Shown here: positions 1-60,339 of the stretch, in pieces | Layout of the letters: every line of letters begins with the position of its first letter | Position numbering within the stretch: the stretch's first letter is position 1 | Assembly (NCBI GenBank): GCA_027306785.1 | Contig: DAHUZB010000002.1 | Location: 1-60,339, forward strand | From: Vulcanimicrobiota bacterium | GTDB lineage: Bacteria; Vulcanimicrobiota; Vulcanimicrobiia; Vulcanimicrobiales; Vulcanimicrobiaceae | DNA length: 60,339 bases | Direction of reading: 5' to 3' | Translations under genes and position numbers: made by a program | The notes under the pieces: model-generated | Seen by the model: only the letters and a program-made list of their open reading frames with translations | Told to the model about the DNA's origin: nothing | Databases searched by the model: none

Positions 1-905
1 TCGAGCACCACGAGCGCGACGCGGGCGCCCGCGAGCGCTCGCCGCGAGCGCTCGATTCCCGCCGCTTCCAATCGATCCGCGTGCGCGCGAATCCCCGCCG
101 TATCGATCACGCGCACGCGCACGCCGTCGATCGCGATCGCCTCCTCGATCGTATCGCGCGTGGTTCCCGCGATCTCGCTCACGAGCGCGCGCTCCTCGCC
201 GAGCAGCGCGTTGAGCAGCGAAGATTTGCCCGCGTTGGGCGGGCCCACGATCGCAACCGTAATGCCGTCGCGCACCAAACGCCCCACCTCGCCGTCGTGA
301 CGCAACGCATCGAGTTCGGCGATCGTCGCATCGAGCGTGCCGTGCACGCGCGCCCGATCGGGATCGGGAACCTCGTCGGGAAAGTCGATCGCACCGCTGC
401 ACTCCTCGACGATCGCGGTGATGCCTTCGCGCAACGCGCGCACGCGCGACGCAAGCCCGCCGCCGAGATTGGCGAGCGCAGCGCGCGCGGCGGAGCGCGT
501 CTCCGCATCGATGAGATCGGCCACCGCGGCGGCCGCGTGCAGATCCAGCTTGCCGTTGAGAAATGCGCGCCGCGTGAACTCACCCGGCTCCGCCGAGCGC
601 GCGCCGAGCGCGATCAGCGCGCGCAGTACCTCGCGCGCGACGATCGGTGAGCCGTGCACGTGCAGCTCGAGTGTGTCCTCGCCGGTGTAGCTGTGCGGCT
701 TCGGCGAAAAGAGTACGAGCGCATCGTCGAGCGGAATTCCGCGCTCGTCGTACAGCCGCGTATAGTGCGCGTACCGCGGCCGCAGTCGCACGTTCGGTGC
801 GATGCGCGATGCGATCGCGCTCACTGCGGGACCGCTCGCGCGCACGATCGCGATCGCCGCGCGTCCGGGTGCGGTCGCGATCGCCGCGATCGTCTCGGCA
901 CTCAC
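1..905 (-). CDS. mnmE: tRNA modification GTPase MnmE (TrmE), C-terminus beyond window
   Basis: MnmE works with MnmG to install the (carboxymethyl)aminomethyl group on wobble uridine 34 of certain tRNAs. About 301 residues are visible. The N-terminal folate-binding TrmE domain has the signature [18 protein letters not shown] domain follows with P-loop GPPNAGKSS near residue 220, switch segment IAGTTRDT and DTAG. The remaining third, including the C-terminal CIMGQK-type motif, lies outside the window. The start is GTG at 905, whose GTGA overlaps the stop of the upstream substrate-binding protein gene by 4 bp, implying translational coupling. mnmE close to yidC/rnpA/rpmH is a classic origin-proximal arrangement. 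Confidence 0.95.
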
Positions 906-2485
906 CGGAGATCCCAATCCTGCGTCTGCGAAAAATCGTAGAGCATGTTGGGTTTGAAGCCGTGCAGCGACGGATTGCTTGCGAGATAGTCGGTCACGTA
1001 CACCAGCGGCACGAGCGGCAGCTCGGCACGCATCTGCCGCTGCATCGTCACGAACGCGCGGGTGCGCGCCGCCGCGGTCGTCGCCCGTTGCTGCGCGTCG
1101 AACGCCGCATCGTAGCGAGCATCGCACCAACGTGCGAGGTTCGGACCGTTCGGCGCGCGATTCACGCAGCGCCACACCTCGGACGACTCGGGATCGAGCC
1201 CGCCGATCCATCCCGTCACCGCGATATCGAAACGACCGCCGTAATAGATGCCGCCCGATGCCGCCGGGCCGTAGAGCAGGCTCGGCGCGTACCCCCGCAG
1301 ACGAGACGGGATCCCCGCGCGCGTGAGATCGGCCTGCACCATCGTCGCCATCGTGCGGCTCGGTTCGTCGGCAGCGTTGAAGACGATGACGAGCGGCGCG
1401 AGCGCACCGTGTGCGGCGAGCAACGCGCGCGCCGCCTCGGGATCGTACGCGAGCTGCGGAATCGATGGATCGTGTTCGGAAAAGAGCGGCGGGATCTCGG
1501 TCGATGCGAGCGGCGCGAGACCGAAGAACGCCGCGCGCGCGATCGCCGCGCGATCGACCGCGGCCGCGATCGCGCGCCGCACGCGTACGTCGCGCATCGC
1601 GGGGCGCTGCGTCTGCAATTCCAATTCGTCGACCTGGTTGCGCGGAACGGCGACGAGCGCTAGGCCTCGATCGGCGCGCACCTGCGCGACCTGCGCGAAG
1701 CTCACATCGGCAAGATCGACCGCGTGCGAGCGCAGCGCGACGAACGCCGCATTCTGGTCGGGAATGATCTTCATCACGATGCGGCGCAGCTTCGGCCGCT
1801 GCCACGAATAGCGATTGCGCTCGAAGACCACCCGATCGCCGCGCTTCCATTCCTTCACGTAGAACGGGCCGGTACCGAAGGGATGCCGGTTCCACGCGGC
1901 GTGCACGAGATCGGTGTTGCCGTCGAATGCGTGCGCGGGCAGGATGCCGTAGATGTAATCCGTCTCGGCGAAGAGTTCGCGCACGGCCCCGGTCCACGGC
2001 GTTTTCAGCCGTACGACCACCGTGTACGGATCCGGTGTGCGCAGCGACGCGATGCGCTGATACGGCGCGATCTCGGTGACGGGATTGCGCGGATCGAGAA
2101 TCGCGCGATACGTAAAGGCGACGTCCTTCGACGTGAACGGCACGCCGTCGGCGAAGCGAACGTTTCGGCGCAGGTGATAGGTGATGGTCAGCCCGTCGGG
2201 CGAGATACCGCCGTTGCCGCGCGTCGGAATCTCGGTGACGAGGAGCGGCTGCGCGCGATCGTCGGGACCGACCGCGATCAGCGGCTGGCAGTAGATCTGC
2301 GTAAGATCGATCAGCCGTTGCGAGAACGCGAACAGCGGATCGAGCGTCCAGATATCGCCGCGGAAAGCGTACCGCACCTCACCGGGCTTCCCCCAGCGCG
2401 CGCCGGATCGCGCACATCCGGCAAGGACGAGGACAGCGAGCGCAATCGCGAGTCTACGCAGCAGCACCCTGACGGAATCGTTCAA
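902..2485 (-). CDS. Peptide/oligopeptide ABC transporter substrate-binding lipoprotein (SBP family 5)
   Basis: A 527-residue extracytoplasmic solute-binding protein of the DppA/OppA (SBP_bac_5) type. The N-terminus has a short charged region, a hydrophobic stretch and a lipobox ending LAGC, so it should be a lipoprotein. Family features include the early [10 protein letters not shown] segment, '[21 protein letters not shown]' (split here as [12 protein letters not shown] and RRNVRFADG), [11 protein letters not shown] and the later [15 protein letters not shown]. The TTG start at 2485 has GAGG a few bases upstream; a GTG at 2467 is an alternative. No permease or ATPase gene is adjacent, so the ligand cannot be inferred. 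It lies between the terminator of the khpB operon and mnmE. Confidence 0.85.
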
Positions 2486-2520
2486 CCGCCTCGCAGAGTC
2501 CTTGCGGATCGAGCGAAAGC

Positions 2521-2552
2521 AAAAAACGGCGCCTGCTACGGCGCCGTTTTTT
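2521..2552. terminator. Rho-independent terminator downstream of khpB
   Basis: A 13-bp perfect stem (AAAAAACGGCGCC pairing with GGCGCCGTTTTTT) around a 6-base loop. A-run and T-run lie on both sides, so it can act in both directions. It ends the rpmH-rnpA-yidD-yidC-khpB run and separates it from the substrate-binding protein/mnmE pair. Confidence 0.9.
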
Positions 2553-2572
2553 ATGGTGCATTCGAACGCGGG

Positions 2573-3256
2573 TTATGCCGGGTAGACGACCAGGCGGCGT
2601 TCGGGCTCTTCGCCTTCGGATTCGGTGCGCACGCGCTCGTCTTCGGCGAGCACGAGGTGAATGATCTTGCGTTCCGAGGGCAGCATCGGTTCGAGCTTCT
2701 GCGCTTTGTTCTCGCGCACGCAGCGTTCGAGGGTCTCGAATGCGAGCTCTTTGAGCTGCTCGGCGCGCCGCGCGCGATAGCCCTCGGCATCGATCGTGTA
2801 GTAGCGGCGATTGCTGCGGTTGCCCGCGTTGATCATGTTGTTGAAGATCAGGTTGATCGCTTCGAGCGTGTTGCCGTGGCGACCGATCAGCATCGCGAGA
2901 TCGGGGCCGGTGACTTCGAGATACTCGCCTTCCTGACGCGGAATGTAGAGGATCTCGGCGTGCTGCACGCCCATCTGCGCGAGGATATCGGCGAGCAGGT
3001 CGCGCGCGGGCTTCGCCGCATCGGGCAGCGCGGAGCCTTCGGCGCTCGGGCCGCGATGTTGGTAGTGACCGCCGTAGCCGCCGCCACCGCGACGTCCGCC
3101 GCCGCCGTAGCCGCCACCGCGACGCCCGCCGCCGCCGTACCCGCCGCCGCCACGACGCCCGCCGCCTTCACGCGGTGAGCCGCCCTTGCCGGGAATCTGC
3201 CGGTCGCGGATATTGGCCGGCTGTTCTTCGAACTCGAAATCGTCTTCGTAGAGCAT
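2573..3256 (-). CDS. khpB: RNA-binding protein KhpB/Jag (KH-R3H) with RGG/YGG-rich N-terminus
   Basis: 227 residues. The C-terminal half is typical KhpB/Jag (SpoIIIJ-associated). It has a KH domain with the GxxG loop as GRHG (around LAMLIGRHGNTLEAI), then an R3H domain with PSERKIIHL and a final EPERRLVVYPA. Proteins of this family bind RNA and affect cell division and envelope processes. Instead of the usual Jag_N domain, residues roughly 25-75 are a low-complexity tract of GGGRRGGGYG repeats, like an RGG box. The ATG overlaps the yidC stop by one base (TAATG), and the terminator at 2521-2552 follows. Function of the Gly/Arg tract is not known. Confidence 0.92.
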   Translation of the reverse strand: MLYEDDFEFEEQPANIRDRQIPGKGGSPREGGGRRGGGGYGGGGRRGGGYGGGGRRGGGGYGGHYQHRGPSAEGSALPDAAKPARDLLADILAQMGVQHAEILYIPRQEGEYLEVTGPDLAMLIGRHGNTLEAINLIFNNMINAGNRSNRRYYTIDAEGYRARRAEQLKELAFETLERCVRENKAQKLEPMLPSERKIIHLVLAEDERVRTESEGEEPERRLVVYPA

Positions 3257-4104
3257 TACGACTGAGCGCCTTTCGTCTTTTTCTTCACCTTATAGGTTTT
3301 GGCAGCGCCGCCTGCGTTCGGGAGCTTCTTCTTCGAAGGCGCGGGCTCATCGGGAATATTCTCGACGATCGCGTGCTCGCTATCGATGGCCGAGAGCGGC
3401 GTGTGATAGCGCTTGAGCAGATAGAACTGCTGACCCATGGTGAAGAGGTTGTAGGAAAGCCAGTACAACACCATCGCCGACGGCCACTGCGCGCGGAAGC
3501 CGAAGAAGCCGATCATCACGGGCGAGAGCACCTGCATCATCTTGAGCTGCGAGGCCTGCGCCGGATCGGTGGGCGGCATGGTGGTGAAGCGCATCGCCAC
3601 GTACTGCGAGACCATGTAGGCCACGATCAGCAGCACGTCGGGGTGAGCGAGGCTCGCCGCGATTAGCGGCTCGCCGAAGACCAGCGGCGGATGCACCGAG
3701 AACATCGAGCCGATCCAGAGGAACGGCGTGTTGAAGAGATCCTTGTGGTTGATGACCGCCCAGTAGACGCTGAAGAGGATCGGCAGCTGCACGAGGGTCG
3801 GCCAGCATCCCGAGAGCGGGTTGACGCCCTCGGTCTTGTAGAGCGCCATCGTCTCCGCTTGCATCTTTTGCGGATCGTTCTTATAGCGCTCCTGGAGCTT
3901 TTTGATCTTCGGCGCGATCTTCTGCATACCGAGCATCGATTTGAACTGCGCGGTGTTGAGCGGCCAGAAGATCAAGCGGATCAGCGCGGCGAGAATCACG
4001 AGGGAGAGCCCCGGATTGTGGACGCCTGCGTTGATGACGACGATGATCGAGGAGAGGAGGTTGGCGATCGGGTCCAGCCAGCTGGCGGCGATTACGAGGT
4101 GCAA
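3256..4104 (-). CDS. yidC: Membrane protein insertase YidC/OxaI, short form
   Basis: About 282 residues. It lacks the large periplasmic P1 domain of proteobacterial YidC and begins almost directly with the first hydrophobic segment. The conserved core is clear: FWPLNTAQFKSMLGMQKIAP, IKKLQERYKNDPQKMQ, ETMALYKTEGVNPLSGCWPT and late YWLSYNLFTMGQQF. The hydrophilic Arg that opens the substrate groove is probably the one in IRLIFWPLN. The C-terminal tail is Lys-rich. I prefer TTG at 4104 because AAAGG lies about 6 bases upstream and the protein then starts at the first membrane segment. The longer reading frame to 4245 would overlap yidD heavily. Confidence 0.93.
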   Translation of the reverse strand: MHLVIAASWLDPIANLLSSIIVVINAGVHNPGLSLVILAALIRLIFWPLNTAQFKSMLGMQKIAPKIKKLQERYKNDPQKMQAETMALYKTEGVNPLSGCWPTLVQLPILFSVYWAVINHKDLFNTPFLWIGSMFSVHPPLVFGEPLIAASLAHPDVLLIVAYMVSQYVAMRFTTMPPTDPAQASQLKMMQVLSPVMIGFFGFRAQWPSAMVLYWLSYNLFTMGQQFYLLKRYHTPLSAIDSEHAIVENIPDEPAPSKKKLPNAGGAAKTYKVKKKTKGAQS

Positions 4105-4114
4105 CGGATACCTT

Positions 4115-4342
4115 TCAACGATGGGGTGGGGCCTCGGGAACGAGGTCGACGCCGCCGGGATGCCCGGGATGGCACCGCACGAGGCGAGCCAGCGCGAGCA
4201 GGCTGCCGCGAACCGCCCCGTGTTTCTCGATCGCCTCGATGGCATACTGCGAGCAGCTCGGGTAAAACCGGCAGCGCGGCCCGAGCAACGGGGAGATGAG
4301 AAGGCGGTAGAGCCGAATCGGCAAGATGAAGATGAGGCGCAT
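4115..4342 (-). CDS. yidD: Membrane protein insertion efficiency factor YidD
   Basis: 75 residues. The family pattern is clear: [20 protein letters not shown], then [18 protein letters not shown] and [17 protein letters not shown]. Three Cys residues and the HPGG motif are typical. YidD is a small amphipathic inner-membrane protein that helps YidC insert proteins. The ATG lies at 4342, 13 bases after the rnpA stop, and the yidC start follows 10 bases after its stop, in the canonical rpmH-rnpA-yidD-yidC-khpB order. Confidence 0.93.
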
Positions 4343-4355
4343 CGATTGACGGGCG

Positions 4356-4673
4356 CTAGGCGAGCGCCCGCTCGAGTTCGCGGCGAAGCTGGTCGAAGCT
4401 CGCCTCGGCGGCCGCCGGACGGGCGACCACCAGCACGCGTAGGCGGCGCTCGGCGAGCGCCTCATGCAAAATCGCCGCCACGCGGCGGCGAACGAGGTTC
4501 CGAACGACCGCTTTGCCGACGGGCTTCCCGACCGTGATCCCGGCGACCGAGAGGCGATCGCGAGCGAACGGCTCGGCCCGATAGACGGTGAGGGCGCTCG
4601 ATGCGACCCGCCGCCCGCGCTGACGCAGGCGGGCAAAGTCCGCACTACGGCGCAGGCCGGCGTACCGTCGCAT
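4356..4673 (-). CDS. rnpA: Ribonuclease P protein component
   Basis: 105 residues. The basic protein subunit of RNase P helps the RNA subunit remove 5' leaders from pre-tRNAs. The N-terminus reads [16 protein letters not shown] and the central helix carries the RNR-type signature as [15 protein letters not shown]. The start codon overlaps the rpmH stop by one base (TGATG), so the two are translationally coupled. Confidence 0.93.
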
Positions 4674-4807
4674 CAGACGGTAAGGCGGTGACGGCCCTTC
4701 TTACGGCGGCGCGCAAGGACCGCGCGGCCGTTCTTGGTGCTCATGCGCTCGAGGAAACCGTGCACGCGCTTGCGGCGGCGGTTGTGCGGCTGGAACGTCC
4801 GCTTCAT
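4673..4807 (-). CDS. rpmH: 50S ribosomal protein L34
   Basis: 44 residues, beginning [20 protein letters not shown] and ending GRHRLTV, almost the full family consensus. L34 is a small basic protein of the large ribosomal subunit. The ATG is at 4807. An AGGAGAG stretch lies about 13 bases upstream, and a hairpin followed by a short U-run precedes it in the leader. It is the first gene of the leftward operon that starts at the origin. Confidence 0.97.
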
Positions 4808-4829
4808 AACTAGCTCTACTCTCCTAGGT

Positions 4830-4852
4830 AAAAATAGCCGCCTACCGGCGGC
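4830..4852 (-). promoter_or_regulatory. Hairpin with U-run in the rpmH leader (possible attenuator)
   Basis: Read on the minus strand, GCCGCC-GGTA-GGCGGC is followed by TATTTTT and then the AGGAGAG ribosome-binding site of rpmH. This is terminator-like and lies inside the presumed leader, so attenuation or a transcript-end role is possible. That is inference from the fold alone. Confidence 0.45.
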
Positions 4853-4928
4853 ACACAGCCCCTAAGTATAGGCCTAGGCCCGCGGGAGCGTCAAGGGTCA
4901 AATGGGTAAATACCCGGCGGGGATCGGG

Positions 4929-5106
4929 ATTTCCACACGTGTGGACAAGGTTGTGGAGAAGTCCCTCGCGCGCGGCGCCTTCGACGAGCCGTTTCATGCG
5001 TAGTTTCGGGCTTTTTCGGCTCTGTCAAGGCCCGAAGAAACCAAGCCTTCCATGCGGCGGAAAGCCCCGAAAAACCGTTCGCACAGGCCTGTGGATAAGT
5101 GGATAA
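4929..5106. other. Candidate oriC / DnaA-box cluster upstream of dnaA
   Basis: The rpmH-dnaA gap (4808-5246) has one perfect DnaA box, TGTGGATAA at 5090-5098. Near matches are AGTGGATAA at 5098-5106, TGTGGACAA at 4940-4948, TGTGGAGAA at 4952-4960 and a weaker ATTTCCACA at 4929-4937. Small palindromes GGCCTAGGCC (4871-4880) and GGGTAAATACCC (4904-4915) lie beside it. The position fits a chromosomal origin or dnaA autoregulatory region. No long AT-rich unwinding element is obvious. Confidence 0.65.
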
Positions 5107-5246
5107 AGTCGTGGAAGAAACCCGCAGGAGCACCGCTTGATTAAGCCAACCGAAAGCGACCTCACGGACCGCAAGGGGTCGCCTCGGGTGACGCCTCCGG
5201 GTGGTTCGGCTACTTCTTTTTGACCCGGCAAAGGACGCACACTAGG

Positions 5247-6629
5247 ATGGCGCTTGCGGTTGGAAACTCCGACCTCTCCGATGAGCTTTGGCAAACGGCT
5301 CTGGAGGCTCTGGCGGGCACGTTTTCCAAGCCGATCTACGAGATGTGGATCAAGCCGATCCGCCTGATCTCGATGACCGGCAACGAGTTGCTGCTCTCGG
5401 TTCAAAGCAACTTCGCGCGCGACTGGGTCGAGAACCGCCTGAAGGGGCAGATCGCAAGCGTCCTCTCGGAGATCTTCGGCGCCACGCTCGAACTGCGGTT
5501 CACCGTCATCGAGCCCGACCCGGCTGCCGCCGCGGCGACCCCGGTTGCGACCGCCGTCGCCGCGCCCGCTCCGAACCCCACGCGTCCGCCCGAAGAGCTG
5601 CGCAGCTCCACCCTCAACGCGCGCTATACGTTCGAAGAGTTCGTCATCGGCAACTCCAACCGGTTCGCGCACGCCGCCGCGCAAGCGGTCGCCTGCGCAC
5701 CTGCCCGAGCGTACAATCCCCTCTTTCTCTACGGCGGCGTGGGGCTCGGCAAGACGCATCTGATGCACGCGATCGGCCATCGCGTCATCCAAGACAACCC
5801 GAGCGCGAACGTGGTCTACGTGACCTGCGAGAAGTTCACGAACGAATTCATCATCGCGCTGCAGAACAATCGTACGCCCGAGTTCCGCAACCGGTACCGG
5901 CAAGTCGACGTGCTCTTGATCGACGACATCCAGTTTCTCGCCGGCAAAGAGACGACGCAAGAAGAGTTCTTTCACACCTTCAACACCCTGCACGAGTCGG
6001 GCCGCCAGCTGATCATCAGCTCGGATCGTCCGCCCAAAGAGATTCAGACGCTCGAGTCGCGGCTGCGCTCCCGTTTCGAATGGGGTCTGCTGACCGACAT
6101 TCAAGCGCCCGATATCGAAACGCGCGAAGCGATTCTGCGTAAGAAGGCCGAGAGCGAGAAGATCCCGGTCCCCGACGAGGTGACCTCGTTTATCGCGAAG
6201 GTGATCCCCTCGAATATCCGCGAGCTCGAAGGTGCGCTGATCCGCGTCGTGGCCTACGCCTCGCTCACGAAGTCGCCGATCACGCTCGACCTCGCGGCCG
6301 AAGTGCTCAAGAGCGCGGTCGCCAACGCCCCGCTGCAACGCATCACGATCGCGAAGATCAAGGAGACCGTCGCGAGCGCCCACGGGCTTACCGTGAAAGA
6401 GATGGATAACGGCCGCCGCGATCAGCGCCTGGCCGCGCCGCGCCAGATCGCGATGTACATCGCGACCGAGCTCACCAACTACTCGCTGCCGCAGATTGCC
6501 CGCGACTTCGGCAAGAAGGACCACACCACGGTCATGTACGCGCGCGACAAGATCAAAGATCAGATGCAGCGCGACGAGGCCTATCGCAACAAGATCCGCC
6601 AACTGATCGCGATGTGCCAGAACCCCTAA
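5247..6629 (+). CDS. dnaA: Chromosomal replication initiator protein DnaA
   Basis: 460 residues from ATG 5247. Domain I has LWQTALEALAGTFSKPIYEMW, and an Ala/Pro-rich linker forms domain II. The AAA+ domain has Walker A GGVGLGKTH near residue 162, Walker B LLIDDIQFLAGK near 222, and sensor motifs (SSDRPPKEI, LRSRFEWGL). Domain IV carries the DnaA-box-binding signature DHTTVMYARDKI. AAAGGA lies about 13 bases upstream of the ATG; an in-frame TTG at 5220 is possible but less likely. Unlike the usual dnaA-dnaN order, two secreted-protein genes separate it from dnaN. An intrinsic terminator follows. Confidence 0.97.
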   Translation: MALAVGNSDLSDELWQTALEALAGTFSKPIYEMWIKPIRLISMTGNELLLSVQSNFARDWVENRLKGQIASVLSEIFGATLELRFTVIEPDPAAAAATPVATAVAAPAPNPTRPPEELRSSTLNARYTFEEFVIGNSNRFAHAAAQAVACAPARAYNPLFLYGGVGLGKTHLMHAIGHRVIQDNPSANVVYVTCEKFTNEFIIALQNNRTPEFRNRYRQVDVLLIDDIQFLAGKETTQEEFFHTFNTLHESGRQLIISSDRPPKEIQTLESRLRSRFEWGLLTDIQAPDIETREAILRKKAESEKIPVPDEVTSFIAKVIPSNIRELEGALIRVVAYASLTKSPITLDLAAEVLKSAVANAPLQRITIAKIKETVASAHGLTVKEMDNGRRDQRLAAPRQIAMYIATELTNYSLPQIARDFGKKDHTTVMYARDKIKDQMQRDEAYRNKIRQLIAMCQNP

Positions 6630-6649
6630 CAGGGGTGTTCGCATCACGC

Positions 6650-6686
6650 AAAAGCGACCCGTATCAATCGGGTCGCTTTTGTTTTA
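6650..6686 (+). terminator. Rho-independent terminator after dnaA
   Basis: AAAAGCGACCC and GGGTCGCTTTT form an 11-bp perfect stem with a 9-base loop, followed by GTTTT. It lies 20 bases after the dnaA stop. Confidence 0.9.
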
Positions 6687-6834
6687 CGTCCGGGATATTC
6701 CGTTTACGTAATCTTAGCGCGAAGAGTGACGCGCCGGGTCATTTGCACCCTTGCCTTGTACCCGTATCAAGCCTAGTCTTTTACAACTGTCGTTATATAC
6801 GTGCTTTTTTCCGATTAAACACTACCCTCGTAAA

Positions 6835-7638
6835 ATGTGGAGGATACGTAGCTTGAGGAGCCGTTCTATTTTCTTTTTCCTCTCCGCCTTGTTATCACTA
6901 AACGGACTTTTCGCATTAAACGGTTGCTCAACGGGCGAGGCGACGCAACCTCCGGCGCCGGGGCCAGTGAAATTCAATCCTGTATCCTCACTTTCGTTTA
7001 CTGCAGTAGGTCCCGCTTACGCAACCAGTATTTATGTCGAGCAAACCAATTACAGTGGACCTTACAACGTGGGACCCGATCCCGCGGGCAAGTCGTGCGC
7101 GGGCATAGCGACCGTGGCGCAGTCAGCGGGTGGCACGAATGAGTATTTGATCACTCCTGTCGGCCCCGGACAGTGCGAGTTTCTTTTCACTCAAGCAAAT
7201 CCGGAACAATATACGGAGGGTGCGCAGTCGGCAGATTTCCCGGTCGACGTGACCTTAGGAAGCGCAAGCCCCTCCGCGAGTCCGAGCGCGAGTCCTACGT
7301 CGTCTCCCACGGCATCCCCGACCGCGAGCCCGACTCCTACGCCGGGAAACGTCGTGCTCTCGCCATCGTCGCTCTCGTTCCTCGGCACCGCGCCGACCGA
7401 TGCGCAGACGGTGACCGTCACGCAGGCGAATTACAGCGGCACCTTCACGAGCTCGACGCCCGCATCGGGACAAGCAAACTCCTGTAACGGGATCGCGACG
7501 ATCTCGTCGGGAGCAGGCGGCTCCTTCACCGTGACGCCGCAAGCCGCGGGAACCTGCGCCTTCACGATCACGGGCGGGGGCGGCATGATCGCAACCCTCT
7601 CTACTGTCGTCACCACCACGAGCGTCGGAGGATCATAG
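6835..7638 (+). CDS. Secreted lipoprotein with two Cys-containing beta-type repeats and a Ser/Pro linker
   Basis: About 267 residues from ATG 6835. Signal: basic RIRSLRSRS, a hydrophobic core, and lipobox LNGC. Two similar domains follow. The first contains SCAGIATV...ITPVGPGQCEF and the second SCNGIATI...VTPQAAGTCAF. They are joined by a low-complexity SPSASPTSSPTASP linker. The pattern resembles small Ig-like domains with a conserved Cys pair, and a similar unit occurs in the pseudopilin-like protein at 39193-41328. I do not recognise a named family. The preceding 150 bases and the 5' part of the gene are AT-richer than the flanking replication genes. The next gene starts 3 bases after the stop. 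Confidence 0.7.
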   Translation: MWRIRSLRSRSIFFFLSALLSLNGLFALNGCSTGEATQPPAPGPVKFNPVSSLSFTAVGPAYATSIYVEQTNYSGPYNVGPDPAGKSCAGIATVAQSAGGTNEYLITPVGPGQCEFLFTQANPEQYTEGAQSADFPVDVTLGSASPSASPSASPTSSPTASPTASPTPTPGNVVLSPSSLSFLGTAPTDAQTVTVTQANYSGTFTSSTPASGQANSCNGIATISSGAGGSFTVTPQAAGTCAFTITGGGGMIATLSTVVTTTSVGGS

Positions 7639-7640
7639 AC

Positions 7641-9158
7641 GTGAGGTCTCTTCGCATCATGGCTGCGCTCATCGCAGCCTCGTTTCTCGCCGCGTGCAGC
7701 GGAGCGGGTGGCAACGTTTCTTCGCCCGCGCTCCCCGCGACCGGCTCACCGGGCAGCCATGCGGCTCCGAACGCCGTCGCGGTCACCTTCTCGATCGCGG
7801 TTCCCCAAGCACGCTCGACCGCGGCTCGGCCGGCCTACGTGTCGGCGGCAACCCAGTCCGCATCCATCTCCGTTGCGCAGAACGGCGGCTCGCCGGGGAC
7901 GCCCGTCACGGTCAATTGCACGACCACCTGTACCGGCACGATCGAAGCGCCGATCGGCAGCGACACCTTCTCGATGTCGCTCTACGACAATACGAACGCG
8001 ACCGGCAACCTGCTCTCGACGGGCAGCGTCACGCAAACGATCAACGCCGGAACCGCAAACTCCGTCAACGTCACCTTCAACGGGGTCGTGAAATCGCTCG
8101 CGGTCTCGCTTTCGGGACCGTTGACGTATGGATCCAGCGGCAGCGTGAACGTCACGGTTCACGCGCTCGATGCCGACGGCAACACGATCGTCGGCCCGGG
8201 TTCGTACGTTAATGCTTCGGGAAATCCGCTCGCCATCGCCCTCGCGGACTCGGATGGAAGCGGTTCCACATCCTTATCTGCAACATCGCTCACGGCGCCG
8301 TCCTCTACGCCCGTGACGCTGTCCTATAAAGGCGGTGCCTTGACGAGCGTACCGACGATCACGGCGTCCGCGACAGGCCTGACTCAAGCGAGTGCCGCGG
8401 CGCAGATTCGTGAGACGTTCTCCGCGACGGGAAGTTTGCAGTCGTTTGTTGTCCCCACCGGTGTCACATCGGTAACGATCGACGCGAACGGCGCGGGCGG
8501 CGGCGGCGGTAATGGCGTCGGCGGCACCGGCGCAAGCCTGACCGGCACCTATGCCGTGACGCCCGGTGATACGCTCGCCGTCATCGTCGGCAAAGGTGGG
8601 ATCGGAACCGCGGCTGCAGGCGCAGGCGGCGGAGGCGGTTCGTTCGTCTACGACTCGACGACATCGACGCTGCTCATCGCAGCCGGTGGCGGCGGCGGCG
8701 GCTCGAGCCTCGGAAATGCGACCAGCGAAGCTGCGACCACCACGACAAACGGCGGCAACGGGGGGAACAATGGGTTCGGAGGCAACGCCGGAAACGGTGG
8801 TCTTGCCACCGGCACCGCCGGCGCGGGCGGCGGCGTCGTCACGGCCGGTGCCAATGCAACCCTGAACTCGAGCACAGCGCTCGGCGGCGGCGTAACGACG
8901 GCTACCGGCGGCGGAGCCGGCGGGGCGGCCGACGGAACGATCAACGCGGGCGGTTACGGCGGTGGCGGCGGTGGTGGCTCGTCTACAGCCGGCGGCGGTG
9001 GCGGCGGCTACAGCGGCGGCGGCGGCGGCGGCTACGACTCGGGTGGTGGCGGCGGTGCGTCGTTCTCTGTGGGGACGGCATCATCGAACGGACCCGGGGG
9101 CGCGGGTGGCGCCACCGGCGCAAGCGGTACCGACGGCACCGTCACGATCGTTTGGTAG
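7641..9158 (+). CDS. Secreted lipoprotein with C-terminal glycine-rich domain
   Basis: 505 residues from GTG 7641. The N-terminus MRSLRIMAALIAASFLAACS is a lipoprotein signal with lipobox LAAC. The first half is Thr/Ser/Val-rich and beta-like. Around residue 270 there is FVVPTGVTSVTIDANGAGGGGG, the entry to a long Gly-rich domain like those of bacterial surface proteins and phage tail fibres (PGDTLAVIVGKGG). The C-terminus ends SGTDGTVTIVW. It sits directly behind the lipoprotein at 6835, so the two are probably co-transcribed, and a terminator follows. Role unknown; a cell-surface or matrix protein is a reasonable inference. Confidence 0.72.
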   Translation: MRSLRIMAALIAASFLAACSGAGGNVSSPALPATGSPGSHAAPNAVAVTFSIAVPQARSTAARPAYVSAATQSASISVAQNGGSPGTPVTVNCTTTCTGTIEAPIGSDTFSMSLYDNTNATGNLLSTGSVTQTINAGTANSVNVTFNGVVKSLAVSLSGPLTYGSSGSVNVTVHALDADGNTIVGPGSYVNASGNPLAIALADSDGSGSTSLSATSLTAPSSTPVTLSYKGGALTSVPTITASATGLTQASAAAQIRETFSATGSLQSFVVPTGVTSVTIDANGAGGGGGNGVGGTGASLTGTYAVTPGDTLAVIVGKGGIGTAAAGAGGGGGSFVYDSTTSTLLIAAGGGGGGSSLGNATSEAATTTTNGGNGGNNGFGGNAGNGGLATGTAGAGGGVVTAGANATLNSSTALGGGVTTATGGGAGGAADGTINAGGYGGGGGGGSSTAGGGGGGYSGGGGGGYDSGGGGGASFSVGTASSNGPGGAGGATGASGTDGTVTIVW

Positions 9159-9180
9159 CGCGTTTCGATCGTGAACGTCG

Positions 9181-9211
9181 AAGGGACGCCGCGGTTGCGG
9201 CGTCCCTTTCT
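9181..9211 (+). terminator. Intrinsic terminator after the Gly-rich lipoprotein gene
   Basis: AAGGGACGCCGC and GCGGCGTCCCTT form a 12-bp perfect stem with a GGTT loop, then TCT. The 250 bases from here to dnaN have no convincing gene and presumably hold the dnaN promoter. Confidence 0.85.
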
Positions 9212-9462
9212 CATGCATACGACGGTATGCACAGAGCGCACGCACAAGGAGAGCCTTCTCGCGTGCATAACTGCTCCCGAGCCGACATCGGTGAGTATGT
9301 GCATGCGCATCGGGATGTCGTCCACAACTTGTTCGACGCGATTCTCCCCGTCGCAGCAAGCGAAAACGGACTTATCCGCGAAATACACCGCCCTACTACT
9401 GTTACGACTTAGTTGCTTTATTCTTACCCGGAAATAACGCCGGCCCGGAATCGGTGGAAGAG

Positions 9463-10578
9463 ATGAAGTTCACCTGTAATACGAAGGACATCGCCGCGGC
9501 CGTGGGTGCCGCGAGCAAAGTGGTTAACGCGCACACGACGGTGCCGATTCTCTCGAACGTGCTGCTGCAGGCGGAGGACGGCAAGATTTCGGTCCGCGCG
9601 ACCGATCTCGAACTGACCCTCGAACACGCCTTCCCGGCGGAGATCGGCGAGAGCGGCTCGGTCACGGTTCCGGCCAAGCTCTTCTCGAGCTACCTCGGCA
9701 ACCTGCCCGCGGGCCTCCTGGAACTAACCGGCACGCCGACGCGCGCTTCGGTGAAGTGCGAACGCAGCAACTACGATTTCCACGCGCTGCCCGCCGATGA
9801 GTATCCGCCGCTCCCGGCCGCGACGGTCGGGTCGTCGTTCACCATCGGCGCCAAGCGCCTGCGCGAGGGGATCGAAGCCACGATCTTCGCCGCCTCCAAC
9901 GAAGAGGCGCGCGGCGCGGTGCTGATGGGCACGCTGCTCGAGATCGAGAACAACTCGCTCACGATGGTCGCGACCGACGGCTATCGGCTCGCCAAGTATC
10001 AGACGACGCTCGATGAGGGCATCAACGGCGTCGAGAAGTACATCGTGCCTTCGCGCGCGCTCGCCGAGGCGGCCCGCAATCTCGGCGGTGCCGAATCGAT
10101 TACGGTGCGTGCGCTCGGCGCACAGAGCAATCAGCTCCAGCTCACCTCCGGCGATACCACGATCACCGTGCGGCTGGTCGACGGGCAGTACCCGAACTAC
10201 GGCCAGGTGATTCCGGCCAAGTTCGATCGTTCGGTCACGGTGAACACGCAGGCGCTGATCGGCAGCCTTCGTCGCGCCGAACTCGTCGCGGGCGACCGCG
10301 CGAGCATGGTCAAGCTCGCGGTCTCGAATCAGACGCTCGTCGTCACCGCTTCGAGCGACGTCTCCGGCAACGCCTACGAAGAACTCGAGGTCGAGCAGAC
10401 CGGCGACGATCTCACGATCGCGTTCAACGCCCGCTACCTGGTCGAGATCCTCAATCACGTAAAGAGCGCGCAGACGGCGATCGAGTTCCTCGGCCCGCTC
10501 TCGCCCGCCGCGATCCGTCCGGTCGAAGCCCCCGAAGGCGGTCAGCAGCTCTACGTCCTCATGCCGCTGCGTCAGTAA
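9463..10578 (+). CDS. dnaN: DNA polymerase III subunit beta (sliding clamp)
   Basis: 371 residues. The N-terminus MKFTCNTKDIAAAVGAASKVV and the conserved TVPILSNVLLQA, YRLAKYQT, VDGQYPNYGQVIP and C-terminal YVLMPLRQ (MPMRL-type end) identify the clamp. It rings DNA and tethers polymerase III and many other factors. ATG 9463 is preferred; GTG at 9454 in the same frame gives a three-residue longer protein, and GGAAGAG lies between the two. A hairpin made of the dispersed repeat separates it from recF. Confidence 0.97.
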   Translation: MKFTCNTKDIAAAVGAASKVVNAHTTVPILSNVLLQAEDGKISVRATDLELTLEHAFPAEIGESGSVTVPAKLFSSYLGNLPAGLLELTGTPTRASVKCERSNYDFHALPADEYPPLPAATVGSSFTIGAKRLREGIEATIFAASNEEARGAVLMGTLLEIENNSLTMVATDGYRLAKYQTTLDEGINGVEKYIVPSRALAEAARNLGGAESITVRALGAQSNQLQLTSGDTTITVRLVDGQYPNYGQVIPAKFDRSVTVNTQALIGSLRRAELVAGDRASMVKLAVSNQTLVVTASSDVSGNAYEELEVEQTGDDLTIAFNARYLVEILNHVKSAQTAIEFLGPLSPAAIRPVEAPEGGQQLYVLMPLRQ

Positions 10579-10590
10579 TAAAACGTCCGT

Positions 10591-10657
10591 GTGTCACCCT
10601 GAGCCTGTCGAAGGGCCGCGGTTGATGTGTGCGCTTCGACAAACTCAGGGTGACACG
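10591..10657. repeat. Inverted pair of the dispersed GTGTCACCCTGAG..GTCGAAGGG repeat
   Basis: One arm, GTGTCACCCTGAG-CC-TGTCGAAGGG at 10591-10615, faces a reverse-complement arm at 10634-10656. The arms differ by only two bases, so the RNA would fold into a long hairpin with an 18-base loop. It fills most of the dnaN-recF gap. Copies of the same unit occur near lpxB, recQ and recR and inside dnaX. Confidence 0.9.
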
Positions 10658-10685
10658 TGCGTTCTTCAGGCGCGGTGATGCCGTT

Positions 10686-11782
10686 ATGCAATTAACGCGC
10701 GTCGCGCTTTCGAACTTTCGGAACTACGCGGAGCTCGATCTCGAACCCGCGCCCGGGCTCAACGTCTTCGTGGGGCAGAACGCGCAGGGCAAATCGAATC
10801 TGCTCGAAGCGATCGCGATGCTCGGCACGGGAAAATCGTTTCGTACCAATCGCGACATCGATCTCGTGCGCGAAGGATTGGAACTCGCCGTCGTGTGCGG
10901 CGATGCGCAGATTCGCGCGGGAATCGTGCATTTAGGCTGCACGATCGCAAAGAACGCGCGGTCCACGCGCAAGACCTACACGATCAACGGGCAAGGCGTG
11001 CGTTACGCACGTTTTCTCGGGAGCATTCGTGTCGTGACGTTCGTGCCCGCCGATCTGCAGTTGGTGGGCGGCCCGCCGTCGCTGCGACGTGCGTTGCTCA
11101 ATATCGCGCTCGCGCAAGAGGACCGTACGTACTATCACGAGCTCGCGCGCTATCAGAAGGCGTTGCAGCAAAAAGCGGCGATGCTGCGCGGTACCGTCGC
11201 CTTCGATACCGATCTGCTCGCGATCTACGATCACACGTTGGTCGAAGCGGGCACCGCGGTGATGCTCGCGCGCAATCATTTCATCAGCGAACTCAAACGC
11301 GAAGCGGAGCGCACCCATGCGCAGTGGACCGGCGGCGCCGAGCGCTTGGAGATCACCTATGCGCCGAACGTGCCCTTCGAGGCGCCGACGGTCGAGGCGG
11401 TCGCCGACGCCTTCGGCCGGCGCCTGCGGCAGGTGGCGGAGGCCGAGCGCCTGCGGCGCAGCACCCTCGCCGGGCCGCACCGCGACGATCTCGGCCTCGC
11501 GCTCGACGGGCATCCGCTCGCGGCCTACGGTTCTCAGGGTCAACAGCGGACGGCGGTGCTCGCCCTCAAGGTTGCCGAATATGCCGTCATGCGCGATCGC
11601 TCCAACGAGGCTCCGCTCTTACTGCTCGACGATGTGCTCTCGGAGCTCGACCGGGAACGGGCCGCCGCGTTTCTGGCCGGTATCGGCGGCTACGCTCAGG
11701 CCTTCGTGACCGCGACCCATCTGCCCGACGGGCTGCCCGATGCGGCGCGCCGCTTCGAGATCGCGCGCGCAACGGTGCGCCC

Positions 11783-11789
<7 letters not shown>
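10686..11789 (+). CDS. recF: DNA replication and repair protein RecF
   Basis: 367 residues from ATG 10686. RecF is an SMC-like ATPase that helps RecOR load RecA at gapped DNA. Visible motifs are LSNFRNYAELDLEPAPGLNV, Walker A GQNAQGKSN near residue 30, TGKSFRTNRD, the family signature YGSQGQQRTAVLALK, and Walker B LLLLDDVLSELD. The downstream dciA start lies inside its last codons (7-bp overlap). Confidence 0.96.
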
Positions 11790-14531
<2,742 letters not shown>

Positions 14532-14580
14532 AGACCGCACGCGGGGAGGCACCGGCCTGCGATACGGGTATTAAGCACCT

Positions 14581-17500
14581 GTGCGCAGGCGTCTGGGCTT
14601 CGCCGCGTTGGCGGTCGCAGCAGTCCTGATCGGGCTCCTGGTGTCGAACCGCCATGCGGTGATCGGCTACGTGCTGCCGCGCGCGATCGGCCTCGCCACC
14701 GGCTACGACGTCGCGATCGGCACCTTTCGTCTCGGCTACACCCACGGCGCGCTGCTGCACGTCCGCGTGAGTCGTCACGGCGACCCGGTGCTCGCCGCGC
14801 GGCGCATCGACGTCTGGTACAACGCACGCGATCTGCTGCCCGGAAGCAAGCATCGCTACGGTGTGAGCGCGATCGCGATCGACGCGCCGACGCTCACCCT
14901 CGTGCGGCATAAGGACGGCAGCTACAACGTCGCGATCCCGCATGCCGCGGCGCCCGCGCCCGCGATTCCCACGCCGATCAACCGCGTCCCGATCGCGCTG
15001 ACCGTGCGCATCCGCGACGGATCGGGCATGCTGCGCGCACCCTACGCGCTCGATCCGCAATCGCGCACGCTCGCGGTGCGCGACATCACCCTCGACGCCT
15101 CGATCGATAGCGCGACGCGCACCCACTACGTGCTGCGCGGCGCCTTCGTCGAATCCGCGCTCGAACCGTTTACGGCCAAGGGCACGATCGACGTCACGCG
15201 CGGATATGCGATGCACCGCGCGTACGCCGCGGCGCTTCCGCTGCGCGCGATCGGCAACTACTTCATCAACTCGGATGCGGCCCGCATTCTCGGCGGAACC
15301 GCGCGCGATTTCGACGTACGTGCCTACGCACTCGGCGTGCAGCCGTTCGAGCCGATCGACTACCATCTCTCGGGCAGCCTGCACGTGCGCGACGCGCGCA
15401 TGCACATCGTGGGGCTCGTGCCGCCGCTCGAGAAGATCGACGGCCGACTCCAGCTGGTCGACGGCGCGTTCTTCTTCGATCGCGTCTCCGCCGCGATCGC
15501 GCACGTGCCGGTTGCGGTAAGCGGCGGCATCATCGACTTCGCCGATCCGCAGTATCGCCTCGGTCTCGTCGCGCACGGCGATCTGCATCGGCTACGCGCG
15601 CTCTTCGATTTTTCGAACGATCGTCCGGTCAGCGGCCTCGCCGACGTGCGCGTGCTCGTCGCGGGCGCACTCGACGATCCGATCATCACCGCGCGCGTGG
15701 ATGCCGCGCGCGCGCGCTACGACAACGTGACGCTGCTGCACGCGCATGCCCGGATCGCCTATTACGACAGCACGGTCTTTCTCGCACCGGTGCGCGCGCA
15801 GGGTGACGGCGCCGCCTTCGGGCTGCGCGGCCTGCTCGCGATCGGCGACCACGTGCACAGCGAGGGCGTGCTGCACCTCGATGCGGCGGCCGACGGCCTG
15901 CCGTACGCGGGCGAGCTGCTCGGCAGCGAACCGCTCGTGGGCGACGTGATGTTCGACGGCATCGACGGCGCGTATCGCGCCTACGGCGGCGTCGCGGCGA
16001 AGCGCGGCCCCGAGCGCGCGGCGGCGGTGGTGCGTCTGGAGCCGAGCGGACTCGTCGACGTCGCGCCGTTTCACGTGCGGAGCGCGCGCGGTGAACTCGA
16101 CGGCGCGTATCATTTGAACCGCGCGAACGACACGAGCGCGTTTTGGCTGGTCGGCGACGGCGTTTCGCTGCGAACGCCCAAGCGCGTCTCGTTGCTCGAC
16201 GCGGAGCTGCCGGCGCTGCCCGCGATCGACGGTACGATCGATCGCGTCGCGCTCGTGGGCGGCGGTCATAGCGGCAACCGCGCCCTCGTCGCGGGCTCCC
16301 TGCGCGCGCACGCGGCGACGGTGGCGGGCGTGCGTTTCGATACGCTGCGCGCGCGCTTTGCGGGTTCGCTCGCGGGCGCGGCGATCTCGCCGGTCGTCGC
16401 GAGCGGACCGTGGGGTTCGATCGACGGCAGCGGCGCCCTCTCCACCGATGCGCTTGCGGTGCGCGGATACTATCGGGGCACGCTCGCGGGTCTGCGACCC
16501 TATCTCGCCGATGCTCCCGCGAGCGGCACGCTCGACGGCACGGCGGCGCTCGCGATCGCGCCGGGTCGCATCACCGTGCAAGCCGACGATCTGCATCTCC
16601 ACGACGCGAACGTGCGCGGTATTCCGCTCGCGAGCGTGCGCGGAACGCTCGCGCTCGAAAACGGTGTCGTGCACGTGCTGAGCGCTCATGCGCGCGCGGC
16701 GGGCGGCGACGTGGTGGCCGCCGGTTCGTACGCGCACGGCATCGCGCTCGTTGCGACCGGACTCGCGGGTGCCCGTCTGCACGGCCTCGGCGTCCCGCTC
16801 GACAGCGGACGCGTCGATGCAAGCGGCATCGTCGCGAACGGCGCACCGCTGCCGCGCTTCGACGGCGGCGTCGCGGTAGCGAACGGTCGCGTGCAGCAGA
16901 GCACGGTGAGCGGTAGCGGAACGATCTCGATTCGCGGTGACGGCGCGCATCTCTCGCACGTGGTCGGCGCGCTCGACGGCACCTATGCGTTTGCATCGGG
17001 CGAGCTCTCCGCGCTCACGTCGGGCGATCCCGGTTACGATGTGCGGGCGCGCGTTCCCGCGGGCAGCGTCGCGCGGGCGCTGCGCACGCTCGCGCTGCCG
17101 AGTCTCTACAGCGACGGCACGTTCAATGCCGCGCTCACGGTGAGCGGACGCGGGCTCGATCCGCGGGTGAGCGGCCCGATCGGCGTCCCGGCCGGATCGA
17201 TCAACGGCTTGCCGTTCCTCGATGCGCACGCCTACGTGAACGCGGACCGCAGCGGCGTGATCGCGCGGCGCGGTTCGGTGCTGGTCGGATCGACGCGCTT
17301 GAACTTCGCGGCGGGCGATCGTCCGCGCATCAGCGGGCTGCGCGTGAACACCGCGCACACCGATCTCTCGGATTTCAATAATTTCTTCGATACCGGCGAC
17401 ACGCTCGCCGGCGCGGGATCGATGCGCTTCGACGTGATCTCGCAGTTGCATCGCATCTCGAGCAACGGCAGCGTAAATATCAAAGGGCTGCGTTATCGCA

Positions 17501-19782
17501 ATCTCGCGATCGGCGATACGCGCGCCACCTGGTCGAGCTCGCGCAATCTGCTCAAGGGTTCGCTCGCGGTGGACGGCGCGCAGGGCGCGCTGCATGCACG
17601 CGGGACGATCGGCTTTGCGCCCTCTCCGCAATGGCAGCGCGTGGTGAAGGATTCGCGCTACGATCTCGCGCTCGACTTCGATAACGTCGACGTCTCCACG
17701 TGGCTCGCAGCCGGAGGCTTTCCGCAGATTCCGATCACCGGTCGCGTCGATGCGAATGCGTCGGTCGCCGGACGTTTTCCGCGCTTGAACCTCAAGGGCA
17801 CGGCGTCGCTGAACCAGGGGTCGCTCTGGCGGCTTCCGCTCGATACGTTCGAACTCGCGTTCAGTTCGCGCAACGGCCGCGTGAAGCTCGATCGCGGCAC
17901 GCTCGTCGCGCCGGGCGTTACCGCGAATGCGAGCGGCGAATTCGGCCTCGCGCCGACCGATCCGATGCAGTTGACGGTCTACGCGAACACCGACGATCTG
18001 CCCAAGCTGGTCGCGCAGCTCTGGCACGTTCAGGTTCCGGTCACGGGCGTCTTCGAATCCACGGCGACGATCGGCGGCTCGTTTGCCAAGCCGCTCTTCT
18101 CGGCGGCGTTCGACGCGACCGATGCCGCGGTCGACGGCGTGAAGGTGCCGCTGCTCTTCGGATCGCTGCAGTGGCAGCACCGCGCCCTCGTGCTGCGGAA
18201 CGCGGGCGTGCGCTTCGAACGCGGCGAGATGACGATCGCGGGCTCGCTCCCGCTGCGGCTGCAGCCCTTCGGCATCGGACCGGCGGCGGCGCCGATCGGC
18301 CTCGACCTCGCGGTCAAAGGGCTCGACCCCGGCGACTTCGTGCCGCTACTCGGGAACGGCACGCAGCTCGGCGGCAGCATCGATGGGCAGCTCGGGCTCT
18401 CGGGCACGATCGGCGAGCCGCGCATCTATGGAAACTTCGGGATCACCGGGGGCAGCTACGTCAGCGATCTCGAGCGCGCCCCGATCACCGGGGTGACCGC
18501 CAACCTCACCTTCGATCGCACGCAGGCGAACGTGCAGCGGCTCTTCGCGTACCTGGGCCGCGGCACGCTCCAGGCGTCGGGCTCGGTGCACTTTCCGAGC
18601 GGCTTCCGTAACGCGGGCGGCGGCGGCGCGAGCTTTCGGGTGACGGCCGCGGCGAAGGGGGCGCAACTCGACCTCCCCGCCTACGGTAGCGGCACGATCG
18701 ATGCCAAGCTCGCGCTCACCCGCACGCCCGGCACGACCGCGCTGCTTGCGGGCAACGCCTCGGTCGAGAATGCGGTGATCCCGTTCTCGGCCTTCCTCGC
18801 GGCCGCCGACGGCGGCCCGGCTCCGAGCTTTCCGCTCGCCCTGCGTTTCGATCTCGGCCTCGCGGCCGGCAAGAACGTGCGGGTGCGCGGCGGCGGCTAC
18901 GGCGCGGGCTTGGATATCGGCGCGACCGGGGACGTGAAGCTCGCGGGCACCCTGGCCAATCCCACCCTCGCGGGGGGCTTCACCGCGACGAGCGGCACCC
19001 TGACCTACTTCGATCGGGCCTTCCGCGTGCAGCAGGGGACGGTGCGCTTCTCCCCGGCCGACGGGATCATCCCCACCCTGCACGCGAGCGGCGTCACCCA
19101 CGTGGTGAACCCCGATACGAACCTCGCGCGCAATCCCTATGGCTCGGCCGACATCACGATCGACGTGGATGGACCGTTGAACGGGCTGAAGATCGCGTTT
19201 TCGTCGAACCCGCCGGGCTATTCGAACGAGCAGATCCTCGCGATGATCGCGCCCTTCGGCGGGCTCATCAACGGGGTCTCCTACGCGCCGACGCTCAACG
19301 GGGCGCAGAGCACGCAGCCCGGCGTCCTCTCCCCGGTGCCGGGGGCCCTGGCGGCGGCGACGACGGCGAGCGGCACGCTCAATCTCGGTCAGGAGGCCTT
19401 CAATATCCTCAACGCCCAGTTCACGGCCGGTCTGCTGAGCCCGTTCGAGACCGCGCTCTCGCAAGGCCTCGGCTTCCAGAACGTCAACCTGACCGTGGAC
19501 TATTATGGAAACGTCGGGTTCTCGGCGCAGAAGCTGCTGGGCAAGACGGTCAGCTTCATCTATGGGCACACCTTCGGCATCCCCGAGCGCACCTCGTTCG
19601 GACTGCAGCTACTGGGGGCTCGCTCGACCAGTGCCCAGCTCAACTTCTACTTCGTGAACGGGCCGACGCGGCTCTTCGAGACGCCGGTCGCCGTGGTCAA
19701 CACCTCGGGCCGCACGCTCGTCGGTGAGCCGATCCAGGGGCAAAGCGGCTTCTCGTTCACGCTCCAACGGCTCTTCTGGTGA
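14581..19782 (+). CDS. tamB: TamB/AsmA-like translocation and lipid-transport protein (DUF490)
   Basis: 1733 residues from GTG 14581. A single N-terminal membrane anchor (LGFAALAVAAVLIGLLV) is followed by a very long repetitive beta-rich periplasmic region. The C-terminal roughly 300 residues are DUF490/TamB-like: GTLTYFDRAFRVQQGTVRFSP, ADITIDVDGPLNGLKIAFSSN, PPGYSNEQILAMI and a terminal GFSFTLQRLFW. TamB/YdbH-type proteins bridge inner and outer membranes and are linked to BamA-family proteins and phospholipid transport. The bamA gene follows 105 bases later in the same direction, supporting envelope biogenesis. It could be a plant Tic236/cyanobacterial-type homologue. Confidence 0.88.
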   Translation: MRRRLGFAALAVAAVLIGLLVSNRHAVIGYVLPRAIGLATGYDVAIGTFRLGYTHGALLHVRVSRHGDPVLAARRIDVWYNARDLLPGSKHRYGVSAIAIDAPTLTLVRHKDGSYNVAIPHAAAPAPAIPTPINRVPIALTVRIRDGSGMLRAPYALDPQSRTLAVRDITLDASIDSATRTHYVLRGAFVESALEPFTAKGTIDVTRGYAMHRAYAAALPLRAIGNYFINSDAARILGGTARDFDVRAYALGVQPFEPIDYHLSGSLHVRDARMHIVGLVPPLEKIDGRLQLVDGAFFFDRVSAAIAHVPVAVSGGIIDFADPQYRLGLVAHGDLHRLRALFDFSNDRPVSGLADVRVLVAGALDDPIITARVDAARARYDNVTLLHAHARIAYYDSTVFLAPVRAQGDGAAFGLRGLLAIGDHVHSEGVLHLDAAADGLPYAGELLGSEPLVGDVMFDGIDGAYRAYGGVAAKRGPERAAAVVRLEPSGLVDVAPFHVRSARGELDGAYHLNRANDTSAFWLVGDGVSLRTPKRVSLLDAELPALPAIDGTIDRVALVGGGHSGNRALVAGSLRAHAATVAGVRFDTLRARFAGSLAGAAISPVVASGPWGSIDGSGALSTDALAVRGYYRGTLAGLRPYLADAPASGTLDGTAALAIAPGRITVQADDLHLHDANVRGIPLASVRGTLALENGVVHVLSAHARAAGGDVVAAGSYAHGIALVATGLAGARLHGLGVPLDSGRVDASGIVANGAPLPRFDGGVAVANGRVQQSTVSGSGTISIRGDGAHLSHVVGALDGTYAFASGELSALTSGDPGYDVRARVPAGSVARALRTLALPSLYSDGTFNAALTVSGRGLDPRVSGPIGVPAGSINGLPFLDAHAYVNADRSGVIARRGSVLVGSTRLNFAAGDRPRISGLRVNTAHTDLSDFNNFFDTGDTLAGAGSMRFDVISQLHRISSNGSVNIKGLRYRNLAIGDTRATWSSSRNLLKGSLAVDGAQGALHARGTIGFAPSPQWQRVVKDSRYDLALDFDNVDVSTWLAAGGFPQIPITGRVDANASVAGRFPRLNLKGTASLNQGSLWRLPLDTFELAFSSRNGRVKLDRGTLVAPGVTANASGEFGLAPTDPMQLTVYANTDDLPKLVAQLWHVQVPVTGVFESTATIGGSFAKPLFSAAFDATDAAVDGVKVPLLFGSLQWQHRALVLRNAGVRFERGEMTIAGSLPLRLQPFGIGPAAAPIGLDLAVKGLDPGDFVPLLGNGTQLGGSIDGQLGLSGTIGEPRIYGNFGITGGSYVSDLERAPITGVTANLTFDRTQANVQRLFAYLGRGTLQASGSVHFPSGFRNAGGGGASFRVTAAAKGAQLDLPAYGSGTIDAKLALTRTPGTTALLAGNASVENAVIPFSAFLAAADGGPAPSFPLALRFDLGLAAGKNVRVRGGGYGAGLDIGATGDVKLAGTLANPTLAGGFTATSGTLTYFDRAFRVQQGTVRFSPADGIIPTLHASGVTHVVNPDTNLARNPYGSADITIDVDGPLNGLKIAFSSNPPGYSNEQILAMIAPFGGLINGVSYAPTLNGAQSTQPGVLSPVPGALAAATTASGTLNLGQEAFNILNAQFTAGLLSPFETALSQGLGFQNVNLTVDYYGNVGFSAQKLLGKTVSFIYGHTFGIPERTSFGLQLLGARSTSAQLNFYFVNGPTRLFETPVAVVNTSGRTLVGEPIQGQSGFSFTLQRLFW

Positions 19783-19887
19783 AACGCTCAGCCTTGCACA
19801 CCCGGCAAGGACGCGGGTCCCCTAGCGCGAACCACGGGCCGGAATCCCAAGCTGGATGCGCTCCCTTTTCGAGGACACCAACTCCGC

Positions 19888-22167
19888 ATGACCTTTGACC
19901 TTCGGCGCGTGCCGCGCGTACTGGTACGGTGCGCCGGCGCCCTGCTCGCTCTCGTCGTCGCGTTGACGCTGCTCGGTACGCCGGCCGCTCGTTCGGCTTC
20001 GGCTCCCAAGATCGTCTCCGTCGATGTGACCGGCAATACGCATGTGCCGACTGCCACGATCATGCAGGTGATCCAGGCGCGTCCCGGTGAGACCTACGAC
20101 CCGAGCATCGTGCAGGCCGATCTGCAGCGCATCAACGCGCTCGGCTATTTCGCCGACGTCGCGCCGCCGCTCGTGCGCCCGCGCCCGACCGGGGTCGCGA
20201 TCACCTATCGCGTGATCGAGAACCCGGTGATCACCAAGATCACGTTCACCGGCAACAAGCACGTGCCCAACGACACGCTGCTCGCGCTGATGGATCTCTC
20301 GGTCGGCCAAGTGTTCAATACGAACACGTTCCGTAACGACGTGCTCAAGATCAACAACTATTACGAGCGCATCGGCTACGGCGGCCAGGTGGCTTCGCAC
20401 GTCAAGGACATCAACCTCGACCCGAAGACGGGCGTGCTCGCGCTCACCATTCAAGAAGGTCTGACCGTCCGCAAGATCATCATCGGCGGCGACCCGGTGA
20501 TCCCCGCGCCGCTGCTGCTCAAGCAGCTCGCGCTCAAACCGGGCATGGAATACTCCGATGAGATCCGCGACAAAGACGCCGAAGCGCTCCGCAAGTATTA
20601 CGAAAAGAAATTCAAGCTCGAGCTCGGCAACTTCGAAGGCGGCATCGATCCGTCGTCGATCGATCTGAAGAACGGCACCGCCGACGTGAAGTACAACGTG
20701 TACGTCGCGCGCGTCGCCGCCGTGCAGATCACCGGCAACACGCGCACCAAAGACCAGGTTATCCGTCGTCTGCTGCGCGTCGTCCCGGGTATGGTGGTGG
20801 ACACCGATTGGATCAAAGCCGATTACGAGCGCCTGAACTCCACGCAATTCTTCTCGAAGGTCGAGCCGGATCTCAAAGCGGGTCCCGATCCGAAGAAGCC
20901 GCAGGACGTGACGCTCGTGTGGCACGTCACCGAACAGCGTACCGCGTCGGCCTCGGTCGGCTTCGGGTATTCGGGCGGTATCACGGGTCAGGGCCTCTAC
21001 GGCACGCTCGGCTACTCCGACAACAACCTGCACGGCACCGGCAACGCCGCGAACGTGCAGTTCCAGCGCGGTGCGCGTACGTACTCGACGCAGCTCGGCG
21101 TCTCGATTCCGTACGTCGGCAACACCAAGGAGTCGCAGAAGTACTCGCTCGGCGTCAACCTGTTCTCGAGCGGTTCGACCTACTACTATCCGGTCTACTC
21201 GGTCTCGCAGACGCTGGTCGCGCCCGCGCCGGTCGTCGGCAGTACGCCGCTGCCGGTGCCGGTCACGCTCTACCCGAGCAGCAATTCGTCGCTGATCGGC
21301 GGCGTGGTTTCGACGAGCAGCTCGTCGGCGACCGGCGGCAGCATCTCGATCGGACGCCGCCTGAGCGATTACGTGATCTTCTCGGTCACGCCCACGCTGC
21401 AGCGCGTGAAGTATTCGACGACGGTTCCCTCGCCGTATTACTTCCAGGGCTCGCAGCCGAACGTGCTCACCGGCCCGACGCCGAACCCGCTCAATTCGAA
21501 CATCAACACGAATAACGGCAGCTTCGGCATCAGCGCGGGATCGATCGCGAACGTGAATACGGGCCTGCCCTATCAGCTCAACGAGCTCTCGTTCGGGCTG
21601 AGCACCTCGCCGATCACCGTCGACGATCCGTACAACCCGCGCAACGGGTGGAAGGCGAGCCTCAACGAGCTGATCTCGTCGCCGCATTTCCTGCGCTCGA
21701 GCTTCAGCTTCACGCAGACCACGCTCGATGTGGCGCGCTTCTTCCCCGTGCTCAAGAACGCCACATTCGGCCTGCACGGCGTGGGCGATTTCTCGACCGG
21801 CGTTATCCCGCCGAGCTCGCTCTTCACCTTCTCCGATCAACAGACGCGCGGGTATTCGACCGTGTTCTACGGTACCGACGCAATCTTCGGTCAGGCGGAA
21901 CTCCGTCAGCCGATTACCGCGGACCGCCGCCTCTCGATCGCCTTCTTCGCCGACGAGCTGGACTACCGCATCCGCGATGCGGCGCCGCTGCTCGATCCCT
22001 ACACCGGACGCCCGGTCGGATTCCCCGGCCAGTGGACGACGCGCGGCGACGTCGGCTTCGGTTTCCGCTTCGACGTGCCGCAGCTTGGCCTGCACACGGT
22101 TCGTATCGACTTTGCCCGCGGTGCCGACGGCACGCACACGAGCTTCGGCATCGGCCAGAGCTTCTAA
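19888..22167 (+). CDS. bamA: Outer membrane protein assembly factor BamA (Omp85)
   Basis: 759 residues. After a signal peptide ending near ARSASA there are at least four POTRA-like units. They begin at VSVDVTGNTHVP, KITFTGNKHVP, RKIIIGGDPVIP and AVQITGNTRTKDQ, the last with YERLNSTQFFSKVEP. A 16-strand-type beta-barrel follows and ends with a terminal Phe (IGQSF), as expected for outer-membrane barrels. BamA folds and inserts barrels. The GFRFD-type motif near the end fits the family VRF/Y lid motif. Skp-like chaperone genes follow from 21 bases downstream. Confidence 0.95.
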   Translation: MTFDLRRVPRVLVRCAGALLALVVALTLLGTPAARSASAPKIVSVDVTGNTHVPTATIMQVIQARPGETYDPSIVQADLQRINALGYFADVAPPLVRPRPTGVAITYRVIENPVITKITFTGNKHVPNDTLLALMDLSVGQVFNTNTFRNDVLKINNYYERIGYGGQVASHVKDINLDPKTGVLALTIQEGLTVRKIIIGGDPVIPAPLLLKQLALKPGMEYSDEIRDKDAEALRKYYEKKFKLELGNFEGGIDPSSIDLKNGTADVKYNVYVARVAAVQITGNTRTKDQVIRRLLRVVPGMVVDTDWIKADYERLNSTQFFSKVEPDLKAGPDPKKPQDVTLVWHVTEQRTASASVGFGYSGGITGQGLYGTLGYSDNNLHGTGNAANVQFQRGARTYSTQLGVSIPYVGNTKESQKYSLGVNLFSSGSTYYYPVYSVSQTLVAPAPVVGSTPLPVPVTLYPSSNSSLIGGVVSTSSSSATGGSISIGRRLSDYVIFSVTPTLQRVKYSTTVPSPYYFQGSQPNVLTGPTPNPLNSNINTNNGSFGISAGSIANVNTGLPYQLNELSFGLSTSPITVDDPYNPRNGWKASLNELISSPHFLRSSFSFTQTTLDVARFFPVLKNATFGLHGVGDFSTGVIPPSSLFTFSDQQTRGYSTVFYGTDAIFGQAELRQPITADRRLSIAFFADELDYRIRDAAPLLDPYTGRPVGFPGQWTTRGDVGFGFRFDVPQLGLHTVRIDFARGADGTHTSFGIGQSF

Positions 22168-22188
22168 ACCACGACCTGTAAGGACAGC

Positions 22189-22992
22189 ATGAAGAAACGT
22201 CTTATCTCGTTCCTCGTCGCGGCGGTCGCGGCGGTCGCGTTCGTCGCGCCGTCGGCTATCGCAGCGGATCTCACCGACGTCGGATACATCGACCAGGCGC
22301 AGCTCGCGAGCCTGCCGGTCTTCCAGAGCGCGAACGCGCAGCTGGCGCAGTACCAGGCGCAGATGCAGCAACGGTACAGCGGCCTGGTCAAGAACGCGAA
22401 GACCGCTGCCGACAAGCAGCGCTTGGTCATGCAGTACCAGCAGGCGATGTCCGACAAGCAGCGCGAGGTGATCGGCCCGATCTACGCGCGCACGCAGATG
22501 GCGATCGCCAACGTCGCCGACGCGAAGAAGCTCTCGATCGTCGTCGATAAGCGGATCGTCGTCTACGGCGGTCAGGACATCACCAAGGATGTGATCTCGC
22601 TCGTCACGAGCCCGAAGGCGATCGCGCCGCCCTCCGCCACACCGCCCACGTCGGAGATCGGCTTCGTCGATCAGTCGGCGCTCGACGACGCGCAGAAGGT
22701 CAAAGACGCGGCGACCCAGCTCCAGCAGTATCAGCAGAGCGAACAGAAGATCTACGCCGACAAGCTCAAGAGTGCGAAGACCGACGTCGACAAGCAGCAG
22801 ATCATCGCCGATTTCAACAAGACGATGCAGGACAAGAAAGACGCGCTGCTCACGCCGCTCATCAATCAAACGAAGGCCGTGACCGCCACGATTGCCAAGT
22901 CGAAGAACCTGTTGCTCGTGGTCGACCGCGCCGACGTCGTCTACGGAGGCACGGACATCACCCAAGATGTCCAGAATGCGCTCAGCAAGTAA
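22189..22992 (+). CDS. Periplasmic chaperone with two tandem OmpH/Skp modules
   Basis: 267 residues with a cleavable signal (about 1-25, AIAADL). Two similar OmpH/Skp modules follow. The first starts DVGYIDQAQL and ends VVYGGQDITKDVISLV; the second starts EIGFVDQSALDD and ends VVYGGTDITQDVQNAL. Each has a helical, Gln/Lys-rich coiled coil between a beta start and end. Skp holds unfolded outer-membrane proteins on the way to BamA, and classic Skp has one module and trimerises. AAGGA precedes the ATG. A fused duplication suggests altered oligomer geometry. Confidence 0.85.
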   Translation: MKKRLISFLVAAVAAVAFVAPSAIAADLTDVGYIDQAQLASLPVFQSANAQLAQYQAQMQQRYSGLVKNAKTAADKQRLVMQYQQAMSDKQREVIGPIYARTQMAIANVADAKKLSIVVDKRIVVYGGQDITKDVISLVTSPKAIAPPSATPPTSEIGFVDQSALDDAQKVKDAATQLQQYQQSEQKIYADKLKSAKTDVDKQQIIADFNKTMQDKKDALLTPLINQTKAVTATIAKSKNLLLVVDRADVVYGGTDITQDVQNALSK

Positions 22993-24265
22993 GGCGGTCT
23001 TCATGACGCTCGCGTGCGCGGTCGCTCTCGGCGGCTGCGCGCGCGTCGACGTTCATGCGCCGAACGTGCGCGGCATCGCGTACATTCGCATGGACGACGT
23101 CATGAAGCATCACCCGCTCTATCCGCAGCTCAAGCAGCTCGAAGAGTCCATCGCCGCGATCAACCTCGAGGCGACGCTTCCGCACGCCCCGCTCTCGCCC
23201 GCCGAGATCGCCGCGCAAACGAAGGATCTCAACGCGCAGTTCAAAGCGGCGGAGGACCGGACGAGCAAGACGATCGCCGATCTGCGACAGAGCTACGCGC
23301 AGAAAGAGCACGACGCGGATGTCGCGGCGGCCAAAGCGGCCGGCGTGGACCCCGCCGCGATCGGAATCGGCGCGGCGATGACGGCGCAGTCGCAGGCGCA
23401 GGCGCAAGCCGCCGCGCAGGCGGCCGCCAAAGATTATCTCGCCTATCAGCAGAGCGTCGTCGCTCAGGATACGGCCGCGCAGAACGCGATCGCCAAGCAG
23501 CTTTCGCTGCAGGCGGAGCAAAAGTTGCGCGCGCGCGCCGAGCAATACCAGCAGGACGAGAACGACCTCTCGCTGCGGCTCGCGCAGCAGGATGCCGCGC
23601 AGCGGCTCTCGCTCAAGATGAAGCTGAACAACCTCGCGCTCGATCCGTCGTCGCGCAAATCGGTGCAGAGCCGCCTTTCGGCCATCGATAAGAAAGAAGC
23701 GGATCAGGTGAACGCGATGCGCGCCCGGCACCGCGCCGCGCTGCAAGCCTATCAGGCGCAGGTAACCAAAGAGACGAACGCCGAGATTCAAAAGCAGACG
23801 GCGGCGATTCGCAGCGAGAGCGCGGCTAAGTTGAACGCGCGCCGCGAGCAGGTCGGTTCGCAGTTGCGCAGTCTCGGTGCCCCGCCCGTACCGTCGCGCA
23901 ACATTCCGCCGGATCTCGCCGCTCAGCTCGGCAAGATCCACCAGCAGATCGCCGCGCAATTTCAGACCGACGCGCAGAAGGCGATCTCCGAGTTCAACGC
24001 GACCCGCGATGATCTCAACCGCCAATTCCAAGCGCTCCACGGAGCCGACGTCGGTGCGACCGGCGCCGCCGCGCAAGAACTGACCGATTTGCAGAAGCGT
24101 CACGACCAACTGCAAACGCAGATGCAGACCCAGATCCACGACGAAGCCGTGCGCATCGCCGGGGGTATGGGCTTTACCGTTGTGTTGGACAACGTCCAAG
24201 CCGCCCCCGGCGGTTACGACCTGACCAACGATCTCATCCACGACGTCGAAAGTCTACACGAGTGA
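22976..24265 (+). CDS. Large coiled-coil OmpH/Skp-like lipoprotein
   Basis: About 429 residues from ATG 22976 (MRSASKAVFMTLACAVALGGC), a lipoprotein signal with lipobox ALGGC. ATG 23003 has a better ribosome-binding site (AAGGCGG), but the signal would then lack its charged start. The mature protein begins VRGIAYIRMDDVMKHHPLYP, like the first OmpH strand, and ends VVLDNVQAAPGGYDLTNDLI, like the last. In between lie roughly 300 residues of Ala/Gln-rich coiled coil. It overlaps the gene before by 17 bp and the one after by 4 bp. It is probably a long-tentacle Skp paralogue anchored in a membrane. Confidence 0.75.
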   Translation: MRSASKAVFMTLACAVALGGCARVDVHAPNVRGIAYIRMDDVMKHHPLYPQLKQLEESIAAINLEATLPHAPLSPAEIAAQTKDLNAQFKAAEDRTSKTIADLRQSYAQKEHDADVAAAKAAGVDPAAIGIGAAMTAQSQAQAQAAAQAAAKDYLAYQQSVVAQDTAAQNAIAKQLSLQAEQKLRARAEQYQQDENDLSLRLAQQDAAQRLSLKMKLNNLALDPSSRKSVQSRLSAIDKKEADQVNAMRARHRAALQAYQAQVTKETNAEIQKQTAAIRSESAAKLNARREQVGSQLRSLGAPPVPSRNIPPDLAAQLGKIHQQIAAQFQTDAQKAISEFNATRDDLNRQFQALHGADVGATGAAAQELTDLQKRHDQLQTQMQTQIHDEAVRIAGGMGFTVVLDNVQAAPGGYDLTNDLIHDVESLHE

Positions 24266-24663
24266 AAAAACAGCTACTGATCGCCACCCTCGCAGCCGCG
24301 GTTCTCGCGGGCTGCGCGAACTCGAGCCCCATCGGCCTGGTCGACGTGAATCGCATCGTCACCAACTGGCCGCTCTATCAGCAGTACCAGCAGCAGCTTC
24401 TGATCGATCAGCAAACGATCGCGCAGAGCAAGAGCTCGCAGGCTTCCAAGGCGCAGCAAGAGCTGAAGCTCGAGAAGAAGTACGCCGGGATCACGCAGCA
24501 GTTGACGGAGCAGATCCGCACGGCTGCGAGCAAGGTCGCGGCTTCGAAGAATCTCAAGCTCGTCGTCACCAAGGAAGGCGTGGGCTACGGCGGCGTGGAC
24601 ATCACGCCCGACGTCGAGAAGCTGATGAACATCAGCGAAAAGGCGACGCCGTCGCCGAAGTAG
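24262..24663 (+). CDS. Small OmpH/Skp-like lipoprotein
   Basis: 133 residues from GTG 24262 (GTGA overlap with the upstream stop). Signal KKQLLIATLAAAVLAGC has lipobox LAGC. The mature part is one OmpH module: IGLVDVNRIVTNWPLYQQYQ, a Gln/Lys coiled coil, and a closing VGYGGVDITPDVEKLM that matches both modules of the gene at 22189. lpxD starts 5 bases after its stop. It is most likely an Skp-type chaperone tethered by lipid. Confidence 0.8.
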   Translation: MKKQLLIATLAAAVLAGCANSSPIGLVDVNRIVTNWPLYQQYQQQLLIDQQTIAQSKSSQASKAQQELKLEKKYAGITQQLTEQIRTAASKVAASKNLKLVVTKEGVGYGGVDITPDVEKLMNISEKATPSPK

Positions 24664-24667
24664 CGCG

Positions 24668-25693
24668 ATGCTCGGAACGCTTGCGGAGATCCAGGCGCGT
24701 CTCGGCGGTCGACTGATCGGCGACGGTGCCGCGCGCGTCGAGCGCGTCGGCGCAATCGACGAGGCGGGCCCCGACGCTCTCACCTTCGCAACCGATGAAA
24801 GCTACCTCGCCGCCGCGCTCGCGGGAGCGGCGGGCGCGGTGCTCGTCGACGCGAGCGTGCCGTTGCCCGAGGCGCCGTCCAAGCCGCTCTTGGTGGTGGA
24901 GAATGCGCGCGCGGCGCTCGCCGCGTTGCTCGCATCGCTCAAGCCGCCGCGTCCGCGCGGACCGTTTCGCCACCCGAGTGCCGTCGTAGAAGACGGCGCG
25001 GAGATCGGCGACGACGTCTACCTCGGCGCGCACTGCGTCGTATCGGCGGGCGCACGTATCGCGCGCGGCTGCACGATCGGCGCGGGCGCCTACGTGGGCG
25101 CGCAGGCCGAGATCGGCGAGGAGACGTGGCTGCATCCGCACGCGACGGTGCACGAGCACTGCGTCGTCGGCAAGCGCGTCGTGCTGCACTCCGGGAGCGT
25201 GATCGGCAGCGAGGGGTTCGGCTGGGCCTTCATCGAGGGGCGCTTGGAGCGGATCCCGCAGGTCGGGAACGTGGTGCTCGGCGATGACGTGGAGATCGGC
25301 GCGAACAGCTGCATCGATCGCGCGCAGACCGGCAGCACCACGATCGGGCAGGGCACGAAGATCGACAACTTGGTGCAGATCGGACACAATTGCCGCATCG
25401 GCAAGCACTGCGCGATCGCCGCGCAGACCGGTATGGCCGGTTCGACCAGCGTCGGCGACTACGTGAAGATCGCGGGTCAGGTCGGAACCCGCGGACACAT
25501 GCACATCGGCTCGCGCGCGACCGTGGCCGGGCAATCCGGCGTCTGGGGCGATGTACCCGAGGGCGCGATGATCTCCGGAAATCCGGCGCGCGATCACCGC
25601 GAGACGCTGCGTACGGAGGTCATGCTCCGAAAACTGCCTAAGGTCATCGCTCGTGTTGACGCCTTGGAGCGCGAGCGGAACGCGCAGTCGTAA
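24668..25693 (+). CDS. lpxD: UDP-3-O-acylglucosamine N-acyltransferase LpxD
   Basis: 341 residues. It transfers a hydroxyacyl chain from acyl carrier protein to UDP-3-O-acylglucosamine, the third lipid A step. The N-terminal nucleotide-binding domain (AIDEAGPDALTFATDESYL) is followed by left-handed beta-helix hexapeptide repeats (IGDDVYLGAHCVVSAGARI and onwards). The catalytic His lies in VQIGHNCRIGKHC, and a helical tail ends it. It sits between the Skp-like genes and lpxC, as in many diderms. Confidence 0.95.
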   Translation: MLGTLAEIQARLGGRLIGDGAARVERVGAIDEAGPDALTFATDESYLAAALAGAAGAVLVDASVPLPEAPSKPLLVVENARAALAALLASLKPPRPRGPFRHPSAVVEDGAEIGDDVYLGAHCVVSAGARIARGCTIGAGAYVGAQAEIGEETWLHPHATVHEHCVVGKRVVLHSGSVIGSEGFGWAFIEGRLERIPQVGNVVLGDDVEIGANSCIDRAQTGSTTIGQGTKIDNLVQIGHNCRIGKHCAIAAQTGMAGSTSVGDYVKIAGQVGTRGHMHIGSRATVAGQSGVWGDVPEGAMISGNPARDHRETLRTEVMLRKLPKVIARVDALERERNAQS

Positions 25694-25702
25694 CCCGCGC
25701 GC

Positions 25703-26509
25703 ATGAACTCCGCCACACTGCGCGCACCCCTTCGATTCGAGGGCGTCGGCCTGCACACCGGCGCCGACGTCGTCATGGAGCTTCGCCCCGCCGATCCCGG
25801 CACCGGCTATCTCTTCGATCTCGACGGCGTGCGCGTTCCCGCGCTCGCCGAATTTGCGCAGGAGTCGCCGCTCGCGACGGTCCTCGCGCGCGACGGGAAG
25901 AGCGTCACCACGATCGAGCATGTGCTCTCCGCTCTGCTCGCGATGGGCGTGAGCGACGTGCTGATCGCGCTCGACGGTCCCGAGGCGCCGATCCTCGACG
26001 GCAGCGCGCGCCCCTACGCCGATGCGATCGCGTCGACGGGGCTACGCGAATCCACGCAGCCGCGCGCGGTCTATACGCTCGAGACGGCGTTCGAACTACG
26101 TGACGGTGACCGGGCGGTGGTGGTACTGCCCTCGGATGCGTTTCGCGTGCGCTTCGTGGGCGACTACGCGGCGCCGATCGGCACGCACTACGTCGATGTC
26201 GCGGTCGATCCGCAGCGCTACCGCACGGAGATCGCGTCGGCGCGCACGTTCACGTTTTTGCGCGACGTCGAGGCGATGCGCGCGCGCGGACTCGCGCGCG
26301 GAGGAAGTTTGGACAACGCGCTCGTCTACGACGAAGACGGGCCGATGCAACCGCTGCAATGGCCGAACGAGGTCGTGCGGCACAAAGTGCTCGATCTGAT
26401 CGGAGACCTCGCGCTCGTCGGCGCCTATCCGCGCTGCGAGGTGATCGCGATCAAGAGCGGGCATGCCCTGCATACGCGCGTCGCGCGTGAATTGAGGAAA
26501 CGTGGCTGA
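25703..26509 (+). CDS. lpxC: UDP-3-O-acyl-N-acetylglucosamine deacetylase LpxC
   Basis: 268 residues. It is the committed zinc amidase of lipid A synthesis. Motifs are FEGVGLHTG, the zinc His in TTIEHVLSAL (residue 73), the substrate loop DGPEAPILDGSA, the zinc HxxxD as RHKVLDLIGDLAL, and the catalytic SGHALHT near 250. The fabZ start overlaps its end by 8 bp; in some lineages the two genes are fused. The N-terminal start at ATG 25703 has no strong Shine-Dalgarno. Confidence 0.95.
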   Translation: MNSATLRAPLRFEGVGLHTGADVVMELRPADPGTGYLFDLDGVRVPALAEFAQESPLATVLARDGKSVTTIEHVLSALLAMGVSDVLIALDGPEAPILDGSARPYADAIASTGLRESTQPRAVYTLETAFELRDGDRAVVVLPSDAFRVRFVGDYAAPIGTHYVDVAVDPQRYRTEIASARTFTFLRDVEAMRARGLARGGSLDNALVYDEDGPMQPLQWPNEVVRHKVLDLIGDLALVGAYPRCEVIAIKSGHALHTRVARELRKRG

Positions 26510-26975
26510 ACTCGACATCCGGCAGATCATGGAGATTCTGCCGCATCGTTATCCGCTGCTCTTGGTCGATCGGATCGTGGAGCTCGAACCCGGCGTGCGC
26601 GCGCTCGGCTACAAGAACATCACCTTCAACGAGCCGGTCTTCACCGGGCATTTTCCCGGCAATCCGCTCTTTCCGGGCGTGTACATGATCGAGGCGATGG
26701 CGCAGCTCGGCGGCGCGGTCGTGCTCGAGCCCGGTGAGTTCTCGCGCAAGACGCCGTACCTCGCGGGCATCGACAAAGCGAAGTTTCGCCGCCCGGTCGT
26801 TCCCGGCGATCGCTTGATGATGGAGGTTCGCCTCGTCAAACACAAGCGCAACATCGGCTGGGTCGTCGCCGAAGCGAACGTGGACGGTCAGCTCGCGTGT
26901 TCGGCGGAGCTGATGTTCTCGATCGCGTCCGACCCCCGCAGCTTCACCCTCGACGCCACGGTCTTGCACGCCTGA
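26502..26975 (+). CDS. fabZ: 3-hydroxyacyl-ACP dehydratase FabZ
   Basis: 157 residues from GTG 26502 with GAGGAAA just upstream. A hot-dog-fold dehydratase: IMEILPHRYPLLLVDRI at the start, then the catalytic stretch FTGHFPGNPLFPG with the active-site His, followed by YMIEAMAQLGG with the acidic partner. It makes trans-2-enoyl-ACP for fatty acid synthesis and shares the hydroxyacyl-ACP pool with LpxA/LpxD. The stop originally overlapped an ATG now separated from lpxA by an insertion (see 26975-27106). Confidence 0.95.
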   Translation: MAELDIRQIMEILPHRYPLLLVDRIVELEPGVRALGYKNITFNEPVFTGHFPGNPLFPGVYMIEAMAQLGGAVVLEPGEFSRKTPYLAGIDKAKFRRPVVPGDRLMMEVRLVKHKRNIGWVVAEANVDGQLACSAELMFSIASDPRSFTLDATVLHA

Positions 26976-27106
26976 TGATCCATTCAATGCCCCAATGTGC
27001 TCCGCACACCGGGGACCCCGTTCTTCATAACGGCACTCCGTGCTTCGCACTGCGCGCCCCCCACGTCGTGGGGCCCCCGGAGTTCATGCATCTATGATCC
27101 ATTCAA
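26975..27106. repeat. 106-bp insertion flanked by 13-bp direct copies of the lpxA start
   Basis: ATGATCCATTCAA occurs at 26975-26987, overlapping the fabZ stop as TGATG, and again at 27094-27106 as the real lpxA start. The 106 bases between them are rich in short inverted repeats, such as CCCCACGTCGTGGGGC near 27058-27073. The first copy opens a 40-codon frame that ends at the TGA overlapping the second ATG. This looks like a small mobile or REP-like element with a target duplication that rebuilt the lpxA start. Confidence 0.75.
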
Positions 27107-27861
27107 CTGCGATCGTTCATCCGAATGCGAAGATTGCTCGGGGGGTGGAGATCGGGCCGTACTGTATCGTCGGCGAGAACGTCTCCATCGGCACCGGGAC
27201 GGTGCTCCAGTCGCACGTCGTCGTGAACGGCTGGACCGAGATCGGCGAGGAGTGCAACATCTATCCGTTCGCCACGATCGGTGCCGCATCGCAGGATCGC
27301 AAGTATCACGGCGAGCGAGCGTACACCAAGATCGGCAACCGCACGACGCTGCGCGAGTACTGCTCGATCCAGCGTGCGACCGGCGAAGACGAAGTGACCG
27401 CCGTCGGCGACGATTGTCTCCTGCTCGCCTACACGCACATCGCGCACAACTGCGTGCTGGGCAATCACGTCACGATGAGCAATCTCGCGCAGCTCGCGGG
27501 CCACGTGATCGTCGACGATTTCGTGACGATCGGCGGTCAGGCGGGCGTGCACCAGTTCGTGCGGATCGGCCGCTACGCGATGATCGGCGGCGCGAGCAAG
27601 ATCACCAAAGACGTGCCCCCGTTCTTCCTGTTCGAAGGCAACCCCGCCGAGCCGTACGGTCTCAACTCGGTCGGCTTGCGCCGTGCCGGATTCTCCGTCG
27701 ACGAGCGCAACGAGATCAAGAAGTTCTACAAGATCCTCTACAACCCGAAAATGAACGTCTCGCAGGCGGTCGAAGCGATGAAAGCCGAGGCCGTGAGCGA
27801 TCCCGGTCGCGAGATCATCGCCTTCCTCGAAGCTCCGTCGCAGCGCGGCGTCTTGAAGTAA
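27094..27861 (+). CDS. lpxA: UDP-N-acetylglucosamine acyltransferase LpxA
   Basis: 255 residues from ATG 27094. The first lipid A enzyme, adding a 3-hydroxyacyl chain to UDP-GlcNAc. It has hexapeptide repeats from the start (IHSTAIVHPNAKIARGVEIG), the catalytic region LAYTHIAHNCVLGNH with the active-site His, GGQAGVHQFVRIGRYAMIGG, and FFLFEGNPAEPYGLNSVGLRR. A helical C-terminus follows. The upstream 13-bp duplication means a translated decoy start precedes it. Confidence 0.95.
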   Translation: MIHSTAIVHPNAKIARGVEIGPYCIVGENVSIGTGTVLQSHVVVNGWTEIGEECNIYPFATIGAASQDRKYHGERAYTKIGNRTTLREYCSIQRATGEDEVTAVGDDCLLLAYTHIAHNCVLGNHVTMSNLAQLAGHVIVDDFVTIGGQAGVHQFVRIGRYAMIGGASKITKDVPPFFLFEGNPAEPYGLNSVGLRRAGFSVDERNEIKKFYKILYNPKMNVSQAVEAMKAEAVSDPGREIIAFLEAPSQRGVLK

Positions 27862-27863
27862 TG

Positions 27864-27886
27864 CTTCGACAAGCTCAGCATGACAC
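27864..27886 (-). repeat. Dispersed repeat copy, reverse orientation, after lpxA
   Basis: CTTCGACAAGCTCAG-CA-TGACAC is the reverse complement of the GTGTCACCCTGAGCTTGTCGAAG unit with two substitutions (CA for GG). It starts two bases after the lpxA stop and faces the forward copy at 28053-28077, enclosing the tandem array. Confidence 0.85.
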
Positions 27887-27907
27887 AGCGAGGTCCGCAT
27901 GACACGC

Positions 27908-28051
27908 CCTGTCGGCACGGCACGATGTGTCGGCACGGCACGGTGTGTCGGCACGGCACGAAGTGTCGGCGTGGGACGCCGTGTCGGCACGGCACGATGT
28001 GTCGGCACGGCACGGTGTGTCGGCACGGCACGATGTGTCGGCACGGCACGA
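27908..28051. repeat. 18-bp tandem array, eight units, lpxA-lpxB gap
   Basis: Eight 18-bp units of TGTCGGCACGGCACGATG type in direct tandem, without spacers. Variation is mostly in the last bases (GATG, GGTG, GAAG), and the fourth unit is divergent (GGCGTGGGACGC). The dispersed-repeat copies flank it as an inverted pair. One frame would give Cys-Arg-His-Gly-Thr repeats, but nothing supports translation. It is a minisatellite, not a CRISPR array. Confidence 0.9.
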
Positions 28052-28052
28052 A

Positions 28053-28077
28053 GTGTCACCCTGAGCTTGTCGAAGGG
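28053..28077 (+). repeat. Dispersed repeat copy just before lpxB
   Basis: A consensus copy, GTGTCACCCTGAGC followed by TTGTCGAAGGG, ends 8 bases before the lpxB ATG and runs straight into the GAGGAG ribosome-binding site. It could therefore affect lpxB translation. Confidence 0.9.
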
Positions 28078-28085
28078 TGAGGAGT

Positions 28086-29204
28086 ATGCGCTACTTTCTC
28101 TCCACCGGTGAGGCCTCGGGTGAATTGAACGCGGTGCTGCTCGCGCGCGCGATTCGCGCGTACGATCCGCAGGCGCAGTTCGAAGGAATCGGATCCGAGC
28201 GCATGCGCGCGGAGGGCATCAGCCTCTGGCGCGATCATAGCGGGTGGGCGAGCATGGGCCCGCTCGCGGCGATTCCTCGCATCCCGAAGCTGCTCGCGAC
28301 GATGTGGCAGACCGCGCGCCACATCGCACGCACCGCTCCGGATCTCGTGGTGCTGGTCGATTTCGGGGCGTTCAATCTGCGCCTTGCGGGCGAGCTTCGT
28401 CGTAAACTCGGGTACAGCGGACCGGTGATGGATCTCTTTCCTCCCGCGACGTGGCTCGATAGGGAGTCGACGGCGCGCGCGGTCGCGAGCATGACGGTTC
28501 CGGTCACCGCGTTCGCGCATCAGTACGAGTTCTACAAGTCGCTCGATCTGCCGATCATGTTCTTCGGTCATCCGCTCACGTCGCAGTATACGGCGCGTGC
28601 GCCGCGGTCGGCGCCGCCCGCCGACGGCGGCACGATCGCGCTCTTGCCCGGGAGCCGCGCGGGCGAGTTGAAATATCACGTGCCCGCACTCGTCGACGCG
28701 TATCGCCTGCTCAAGGCGCAGCGACCGCAGCTGCGCGGCATCTTCGGTGCGGCCGATCCCGCCGGCGAACGCACGCTCGCGCGCGCGATTCGCCGCGCAC
28801 AACTCGCCGATGCGACGATCGTACGCGGCGTTGCAGCCGCGGTCGCCGACGCCGATGCGGCGTTCGTGGCATCGGGAACGGCGGTCCTCGAAACCACGCT
28901 GCTCGGCGTGCCCGCGGTGGCGCTCTATATCATCGCGCCGATCCTCGTGCGTCACGCACGGCGCGTCTATTCGGGGCGCTTCATCACGCTGCCCAATCTC
29001 GTGCTCGATCGCGAGCTCGTGCCGGAGCTGCTGCAGGACGACGCGAGCCCCGAGCATCTCGCCGCCGCGATGGAGCGCGTGCTGCGCGATCCTTCCGCGC
29101 AGACCGCGGCGTTCGGCGAGATGCGCGCGCGTCTCGGTCCGGAGAACGCGCTCGAAGCGTGCGGCAAATTCGCGGTCGCGCTCGCGCAGGCGGGCGCGCG
29201 CTGA
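28086..29204 (+). CDS. lpxB: Lipid-A-disaccharide synthase LpxB
   Basis: 372 residues from ATG 28086 (GAGGAG just upstream). It joins UDP-diacylglucosamine and lipid X into the lipid A disaccharide. Family motifs are FLSTGEASGELNA, FEGIGSERMRAEG, DFGAFNLRLA, GHPLTSQY, IALLPGSRAGELKYHVPAL and a donor-side region ASGTAVLETTLLGVPAVALY. The stop overlaps the next ATG (TGATG). Confidence 0.94.
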   Translation: MRYFLSTGEASGELNAVLLARAIRAYDPQAQFEGIGSERMRAEGISLWRDHSGWASMGPLAAIPRIPKLLATMWQTARHIARTAPDLVVLVDFGAFNLRLAGELRRKLGYSGPVMDLFPPATWLDRESTARAVASMTVPVTAFAHQYEFYKSLDLPIMFFGHPLTSQYTARAPRSAPPADGGTIALLPGSRAGELKYHVPALVDAYRLLKAQRPQLRGIFGAADPAGERTLARAIRRAQLADATIVRGVAAAVADADAAFVASGTAVLETTLLGVPAVALYIIAPILVRHARRVYSGRFITLPNLVLDRELVPELLQDDASPEHLAAAMERVLRDPSAQTAAFGEMRARLGPENALEACGKFAVALAQAGAR

Positions 29205-29929
29205 TGCGGTTCTACCACACCTCCGATCTGCACGACCATCGCGGCTTCGTGCCGCGTTTGCGCGCGCTACGGGCCGAGCGGCCCGGACTCTATTTCGATT
29301 GCGGCGATTCGCTGCGCGGCAGTCAGACCGTCTATCATCGCAGCGAACCGATCGTCGCCGAACTCGACGAGGCCGACTGCGCGGCCCAGGCGATCGGCAA
29401 TCGCGAATTCCACTACCTGTACCCGCTGCTGCGCGCGCGTGCCGACAAGATGCGGCATCCGCTCGTCTGCACGAATCTGCTCGATACCAAAGGCCGCGAG
29501 CTCCCCTTCGCGCGCTCGCTCGTGCTCGAGCGTGAGGGCACGCGCATCCATGTGCTCGGCCTGCTCATCATGCAGTATCCCGTCGGCAGCGCGTACGAAC
29601 GAATCTTCGGCTGGCGCTTTCTCGATCCGTGGGATGCGATCGCGCCGTACGCCGCCGCGATGCCCGAGGGTGAGATGCTGCTCGTGCTCTCGCACGTCGG
29701 TCTTTCGCTCGATCGGAAACTCGCGCAGCGCGTGCCGCGCATCGATCTGATTCTCGGCGGACACACGCACGACACCCTCTTCGAGCCCGAGGTCGTCGGC
29801 GAGGTGCCGATCGTGCATGCCGGACCGTACGGGCAATACGCGTCGCGCACGGAGCTTACGTACGACGCACGACGCGGCCGTTTCGGCATCGACGACTTCG
29901 CGCTCGTGCCGCTCCTCGGAGCACCGTAG
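29204..29929 (+). CDS. Calcineurin-like metallophosphoesterase, candidate UDP-2,3-diacylglucosamine hydrolase
   Basis: 241 residues. Metal-site motifs are in order: SDLHDH (D8, H10), FDCGDS (D35), GNREFH (N66), LSHVG and LGGHTHD. The GNR where most phosphoesterases have GNH resembles the GNRDF of LpxH. No lpxH, lpxI or lpxG is otherwise visible in this complete-looking lipid A cluster, and the gene is wedged between lpxB and a lpxB-related gene with 0-1 base spacing. The inference is that it hydrolyses UDP-2,3-diacylglucosamine to lipid X. The GDS and early part are also like UshA-type nucleotidases, so the assignment stays tentative. Confidence 0.7.
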   Translation: MRFYHTSDLHDHRGFVPRLRALRAERPGLYFDCGDSLRGSQTVYHRSEPIVAELDEADCAAQAIGNREFHYLYPLLRARADKMRHPLVCTNLLDTKGRELPFARSLVLEREGTRIHVLGLLIMQYPVGSAYERIFGWRFLDPWDAIAPYAAAMPEGEMLLVLSHVGLSLDRKLAQRVPRIDLILGGHTHDTLFEPEVVGEVPIVHAGPYGQYASRTELTYDARRGRFGIDDFALVPLLGAP

Positions 29930-31087
29930 ATGGCGCGCGTGCTCTTCGTCAGCAACGGTCACGGCGAAGCCGCGATCGCCGATCGTATCGCGCGGGAACT
30001 GCGCGTGCTCGCGCCCGACGTGCAGGTCGATCACCTTGCGCTCGTCGGCGAGCATGCGCCGCACGCGATGCGCGAGGTGGGGCCGCGTCGCGCGATGCCG
30101 AGCGGCGGGCTGATCGCGATGGGGCAGGTGGAGAACATCGCGCGCGATCTCGGCGCGGGATTGATCGGGCTCACGCTCCGGCAACGCGCGTTTCTCGTGC
30201 ACGCCCGCGGAACCTACGACCATGCGGTCGCCGTCGGCGACGTGTTCGCGCTGCTCATGACGCTCGCCGCGCGCACGCCGACGACGTATGTGGGAACGGC
30301 CAAGAGCGTGCGCGTTGCGCCGTACGGGCCGATGGAGCGCCGTGTCCTCGCGCGCGCGGCGGCGGTTTTCGTGCGCGATGAGCCGACCGCGCAGCGCCTG
30401 CGCAACGAAGGCGTGGCGGCGGATGCGCCCGGCAACGTGATCGTGGACCTTTTTGCGATGCCCGACGATCCGCGCGCGGATCGTGCGGCATTCGGCTTCA
30501 CGCCCGCGATCGCGGTGCTGCCGGGACGCCGCGCGAACGCCTACGGCGACGCGCGTTTTCTCCTCGATGTCGTACGGCGCGTCGCGCGCGAGCGCGCGGG
30601 CCTCGGTGCGGTGCTCTCGGTTGCGCCGATGCTCGCGTGCGAGACGTTCGCCGCGACGCTGCGCGACGACGGGTGGCAGATCGAACGCACCGACGACGAA
30701 GCGGTACCGTTCGTCGCGCGCGACGGCGGGCGTGAGGTCGTGCGCGCGTGGCGTGGCGAGCTCGGGCCGCTGCTTTCGCGCGCGGAGCTCGTCGTCGGTC
30801 AGGCGGGTACCGCGAACGAAGCCGCCGCGGCCGCGGGCATTCCGATCGTCGCGTTCGAACTCGGACGCGATCGCAAGACCGCGTGGTATCGTATGCGTCA
30901 GCACGGATTGCTCGGCGACGCGCTGATGATCGTACCGGGCGAGCCCGCGGAGGCGGCGAAGGCGGTCGCCGCGTTGATCGACGATACGCCGCGACGCGCG
31001 GCGATGGGTGCGGTGGGACGCGAGCGCATGGGTGCGCCGGGCGGCGCGCGCGCCATCGCGCGGGCGATCGCACGGGCCTTGCCGTGA
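29930..31087 (+). CDS. Lipid-A-disaccharide synthase-related glycosyltransferase-like protein
   Basis: 385 residues beginning MARVLFVSNGHGEAAIADRI, with GQVENIARDLGAGLIGLTL, TPTTYVGTAKSV, IAVLPGRRANAYGD and the UDP-binding-like AELVVGQAGTANEAAAAAGIP. This matches the 'lipid-A-disaccharide synthase-related' family known in cyanobacteria and relatives, which is distinct from LpxB and of unproven function. It begins immediately after the phosphoesterase stop, and the next gene overlaps it by 4 bp. A role in lipid A or envelope glycolipid assembly is the natural guess. Confidence 0.8.
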   Translation: MARVLFVSNGHGEAAIADRIARELRVLAPDVQVDHLALVGEHAPHAMREVGPRRAMPSGGLIAMGQVENIARDLGAGLIGLTLRQRAFLVHARGTYDHAVAVGDVFALLMTLAARTPTTYVGTAKSVRVAPYGPMERRVLARAAAVFVRDEPTAQRLRNEGVAADAPGNVIVDLFAMPDDPRADRAAFGFTPAIAVLPGRRANAYGDARFLLDVVRRVARERAGLGAVLSVAPMLACETFAATLRDDGWQIERTDDEAVPFVARDGGREVVRAWRGELGPLLSRAELVVGQAGTANEAAAAAGIPIVAFELGRDRKTAWYRMRQHGLLGDALMIVPGEPAEAAKAVAALIDDTPRRAAMGAVGRERMGAPGGARAIARAIARALP

Positions 31088-32298
31088 TCGAAGCGCTGCG
31101 CCGCTTCGCCCCCGCGGGACTTGCCATCGCGATGGCGAGCGTGCCGTTCTTTCCGGGCTTCATCACGCTTACGGCGGTCGCGTTTCCGGGCGTCTCCGTC
31201 GTTCCGCTGCCGATCGCCCTCGCGATTCTCGCGGCGATGGGCGTACTCGGCGTCTATGCGATCGCGCTGATGCTCGTCACGGCGCGCGATCCCGTGCCGC
31301 TTCTGCGGCCGATCGTCGCATGGTGGATTGCATCGGTCGTCGCCGCCGTGCTCGGATTCGATCCGCGCGACGGAGCGATCTTTCTCTGCATCTTAGCGCT
31401 CGGGATCGTGTGGCACAGCTTCGTGGTACGGACGTACACGTGGCCGAACGCGGCGCGCGCGATCTGGTGGAGCTATCTTATCTCCGGCATCTTCGCCTGC
31501 ACGCTTGCCGTCGGCATGCTCGTCACGCGGATACCCGCGGCACAGTACACGATCGCGCACGGGCGCGCGGTCGGCACCTTCGTGCTGCCCGGCGAGCTCG
31601 CGGGCTATCTGATTCTCTTCGTTCCGATCGCGTATGGTCTCGCGCGCACCGTGCGTTCGCGCGTGTTGCGGGCGCTCGCGTGGACCGGGGCCGCGCTCGG
31701 CGTGCTCACGATGGCGCTTACCTTCTCGCGCACGGGATGGGTGGGTCTCGCGAGTGCGCTCGCGGCCTTCGTCGCCATCCGCTCCGGCCGAGAACGGCGC
31801 GGCCTCCTCGCGGGCGGCGCGATCGTCGCCGGTGCGTTCGCATTGGTGCTCGTGCTCTTCAACGCGCACCACAATCCGAGCGAGAACTACACCCGACTCA
31901 CGATCTGGCAAGCGGCCCTCGGGTCGTTCAATCGCTTTCCGCTCACCGGCGTCGGTCCGTTCGGCTTTTCGCACGTCTATCCGCTGCTGCGCCTGCCCGA
32001 CGGCGACGAGACGGCCTTCCACGCGCACTCGCTCTATCTCACCTTTCTGGTGGAGGTCGGCGTGATCGGGCTCGCCGCGTTCCTGTGGATGCTCGTCGCA
32101 TTCGCGCGCGAGCTGCGGCGCAGGCTCGCCGATGCGGCCCCCGGCGCGGCGCTGCTTGCAACCGCGATCGCGGCGGGACTTGTCGGAGTGCTCGTGCAAG
32201 GGCTGATCGATACCGTGACCGTCGTAATTTTCGGACTGCTCCTCCCCATGCTCGCGCTCGCGCTCGTTTCGGCGCGTGCGGGAAGCGTGGACGCGTGA
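31084..32298 (+). CDS. O-antigen ligase/polymerase-like membrane protein (Wzy_C)
   Basis: 404 residues from GTG 31084, which overlaps the upstream stop by 4 bp. About ten to twelve hydrophobic segments are present. The hallmark region is SRTGWVGLASALAAFVAIRS, then a periplasmic loop with TIWQAALGSFNRFPLTGVG, and AFHAHSLYLTFLVEVGVIGL, with the conserved His of WaaL/Wzy-type enzymes. These attach or polymerise O-antigen on lipid A-core at the periplasmic face. Ligase versus polymerase cannot be decided. Confidence 0.82.
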   Translation: MIEALRRFAPAGLAIAMASVPFFPGFITLTAVAFPGVSVVPLPIALAILAAMGVLGVYAIALMLVTARDPVPLLRPIVAWWIASVVAAVLGFDPRDGAIFLCILALGIVWHSFVVRTYTWPNAARAIWWSYLISGIFACTLAVGMLVTRIPAAQYTIAHGRAVGTFVLPGELAGYLILFVPIAYGLARTVRSRVLRALAWTGAALGVLTMALTFSRTGWVGLASALAAFVAIRSGRERRGLLAGGAIVAGAFALVLVLFNAHHNPSENYTRLTIWQAALGSFNRFPLTGVGPFGFSHVYPLLRLPDGDETAFHAHSLYLTFLVEVGVIGLAAFLWMLVAFARELRRRLADAAPGAALLATAIAAGLVGVLVQGLIDTVTVVIFGLLLPMLALALVSARAGSVDA

Positions 32299-32830
32299 TC
32301 CGGCGCATCGCCCTGGCCGCCGCATGCGCGTTGCTCGCGGGCTGTAATCCCAAGGCGCCGCCCGCGACGTCGCCCTCGCCGAAGGGGAGCCCCACGCCGC
32401 CGCCGCTTTCGCTGAAAATTTCGGGCAAGGGCACCGCGACGCAGCCGGTACGCATCGTGCAGACGCGTCCCGATAACCGCCGTCAATACGAATTGGTCGC
32501 GCGTTCGTACGAGAGCATCGGCGCCGTCGGAACCACGCGCGCCCGTTTCAACGACGTGCGCATCACGTTCTTCGATCGCAACGGCACCTCGCTTGCCGCG
32601 CAGGCGCCGCAAGCGATCGTGAATCAGGCGGCGAATACGATCGAACTGCGGGGCGGCGTGCACGCGCGCAACTCCGAAGGCATGACCTTGAGTTGCGACG
32701 ATCTGGTCTACAACCGGAAGACGGAGATGATCCACGGCCGGGGACACGTCGTCATCACCGATCCCAACGGCTTCGCGGGCACCGGAAACCGCTTCGATTC
32801 CAACGTTTCGCTCACTTCCATGAGAATGCA

Positions 32831-32834
<4 letters not shown>
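32295..32834 (+). CDS. lptC: LptC-like LPS export protein, predicted lipoprotein
   Basis: 179 residues from GTG 32295 (GTGA overlap). The start RRIALAAACALLAGC is a lipoprotein signal, followed by a Pro/Ser stretch. The rest is LptC/OstA-like beta-jellyroll: YELVARSYESIGAVGTTRA, VRITFFDRNGTSLAAQAPQA, NTIELRGGVHARNSEGMTLS, DDLVYNRKTEMIHGRGHVVI. LptC normally has a membrane-spanning N-terminus; here a lipid anchor is predicted. The lptB start overlaps its stop by 4 bp (ATGA). Confidence 0.83.
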
Positions 32835-33582
<748 letters not shown>

Positions 33583-33583
<1 letters not shown>

Positions 33584-34716
33584 TGACCTTCCGTCAATGG
33601 GCGCGCTGCTATCTGCGGCTCGAGATCCTCGACCGGTATATGCTCGCGGAGCTCTCCGGTCCGTTCGGCTTCGGCCTCGCGGCGTTCACGCTGATCTTCG
33701 CGGCGACCTCGCTGCTCAATCTCGGGCGCCTCGTCTCGAGCGAGCACGCGCCGGTGTGGGCCGCGATCGAAATCTTCTTCTGGCAGCTGCCGGCCGAGAT
33801 GAGCCTGGTGCTTCCGATGGCGCTCTTGCTCGGCACGCTGCTCGCGATTCAGCGGCTTTCGGGCGAAAGCGAGATCACCGCGATGAAGGCGGGCGGCATC
33901 AGCTTCATGCGCATGTGCATGCCGCTGCTCGCGGCCGGAATCGCGATGTCGGTCGTGACGTTCGTCGTGCAAGAGGTCGTCGCACCGTTCGCGAGCGATC
34001 AGATTACCGAGATCGAGAACACGGTGCTCACGCATACGAGCGCGTTCAATCGCGATCTCACGGTCTCCGCGCCGCTGCCGAGCGGCGGTCGGCAGATGAC
34101 CTACGCCACCGCCTACGAGCCGCATTCGCAGGCGCTGTTGCACGTAACGCTCATCCAGTACGATCGGAACAACGCGCCGGTGCAGATCATCTTCGCCGAT
34201 CGCGCCGATTTCGACGCGGCGGAATGGACGCTCGAAAACGCGAGCATCTATCGCTTCAATCCCGACGGCACCGTGATCGCCGAGCCGCACATCGCGCAGC
34301 AGCAGGTGGCGCTCGGCGAGAATCCGAGCGAGATCGTGCAGCGCATCAAGCAGAACGATCCCGAGAATATGAGCCGCGCGGAGATTCGTCAGATCGTGGC
34401 CTCGGGGCAGCTCACCGCGACCGAGTACAGCAAATACGTCACCACCTATCAGGAGAAGCTCGCGAAGCCCTTCGCGTGCTTCGTCTTCATGCTGATCGCG
34501 ATTCCGTTCGGTATGCGCGCGGCGCGCAGCGGCGGCGGTACCGGCGTGGGCTTCGGCTTTGCGGTCGCGATCGTCTTCGTGTACTACATCGTGCTCACGA
34601 TCTTCTCGTACATTTCGGAGGCGTACGTGCTGCTCGCGCCGCTCTGGGCCTGGGTGCCTAACATCATCTTCACCGTCTTCGGGCTCGTGCGTCTGCGGCG
34701 GGCGGCTTCGGTATGA
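33583..34716 (+). CDS. LptF/LptG family permease (YjgP/YjgQ)
   Basis: 377 residues from GTG 33583. N-terminal membrane helices contain LEILDRYMLAELSGPFGFGL, the ERRL-like cytoplasmic region follows as LLGTLLAIQRLSGESEITAM, and KAGGISFMRMCMPLL comes next. A periplasmic beta-jellyroll occupies the middle, and three helices end it (FACFVFMLIAIPFGMRAARS, GVGFGFAVAIVFVYYIVL). Only one permease gene is visible, so the complex may use two copies of it or a partner elsewhere. Confidence 0.93.
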
Positions 34717-35666
34717 CGCCGACCTGGGTGGATGTCATCCGCGGCAGCGGCACGATCCTCATCATCATGGCGGTCGCGGGCGCGATCGCGTATGTCGGCG
34801 ACCGCGTGGGGCACCAGGTCGGGCGGCGACGTCTCACGCTCTTCGGCATGCGCCCGCGCTACACGTCGACGATCGTCGCGGTCGGCACCGGCATGCTGAT
34901 CGCCTTCATCGTGACGCTCGCCGCGATCCTCGCGTCGCAGCAGGTGAAGACGGCGTTCTTCAAACTCAACGCGCTCAATACCGAGATTCAGCAGCTGCAG
35001 AGCCGCGAACAGGAGCTCGAGAGCAAGGTTTCCACCGGGCAGCTGATCGTACGCGTGAATTCGCTGATGGTGCCGTTCTACGGGGTGGTGCCGAAGAACG
35101 AACCGCTCGATAAACGTCTGGCCACCGTCAAGACCTTTTACGACGACGCCGTCGATTACGTGAATGCCAACTACACGCGCCAAGGCTTGAAGAAGTACGT
35201 TCCGCCGGCGGGCATCACGAAGAAACTGCACGACACGTTCAGCGCGCCCGCGATCACGGCCGCTCTTATGCAGAGCGATCTGCTGCTGGTGGCGACCTCG
35301 GATCAGAACCTCTATCGCAACGATCCGATCCACTTCGAACTGCACGTGATCTCCGATATCCGGCGCTTCAAAAAAGGCGGCGTGATCGCATCGCTCGTGA
35401 TTCCGGCGGGTTCGAGCGCGAACGTGAACCTGGCGGTCAACGAACTGCAGAATATCGTCGCGAACATCGCGTCGAACGATTGGAAGCTGCCGCCGTTCCT
35501 TTCGAACAACGTGCAGGTGCTGCAAGTCTATCCCGATGCCGCGCAGATGGCGACGATGCTCGCCAAAGGCAAGGGCAACTACGTGATGACGGCGTTCGCG
35601 CAGAGCGACATCTATCCGCACTCGGGCGGCGTGCCGATCGTCGTGACGCTCACACAGGCGAAATGA
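34713..35666 (+). CDS. DUF3084-type membrane protein with coiled coil
   Basis: 317 residues. Two N-terminal membrane helices (GTILIIMAVAGAIAYVGDRV; IVAVGTGMLIAFIVTLAAIL) flank the conserved GRRRLTLFGMRPRYTSTI segment. A coiled coil (TEIQQLQSREQELESKV) and a soluble alpha/beta domain follow. This is the DUF3084 family, known in cyanobacteria and related diderms, function unknown. ATGA overlaps at both ends tie it to LptF upstream and a RuvC-like gene downstream, suggesting an envelope role. Confidence 0.85.
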   Translation: MTPTWVDVIRGSGTILIIMAVAGAIAYVGDRVGHQVGRRRLTLFGMRPRYTSTIVAVGTGMLIAFIVTLAAILASQQVKTAFFKLNALNTEIQQLQSREQELESKVSTGQLIVRVNSLMVPFYGVVPKNEPLDKRLATVKTFYDDAVDYVNANYTRQGLKKYVPPAGITKKLHDTFSAPAITAALMQSDLLLVATSDQNLYRNDPIHFELHVISDIRRFKKGGVIASLVIPAGSSANVNLAVNELQNIVANIASNDWKLPPFLSNNVQVLQVYPDAAQMATMLAKGKGNYVMTAFAQSDIYPHSGGVPIVVTLTQAK

Positions 35667-36079
35667 CGCGCGCCGTTCTCGGCATCGATCCGGGCACGCG
35701 CAAGGCCGGGTACGCGGTGGTGCGCGCGGACGGCAGCGTGCTCGCGCTCGGGATCGAGGAGGTGAGCGCGCTCGCCGCGCGCGCGCGGGCGCTCGCCGCC
35801 GAGCACGCGATCGAGGCGATCGCGATGGGCACCGGAACCAACGCGGCGCCGCTCGCTCGCTTGGTCGAAGAGCTCGGAGTTCCCGTCGTTCCGGTGGACG
35901 AGCGCGAAACCACCCTTCGGGCCCGCGGCCTCTACTTCGCCGATCACCCCCCGCGCGGATGGCGACGCTTGATTCCCTTGGGGATGCAAGTACCCCCTCG
36001 GCCCATCGACGACTATGCAGCCGTCCTCATCGCCCGTCGCTATCTGGCCGACGAAGGCAACCGCCCGGGCAGGGTATAA
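35663..36079 (+). CDS. RuvC/YqgF-like RNase H-fold protein
   Basis: 138 residues. The N-terminus TRAVLGIDPGTRKAGYAVV has the catalytic Asp of the RuvC/YqgF RNase H fold. A second acidic residue is in VPVDERETT and a third in PIDDYAAVLIARRYL. It is shorter than RuvC (about 160-170) and lacks its usual context (ruvAB), so YqgF-like RNA/DNA processing is equally possible. It is the last gene of the overlapping lpx-lpt series. Confidence 0.75.
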   Translation: MTRAVLGIDPGTRKAGYAVVRADGSVLALGIEEVSALAARARALAAEHAIEAIAMGTGTNAAPLARLVEELGVPVVPVDERETTLRARGLYFADHPPRGWRRLIPLGMQVPPRPIDDYAAVLIARRYLADEGNRPGRV

Positions 36080-36159
36080 CTGAAACGTCCGCCCGTTTCT
36101 GACGATACTAGGAGTCGCCGGCGGTCTTGGGTGGACGATCGCGCGGTGACGGAGGGGTC

Positions 36160-37275
36160 ATGCGTCGCTCGCAGAGCATGCTCGCGATCGGAGCACTGGT
36201 GGCAGTGCTCTGGCCGACTGCTGCCTCCGCTTCGCTCCCGCTGCATCCCGTCACCGTCGACGAGATGAGCCGCGCGCTCTTCGCGCGTTGCTTCGGCGAA
36301 ACCGACACGCGTTTTTCATCGCAATCGCCGCTGCGCTTGGCATTCACCGATTCGGCGCTGAGCGGTCAAGCATTCGTCGTCCGCTTCACGCGCGATGATG
36401 CTCCCCTCGTAGCGCCGTCGTCCGCGATGCAGCTGCTTGCGGCGCGCTACATCGCGACGCCGCAACTACCCGCGCAGCCGAGCTTCACCGGGCGTCTGGC
36501 CACGGTGGCGCCGAGCGACACCGCGGCGCCGATCGCGCTCTACCGCGCTCCCGAGCCCGCACCCACGCAAGGGCCTGCGATGCGTCGCTTCGATCTCGCA
36601 AACGGCTCGAATCTCGTCAGCTTTTCGCCCGTGATGCTGCCCTCACAGTCGTTCGATGCGCGTGCATCGGGCCTCGACGCGAACCCGCTCGTACCGAACG
36701 CGCATGGCGGCGTGGTCGTGCCGGTGCGCGTGGGACGCGTGCGTTTTCAAACGCATGCGGAGGCCGCGCAGGCGCAGTCCGCCGCGCTGTCGCTCGACGA
36801 CCGCGCGCTCGGTGCGGGCGCGACGTTCGACGTGCGCGCGGGCGATCGCCGCGTGGGGTTGGATCTCTCGAGCAACTACGAGCACCTCACGCTCGATGCG
36901 CCGCGCTTCAACGCCTCGAATTTCGCCGGCACCTCGACGATCGGACTCGCGGGCGAGACGCTGCCCGTCTTCGTGCCCGCGTACGCGGATGTGAGCAAAC
37001 ACACGCTCTCGGCAGGGCTCGCCGTGCCGCTCTCGCGACGTCTGACCGCGAGCGTGCGCTACGATACGCAGCATCTGCTCGGCGGGTACGGTGTGCCCGG
37101 CCTGAACAATCTCGATGCGCGTAACGACATCTACGACGCGCGCGTCACCTTCCAGCTACCGCGCAGCGCGAGCGCGCTCTCGCTGAGCGCGAAGCAGTAC
37201 CACTACACCGACAATCTCTCACCGTCGTCGTTCACGCAGACAAGCGCGAACCTCGACTTCACCGTCAAGTTCTAA
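36160..37275 (+). CDS. Predicted outer-membrane beta-barrel protein
   Basis: 371 residues from ATG 36160 with GGAGGGG just upstream. The signal peptide ends TAASAS. The mature protein is rich in alternating hydrophobic strands, especially in the second half (GATFDVRAGDRRVGLDLSSN, KHTLSAGLAVPLSRRLTASV, YDARVTFQLPRSASALSLSA), and ends in Phe (LDFTVKF), the usual barrel end signal. I do not recognise a family. Its position after the Lpt run fits an envelope protein. GAAACG/CGTTTC at 36082-36099 forms a small hairpin in the gap upstream. Confidence 0.7.
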   Translation: MRRSQSMLAIGALVAVLWPTAASASLPLHPVTVDEMSRALFARCFGETDTRFSSQSPLRLAFTDSALSGQAFVVRFTRDDAPLVAPSSAMQLLAARYIATPQLPAQPSFTGRLATVAPSDTAAPIALYRAPEPAPTQGPAMRRFDLANGSNLVSFSPVMLPSQSFDARASGLDANPLVPNAHGGVVVPVRVGRVRFQTHAEAAQAQSAALSLDDRALGAGATFDVRAGDRRVGLDLSSNYEHLTLDAPRFNASNFAGTSTIGLAGETLPVFVPAYADVSKHTLSAGLAVPLSRRLTASVRYDTQHLLGGYGVPGLNNLDARNDIYDARVTFQLPRSASALSLSAKQYHYTDNLSPSSFTQTSANLDFTVKF

Positions 37276-37288
37276 GCGGCGCCGCGTG

Positions 37289-38119
37289 ATGGCAGAACGC
37301 CGTATCCCGCGAGCGATCATCGGGGCGGTCATCGCGGTCGTGCTGTGCGCGTTCGGCGTGGTGCAGATCGGATCGGATGCGCTCTACGCGCGCGCCGCCG
37401 AACCGGGCTCGCTGCCGACCCGGATTCCGCTCCGGACGGGTCTCGCCGTCTACCGTCTGCTGGATCGCATCGCGCCCGCCGCATACGTGGAAGACACGCT
37501 CGGAAACGAGGCGCTCGCGCACGGCGAGCTCGCGCGCGCGCAGCGGTACGCGCTACGGATGCCGGCGAGCTCGCGCCGCAACGATCTCCTCGCGCGGATC
37601 GCGCTCGCGCGCGGTCAACACGTGCTCGCGCAAGAATATTTCTTCGTCGCTCCCGACGTGGACGCGATGGAGCGCGAGATCCGGCGACTTTCGGCACGCG
37701 ATCCGGCGCGTGCGTACGATCTGCAACGACGCTTCGTCGCGCGGCTACGTACGCTCGGCACGCATCCCGACGCGGTGGCCGAAGGCTACTGGCACGCCGG
37801 CATCATCGCCGAGCAGCTCGGCCGCCCGCAGGATGCGCTCGCGCAGTACGAGCGTGCGATGCACCTCGCGCCCCTCAACGCGAAGTACGTGCTCGCCGCC
37901 GCGAACCAGGCGTTCTCGATGCATGACGATGCGGCCGCCGAGCCGCTCTATCGGCACGCGCTCGACGTCGCACCCGGCAGCGCGAACGCGATCGCGGGCC
38001 TCGGTATCATGGCTTTGCATCGCGGCGACCGAGCGACCGCGCTTGCCGACGCCGCGCGGGCGCGCGCGCTCAATCCGAACGCGGGCATGCTGCACGAACT
38101 CGAGCGGGAGCTGCAGTGA
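37289..38119 (+). CDS. Membrane-anchored TPR protein
   Basis: 276 residues from ATG 37289 (GTG 37286 is the adjacent in-frame alternative). An N-terminal membrane helix (AIIGAVIAVVLCAFGVVQI) is followed by helical repeats. At least three TPR-like units occur near the C-terminus: EGYWHAGIIAEQLGRPQDAL, AKYVLAAANQAFSMHDDAAA and AIAGLGIMALHRGDRATALA. It overlaps the glycosyltransferase start by 4 bp, so a shared role in polysaccharide export or assembly is plausible, but the target is unknown. Confidence 0.75.
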   Translation: MAERRIPRAIIGAVIAVVLCAFGVVQIGSDALYARAAEPGSLPTRIPLRTGLAVYRLLDRIAPAAYVEDTLGNEALAHGELARAQRYALRMPASSRRNDLLARIALARGQHVLAQEYFFVAPDVDAMEREIRRLSARDPARAYDLQRRFVARLRTLGTHPDAVAEGYWHAGIIAEQLGRPQDALAQYERAMHLAPLNAKYVLAAANQAFSMHDDAAAEPLYRHALDVAPGSANAIAGLGIMALHRGDRATALADAARARALNPNAGMLHELERELQ

Positions 38120-39147
38120 AGATCGCGATCGACGCACAACTCGCGCTCGGCACGGCGACCGGCATCGGCGAGTACGTGCGTGGTCTCGCGCAGGCGTTGC
38201 GCGAGCGCGGCATCGACGTGCTCGAACTGCAGGAGCCCAAGCTCGATCCCTGGCGCTTCGATCGCCGCGTCTTTTGGGATCAGGTGCTGCTGCCGCAGCG
38301 CGCGCGCCAATCGGGCGCCGAGATTCTGCATTGCGCGTCGGGCACGGTCCCGATGAATGTGCCGATGCCGGTGGTCGTGACGGTGCACGACGTGGCGTGG
38401 TTGCGCGTGCAGCAACACACGCGCCCCTACGCGCGCTATTACTTCGGCGCGTTCTCCATCGATCGATACCGTCGCGCCGCCGCCATCGCGGTCGATTCCG
38501 AATTCTCGCGCCGCGAACTGCTCGAGGTCGTGCCCGATCTCGATGCCGATCGCATCCGCGTCGTCTATCCGGGCGTCTCGGCCGATTTCTGCACGCTTGC
38601 CCGCGCGCAGAGCGATCGCCGCACGATCCTCGTGGTCGGCACGGTGGAGCGGCGCAAGAATATCGAGGCCGTGATTCGCGCGCTGCCGTTTCTCGATTCC
38701 GCGCGCGTGGTCTCGGTCGGTCCGTACACGCCGTATCAGGATGAGTGCGTGCGTCTGGCCGAGATGCTCGACGTGGGCGATCGCGTCGAATTCTTAGGCT
38801 ACGTGAGCCGCGAGGAACTGCTTGCGCTCTATGCGTCGTGCGCGGTGGTGGCGATGCCCTCGCGCTACGAAGGCTTCGGCTACGGCGCGGCGCAGGCGCT
38901 CTGCGCGGGCGCACCCGTCGCGGCGTCGGATTGCGCGTCACTCCCGGAGGTGGTCGGCGACGACGGTGCGGTCGTGCCGATCGATTCCACGCAGGCGTGG
39001 GTGGATGCGCTCGGCGCCGCGCTGCACGGTGCGTGCGATGCGCGCGCGGCTCAGGCGCGCGCGCGTGCAATCGAGCGCTTCGCCTGGAGCAAGAGCGCTG
39101 CGGACATGGCGGCCACCTACGAGATCGGACTCGCCGCGCACGTGTGA
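38116..39147 (+). CDS. GT4-family glycosyltransferase
   Basis: 343 residues from GTG 38116 (GTGA overlap). A GT-B fold enzyme of the GT4 type: start KIAIDAQLALGTATGIGEYV, VVTVHDVAWL, and sugar-nucleotide site features VVGTVERRKNIEAVIRAL, VEFLGYVSREELLALYASC and the E-x7-E region PSRYEGFGYGAAQAL. It transfers a sugar from an activated donor to an envelope polysaccharide or glycolipid; donor and acceptor are unclear. Confidence 0.88.
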   Translation: MKIAIDAQLALGTATGIGEYVRGLAQALRERGIDVLELQEPKLDPWRFDRRVFWDQVLLPQRARQSGAEILHCASGTVPMNVPMPVVVTVHDVAWLRVQQHTRPYARYYFGAFSIDRYRRAAAIAVDSEFSRRELLEVVPDLDADRIRVVYPGVSADFCTLARAQSDRRTILVVGTVERRKNIEAVIRALPFLDSARVVSVGPYTPYQDECVRLAEMLDVGDRVEFLGYVSREELLALYASCAVVAMPSRYEGFGYGAAQALCAGAPVAASDCASLPEVVGDDGAVVPIDSTQAWVDALGAALHGACDARAAQARARAIERFAWSKSAADMAATYEIGLAAHV

Positions 39148-39192
39148 CGCGGGCACGTCCTCGCACGAGGCGATGCGGGCACTCACCCGCGC

Positions 39193-41328
39193 GTGGAGGG
39201 CGAACGCGGCTACACGCTGATCGAAGTCGTCGTCGCGGTCGCGATCGCCGCACTGTTGCTCGCGGCGGGCGGCGTGTGGCTACTCGGCATGCGACCCGGT
39301 GCGCTGCCGCAGGCCGCGCACGATTTCGACGCCGATCTCAATGCGGCGCGTGCGCTGGCATCGAGCACCGGTAACGGTGCGACGATCGCGTTTCTTCCGC
39401 GCTCGGGGCACGACGGATTTCAGCTGCGCGTCTATCGCGGTCGACCCACCGCCGCCGACGCGGTACGGGCGTCGAACGTAATGCCGCTCATCAGCGATGC
39501 TTCGGTGCGCGAAGCGACGTTCGGATCGCCGCCGTTCGCGCTCTTCTTCAGCAGCGCGGGCGCGCCGAGCGGCATCGCCGCGTATCCGACCGTGCGCGCG
39601 GACGGGAGCGTGCGCTTCGCGCCGATCGCGGCGCAGCCGCCCTGTCCCCCGGGCGGCACGATCGTGCTCACCTTCGGCAACGCGCAGGGCGCGCACGCAT
39701 CGCGCACGCTGCGCTGCGATGCGCTCGTGATCGCGAACGCGCAGCCGAACGCAACACCCACGCCGAATCCGCCGCGTCTCTCGCCCGCGCGCGCGGTGGC
39801 GCACTGGACGCGCGATGCGTATCCGCTACAGTTTACGGCGGCCGAGTACGGCTACACGCATTGGTACGCATCGCTGAGCGGCGCGTCGTGCGTGACCCAG
39901 GGATCGGATACGGGTGCTGCGCCCGCGGTCTTTCCCGGCGGCTGGCCCTACGTTGCCGCGGGCCCGAACGAACCCGCCGATCCGCCGCCGCCGAACGCGC
40001 CGTACACCTATCCCGATCTGCGCATCCCCGACGATCCGCCCGCGCATTTCGCGTTGCAGCCGGTGTTCGGCAACGGCGGCCTGTGCGCGCTGCAAATCGC
40101 CGATGCGTACGGGCAGGCGCTGACCGCGCAGATACAAGTGATGGGCGATCTCACGCCGAGCGAGACCGCGCTCACGTTTGCATCCGTGCGCGCTCCCGCG
40201 CAGCATGTATCCCTTACGAAAACGTGGGATAGCGAGCCGATCGCGCTCGCCTACGGCGGATCGTGCGCAAAGATCGCCACGATCGCGCAGCACGATGCGG
40301 CAACGCCGTCGTCGCCCGGCAGCACGCCCGCGCGCGTGGATCTCACGGTCACGCCGACGGCCGCGGGTGCGTGCGTGATGCAGTTCAGCGATCAGTATCA
40401 CGAACCGTGGGCGAGCATCGCGGTAAACGTCAAGCAAGACGCGCCGTTCAAAACATGGCCCGCGAAGCTCGTGCTCGGCGCGAGCGGCGGAAGCGTCGGC
40501 GCAGCATCGGGCACGCAGCTCGCGATGACGCCGCAAGCCAACATGGCGAAGATCCTCAACGCGTTGCTCGGCGGCGGCGTGGCGCTCGCAGCCGGAGGAT
40601 ACACGGGGCCATGCTACGCGCAGGCGGAGAACACGAGCGGCAGCGGGCCCGATACGAACATCACCGCGGTGACGCTCAACGCGCTCGGCATCACGGTCGA
40701 TACCGGCGGATGTCTGCTCAACGCCGCAGGCTCCGCACCCTACGGCGAATCATCGCCCGGCATCGGCACCCCAACCGGCGTGATGGTCGCCTACGAACCC
40801 GGAGGGCAACCCGGGACGTTTTCGGCGCCGAATCAATGCACGAATATCGGAACGGGCTCATGGTATCCGGCTAACGCGACCGGCGTGCAAGTCTCGCTTT
40901 CCGCTACCGGAACCGCGCAAGGTTCCTGCACGATCGATTTTAGCGATGGCGCTTCGATGCAAACGCCCGCGCCCGATGCGGGACAAGTGGCCGTGAATGT
41001 CGTGCCGCCAGCGTGCATCAATGGGGGACACATCCCGGAGGGCATAACGTGCAGCGGATCGTTCAGTCTGCCGCCCGGTGGTGGTTTCTGCAACGTGCAG
41101 GTCGCGTTTGCGCTCGGCTGGGAGGATGGTTCATGGAGCATCGGCGCTAGTCCGAGCGGTTTGGGCAATCTCGTCGATCGAAGCAACGGATCGTTTCAGT
41201 TCACGTTCTTCGCACCCGGCACCGTGACGATTACACTGACCGGCCGAAAGGCGGTTGCCGATCCCGGAATCTATCTGTGCCGCGACGGTAGCGCAATAGC
41301 GGGAACGATGATGCTCGCGTCCCCGTAG
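39193..41328 (+). CDS. Very large pseudopilin-like protein with Cys-containing beta repeats
   Basis: 711 residues from GTG 39193. The start EGERGYTLIEVVVAVAIAAL is a class III prepilin signal (G before YTLIE, Glu+5), so a prepilin peptidase would cleave it. The next roughly 150 residues look like a GspH/FimT minor pseudopilin. The remaining 500 or more residues are beta-type segments with Cys pairs, such as SCAKIATIAQ...VTPTAAGACVMQF, related to the lipoprotein at 6835. Usual minor pseudopilins are about 150-220 aa, so this fusion is exceptional. No other pilus genes are adjacent. The ribosome-binding site is weak. Confidence 0.75.
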   Translation: MEGERGYTLIEVVVAVAIAALLLAAGGVWLLGMRPGALPQAAHDFDADLNAARALASSTGNGATIAFLPRSGHDGFQLRVYRGRPTAADAVRASNVMPLISDASVREATFGSPPFALFFSSAGAPSGIAAYPTVRADGSVRFAPIAAQPPCPPGGTIVLTFGNAQGAHASRTLRCDALVIANAQPNATPTPNPPRLSPARAVAHWTRDAYPLQFTAAEYGYTHWYASLSGASCVTQGSDTGAAPAVFPGGWPYVAAGPNEPADPPPPNAPYTYPDLRIPDDPPAHFALQPVFGNGGLCALQIADAYGQALTAQIQVMGDLTPSETALTFASVRAPAQHVSLTKTWDSEPIALAYGGSCAKIATIAQHDAATPSSPGSTPARVDLTVTPTAAGACVMQFSDQYHEPWASIAVNVKQDAPFKTWPAKLVLGASGGSVGAASGTQLAMTPQANMAKILNALLGGGVALAAGGYTGPCYAQAENTSGSGPDTNITAVTLNALGITVDTGGCLLNAAGSAPYGESSPGIGTPTGVMVAYEPGGQPGTFSAPNQCTNIGTGSWYPANATGVQVSLSATGTAQGSCTIDFSDGASMQTPAPDAGQVAVNVVPPACINGGHIPEGITCSGSFSLPPGGGFCNVQVAFALGWEDGSWSIGASPSGLGNLVDRSNGSFQFTFFAPGTVTITLTGRKAVADPGIYLCRDGSAIAGTMMLASP

Positions 41329-41357
41329 CGAGCCGATGTGTGCGAATCCACATTCGG

Positions 41358-41747
41358 TTAGGCGAGAAGGGTGTGAATCGGGTAGCGTAAGCTTTGCGCG
41401 TCGCGGGTGATGAGCGTCATCCCCTCAAGCTGCGCTTGCGCAATCATCACGCGGTCGAATGGATCGGAGTGCAGCTACGACAAGGCGGCCGCGGCGAGCG
41501 CGTGCGATACGTCGAGCGATAGCGGAGCGAATCCGAGCGATCGCACGCGGGCCGGAAACCAGATCGCCGGATCGCCAGGCACGGTGAGCTTTCCAAGGCC
41601 GACCTTGAGCGCAATTTCCCACCCTGCGACTGCCGAAACGAAGATCTCGTTTGAGCGATCCTCAATCCTCGCACGAGCTTCCGGCGTAAGTTCCTCGGGC
41701 GAAGCCGCGGCCCACAGAAAAACGTGCGTATCGAGCAGCGCCCTCAC
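41358..41747 (-). pseudogene. VapC-type PIN toxin interrupted by an in-frame TAG
   Basis: The first 90 residues form a PIN domain: MRALLDTHVFLWAA with the first Asp, then FVSAVAGWEIALKVGLGKL with the conserved Glu. A TAG stop falls at 41475-41477. Reading on in the same frame gives LHSDPFDRVMIAQAQLEGMT and LITRDAQSLRYPIHTLLA to a TAA at 41358-41360. This restores the missing catalytic Asp residues (DPFDR, TRDA). A single substitution in an otherwise intact 129-codon gene therefore inactivates the toxin. Suppressor readthrough is the only alternative. The antitoxin gene overlaps its start. Confidence 0.85.
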
Positions 41748-41983
41748 TCCGCGCCCTCTAAAAGCGCGGCGATCCGGGGATTCATCGCATCGAAATCGGG
41801 CGCTATTGCAATCAAACCCCGATCGACGCCGAGCCCGCGCTTGGCGGATTCATCGAAAGGGACGATCCGGGCGGCGGCCTTTCCGCCAAGGCAAATGATC
41901 ACCTCGGCTTCGGCGCCGGTGCCGATGTCTCGTATGAGAGCTGAAAGCGTGCTCTTTGCCTCGTGCATATTAACGGTCTTCAT
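41744..41983 (-). CDS. Phd/YefM-family antitoxin
   Basis: 79 residues: MKTVNMHEAKSTLSALIRDI at the start, then AEVIICLGGKAAARIVPFD. This is the typical N-terminal DNA-binding dimer fold of Phd/YefM antitoxins, with a C-terminal tail that would wrap the PIN toxin. It is the first gene and overlaps the toxin start by 4 bp. It should autorepress its own promoter in the short region upstream (41984-42069), where no clear operator was resolved. Confidence 0.88.
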   Translation of the reverse strand: MKTVNMHEAKSTLSALIRDIGTGAEAEVIICLGGKAAARIVPFDESAKRGLGVDRGLIAIAPDFDAMNPRIAALLEGAE

Positions 41984-42069
41984 TGCAGCTTAGTGTACCG
42001 CGTCAATTAGGCGTAGGGTCCCCTTTCCGGGTGAACCTATGGGTTGCTGGCTTCTTGTCTTTCGGGCGA

Positions 42070-43089
42070 TCACGGCCAGATCGGGTGGTTCGGGTCCGTG
42101 TACGATCGCGGATCGATCGGGAACTCCGCGAGCCCCATTGCGCTCACGTTCGTGTTGCCGTTGTACCCGAAGGGCAGGTACCGCCCGCCGAACCACAGCG
42201 TCCGGGGATCGGTCGCGTAGGCATTCACGCTCGCTCCGAACGAGGTCGCGATCTGTTCGGCACAAGACACGCCTCCTGTGTTGCTATCTCCTCCGGTCGA
42301 AATCGACGGCAGAGTCGAACCCGCTGCAGCCACTTGCGCGTACGCATTCCCCGCGCGCACGTTCTCCAATAGCCACTCATCCACGGTTCCGCCCGGCAAG
42401 CCGTTTTGGGCACGTTCGTACTCCCACGCGATCAGGCAGGGCATCTCCGTCGTGGCGTTCATCGTGGCGAGGCGGTAGTCGCCGTTGGTCTCCCAGGCCG
42501 GGGCCGTGTACCCCGCAGGGACGGTGGCCAGGGTGGGCGCGACGAGCGTCTGATTGCCGCCCGTGAGCATCACGTTGTCATGCACGGTCGCCTGCACGGT
42601 GAACGCCACCGGCGAGGGCGTGGGGCACGGATTCGCGCCGCAGTTCCCCGGCGGCGTGGTGTAGCCCGGCGGCACGGTCGGCACGGCATCGGCACCGATC
42701 ACGAGCAGGTAGTGCCCGTTCGGCACCCCGCCGAGCGTGAACGTGCCGTTCGGTGCGGTCGTCACCTGCGGCGAGGGCAGCGGCGTCGGGCAGCCGTCGC
42801 TCTCCGGGGTGATCGCGCTCGGCGCGGGCGTGGCACCGCACGGAGCCCACGGCATCAGCTTCACCGACACCCCCGCGAGCGGAGTGCCGTTCGCGTCATC
42901 GACCACGGTGCCGCTCGCGAACGTCGTCGGCGCCGATGGCGTGGGTGGGGACTGGGTCGGCGGGGATTGCGTCGGCGGTCCCCCGGGTGCACCCGATCCT
43001 CCGCCTCCGCCGCATGCGGTAAGTCCGCCGATCGTAACGAGAATGGCCGCGATCGTACGCAGCTCGAACGCATTCTTCAACGCCCACAC
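42070..43089 (-). CDS. Lipoprotein with carboxypeptidase-regulatory-like domain
   Basis: 339 residues. The N-terminus FELRTIAAILVTIGGLTACG is a lipoprotein signal followed by Gly and a Pro/Ser/Thr linker. Residues about 55-115 (ASGTVVDDANGTPLAGVSVK, then GTFTLGGVPNGHYLLVIGA) are a carboxypeptidase-regulatory-like beta-sandwich. The C-terminal roughly 130 residues are not recognised. They contain LIAWEYERAQNGLPGGTVDE, VSCAEQIATSF and LWFGGRYLPFGYN, and may be an enzyme or binding domain. It sits downstream of the secreted protein at 43160 on the same strand, about 70 bases away. Confidence 0.72.
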   Translation of the reverse strand: MWALKNAFELRTIAAILVTIGGLTACGGGGGSGAPGGPPTQSPPTQSPPTPSAPTTFASGTVVDDANGTPLAGVSVKLMPWAPCGATPAPSAITPESDGCPTPLPSPQVTTAPNGTFTLGGVPNGHYLLVIGADAVPTVPPGYTTPPGNCGANPCPTPSPVAFTVQATVHDNVMLTGGNQTLVAPTLATVPAGYTAPAWETNGDYRLATMNATTEMPCLIAWEYERAQNGLPGGTVDEWLLENVRAGNAYAQVAAAGSTLPSISTGGDSNTGGVSCAEQIATSFGASVNAYATDPRTLWFGGRYLPFGYNGNTNVSAMGLAEFPIDPRSYTDPNHPIWP

Positions 43090-43159
43090 CTCCCCAGCAG
43101 AGATTACGCGTCGTCGAAAAAGAACCTCGGTTATGACCTGCGATCGCGCCGCGATGCGG

Positions 43160-44989
43160 CTAGTAGACGGGTGAGCCGGGGGCGCCGGGGGCGACCGAGC
43201 CGTCGTCGGGCGCGAAGATCAGGCGCAGCGGGTAGCTCGAGCCCGCCTCGGGCATCGTCACGATGGTGACGCGCACGAAGCCTTTCGCGGGCACCACGTA
43301 TTGGCGAATTTTGTAGCGCGAGAACGGCGGCACTTGATGCGATTGCACGAGCACGCCGTCGATGATGTAGGTGCCGGTCGCGCGGCCGCCGCGCGGATTT
43401 TCGTAGATCGCGATGTTCTGCGGCGTGGAGAGCGGGTTTTGCACCGTCACCACAAAGGCTTCGAGCACGCCGTAGTCGCCCGCGAGCGCTTCACCCGCGA
43501 GCGTGTTCGGCAGCGGAATCTGACCGATCGGCAATTCGAGATACGGATCGTTCACGTTCCACTGCGTGGCGAAGTGGAATTCGGGAATCGTGTAGATGCC
43601 GCGCGCATGCCGCACGGTGCTCGTGAGCAGCGCGCCCGTGGTGAGCGCGTCGTTCGGATCGTCGCTTGCGTTCTGCGCGACGAGGCTCAAATGGATCGCG
43701 GCGCCGTCGAGCACGCGCAATTGCATCAAGTTCGTCACGATCGATCCCGCGGGGAGCTCCTGTTGCGAGATCGCGACCGTTGCATTCGCCGGAATCTGCA
43801 GGAGGCGTCCCTGATTCTGCACCGCGTTCACGAGAAAGCTCTTGGTGGCGTCGTGACCGACTTCCATCTCGTTATCGGTCGGGCCGCCGCGGCCGCTGAT
43901 GAACTGCACGGTCGCGGGCTCGCTCGAATGATTCTGAGCCACGAGGACGATGCGTCGATCGGGCTGCCCGGGCGGATTGTAATGAAAGTAGAGAAAGCGC
44001 GACGGCACGTTGTGGTGCAGATCGGCGCTGAAGAGGAGCCCGTTCTCGGTGAGCTTCTCCGGAAAATCGCTCACCATCAGAATGTCGGGCGAGATGCGCG
44101 GCACCGCAATATTCTCGATGCGCACGTGCGTGGTGCCGTTCACGCTGAAATACTGCTCGCCTTGAATGAGCACCGGCACGTCGACCGATTGCACCATGTC
44201 TTGTCCGAGCGGACGATCCACCGGCACGTCGTCGGTTCCGACCACCACCTGCGCGCTCGGCCGCGCCTGCGTGGCGTGCAGAATCGCGCGCTGCACCATC
44301 TCGCGCACGTATTCCGGGCTCGCGGGATCGCCGGTGAGGCGAACGTTGATATCGGGCGTAACGGTGCCCGCGTCGTACGCGACGCGCACGCCGACCGTCG
44401 CGCTCACGCCGCGCGAATCGGTGATCGCGATCGTGGTCGCACCCGGCGTCTTCGCGGCGACCGTCACGATGCCGGTATCCTGATCGGCGCTTACGTCGAT
44501 GAAGCGCGGATCGGCCGCCGTGACGGTGAACGCGCCGTAGGTGCCGCTCACCGTGAGCGTCTGCGTGGTGCCCATCGGCACTTGCAGCGTCTGCGGCGAC
44601 ACGTAGATCGGCGGCAGCGTTGGGGTGGGTGTCGGTGAAGGCGCACTACTCGCGCACGGCGGCGGGCTCGGCGCACCGCTGGGCAGCGGCGACGGCGACG
44701 CACTCGGCAGCGGCGATGCGCCTGGCAACGGCGACGCGCTTGCGGACGGCGACGCGCTCGGTGCGAGCGTCGGCGGAATGCACGGCGTTGCGCTCGGCAG
44801 GATGCCGGGCGTTGCGGATGCGTCGGGCGACGCTGAAGCGACCGGCGTGATGACCGGCTGCGCGAACGGGGTGGGGGTGAGCGCCGGTGAGGGCGTCTCT
44901 TGCGCAGAGACCGAGACCGCGCCGATAGACGCGGTCCCGATCGCGGCAACGAGCATCAACGAGCGGACGAGCACGTGGCGCAGGGCCAA
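43160..44989 (-). CDS. Secreted protein with Pro/Ser-rich linker and Ig-like domain
   Basis: 609 residues with a signal peptide (AAIGTASIGAVSVSAQE). About 90 residues of low-complexity Ala/Ser/Pro linker follow. A Big2-like domain (IYVSPQTLQVPMGTTQTLTV, TPGATTIAITDSRGVSATVG) comes next, then about 400 residues of mixed beta structure, including PARRIVL-type strands and EFHFATQWNVNDPYLELPIG. I do not recognise the C-terminal family. Probably extracellular or surface-anchored. The gap after its start carries the dispersed repeat at 45011-45035. Confidence 0.7.
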   Translation of the reverse strand: MALRHVLVRSLMLVAAIGTASIGAVSVSAQETPSPALTPTPFAQPVITPVASASPDASATPGILPSATPCIPPTLAPSASPSASASPLPGASPLPSASPSPLPSGAPSPPPCASSAPSPTPTPTLPPIYVSPQTLQVPMGTTQTLTVSGTYGAFTVTAADPRFIDVSADQDTGIVTVAAKTPGATTIAITDSRGVSATVGVRVAYDAGTVTPDINVRLTGDPASPEYVREMVQRAILHATQARPSAQVVVGTDDVPVDRPLGQDMVQSVDVPVLIQGEQYFSVNGTTHVRIENIAVPRISPDILMVSDFPEKLTENGLLFSADLHHNVPSRFLYFHYNPPGQPDRRIVLVAQNHSSEPATVQFISGRGGPTDNEMEVGHDATKSFLVNAVQNQGRLLQIPANATVAISQQELPAGSIVTNLMQLRVLDGAAIHLSLVAQNASDDPNDALTTGALLTSTVRHARGIYTIPEFHFATQWNVNDPYLELPIGQIPLPNTLAGEALAGDYGVLEAFVVTVQNPLSTPQNIAIYENPRGGRATGTYIIDGVLVQSHQVPPFSRYKIRQYVVPAKGFVRVTIVTMPEAGSSYPLRLIFAPDDGSVAPGAPGSPVY

Positions 44990-45010
44990 ACTCCTACTTC
45001 AGACGATTCC

Positions 45011-45035
45011 GTGTCACCCCGAGCGTGTCGAAGGG
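45011..45035 (+). repeat. Dispersed repeat copy at the recQ stop
   Basis: GTGTCACCCCGAGCG followed by TGTCGAAGGG, two changes from consensus, ends exactly at the base before the recQ stop codon (45036-45038). Confidence 0.85.
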
Positions 45036-46730
<1,695 letters not shown>

Positions 46731-46784
46731 AACCCATCGGCCATAACAGGTACATTAGAACTACGCACAAGTTTCGTACCCGGA

Positions 46785-46852
46785 GGCTGTTCGGCTGAAA
46801 CGACCCCCCGGTTTAGGGGGTGCGGCGTAGGCGCCGGGTTCAGTCCGGTCGT
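46785..46852 (+). ncRNA. Possible structured leader upstream of the WYL regulator gene
   Basis: An outer stem CGACC (46801-46805) with GGTCG (46847-46851) can enclose three hairpins. They are CCCCC/GGGGG around 46804-46820, CGGCG/CGCCG around 46823-46836, and CCGG/CCGG around GTTCAGT. It lies in the divergent recQ-WYL gap, 24 bases before the WYL ATG. I matched it to no known riboswitch class. It could be chance in GC-rich DNA. Confidence 0.3.
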
Positions 46853-46875
46853 CTCTGCGTCGATAATCGCTAGCG

Positions 46876-47874
46876 ATGGTTCAGAAAGGGAAGCCGGCGA
46901 TCGCCGCCGCGGCCAAGCCGCGAGCGGCCGGGGAACCGGCCGAAGCGACGGCGCGTAAGATCGCCATCCTCGTCGATCTGCTGCGCACTCGCAGCCTCGC
47001 GCTTGCCGATGCGACCGCGCGCTACGGCATCAGCGAACGGCAACTGCTGCGCGATCTCCAAGAGCTGCGGCGCCTGGGCGAGAGCCTCGGCTTTCGCATC
47101 GGCAAACGCAACGCGCACGGCAGCGTGGAGCTGGCCGATTTCGCCGCGCGCCCGAGCGCGGTGGTGCGCGGCGATCGTGCGATGCGCGCGCTCGTGCGCG
47201 AGCTCTTCAAAGCCTTCGGCGCACCGCTCGCGCCGTTCGCGCAGGCGCTCGAAGGCGATGCGCTCGGCGAGGGCTTCGTGCGCGTGGTCACGCCGCAACT
47301 CGCCGAAGGCGCCGAGGTGGCGCAGACGCTGCGCACGCTCACCGATGCGTTCGATGCGGGCGCCGCGGTGCGCTTTCGCTACAAGGGTCGCGAGCGCGAG
47401 GTGGAGCCCGCGGTCACGTTGGTGCGCAGCGGCCGCTACTATTTGGTCGGTCGTCAGCGCGGTGCGAAGGCGGCCTGGCGCATCTTTTCGATGGACGAGA
47501 TTCGTGGGCCGATCCGTCGCTGCGGCAGCTTCACGCCGCAAGCGCCGCCGCCGGAGTATCTCTCTACCGATGCGATCGGCTGGATCAAAACCGGCAAGCA
47601 GATCGCGGTGGAGGTGACGGTGTCGGAGCGCCTCGCGCACACGGCCGTCTCGCGCATCTGGCAGCACGCGCAGGAGAGCCGCAGGAATGCCGACGGCACC
47701 GCCACGCTCGTCTTCTCGGTGGGCGACGTCGATGAAGTCGTGCGCTGGGCGCTCGGCTTCGGCCCCGACGCGTGGATCAGCGGCCCGCCGGCCGCGGTCG
47801 AACGCGCGCGCGAACTCGTTGCGGAGATCGCCGCGCGTTACTCGGCACGGCGCTCCGTGCGACCGTCGCGATGA
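46876..47874 (+). CDS. WYL-domain transcriptional regulator
   Basis: 332 residues. An N-terminal helix-turn-helix (IAILVDLLRTRSLALADATA, RYGISERQLLRDLQELRRLG) is followed by a WYL-type ligand domain (VRFRYKGREREVEPAVTLV, GRYYLVGRQRGAKAAWRIF, SMDEIRGPIRR) and a WCX C-terminal part. WYL proteins control DNA-repair and defence genes, often in response to nucleic-acid ligands. It lies between recQ and the helicase-nuclease pair, so regulating them is a reasonable guess. Its gene end overlaps a small opposite-strand gene by 37 bases. Confidence 0.88.
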   Translation: MVQKGKPAIAAAAKPRAAGEPAEATARKIAILVDLLRTRSLALADATARYGISERQLLRDLQELRRLGESLGFRIGKRNAHGSVELADFAARPSAVVRGDRAMRALVRELFKAFGAPLAPFAQALEGDALGEGFVRVVTPQLAEGAEVAQTLRTLTDAFDAGAAVRFRYKGREREVEPAVTLVRSGRYYLVGRQRGAKAAWRIFSMDEIRGPIRRCGSFTPQAPPPEYLSTDAIGWIKTGKQIAVEVTVSERLAHTAVSRIWQHAQESRRNADGTATLVFSVGDVDEVVRWALGFGPDAWISGPPAAVERARELVAEIAARYSARRSVRPSR

Positions 47875-48230
47875 AAGATGATGCGCAGGCGCGGTCCGCT
47901 GCGGTCGGCGACGTCGTAGAGGCGTTCCACCGCGTACACCTCGCCCGCATCGTTGCCGCGCACCAGCAGCTCGCCGCGCGCGTACATGCGCACCACCACC
48001 GGGTTGCAGCCATGGCGGTCGGGGACGTCGTATCGATAGGAATGGCATTCGGGTTGTCCGCACGCGCAGCGCGTGGCGATGGGAGCGCGCGCGATGAACG
48101 CGGCGAAGGCGTCGGCGAGCGCGGGCGGCGGCATATCGGCCGCGGGGCTGAAATCGTACGAGGCGAGGCCGCGCATTACTTCGTCGTAGAGCGCGGGGTC
48201 CAACTGTTTGAGCGTCTGCGAGTCGTTCAC
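47838..48230 (-). CDS. Hypothetical protein with CxCxxxxC motif
   Basis: 130 residues from GTG 48230 (an ATG at 48278 would extend it by 16). Its clearest feature is the cluster CACGQPECHSY, a possible metal site, then HGCNPVVVRMYARGELLVRG and AVERLYDVADRSGPRLRIIF. The composition reads as a real globular protein better than the opposite frame does. It is convergent with the WYL gene, overlapping 37 bases. No family recognised. Confidence 0.5.
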   Translation of the reverse strand: MNDSQTLKQLDPALYDEVMRGLASYDFSPAADMPPPALADAFAAFIARAPIATRCACGQPECHSYRYDVPDRHGCNPVVVRMYARGELLVRGNDAGEVYAVERLYDVADRSGPRLRIIFHRDGRTERRAE

Positions 48231-48292
48231 GAGCGCAGCATAGCCGCCGCGCGCGCCACAGGGTTGGCGGCGGCGCATGCGAGGATCGGCGC

Positions 48293-51154
48293 ATGGAGTT
48301 AACGGCGGATCAGCAGCGCGCCGCCTTCCACGACGGCGGCAACCTCGTGGTGGAAGCGGCGCCGGGCGCGGGCAAGACGCGCGTGATCGTGGCGCGCGTG
48401 GGGCACCTGGTCGCGCAGCGCGGCGTGGACCCGGCGCGCATCTTGGTGCTCACCTTCTCGCGGCGCGCGGTACGCGAACTGCGCGATCGTCTTGCCGCCG
48501 CCCGGCCCGATCTCGGCGCGCGCATCGACGTGCGCACCTTTCACGGGTTCGCCTCGCGTCTGCTCGCGATCGAACGGGTGGAGCTCTCGTCGGGGCGGCT
48601 GATCGCGCAGCCCGCGGCGCAGGCGCTTGCGGAGCAGGCGTTTGCGCGCGTAGAGCCGCGCGGGTTTGCGCCGCACGTCTTTCGCTCGCCGAGCTTTCAG
48701 CGCGATGCCGAACGCGCGCTCGCCGATCTCGCGCGCGCCGACGATGCCGTGCTCGATGCGCTGCTCGCACGCGGCAGCGCCGAGATCGGCGATCTGGTGC
48801 GCGCGTTGCGCGAACTGCGCGCGCTTCGGCGCGAACTGGGCGTGACCGATTTCGACGATCTCATCACGCGCGCGGCGGCGCTCGCGCGCGAGCCCGATTC
48901 ACGCGTGGCCGCGCACCTTCGCTCCGCCTACGATCACGTGCTGGTGGATGAGTTCCAGGATACCGATCCGCACCAGGTGGCGCTCCTCGCGCAGATTTCC
49001 GCCACGATCTTCGCGGTGGGCGATGCGGCGCAGGCGATCTACGGCTTTCGCGGCGCGGCGCGCAACGCGATCGATCGCGCGGTGACGGCGCTGCGCATGC
49101 AGCGCGAGCGGCTTCGCACCTCGCACCGCTGCGCGCCCGCCATCTGCGCCGCGATCAACGAGACGCCGGGCTTACCGCCCGAGCAGCAGATCGCCACGCG
49201 CGTGGATGCGGCGGGCGAGGTGCGCATCGAGCGCGCCGCCACGCCGCTCGACGAAGCGGAACTCGCCGCCGAACATGCGGCCCGCGCGATCGCGGCGGGG
49301 ATCGCGCCCGAGCGCATCGCGGTGCTGCTGCGCTCGGCCGAGCCGCTCGGGCCGTTCATCGAAGATGCGCTGCATCGGCGCGGCATTCGCGCGGCGCGCG
49401 TGGGCGGCGATGCGCTCGTGCGCGAACCGATCGTGCGCGCGCTCTTCGATGCGCTGCACGCGCTCCTCGCGCGCGATCCGGAGCGCTGGATCGATTGCTT
49501 CTGCGCGCCCGCGCTCGGCTACGCGCGCCTTGCGCTCACGCGCGCCTTCGATCGCCTGCAGCCGCGCGCGCTCGACGACGCGATCGTTGCGCTTGCATCC
49601 TGTGGCGACGGACGCATCGCGCAGGATCGCATCGCCGCAACGCTGCGCGAAGCGCACGCGCTACTCGCGCGCGGCGAGGTCGCACGGGCGGCGCGCGCGA
49701 TCGCGCGCGGTTTCGATCTGCTCGGCGCCGCGGCCGAATTGGACGACGCCGCCGCCGCGCGCGCCGCATCGCGCCTGCAGGCCGCGCTCGCGGCGATCGG
49801 CGACACGGCCGAGGTGCTCGCGCGGTTGGGTGCGCCGGGTGATGCACGCGAGGTGCTCGCGCGGGTGGAGCGCGATGCGAGCGAGCTTGCGGGCGAGCCG
49901 CCGAGCGGCGCCGTGGCGATTCTCACCGTGCACGCGGCGAAGGGCTTGGAATTCGATACGGTGGTGCTCTGCGACGCGGCCGACGGTCGCATGCCGCTCG
50001 CACGTCGTCGCGACGGCATCATAGCCGAGCGCGATGCGGCGCTCGCGCGCGAGCTGGGACTCGATCTCGGCGACACGCCCGAAGAGCATCTCGCCGAAGA
50101 GCGCGCGCTCTGGTACGTGGCGCTCAGCCGCGCCGAACGCACGCTCGTGATCGCGAGCGCCGCCGCGGGCGCCGACGGTGCGCCGCAGTATCCGTCGCGC
50201 TTTCTCTCGCTCGCCGCACGCGAGCGTGCGGGGCAGAGCGATCCCTACTTCGCGCCGCTGGTCTACGCGGGCGCAGATACGCTGCCGCCCCCGCCCGACG
50301 AACGCCCCGTCGCCGTGGGCGAACGGCTCGGCGTGACGCGCTTGGACGATTGGTTTACGTGCGAACGGCGATTCTTCTATTCCACCGTGGTGGGCTTGCA
50401 GAGAGAATCCGCGTTCATCAAGAGCTTCGGGATCGCGATCCATCGCGTGCTCGAACGCTATCATCGCGTCGCGCGCCGGATCGACGCACGATGGAATCGC
50501 GACGATGCGCTACGCGATCTGCTGCGTCTGCGCGAAGCGGTGTGGAACGAACCCGATGTCACCTTCGACAGTACGCTCGAACGCGATGCCGCCGCCGCGA
50601 CCGCCGATCGCATGCTGCGCGGCTACGCGGAGCATCTGGCAACCGAGAGCGCCAAAGATCCGTTCGAGGTGGAGCTGCTGGAAGACGCGGTAGAGGTGCG
50701 CGTGGGCGATCGCACGCTCCGCGGCCGAATCGATCGCGTGGACCGTTTGCACGACGGCACGCGACGCATCGTGGATATCAAGACCGGCATTCAGTACGTG
50801 AAGCTGAAGAGCGGCCTTCCCAAATTCGTGGAAGGCGTCGACGAGGGCACGCTCTACACCGAGCCATCGCCGAGCATTGCGAGCGTGCAGCTTCCGCTCT
50901 ATCGCCGCGCGCTGCCCGATGCGACGATCGCCCTGCTGCACCTGCGCACCAACGACGAGAAGCCCGTCGCGCTCGACACGCTCGCCGACGCCGATACGCT
51001 GCTCGCGAGCGTGGACGATGCGATCGAGCGCGGCTTCACGCAGCGCATCGACGAGATCGCCCGCTTCGGCACGACGCAGGATCGCCGCCAGTGCGATCGC
51101 TGCGCCTTCACCGCAATCTGCGACGGCTACTTGGAGGCATTCGCCGATGAATAA
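48293..51154 (+). CDS. UvrD-type helicase fused to PD-(D/E)XK nuclease with Fe-S-like Cys cluster (AddB/AdnA-like subunit)
   Basis: 953 residues. The N-terminal superfamily 1A helicase has Walker A EAAPGAGKTRV near residue 24, VDEFQDTDPHQVALL near 217, GDAAQAIYGFRGA and LTVHAAKGLEFD near 544, with LWYVALSRAERTLVI. The C-terminal part is a RecB-type nuclease: GRIDRVDRLHDGTRRIVDIK with the active Asp/Lys, and QLPLYRRAL. Cys in DDWFTCERRFFY and the terminal CDRCAFTAIC suggest a 4Fe-4S cluster, as in AddB/AdnA. It overlaps the next, similar gene by 8 bp. Together they should process double-strand breaks. Confidence 0.88.
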   Translation: MELTADQQRAAFHDGGNLVVEAAPGAGKTRVIVARVGHLVAQRGVDPARILVLTFSRRAVRELRDRLAAARPDLGARIDVRTFHGFASRLLAIERVELSSGRLIAQPAAQALAEQAFARVEPRGFAPHVFRSPSFQRDAERALADLARADDAVLDALLARGSAEIGDLVRALRELRALRRELGVTDFDDLITRAAALAREPDSRVAAHLRSAYDHVLVDEFQDTDPHQVALLAQISATIFAVGDAAQAIYGFRGAARNAIDRAVTALRMQRERLRTSHRCAPAICAAINETPGLPPEQQIATRVDAAGEVRIERAATPLDEAELAAEHAARAIAAGIAPERIAVLLRSAEPLGPFIEDALHRRGIRAARVGGDALVREPIVRALFDALHALLARDPERWIDCFCAPALGYARLALTRAFDRLQPRALDDAIVALASCGDGRIAQDRIAATLREAHALLARGEVARAARAIARGFDLLGAAAELDDAAAARAASRLQAALAAIGDTAEVLARLGAPGDAREVLARVERDASELAGEPPSGAVAILTVHAAKGLEFDTVVLCDAADGRMPLARRRDGIIAERDAALARELGLDLGDTPEEHLAEERALWYVALSRAERTLVIASAAAGADGAPQYPSRFLSLAARERAGQSDPYFAPLVYAGADTLPPPPDERPVAVGERLGVTRLDDWFTCERRFFYSTVVGLQRESAFIKSFGIAIHRVLERYHRVARRIDARWNRDDALRDLLRLREAVWNEPDVTFDSTLERDAAAATADRMLRGYAEHLATESAKDPFEVELLEDAVEVRVGDRTLRGRIDRVDRLHDGTRRIVDIKTGIQYVKLKSGLPKFVEGVDEGTLYTEPSPSIASVQLPLYRRALPDATIALLHLRTNDEKPVALDTLADADTLLASVDDAIERGFTQRIDEIARFGTTQDRRQCDRCAFTAICDGYLEAFADE

Positions 51155-54100
51155 CCTCGCGCTGCACGAACTTTTCGAACGCGCGCCTTCGCCCGATCAG
51201 GAGCGCGCGATCCTCGCGCCGATCGAGGGCCGCTACGCGATCGACGCGGGCGCGGGCACCGGCAAGACGACGACGCTCAGCTATCGCACGGTCTACTTGA
51301 TCGCGACGGGCACGCTGCGCCCGGAGCAACTGCTGGTGGTGACGTTCACCAAGAAAGCCGCGGCCGAGATTCGCGATCGCATTGCGCGCGATCTGGATGC
51401 GATCTGCGCGCGGCACGGCATCGGCCCGTTCGTGCAGGGCGTGACGTGCAGCACGATCCATGCGCTCGCCGCGAGCCTGCTCGGCGAATTCGCCTATCGC
51501 TTCGGCTACGAAGCCCCGCCGCGCGCGATTACCGACGGCGAAGCGCGCGCCGTCTTCGCGGAGGTGTTGAAGGACGCGTTCGCCGGGCGCATCGGCGGCG
51601 ACGCGAGCGCGCTGCCGATCGGGGAGCTAAAACCCGAACCGTTCCGCGACGGCCTCGCGAGTTTGGCGCTGCGTTTGAAGCAGCAGGGCATCACGCCCGC
51701 CGCGTTTTTGGAGCATGCGCTGCGCGCCGCGGATGCGTTGGAGGCCCAGTCGTGGGGTCAGGTGTGGGGAGGTCCGCAGAAGCCCAAGAAGCCCGCGGAG
51801 CCGAAGCCCGATCGCACCGCCGAGGATCGTCGTATCGAGGCCGAGCGCGAACGTCGCAACGCGCGCTGGATGACGGCGGTCTTCGAGGCGTTCGATGCGC
51901 GGCTGCGCGAGCGGCACGCGGCGACGTACGGCGATCTGCTCTCGCTTGCAACCGCGATGATTCAGGCGCATCCGCCGATTCGCGCCGAACTGCGCGCGCG
52001 ATGGCGTCACGTGCTGGTCGACGAATTCCAAGATACCGCGCACGCGCAGCTTGCGTTCCTGCACGCCATCTTCGCCGATGACGCGCAGCCCGAGCGCTTG
52101 GCCAACGCGATGGTGGTGGGCGATTTCCGGCAGGCGATCTACGGCTTCAACGGCGCCGACGATCGCATCATGCTCGATTTCAGCGCCGCCGCCGACGCGC
52201 GTTTTCCGCTCGTCACCAATCGTCGCTCGATCGAAGAGATCGTGCATGCAGCGCACGCGATCTTGAAACATCGCGCGATCGTGGAGGCGCACGAAGATCC
52301 GCTCGAAGCGGCGCGCGGTCGGCACGGCGGCCCCGCGATCTTTCGGCGTCTCACCGACGACGGCGTGGGCCTCACCGCCGCATGCGTGGAGGAAGAGGCC
52401 GCCGCAATCGCCGCCGAGATCGCGCGCCTGCTCGCCGAGGGCACGCCGCCCGCCGAGATCGCGATTCTGCTGCGCAAACGCACGCATCTGCATCGCTACG
52501 TGCGCGCGCTCACCGCACGCGCGATTCCGGTGGCGGTGGATCGGCGCGCGGGCCTGCTGGATCTGCCCGAGATTCGCGACGTGCGGGCGTGGCTGCGCGC
52601 GATCGTGCGGCTGGACGATCTGCCCACGCTCGTGCGTCTGTTGCAATCGCCGCAAATAGCGACGAGCGATGCCGAACTCGCCGCGCTCGCGCCGCTCTCG
52701 CTCGCGCAGCTGCTGGATGAGCCGACCGAGCATCCGCGCGTGCTCGCGCTACGCCGCCTGCTCGATGCGTTGCTGCCCGCCCGCAGCGAAGCCGCGCCGC
52801 TTGCGGTGAAGCGCCTCTTCGCGGAGGTGCCGATCGCCGCGTCGTACGCCGCGGGCCCAGCCGCCGAGCAGCGCTTGGCCAACCTACGCGCCTTCGCCGC
52901 GCTCGCGCAGCGTTTCGCCGCCGACAACGACGACGATCGTCTGCCCGCGTTTGTGACGTATCTGGAAGCGAGCGTGGAGCACGACGAATTGCTCGAAGAA
53001 GCCGACATCGATGTAAACGGCGTCTGCGTGCTCACCGTGCATCAGGCGAAGGGCCTGGAGTGGCCGATCGTCTTCGCCGCGGGCGCGGATCGGAGCACCT
53101 ACGGCCATCGCCGCGTCTACACGCCGGTGGCGCGCGACGGCCGCACCGGCGCGCTCGTGCTGGCGCGCGATGTGGACGATCGCAAAACGCTGCGCGGGTC
53201 GATGCTGAAGAACAGCTACGATCCCGCTACCGGCGAGCGGCGCGAAGATGCCGAAAAGCGCGAGGCCGAGCGCGAAGCCGCGCGCTTGTTTTACGTGGCG
53301 CTCACGCGCGCGCGCGATCGCCTGTACGTGAGCTCGCCGAAAACGGAGAAGGCGTACGATGCCCTTGCCGCCCTCGACGGGCACGCGCATCCGTGGCCCG
53401 CGCTCGACGGCACGCCCGCCGGACCCACACCTGCGGCCGCCACGGAGCCGAGCCGCGTGCGCGCGGTTGAGGCGTTGCTGCTGATTCCGCCCGCCGAGAT
53501 TCCGCCGCCGCGCGTGTCGTTCACGGCGCTCGCCGCGTACGAAACCTGCCCGCGCCTGGCGCGCCTGCGGTATCGTTTGCGCTTTCCCGATCTCGCGCAG
53601 GCGCGCTATGCGGGCGGCGACGACGATCGCGCGCCGCGTACCGACGCCGCGACCTTCGGATCGCTTGTGCACCGCGTGCTGGAACTGTGGGCGCAGGCGC
53701 GCATCGACGGCAACGCGATCGCGCTCGACGATGCGCTTGCCGCCGCATGCGCCGAATTCGCCGACCTGCGCGATGAGGATCGCACCCGCGCCGCACGGTA
53801 CGCCACGCACGCGCTTGCCGCCATCGCCGATCTCGAGGTCCTCGCCGCGGAGCGCGCGTTCACGCATCGCGTGGGCGGCGCCGAGCTCTACGGCGTGATC
53901 GATCTCGTTGCGCGCGATGCGCACGGTACGATTCACGTGATCGACTACAAGACCGGCACGCTCGTCGGCGACGAGCACTATGCAGTGCAGTTGGAGCTGT
54001 ACGCGCGCGCCGCACGCGCGGCGTATCCCGGCGCCGAGGTGCGCGCGCGGCTGCTACGCCTGAGCGTCGAGGGCGCCGACTTCCGCGATGCCGAGCCGCT

Positions 54101-54233
54101 CGCGCCCGATGCGCTCGAACGCCTGGTGGAAGCAGCGGGCACCTTCCGCAGCGATGTTCCCACGCCGGGCGGGCATTGCGGCGCCTGCCCGTACAACGGC
54201 TCGCCCTGCCGCGACGGGATCGCGCGCGTTTAG
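51147..54233 (+). CDS. UvrD-type helicase-nuclease (AddA/AdnB-like subunit)
   Basis: 1028 residues from ATG 51147. Walker A IDAGAGTGKTTTL is near residue 34. FTKKAAAEIRDRI, VDEFQDTAHAQLAFL near 291, GDFRQAIYGFNGAD and LTVHQAKGLEWPIVF near 628 follow, with LFYVALTRARDRLYV. The C-terminal nuclease has GVIDLVARDAHGTIHVIDYK near 917 and QLELYARA. It also carries Cys pairs (YETCPRLARL; CGACPYNGSPC), so both subunits look like helicase-nucleases, the AdnAB arrangement. It likely acts with the upstream gene and with RecA, loaded via RecR/RecF-type factors. Confidence 0.88.
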   Translation: MNNLALHELFERAPSPDQERAILAPIEGRYAIDAGAGTGKTTTLSYRTVYLIATGTLRPEQLLVVTFTKKAAAEIRDRIARDLDAICARHGIGPFVQGVTCSTIHALAASLLGEFAYRFGYEAPPRAITDGEARAVFAEVLKDAFAGRIGGDASALPIGELKPEPFRDGLASLALRLKQQGITPAAFLEHALRAADALEAQSWGQVWGGPQKPKKPAEPKPDRTAEDRRIEAERERRNARWMTAVFEAFDARLRERHAATYGDLLSLATAMIQAHPPIRAELRARWRHVLVDEFQDTAHAQLAFLHAIFADDAQPERLANAMVVGDFRQAIYGFNGADDRIMLDFSAAADARFPLVTNRRSIEEIVHAAHAILKHRAIVEAHEDPLEAARGRHGGPAIFRRLTDDGVGLTAACVEEEAAAIAAEIARLLAEGTPPAEIAILLRKRTHLHRYVRALTARAIPVAVDRRAGLLDLPEIRDVRAWLRAIVRLDDLPTLVRLLQSPQIATSDAELAALAPLSLAQLLDEPTEHPRVLALRRLLDALLPARSEAAPLAVKRLFAEVPIAASYAAGPAAEQRLANLRAFAALAQRFAADNDDDRLPAFVTYLEASVEHDELLEEADIDVNGVCVLTVHQAKGLEWPIVFAAGADRSTYGHRRVYTPVARDGRTGALVLARDVDDRKTLRGSMLKNSYDPATGERREDAEKREAEREAARLFYVALTRARDRLYVSSPKTEKAYDALAALDGHAHPWPALDGTPAGPTPAAATEPSRVRAVEALLLIPPAEIPPPRVSFTALAAYETCPRLARLRYRLRFPDLAQARYAGGDDDRAPRTDAATFGSLVHRVLELWAQARIDGNAIALDDALAAACAEFADLRDEDRTRAARYATHALAAIADLEVLAAERAFTHRVGGAELYGVIDLVARDAHGTIHVIDYKTGTLVGDEHYAVQLELYARAARAAYPGAEVRARLLRLSVEGADFRDAEPLAPDALERLVEAAGTFRSDVPTPGGHCGACPYNGSPCRDGIARV

Positions 54234-54270
54234 CAGGCGGCCCCGAGCGGCCGCCCCGAATCTCACGCAC

Positions 54271-56061
54271 GTGTCCCTCTATCGTACCTGGCGCCCGAAG
54301 TCGTTTGCGGACCTCGTCGGGCAGGATGCCGTCGTCCGCACGCTCACCCACGCGATCGAGAGCGGCAAGCTCGCGCACGCCTACATGTTCTCGGGCCCGC
54401 GCGGTTCGGGCAAGACGTCGGCCGCGAAGATTTTGGCGCGCTGCATCAATTGCGCGGCGGGCCCTACGGCGCATCCCGACAACACGTGCGAAAATTGCGC
54501 GGCGATGCTGGCGGGCACGGCGCTCGACGTGCTGGAGATCGACGCCGCGAGCAACCGCGGCATCGACGAGATCCGCGCGCTGCGCGACGCGGTGAAGTTC
54601 GCGCCGTCGACGATGCGCAAAAAAGTCTACATCATCGACGAAGCGCACATGCTCACCAAAGAGGGCGCTAACGCCTTTTTGAAAACGCTCGAAGAGCCGC
54701 CCGATCACGCCGTATTCATTCTCGCGACCACCGAGCCGGAAAAGCTGCCGGTCACGATTCTTTCGCGCTGCCAGCGCTACGCGTTTCGCCGCATCTCGAT
54801 TCCGGTGATGATCGAGCGCATGCGCGAGATCGCGCGTTACGAAGGCATCGCGATCGACGACGACGCGCTCGCCGCGATCGCCTATCGCGCCGACGGCGGT
54901 CTGCGCGACGCGCTCACGATGCTCGAACAAGCCGCCGCCTTCGCCGACGGCGCGATCACCACGGCCACGATCGACCTCGCCTTCGGCGCCACCGGCCGCA
55001 ACTTCGCGGGCACGCTGATCGACGCGGTGATCGCGCGCGACGCCGCGCAGATGATGCGCACGATCGAAGAGGCGAGCGACGCCGGCACCGACATGCAGGT
55101 GCTGATCCGCGCCCTGATCGCCCACTTCCGCAACCTGCTCGTAGCCCGCATCGACCCCGCGCTGCTCGCCCGCGACCTGGCCCCCGAAGACGCCGCCCGC
55201 GCCACCGAACGCGCGCAAGGCATGCAGCAAGCCTCGGTCGTGCGCGCGCTACGCATCCTCTCCGACGCCGCAAGCCTGGCCCGCACCGGCGGCAACCCAA
55301 GGCTGGAGCTCGAGACCGCGCTCCTGCGCTTCGTGCTGGAGGACGACAGTGTCACCCTGAGCTCGTCGAAGGGCGCTCCCCAAAGTGTCACCCTGAGCGC
55401 GCCGCAGGCGCAGTCGAAGGGCGAGCTCGGTAGTGGTGCTCCCGCTGGTCGCCCCACCCCAGTTGAAAAGGCGCCTGCGGCCCCCAGTGTCGCACCGAGC
55501 TCCCCCAGTGTCACCCTGAGCTCCCCCAGTGTCACCCTGAGCTCGTCGAAGGGCCCATCGCAGGCCCCGCCGCCCTCCCCGGAACCGACCGCAGAGCTCC
55601 CACCCGAACCAGCGCCGCCCACCGCAGAACCAGCGCCGCCCGAGTCCCCCAGTGTCGCGCCCAGCGCCCCCAGTGTCACCCCGAGCTCGTCGAAGGGCGG
55701 CCCCCCGGGCCCCATCTCGGTGCAAAAGGTCCGCGCCGCCTGGACCAACATCCGCGGCAAGGTGGAGGCGGAGCGCCCGCCCCTGCGCGCCCCGCTCTCG
55801 GGCGCGATGGTCGACGCGATCGACGGCAACGCCGTGGTGCTCAAACTCCGCAGCAAATTCGACACCGACATCCTGAAGGATCACCTGAAGCTGCTCGAGC
55901 GGGCGATTCACGATATTCTCGGCGCCGAACTCAAAGTGCGCCTCGAAACCGGCGCCGCGGCAGCATCGCAAGCTGCGCTCGACGAACCCATGCCGCAATT
56001 CGAAGAGCCCGACGAAGACCCCGACGCGCTCTTCAACTACGCCAACGAACGGATCAAATAG
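54271..56061 (+). CDS. dnaX: DNA polymerase III subunit gamma/tau
   Basis: 596 residues from GTG 54271, starting at the family SLYRTWRPKSFADLVGQDAV. An upstream frame to 54088 lies inside the previous gene and is rejected. Walker A FSGPRGSGKTSAAKI is near residue 41, followed by zinc site CINC..CENC, IDAASNRGIDEIRAL, and Walker B VYIIDEAHMLTK. This is the clamp-loader ATPase. After domain III comes a Pro/Ser/Ala linker of about 120 residues. It carries five or more in-frame copies of the dispersed repeat, read as SVTLSSSKG or variants. A tau-like C-terminal domain (VRAAWTNIRGKVEAERPPLR) ends it. Confidence 0.94.
   Translation: MSLYRTWRPKSFADLVGQDAVVRTLTHAIESGKLAHAYMFSGPRGSGKTSAAKILARCINCAAGPTAHPDNTCENCAAMLAGTALDVLEIDAASNRGIDEIRALRDAVKFAPSTMRKKVYIIDEAHMLTKEGANAFLKTLEEPPDHAVFILATTEPEKLPVTILSRCQRYAFRRISIPVMIERMREIARYEGIAIDDDALAAIAYRADGGLRDALTMLEQAAAFADGAITTATIDLAFGATGRNFAGTLIDAVIARDAAQMMRTIEEASDAGTDMQVLIRALIAHFRNLLVARIDPALLARDLAPEDAARATERAQGMQQASVVRALRILSDAASLARTGGNPRLELETALLRFVLEDDSVTLSSSKGAPQSVTLSAPQAQSKGELGSGAPAGRPTPVEKAPAAPSVAPSSPSVTLSSPSVTLSSSKGPSQAPPPSPEPTAELPPEPAPPTAEPAPPESPSVAPSAPSVTPSSSKGGPPGPISVQKVRAAWTNIRGKVEAERPPLRAPLSGAMVDAIDGNAVVLKLRSKFDTDILKDHLKLLERAIHDILGAELKVRLETGAAAASQAALDEPMPQFEEPDEDPDALFNYANERIK
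55349..55697 (+). repeat. Cluster of dispersed repeats inside dnaX
   Basis: Near-consensus units lie at 55349-55373, 55529-55553 and 55673-55697. A longer variant at 55385-55421 has CGCCGCAGGCGCA inserted, and a truncated copy lies at 55508-55523. Degenerate GTGTCGC fragments occur at about 55488 and 55652. All are in one reading frame that avoids the TGA of CCCTGA, giving Ser-Val-Thr-Leu-Ser-Ser-Ser-Lys-Gly peptides in the linker. Confidence 0.92.
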
Positions 56062-56063
56062 TC

Positions 56064-56372
56064 ATGAACCAAGCGCAACTGATGGCGCAAGTCAAAAAGA
56101 TGCAAGCCGAAATGCTGAAAGCGCAGGAAGAGCTTGCCAACACCACCGTACAAGGCACCGCCGCAAGCGGCATCGTGACCGTCGAGATGACCTGCGATCA
56201 ACGCATGAAGAGCATCAAAATCGGCAAAGACGCCGTCGACCCCGACGACATCGAAACGCTCGAAGACCTGGTCACGGTCGCCGTCAACGACGCCCTAACG
56301 AAAGCCGGCGAAAAAGCCCAATCCCGCATGGGCGGCCTAACCGGCGGCATGCGCATCCCAGGCCTGATGTAG
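56064..56372 (+). CDS. ybaB: YbaB/EbfC nucleoid-associated protein
   Basis: 102 residues. A small helical dimer protein that binds DNA. Family features: MAQVKKMQAEMLKAQEEL, VQGTAASGIVTVEMTCDQRM, DPDDIETLEDLVTVAVNDAL and a Gly/Met-rich end GGLTGGMRIPGLM. It starts 2 bases after dnaX and precedes recR, the widely conserved dnaX-ybaB-recR order. Confidence 0.94.
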   Translation: MNQAQLMAQVKKMQAEMLKAQEELANTTVQGTAASGIVTVEMTCDQRMKSIKIGKDAVDPDDIETLEDLVTVAVNDALTKAGEKAQSRMGGLTGGMRIPGLM

Positions 56373-56378
56373 ATTGAT

Positions 56379-56403
56379 GTGTCACCCTGAGCTTGTCGAA
56401 GGG
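56379..56403 (+). repeat. Dispersed repeat copy between ybaB and recR
   Basis: A consensus unit, GTGTCACCCTGAGC with TTGTCGAAGGG, lies 6 bases after the ybaB stop and ends 12 bases before the recR ATG. Confidence 0.9.
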
Positions 56404-56415
56404 TAGCGCCACACA

Positions 56416-57024
56416 ATGTCGTCATCCGGAAAAATTGCAGGGCCCGTGCAAGCCCTCATCAACGAGTTCACCAAACTCCCAACCGTGGGGCCGAAAACGG
56501 CAGCAAGGTTGGTTTTTCATTTACTCAACCGCCCGCGCCACGAAGCCCAAGCCCTCGCCGAAGCGATCCTCGGCGTCAAAGACAAGGTCCGCTTCTGCTC
56601 GACATGCTTCTCGCTGACGGAACTAGATCCGTGCGACATCTGCAGCGACGAGCGACGCGACACGCACTGCATCTGCGTGGTCGCTGAAGCAAAAGACATT
56701 TACGCGATCGAACGCTCCGATGCGTTCAATGGACGCTACCACGTTCTCGGTGGCCTGATCTCGCCAATGGATGGAATTGGAATTGAGCAGCTCCGCGTTA
56801 AAGAGCTCATTGCGCGTATCGGGGCCGAATGCCCGTCGGAAATCATCCTGGCAACAAATCCAAACGCGGAAGGCGAAGCAACAGCGCTTTACTTGTCGCG
56901 ATTGCTTCATTCATTGTCGGTGACGGTCACGCGTCTGGCGTATGGTCTCCCGATTGGCGCCGACTTGGACTATGCCGATGAAGTAACGCTCGCGAAAGCC
57001 GTTGAAGGGCGCCAAAGGCTATAA
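56416..57024 (+). CDS. recR: Recombination protein RecR
   Basis: 202 residues. RecR helps RecO/RecF load RecA. The N-terminal helix-hairpin-helix LPTVGPKTAARLVFHLL is followed by a Cys4 zinc finger (FCSTCFSLTELDPCDIC). A Toprim domain follows (CVVAEAKDIYAIERSDAFNG, LATNPNAEGEATALYLSRLL) and the C-terminal LAYGLPIGADLDYADEVTLA. From about 56640 onward the codon choice becomes visibly AT-richer than in dnaX. No Shine-Dalgarno is obvious; the repeat at 56379 lies just upstream. Confidence 0.94.
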   Translation: MSSSGKIAGPVQALINEFTKLPTVGPKTAARLVFHLLNRPRHEAQALAEAILGVKDKVRFCSTCFSLTELDPCDICSDERRDTHCICVVAEAKDIYAIERSDAFNGRYHVLGGLISPMDGIGIEQLRVKELIARIGAECPSEIILATNPNAEGEATALYLSRLLHSLSVTVTRLAYGLPIGADLDYADEVTLAKAVEGRQRL

Positions 57025-57655
57025 GAAGAGAAGGCGCTAGCGCATTCGGGTTCGATGCTACCAACTAAGAGAGTCGAGAGCCCCTGATTAGAACCAAAGT
57101 GTTCGACCGCATAGCGCTGAACGCTAATTGCTCGTTGGTGTTCGCACACAACGCCAGCAAAGCGGCTATGATGGGCAGCAACGGCGACGTGGCCCGGCAC
57201 GGCTCGCGGATGCGCCGCGCTCACTGACAACATGCGCCTCCAAATAAATCTCTCGGGATTGGATGCAAAGCTATTCAACGAGTACGAACTTGGGAAGAAC
57301 GACGTGAGCGCGCCGTTATCGCCAGAGCAGCTCTAAAATGGGACTGCCATCATCGCGGTCGTCTTCATTCGCGTAAAGGTCCATGCAAGGGCGATTCTTG
57401 CACAACACATAGTCGTACAACACATAGTCGTACAACATCGAGGCTGTAATCGACACAGATCTAAGATGCAGCACGTTTCCCGATAACACTAGCTTCCGTG
57501 CCGAGTTTGGGCGTTTCATGGGCCAAAAGTCCCGGTGCACGGTCTCGTCGCACTCGTGGCATGACGTGAGCCTAATTTGAAGAAGAGACAACGAACCTAA
57601 GGCGTTGGGCTGCGTCCCACACGGGCACCTTATATTTTATTGGGGTGGATACTGC
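57025..57655. other. AT-richer gap after recR, no confident gene
   Basis: 631 bases with visibly lower GC than the genes to the left. The longest candidate is a 91-codon TTG frame on the minus strand (57316-57591) with CHEC near its start and a repeat-derived YDYVLYDYVL. It has no recognised family and I do not call it. A 15-bp tandem repeat sits at 57402-57431. The gap probably holds the promoter of the unknown operon that follows; GGTGG at about 57641-57648 would be the ribosome-binding site for GTG 57656. No tRNA or attachment site was seen. Confidence 0.6.
57402..57431. repeat. 15-bp tandem repeat
   Basis: Two perfect tandem copies of ACAACACATAGTCGT, followed by a partial ACAACA. It lies within the gene-poor gap; a slippage origin is likely. 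Confidence 0.9.
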
Positions 57656-59254
57656 GTGTCAGTGGTGCATAGCGATTCTAAAAACGATATCGTTCTATAC
57701 ACGAAATGGAATGACGCTATATTCGATTTTTTCTTTAATCCTGCAAAGGCCGGACAAAGTGTACGACTTACGATGGATGATACTGCGCTAGCATCGATTG
57801 CGAGCTGGCTCGATCTTTCGGAAGGTGATTTTGTCCGCAGTACCTCTAACCTCATTCGCCCAAGTGCAACCGACGTATTTCGAACATTTGGCGAATTAAA
57901 CGATCCGAATCGCGGCGTTCCATTCACTGTCGGATTGCTCGCCGCGCAAGTGCTCGTCGCCTCTCGAATGCATACCGATGACGATGCATCCAAGGCAAAC
58001 TTCTGGTTACGCTTCAACCAGACATTACTTAGGAGCGACTCAAAGCAGCCGCCCCCGGCGCATCAAATGCTTGGAACTTTCTGGCGAGAACTCGAACAAA
58101 GGCTAAACGTCAAGGCCGGTGGACGCTTCGGCGTGCTTCGGATTCCGGAAGACCCGAACGAAGCGCCGCTTCAAGGCCGCGTCCACATCAATTATCCGCT
58201 CTCGCAGTGTCTTATTCGACAAGCCGACCGCGAAGATCTCGAAATGTTCTTTCGATCGAACGCGCGTGCGGCCGAATGTTCCACGTCGAGCCTCGTCGAA
58301 TTGCTGTCGGATAACGATTACGCATTTAGCAAGGCTTTCGTAAGCGTTCTATCTCAAGCCAGAGCGTTAAGCGGCATGCGGCACGAGCTTACACAAGCGA
58401 TCGACGAAATTCGAACCTCGGCTCGGCGTTCGGCAAGCATTAGCAAAACATCGCCGATTCCTGGCCGGCGACCAAAAGTTCGCCTGAAGATGCGCAAGGA
58501 GCGAGGCGAACTACGGATCGTGCTGCAGCGACTGCTGAGTGATTGGGAAGATATCGCTACGCTTTCCGCGGACGAGTGGCGAGACGGCTGGTTTGAGGAC
58601 GAAGAATTGGCGGGCTTCTGGAGTGGAGCAGATCGATCTGTGTTCGTCAGCACGGACGACGGCTACGTTACGTCATCGAAGGTCCCCGCAGATACTACGA
58701 CGTTACGGTTGCTATTTGAAGCGGACAACGAAGATCTTTCAGGGCAGCTTTCCGCGTTCACGTGGACTGAGGTAACGCTTGGGGAAAGTCTTGATGGACT
58801 TCGATGCCTCGAGTTTGCTATCGCGTGCTCGGAAAACGAAAACCTAACGCATGTGCTGGCACTTAGGGCAGATGCCCGAACCACGATCCGGATTCTTGGA
58901 GGACTAAAGTTCGAACGTAACCGGTACGTCTACGGCGCAGCCCCCATCATTCGGATCGAAAATGCAAACGGCGCGTCCGTTATTGTGAGCGGGAGAATGT
59001 GTCCCACTACGGATAGCGGTGACATCGCCGCCGGATACCTGCCAATGGAACCCGGTGTCATCGACGTCGAGTGCGGAGATGCCTTCGCTCAATATGAAAT
59101 CGTCGATCTTTCCAGGGAGGCTGACAGCAGCGATGGCGGCTGCGTGGGGTATCGCGTATCATTGAGCCCTCCGATGATGACGTCCGTAGACCTTACCGAG
59201 GACCGAAGCACAGGAGAGGCCATCCGCACTCTCGTCGGAGCTGACCTCCTGTGA
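57656..59254 (+). CDS. Unrecognised protein, first gene of an AT-richer operon
   Basis: 532 residues from GTG 57656, with GGTGGA about 8 bases upstream; a frame-longer TTG start at 57605 lacks support. I recognise no family. The N-terminal two fifths look helical, with GVPFTVGLLAAQVLVASRMH and RFGVLRIPEDPNEAPLQGRV then PLSQCLIRQADREDLEMFF. The middle has a basic segment (SIPGRRPKVRLKMRKERGEL style), possibly for nucleic acid. The C-terminal roughly 230 residues appear beta-rich. No catalytic motif, signal peptide or membrane segment is visible. The next gene starts within its stop (GTGA). A defence or mobile-island role is an inference from context only. Confidence 0.6.
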   Translation: MSVVHSDSKNDIVLYTKWNDAIFDFFFNPAKAGQSVRLTMDDTALASIASWLDLSEGDFVRSTSNLIRPSATDVFRTFGELNDPNRGVPFTVGLLAAQVLVASRMHTDDDASKANFWLRFNQTLLRSDSKQPPPAHQMLGTFWRELEQRLNVKAGGRFGVLRIPEDPNEAPLQGRVHINYPLSQCLIRQADREDLEMFFRSNARAAECSTSSLVELLSDNDYAFSKAFVSVLSQARALSGMRHELTQAIDEIRTSARRSASISKTSPIPGRRPKVRLKMRKERGELRIVLQRLLSDWEDIATLSADEWRDGWFEDEELAGFWSGADRSVFVSTDDGYVTSSKVPADTTTLRLLFEADNEDLSGQLSAFTWTEVTLGESLDGLRCLEFAIACSENENLTHVLALRADARTTIRILGGLKFERNRYVYGAAPIIRIENANGASVIVSGRMCPTTDSGDIAAGYLPMEPGVIDVECGDAFAQYEIVDLSREADSSDGGCVGYRVSLSPPMMTSVDLTEDRSTGEAIRTLVGADLL

Positions 59255-60183
59255 GCGAAGCTATCCCCCTTGAACCGCTGCTTTACTACATGCACGAGCG
59301 AAGCAACGGCACGTGGAGTCAATTTGCAGATGCTACGCTTTCGCTCGGGATCGAGAAGAACCATGCGCTGTACCTGGCTCAATTGTTGTCAGAGAATGCG
59401 CTTGTGGAATTCCTATGGGACGATGACAAGCGTTGGTCGGTGACGTCCTCTGTCGCCGTCGTATCGAACCGCAGCGGCGGAAGTATCAGCCTTTGGGGCG
59501 GAACGCATCGCAGCGCCGACGCGCTGCGTGAGTCGGGGCTGGGGTGCGAAGTCGGAACGCGGCGCATCTTCATGGGAGACAGGCTATTCACTTACAGGCA
59601 CGGGATTCGGCTCCAAGCTCAAAAGTGGGAAGCGATCAGACAATACGTCGACGTCGTCAACGGTAAGGATATCCTTAACGCGTTGCCTGCGATTGAAAGG
59701 CTATTGTCAAAGTACCCAGAAGCCGAAATACCTGGCATAAACGCCGATGTGCGCCGCTGGAGTTTCGAACGAAGCTCGAAATGGTGGAAGAGCCCCGTCG
59801 ATTTTGCGCCTGTCGAAAATTCATTGTGGCGCGTCGGCGCCCGTCGCTGGCGGTTCTTCCGACGTGGAAAGCTTCGGAGCGTCCCCGACTGGCTTGGCAA
59901 ATGGCTCGTATACGCTGCGTCGCATCGCGGCGGATATGTCGCTCAATACATTCATCAAGGCGGCTATTTCACCTTACCGTTCGGCAGTCTAATACCGACG
60001 CCGTATCTTCGTGCTGTTTTACTCAACGAGGGTGTCGCAGCACCGGTTGATGCTGCACGCGTCGTGGATCGCGCGAGATCACGCGGCTATTCAAACGTGG
60101 ACGAGCAAGTCGCGACAACAATTTGCGAAAAGCTCGGTATCGAAATGGACGTCAGAAAAGAAAGAAAAAAGGAGCAAGCGTAA
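59251..60183 (+). CDS. Unrecognised protein with possible winged-helix N-terminus
   Basis: 310 residues from GTG 59251, overlapping the upstream stop by 4 bp. The first 75 residues read like a winged helix: WSQFADATLSLGIEKNHALY, LAQLLSENALVEFLWDDDKR, WSVTSSVAVV. Then comes ISLWGGTHRSADALRESGLG, and a repeated beta/turn pattern with Trp/Arg-rich strands (SLWRVGARRWRFFRRGKLRS). It ends in a basic tail RKERKKEQA. No recognised enzyme motif. Coupled translation implies it works with the gene before it; a helicase or nuclease partner might have been the interrupted third gene. Confidence 0.6.
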   Translation: MSEAIPLEPLLYYMHERSNGTWSQFADATLSLGIEKNHALYLAQLLSENALVEFLWDDDKRWSVTSSVAVVSNRSGGSISLWGGTHRSADALRESGLGCEVGTRRIFMGDRLFTYRHGIRLQAQKWEAIRQYVDVVNGKDILNALPAIERLLSKYPEAEIPGINADVRRWSFERSSKWWKSPVDFAPVENSLWRVGARRWRFFRRGKLRSVPDWLGKWLVYAASHRGGYVAQYIHQGGYFTLPFGSLIPTPYLRAVLLNEGVAAPVDAARVVDRARSRGYSNVDEQVATTICEKLGIEMDVRKERKKEQA

Positions 60184-60204
60184 ATGCGGGTGTCGGCAAG
60201 CGGT
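60184..60204 (+). pseudogene. Third gene of the island operon, cut after about seven codons by an IS
   Basis: ATG 60184 lies directly after the previous stop, with AAAGGAG about 10 bases upstream, as expected for a third operon gene. It codes only MRVSASG before the TGGCCCC sequence of the insertion element begins. The reading frame then runs through IS DNA to a stop about 27 codons later. The rest of the gene, if present, is on the other side of the IS, outside the window. Confidence 0.5.
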
Positions 60205-60339
60205 GGCCCCGTTTACCTGGACAGAAATACTCGGCCGATAAGTGGCCCCTTGCGAGTTATGCTGCCTGAAGTTCAGGCCGTTGGTTGAAATACGCGGCGT
60301 CGGGCGTTTTGCCCCCGAGGCTTGAGTGCGGGCGGACGC
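60203..60339 (-). mobile_element. End of an IS3-family insertion sequence
   Basis: A transposase 3' end on the minus strand is followed by a terminal sequence that on the plus strand begins near TGGCCCCGTTTACCTGGACA (60203-60222). The start TG and the presence of an internal second GTGGCCCC copy (about 60241) are consistent with an IS3-type terminal repeat. The exact edge is a guess, because the other end is outside the window. Confidence 0.75.
60257..60339 (-). CDS. IS3-family transposase (OrfB), C-terminal end only
   Basis: 27 codons before a TAA at 60257-60259. The visible end reads VRPHSSLGGKTPDAAYFNQR PELQAA (split here). The RPHSSLGGKTP pattern is the characteristic end of IS3-family rve-type integrase-core transposases. 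The catalytic DDE core and OrfA lie outside the window. It is oriented against the unknown operon. Confidence 0.93.
   Translation of the reverse strand, partial: VRPHSSLGGKTPDAAYFNQRPELQAA

Follow-up and report, generated by a model that had tools for sequence, protein, structure and literature searches.

A TGTC-tagged, REP-like hairpin repeat between genes and in frame inside dnaX and other genes of an uncultured Candidatus Eremiobacterota bacterium

REP sequences tagged with CGTC or TGTC have no dedicated transposase and occur within genes for replication and repair (Di Nocera et al. 2013, PMC3733652). They are defined by a stem of 8-9 bp that opens with complementary A-T pairs and by a loop of 4-5 nt, and the Rickettsia palindromic elements RPE-4 and RPE-6 have been equated with them (PMC3733652). 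RPEs are about 105-150 bp long and Rickettsia-specific (reviewed in PMC2229807 and PMC10969869). The repeat unit reported here, GTGTCAYCCTGAGCNNGTCGAAGGR, had no description that we found in the literature, and the RepRanger survey does not name its phylum.

The unit was analysed in a window of 60,339 nucleotides (the whole stretch of DNA under study) from the genome of an uncultured soil bacterium of Candidatus Eremiobacterota (3.14 Mb, 96% complete; placed by its nearest named dnaX relatives), in which about 150 copies were present outside dnaX, with none in sequence-reversed controls. The original prediction had placed a repeat at 10591, 28053, 45011 and 56379 and in dnaX. This repeat was real; the window held eight matches with ≤3 mismatches, compared with none in 100 shuffles. 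The genome-wide count that had been proposed gave 152 copies with ≤3 mismatches, and the reversed pattern used as a control gave none. In a census of 722 kb retrieved around the copies, full units numbered 159, half units 42 and long units 2 (the half-unit counts cover these stretches only); the reversed control of the same census yielded a single half unit and no full or long one. Outside dnaX, the window contained the following.

10591..10615, + strand: intergenic unit that forms an inverted pair with the next one, as its left arm
10632..10656, - strand: intergenic unit that forms the right arm of this pair
27862..27885, - strand: variant TGTCATGCTGAGCTTGTCGAAGCA with a compensated stem, on the left side of an 18-nt tandem array
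27893..28057, no strand (.): 18-nt tandem array (GTCGGCACGGCACGATGT type) flanked by two inverted units
28053..28077, + strand: intergenic unit on the right side of this array
45011..45035, + strand: intergenic unit
56379..56403, + strand: intergenic unit in the ybaB-recR spacer

The 18-nt array between inverted units at 27862-28077 resembled the 18/21-nt arrays found beside units inside genes.

The consensus across the 152 units (from the stretches around copies) was GTGTCAYCCTGAGCNNGTCGAAGGRCG, and unit size ranged from 24 to 39 nt. TGTC occupied positions 1-4 and was preceded by G in 97%. The minimal 24-nt unit consisted of a 4-bp Watson-Crick stem followed by a near-invariant tandem G.A/A.G mismatch, and A5 stood opposite C in 104 of 151 units. 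Stem pair 6-24 was C-G in 92 units, T-A in 45 and G-C in 2, with a T-G wobble in 11 and a mismatched C-A in 2, and pair 7-23 was swapped in the rare compensated variant TGTCATGCTGAGCTTGTCGAAGCA. Stem cells were paired in 96.7% of cases over 24 distinct sequences, a value that none of 500 shuffles matched on pairing or covariation. In relatives, the long form carried an inner hairpin whose stem cells were 99% paired (18 distinct 39-mers from genomes G026 and G063). Double changes numbered 36 across the full structure, and the dialects of this long variant differed among genomes. Although the predicted folding energy of the short 24-mer was no better than that of shuffles, the compensatory and paired changes in the stem show that the structure is conserved, and the unit is therefore a REP-like hairpin.

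Like CGTC-tagged REPs (PMC3733652), the unit is a short hairpin with a CGTC/TGTC tag, frequently forms inverted dimers, lies in frame within genes, many of them replication and repair genes (uvrA, dnaE), forms ORF ends and has no dedicated transposase detected, here by a Y1_Tnp search of the copy-rich genomes. However, its stem lacks the two initial complementary A-T pairs and its loop is not 4-5 nt; instead it has a 4-bp stem with tandem G.A mismatches, an optional and freely covarying inner hairpin and tandem half-units of 18/21 nt, and it belongs to another phylum. Since the tag, the intragenic habit and the lack of a detectable transposase match but the stem and loop fall outside the definition, the family is a new variant that works like CGTC/TGTC-tagged REPs and not a proven member of them. 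As with the Rickettsia elements, a palindrome is found in frame in many unrelated conserved protein genes and also in spacers; unlike those elements of about 105-150 bp, the units here measure 24-39 nt, use two dominant frames and grow by tandem duplication of half-units. The unit thereby adds an uncultured phylum of moderate genome size to Rickettsia and the few Proteobacteria that have protein-coding palindromes.

Inside dnaX, the following copies were present.

54271..56061, + strand: dnaX (DNA polymerase III gamma/tau), host gene, 596 aa (NCBIfam PRK05563/TIGR02397)
55349..55373, + strand: full unit, peptide SVTLSSSKG
55385..55421, + strand: long variant with inner GCGCC/GGCGC hairpin, coding for the peptide SVTLSAPQAQSKG
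55487..55500, + strand: degenerate 5'-half unit (SVAPS)
55508..55521, + strand: 5'-half unit (SVTLS), 21 nt ahead of the next unit
55529..55553, + strand: full unit, SVTLSSSKG
55652..55665, + strand: degenerate 5'-half unit (SVAPS)
55673..55697, + strand: full unit, SVTPSSSKG

The gene matched TIGR02397 with E=5e-124 and stood in the order dnaX-ybaB-recR; 60 relatives were found. Where the original prediction had counted at least five copies, the repetition was upheld and the exact tally became four full units (three short and one long) and three 5'-half units, the halves lying on a 21-nt step. Every copy was coding in the (S)VTLS..SKG frame. The linker that holds the units is predicted to be disordered; residues 363-408 and 410-478, within which nearly all units fell, had pLDDT<50, and the core domains were well predicted. 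All three short full units had the rare TC centre, the left flank CCCCAGTG was common to five of the seven copies and a 71-nt block was duplicated, which together argue that one or two arrivals were multiplied locally. The dnaX copies are thus mostly local duplications and not independent arrivals.

dnaX had been singled out, but the protein genes that carried the unit in frame numbered at least 22. By our own gene calls, based on codon usage, 62 of the 203 full, half or long units lay within genes. NCBIfam confirmed DnaX, TrmFO, GpmI, IleRS, UvrA, Mfd, ArgG, glycine C-acetyltransferase and PrfC as hosts; MutS2, DnaE, a FadB-like protein, GcvPB, an E2 acyltransferase, Dxr, FabD and others were named from sequence recognition only. 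Judged by these assignments, the host genes encode conserved enzymes. Where a predicted protein contains a peptide such as LRQAQGDT or VTLSLSKG, that peptide is repeat-derived.

Four of the six unit frames were open, CHPELVEG among them. The coding copies had been said to keep to the frame that avoids the TGA of the unit; they do lie in a TGA-free frame, but two frames on that strand avoid it, CHPELVEG being the other open one. Counted per host gene, frame use was 18 for LRQAQGD, 9 for VTLSLSK, 2 for PFDKLRVT and 0 for CHPELVEG (chi-square p=5e-6 vs equal use), and internal copies used almost only LRQAQGDT and VTLSLSKG. Coding copies were therefore biased in phase. A fifth, antisense frame (PSTGSG*) terminated several genes within the unit, for example on contigs C30 and C9 of the source genome (G000). 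The step between units or half-units was divisible by 3 in 17 of 20 genic cases compared with 16 of 68 intergenic ones (p=1e-6), showing that the step is free between genes and frame-filtered inside them, in agreement with the coding constraint that had been expected.

If the coding copies had arisen by drift or tandem slippage in low-complexity linkers, their likeness to the intergenic unit would be due to chance or codon bias. The P/A/S-rich dnaX linker, whose length varies among relatives, and the evident slippage in 18- and 21-nt steps suit such an origin. However, genic and intergenic units were identical, as had been proposed, which contradicts it; exact 24-nt matches to the intergenic unit occurred in both orientations, in several frames and in many unrelated folded enzymes, the reversed control had 0 full units and the stem covaried. 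We consider drift or slippage hardly credible.

No Y1 transposase (PF01797, Y1_Tnp) was detected in the copy-rich genomes G000, G001, G007, G026, G027 and G036, and the same search was positive elsewhere; with 0 matches in these genomes, this enzyme was dropped as the mover. The repeat resembles the REPIN/RAYT system (PMC3116915, PMC8049555) in its within-genome hairpin population, inverted dimers and large variation between relatives, but differs from it in having no GTAG tag and no RAYT found in copy-rich genomes. Inverted pairs, together with the long form of G007, which occurs as inverted dimers of mostly ~190 bp with a partly conserved core and recalls a MITE or REPIN, would fit RAYT-type REPINs moved by a Y1 transposase; yet with no PF01797 hit in any of the six genomes and a TGTC instead of a GTAG tag, that origin is very unlikely. 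No clear target-site duplication was seen in the G007 dimers or at empty sites. Two 1.2-kb unit-flanked segments of G007 were inspected as candidate autonomous elements and had no transposase-like ORF; they carried unrelated genes, one serpin-like and the other of no assigned identity.

We consider it likely, with good confidence, that the units are a population of TGTC-tagged REP-like hairpins that spreads without a RAYT, whose genic copies are filtered by frame and tolerance and whose half-units duplicate locally. We infer the mobility of the unit solely from its distribution. In the proposed course of events, the hairpin would form a within-genome population in Ca. Eremiobacterota and would reach new sites by a route without a RAYT, presumably one based on single-stranded DNA or on the hairpin itself. 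Selection would let a genic copy survive only if it preserved the frame and sat in a linker or loop where the protein could accommodate a hydrophilic insert. The 5' half could then be duplicated locally in 18- or 21-nt steps to give a longer insert.

All genomes compared were of species rank, and G001 and G002 belong to the same genus as the source genome. Among the dnaX linkers that were readable, intact units were found only in the source genome and in G032, which had two copies of the dialect GTCACCCCGAGCGTAGCGGCGAAGCCGCGTAGTCGAGGGG. In G001, with 240 genomic copies, dnaX retained only a right-half relic (CCGCAGGCGCAGTCGAAAGGC), and in G002, with three intact genomic copies, it held a decayed long variant (SVAPSATEPQPKG). 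In the comparison of linkers that had been suggested, related dnaX genes did not share the copies, in line with the prediction; the pattern of the same copies at the same sites in all related dnaX genes with no intergenic counterparts was absent. The dnaX linker probably had a unit in the ancestor of the genus, which would have decayed in G001 and G002 and multiplied locally in the source genome. The ybaB-recR spacer contained one unit in the source genome vs four in G001. G032 apparently has dnaX twice, on contigs C9 and C2, at 83% and 85% identity to the source gene, possibly as paralogues or because of mixed strains.

Twelve further host genes were compared with their orthologues in G001 and G002. 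Sites in trmFO, mutS2, dnaE, gpmI, uvrA, mfd and argG were common with G001, with differing tandem numbers, and G001 also had a site in ileS (at a contig edge) and in a shortened fadB; no intact unit was found in its gcvPB, prfC or kbl. In the units common with G001, about 48 of 50 third positions were identical (~96%, a small hand count), compared with 0.69 in the flanks (p=2e-6; range 0.65-0.78, and 0.58 at the contig-edge ileS). In G002, relics were recognisable at trmFO, dnaE, gpmI and ileS, with p<0.05 for each and a combined p=1.5e-4 over 12 sites; at its other compared sites no unit could be clearly made out. With relics or empty sites where its congeners are intact, the population in G002 has therefore decayed or was never refilled. 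In kbl, the source genome and G032, which is of another genus, had a unit in the same loop region that G001 and G002 lacked, reflecting either a repeated insertion site or loss; insertions at common sites could likewise be partly independent events at the same tolerated loops.

Intact orthologous units may be kept by intragenomic gene conversion or by re-insertion from an active population and otherwise decay, as in G002. The third-position identity, the few intact copies and the relics of G002 and the differing long-variant dialects speak for conversion or re-insertion. However, the count was small and made by hand, and the same picture would result if a DNA or RNA hairpin were under purifying selection or if units had recently inserted into these loops independently; we regard conversion or re-insertion as a serious possibility but lean slightly against it. 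The original prediction of an element or gene conversion still active went further than the data, which reach turnover at genus level and intact orthologous units at ~30% synonymous divergence. Some active upkeep of intact copies is nevertheless what we infer. More speculatively, and with considerable doubt, a RAYT-independent and possibly replication-strand-polarised repeat might be kept perfect by copy-correction in some Eremiobacterota and lost in sisters; while active, it would rewrite peptides in essential enzymes through frame-filtered, minisatellite-like growth of half-units. At the same gene sites, two congeners have large intact populations and a third has nearly none. This natural experiment makes it possible to test by what route REPs without a transposase spread, what keeps them intact and what proteins will accept.

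On contig C30 of the source genome, every one of the 43 C-type units and half-units within 129 kb was on the + strand, and 27 of 28 units on contig C8 of G027 lay on one strand. This polarity hints at a coupling to replication. Units also tended toward the C-rich strand. These strand patterns would suit a polar motif that serves the host in replication or in organising the nucleoid, the intragenic copies being its by-products. Such a function is decidedly unlikely; the rank correlations reached only p=0.05-0.07, the skew association outside C30 was not significant (p=0.47), congener G002 manages with three copies and many family members have none.

The family pattern was found in 26 of 60 sampled members of the phylum, nearly all in the window's own family, in which many other members had no copies. 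It was present in each of the seven tested genomes of named Eremiobacterota or close relatives, but in only 3 of 43 more distant ones. Copy number was high in G000, G001, G007 and G036 and low in G002, G008 and G013. Exact units also occurred in IMG/VR contigs, many of low GC, and viral contigs may carry the unit from one phylum to another. Six exact GC-rich units were present on one viral contig of 40 kb and ~36% GC (IMGVR_UViG_3300035388_000083), and one or two on each of several other low-GC viral contigs.

Follow-up and report, generated by a model that had tools for sequence, protein, structure and literature searches.

The stretch of DNA analysed here (60,339 nt; the window) makes up the entire contig C5 of a draft genome of 3.14 Mb (35 contigs, 96% complete), and its last position, 60339, is also the end of the contig. 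Among the named genomes of the public collection, the one nearest to the source is a Candidatus Eremiobacterota MAG. Downstream of recR (56416..57024, + strand) lies an island with a GC content of 0.545, compared to 0.664 in the remaining window, and the drop starts past the recR stop codon at 57024. The island carries two open reading frames on the plus strand, both with GTG starts: druF (57656..59254), encoding a protein of 532 residues, and druL (59251..60183), encoding a protein of 310 residues, which overlap by 4 bp (GTGA). The ATG of a third gene, druE, stands at 60184, where it abuts the TAA of druL and has an AAAGGAG motif nine bases upstream (about 60168-60174). Only the first codons of druE, ATG CGG GTG TCG (MRVS; 60184..60198, + strand), are present before the sequence passes into the end of an IS3-type element (60199..60339, - strand). 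The genes are arranged druF-druL-druE, are translationally coupled, and are broken in druE. A preliminary description of this region had reported the two overlapping frames, the third start with its AAAGGAG site, the IS3-type end, and a shift in composition relative to the recombination genes to the left, all of which were confirmed; its statement that the two proteins match no family did not hold, because PADLOC profiles identify them as the Druantia type IV components DruF and DruL.

Druantia type IV was defined by PADLOC as DruE, DruF and DruL without DruM and DruG (PMC8565338). The 532-aa protein was matched by the PADLOC DruF4 profile (E 7.7e-22, residues 15-203) and by the DruF2 profile (E 1.9e-18), and it is 46% identical to the DruF of G113, a genome of the same family as the source genome. 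The window thus holds the DruF homologue that type IV requires, recognised by DruF4 over residues 15-203 only. It is a short form: at 532 aa it is smaller than the 676-703-aa PADLOC models, and DruF profile coverage is limited to the N-terminal ~200-230 residues, with the remaining ~300 unmatched. No relative of DruF was found in the viral and phage collections.

The 310-aa protein was matched by the PADLOC DruL4 profile weakly (E 2.2e-5) and over nearly its whole length (residues 11-301, profile positions 7-307 of 309), and a second match fell in the C-terminal portion of the DruF2 model (~1,011 aa). It is 50% identical to the DruL of G113, which itself matches DruL4 (E 1.3e-8); the DruL of G068, another genome of the same family, gave no match to the PADLOC DruL profile. 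A DruL homologue therefore adjoins DruF, as type IV requires, and the same 4-bp overlap of the two genes is found in G113. Comparison of DruF and DruL with their relatives gave pN values of 0.35-0.38 against near-saturated pS values of 0.72-0.76, pointing to constraint at the protein level. The order of the two genes is kept in relatives, whose proteins are 46-50% identical to those of the window and under constraint, which argues that the observed arrangement is more than chance. Sequence searches of the PDB with DruF or DruL returned nothing credible, and for DruL, read in the preliminary description as a candidate winged-helix protein, structure predictions were too poor to use (pLDDT 35 from a single sequence and 42 from three sequences), with the N-terminal 50 residues predicted as three helices in these low-confidence models. 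Neither protein was matched in Pfam, NCBIfam or PHROGs, which would suit the preliminary view of a new, unrelated winged-helix operon serving defence or belonging to a mobile island. That view is now extremely improbable, since Druantia-specific profiles match both proteins and the third gene of the relatives is the Druantia helicase; the gene order and the DruE matches refute it. A housekeeping or metabolic family, the other reading considered, fits nothing that was found. The proposal of a candidate anti-phage operon was borne out, in the form of a Druantia type IV assignment resting on the profiles and on the gene order of the relatives.

In G113, the gene after druF and druL encodes DruE (L010:3456; at least 1,316 aa, cut by the contig end), which starts MRVSRLADD and matches the DruE4 profile (E=0). 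In G068, they are followed by a DruE of 1,782 aa (L011:9657), which starts MRVSSFIEG and also matches DruE4 (E=0). The four druE codons of the window, all that it holds of the type IV helicase, are protein-identical to both starts, and the DNA identity with G113 extends through ATGCGGGTGTCG and ends at the IS. A complete druF-druL-druE operon is present in G097, a genome of the same genus as the source, beside a C5-methyltransferase gene (DruF4, E 1e-141; DruL4, E 3e-61; DruE, 1,921 aa), and its DruF and DruL are longer than those of the window and more divergent from them. The same order occurs on an Aphanizomenonaceae plasmid, by profile matches, and on an Oscillatoria plasmid, by annotation and alignment. 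In the relatives DruE is a large SF2 helicase with DEAD and Helicase_C domains, and the YprA structure 6znp is among its PDB matches. The preliminary description had suspected that the third gene was cut by the IS, that it might encode a helicase and that it would continue in relatives. The cut is confirmed, DruE follows druL in G113, G068 and G097, and the gene continues as druE in G113 and G068; the estimate of about seven retained codons was too high, as about 4-5 remain. It should be considered that DruF and DruL might form a two-gene module that acts without DruE or with another cellular helicase, in keeping with two frames that remain intact and show protein-level conservation. A recent insertion would also leave the frames intact for a while, however, and DruE or an annotated DEAD/DEAH helicase lies directly 3' of DruL in all five related F-L loci examined, making such a module very improbable.

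The terminal 141 bp of the window, from 60199 onward, recur unchanged at the end of contig C2, which indicates that the assembly stopped within a repeat at this contig break. The minus-strand translation of this sequence, VRPHSSLGGKTPDAAYFNQRPELQAA*, reads as the C-terminus of an IS3-type transposase, and the two copies carry the C-terminal motif with a weak match to rve_3 (E 0.006). No copy of the IS was found in the plasmids searched, and one partial, decayed relative is present in G068 (82% over 71 bp). At the end of C2 (L006 9454-11607), the neighbours of the IS copy are two paralogous genes for proteins of ~190-200 aa and a stretch that partially duplicates a DEAD-box helicase gene at its 3' end.

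Across the 35 contigs of the 96%-complete source genome, no DruE was found with DUF1998/MZB, with the DruE of G113, or with the DruE4 profile. The MZB search is a weak test because the DruE proteins of the relatives also have no MZB match in Pfam; the DruE4 profile, in the same search run, detected DruE in G113, G068 and G097. The druE gene has either been lost or lies on an unbinned contig, and given the draft status of the genome it could sit there intact or broken. Under a related explanation, some members of the population keep the whole operon, such that the IS junction represents a minority or an assembly path, a full druE went unbinned, and the defence still works. This explanation would accommodate the terminal 141 bp shared by C5 and C2, typical of an assembly stop at k-mer size, as well as the draft status of the genome (96% completeness) and the druF and druL frames, which are still intact. 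Against it, C5 runs without a gap from druL into the IS, and no piece of DruE, however short, was found in the genome with a profile that detects DruE in relatives. We regard this explanation as unlikely.

The DruF and DruL profile matches, the F-L-E order of the relatives and the MRVS stub together indicate that the operon is, very probably, a Druantia type IV druF-druL-druE operon beside recR that was cut at druE codon 4-5 by an IS3-type element. The locus belongs to a published kind, of which it is a divergent and truncated member. It shares with type IV the adjacent DruF and DruL homologues in the order F-L and the druE start that follows, but differs in its short DruF, of 532 aa, whose C-terminal half is unmatched, and in the truncation of druE. 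With type II (DruM, DruF, DruG, DruE) it shares the N-terminal region of DruF, and its DruL is similar to the C-terminal section of the DruF2 model, but DruL is a separate gene; no DruM is present in the window and no DruG was identified there, and the interval between recR and druF contains no methyltransferase gene or other intact gene. With type III (DruH-DruE), the DruE helicase core is common (DruE3 profile against the G113 DruE, E 3e-89), but the partners differ, and neither window protein matches a DruH model. In G068, a DruM-like C5-methyltransferase (E 5.6e-104) and a Vsr endonuclease are encoded upstream of druF-druL-druE (L011 4265-5802), a mix of types II and IV. A Druantia type I-like locus with matches to DruB, DruC, DruD and DruE is present in G081, of the same family (L054 4666-14669).

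Three features of these loci are mildly new: the short DruF with its unmatched C-terminal half, in three Eremiobacterota-type loci, the combination in G068 of DruM and Vsr with druFLE, and the match of DruL to the C-terminus of the long DruF2. Taken together, they suggest that types II and IV intergrade and that their labels divide what is a continuum. The loci of the window, G113 and G068 might even constitute a distinct Druantia subtype, marked by a short DruF (~530 aa) whose C-terminal half is different, that bridges types II and IV through the DruM and Vsr of G068 and the match of DruL to the C-terminal section of long DruF2; we regard this as less likely than not.

The chromosomal setting was examined by comparing the sequence downstream of recR in the window (57024-57067), L028 (4955-6357) and L029 (~9900-9990). 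The recR gene is 88% identical in both same-genus genomes, G097 and G098, and the sequence 3' of it differs among the window, G097 and G098. The 26-bp 3' end of the tRNA-Glu of G097 recurs as an exact copy after recR in that genome, ahead of a tyrosine integrase gene; in G098, recR is followed by a more divergent remnant, a helicase gene with PDC-S41/AbiO-like matches and other genes. In the window, comparison with G097 revealed a shortened, attachment-like remnant of the tRNA-Glu 3' end (57047..57067, + strand), 24 bp past the recR stop. The differing content indicates a variable insertion spot in the genus. The mobile-island setting suggested in the preliminary description is borne out. The island shares its attachment-like remnant with the tRNA-Glu integrative element of the same genus, but it has no adjacent integrase or transfer genes. 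Between this site and druF lies what is left of a Cas4-like PD-(D/E)XK nuclease gene, now a pseudogene (57304..57453, - strand; 62% over 50 aa by tblastn, E 4e-15), ~50 codons with an in-frame stop. In G113, the corresponding Cas4-like gene, which is open to the contig edge and matches the PDDEXK_1 and Cas4 models, lies divergently upstream of druF. The broken piece in the window indicates that decay of the island is not confined to druE but has also affected its recR side.

DruE is a YprA-like SF2 helicase (PMC12458937), and in type III it is the helicase-nuclease effector, with DruH as the likely sensor (PMC13192584). The DruE proteins of types I and II are described as carrying inactivated Vsr domains (PMC12458937); another source may therefore provide the nuclease step of type IV. 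We propose that druF-druL-druE entered the chromosome at the variable site next to recR and that an IS3-type element then cut druE after its first codons. In an intact system, DruE, a YprA-like SF2 helicase of ~1,800-1,900 residues, would be the DNA-processing effector, and DruF and DruL, translated first and coupled to DruE, would form a recognition or regulatory module that recognises infection and activates DruE or loads it on phage DNA. By analogy with the type III literature and from the gene order, this division of labour, in which DruF and DruL recognise and DruE acts, is somewhat favoured. As the helicase is missing from the assembled sequence, the system has probably lost its function in this genome, or is at any rate incomplete, and the operon without DruE should give no phage protection. 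The locus would thus be a case of probable defence-system loss through IS insertion into the helicase gene. With this assignment, a formerly unknown operon is placed among Druantia systems, and Druantia type IV is placed in Candidatus Eremiobacterota; the complete loci of G068 and G097 are the right material for studying the function of DruF and DruL.

Two further observations concern mobile or repeated sequence in the source genome. On contig C29 (160001-190000; L069/L070), a ~26-kb element lies between a tRNA-Glu gene and an attachment copy, and it carries integrase and transfer-like genes together with a defence cargo of restriction-modification-like genes, AbiEii (E 6e-95) and an RT-Toprim protein of retron type (E 8e-203). 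In the window, the short dispersed repeat CCCTTCGACrnGCTCAGGGTGAC occurs at nine sites between 10593 and 56403, where none is expected by chance, and it is also present in L029; several of the repeats lie inside the dnaX coding sequence, where they are read as SVTLSSSKG-like peptides.
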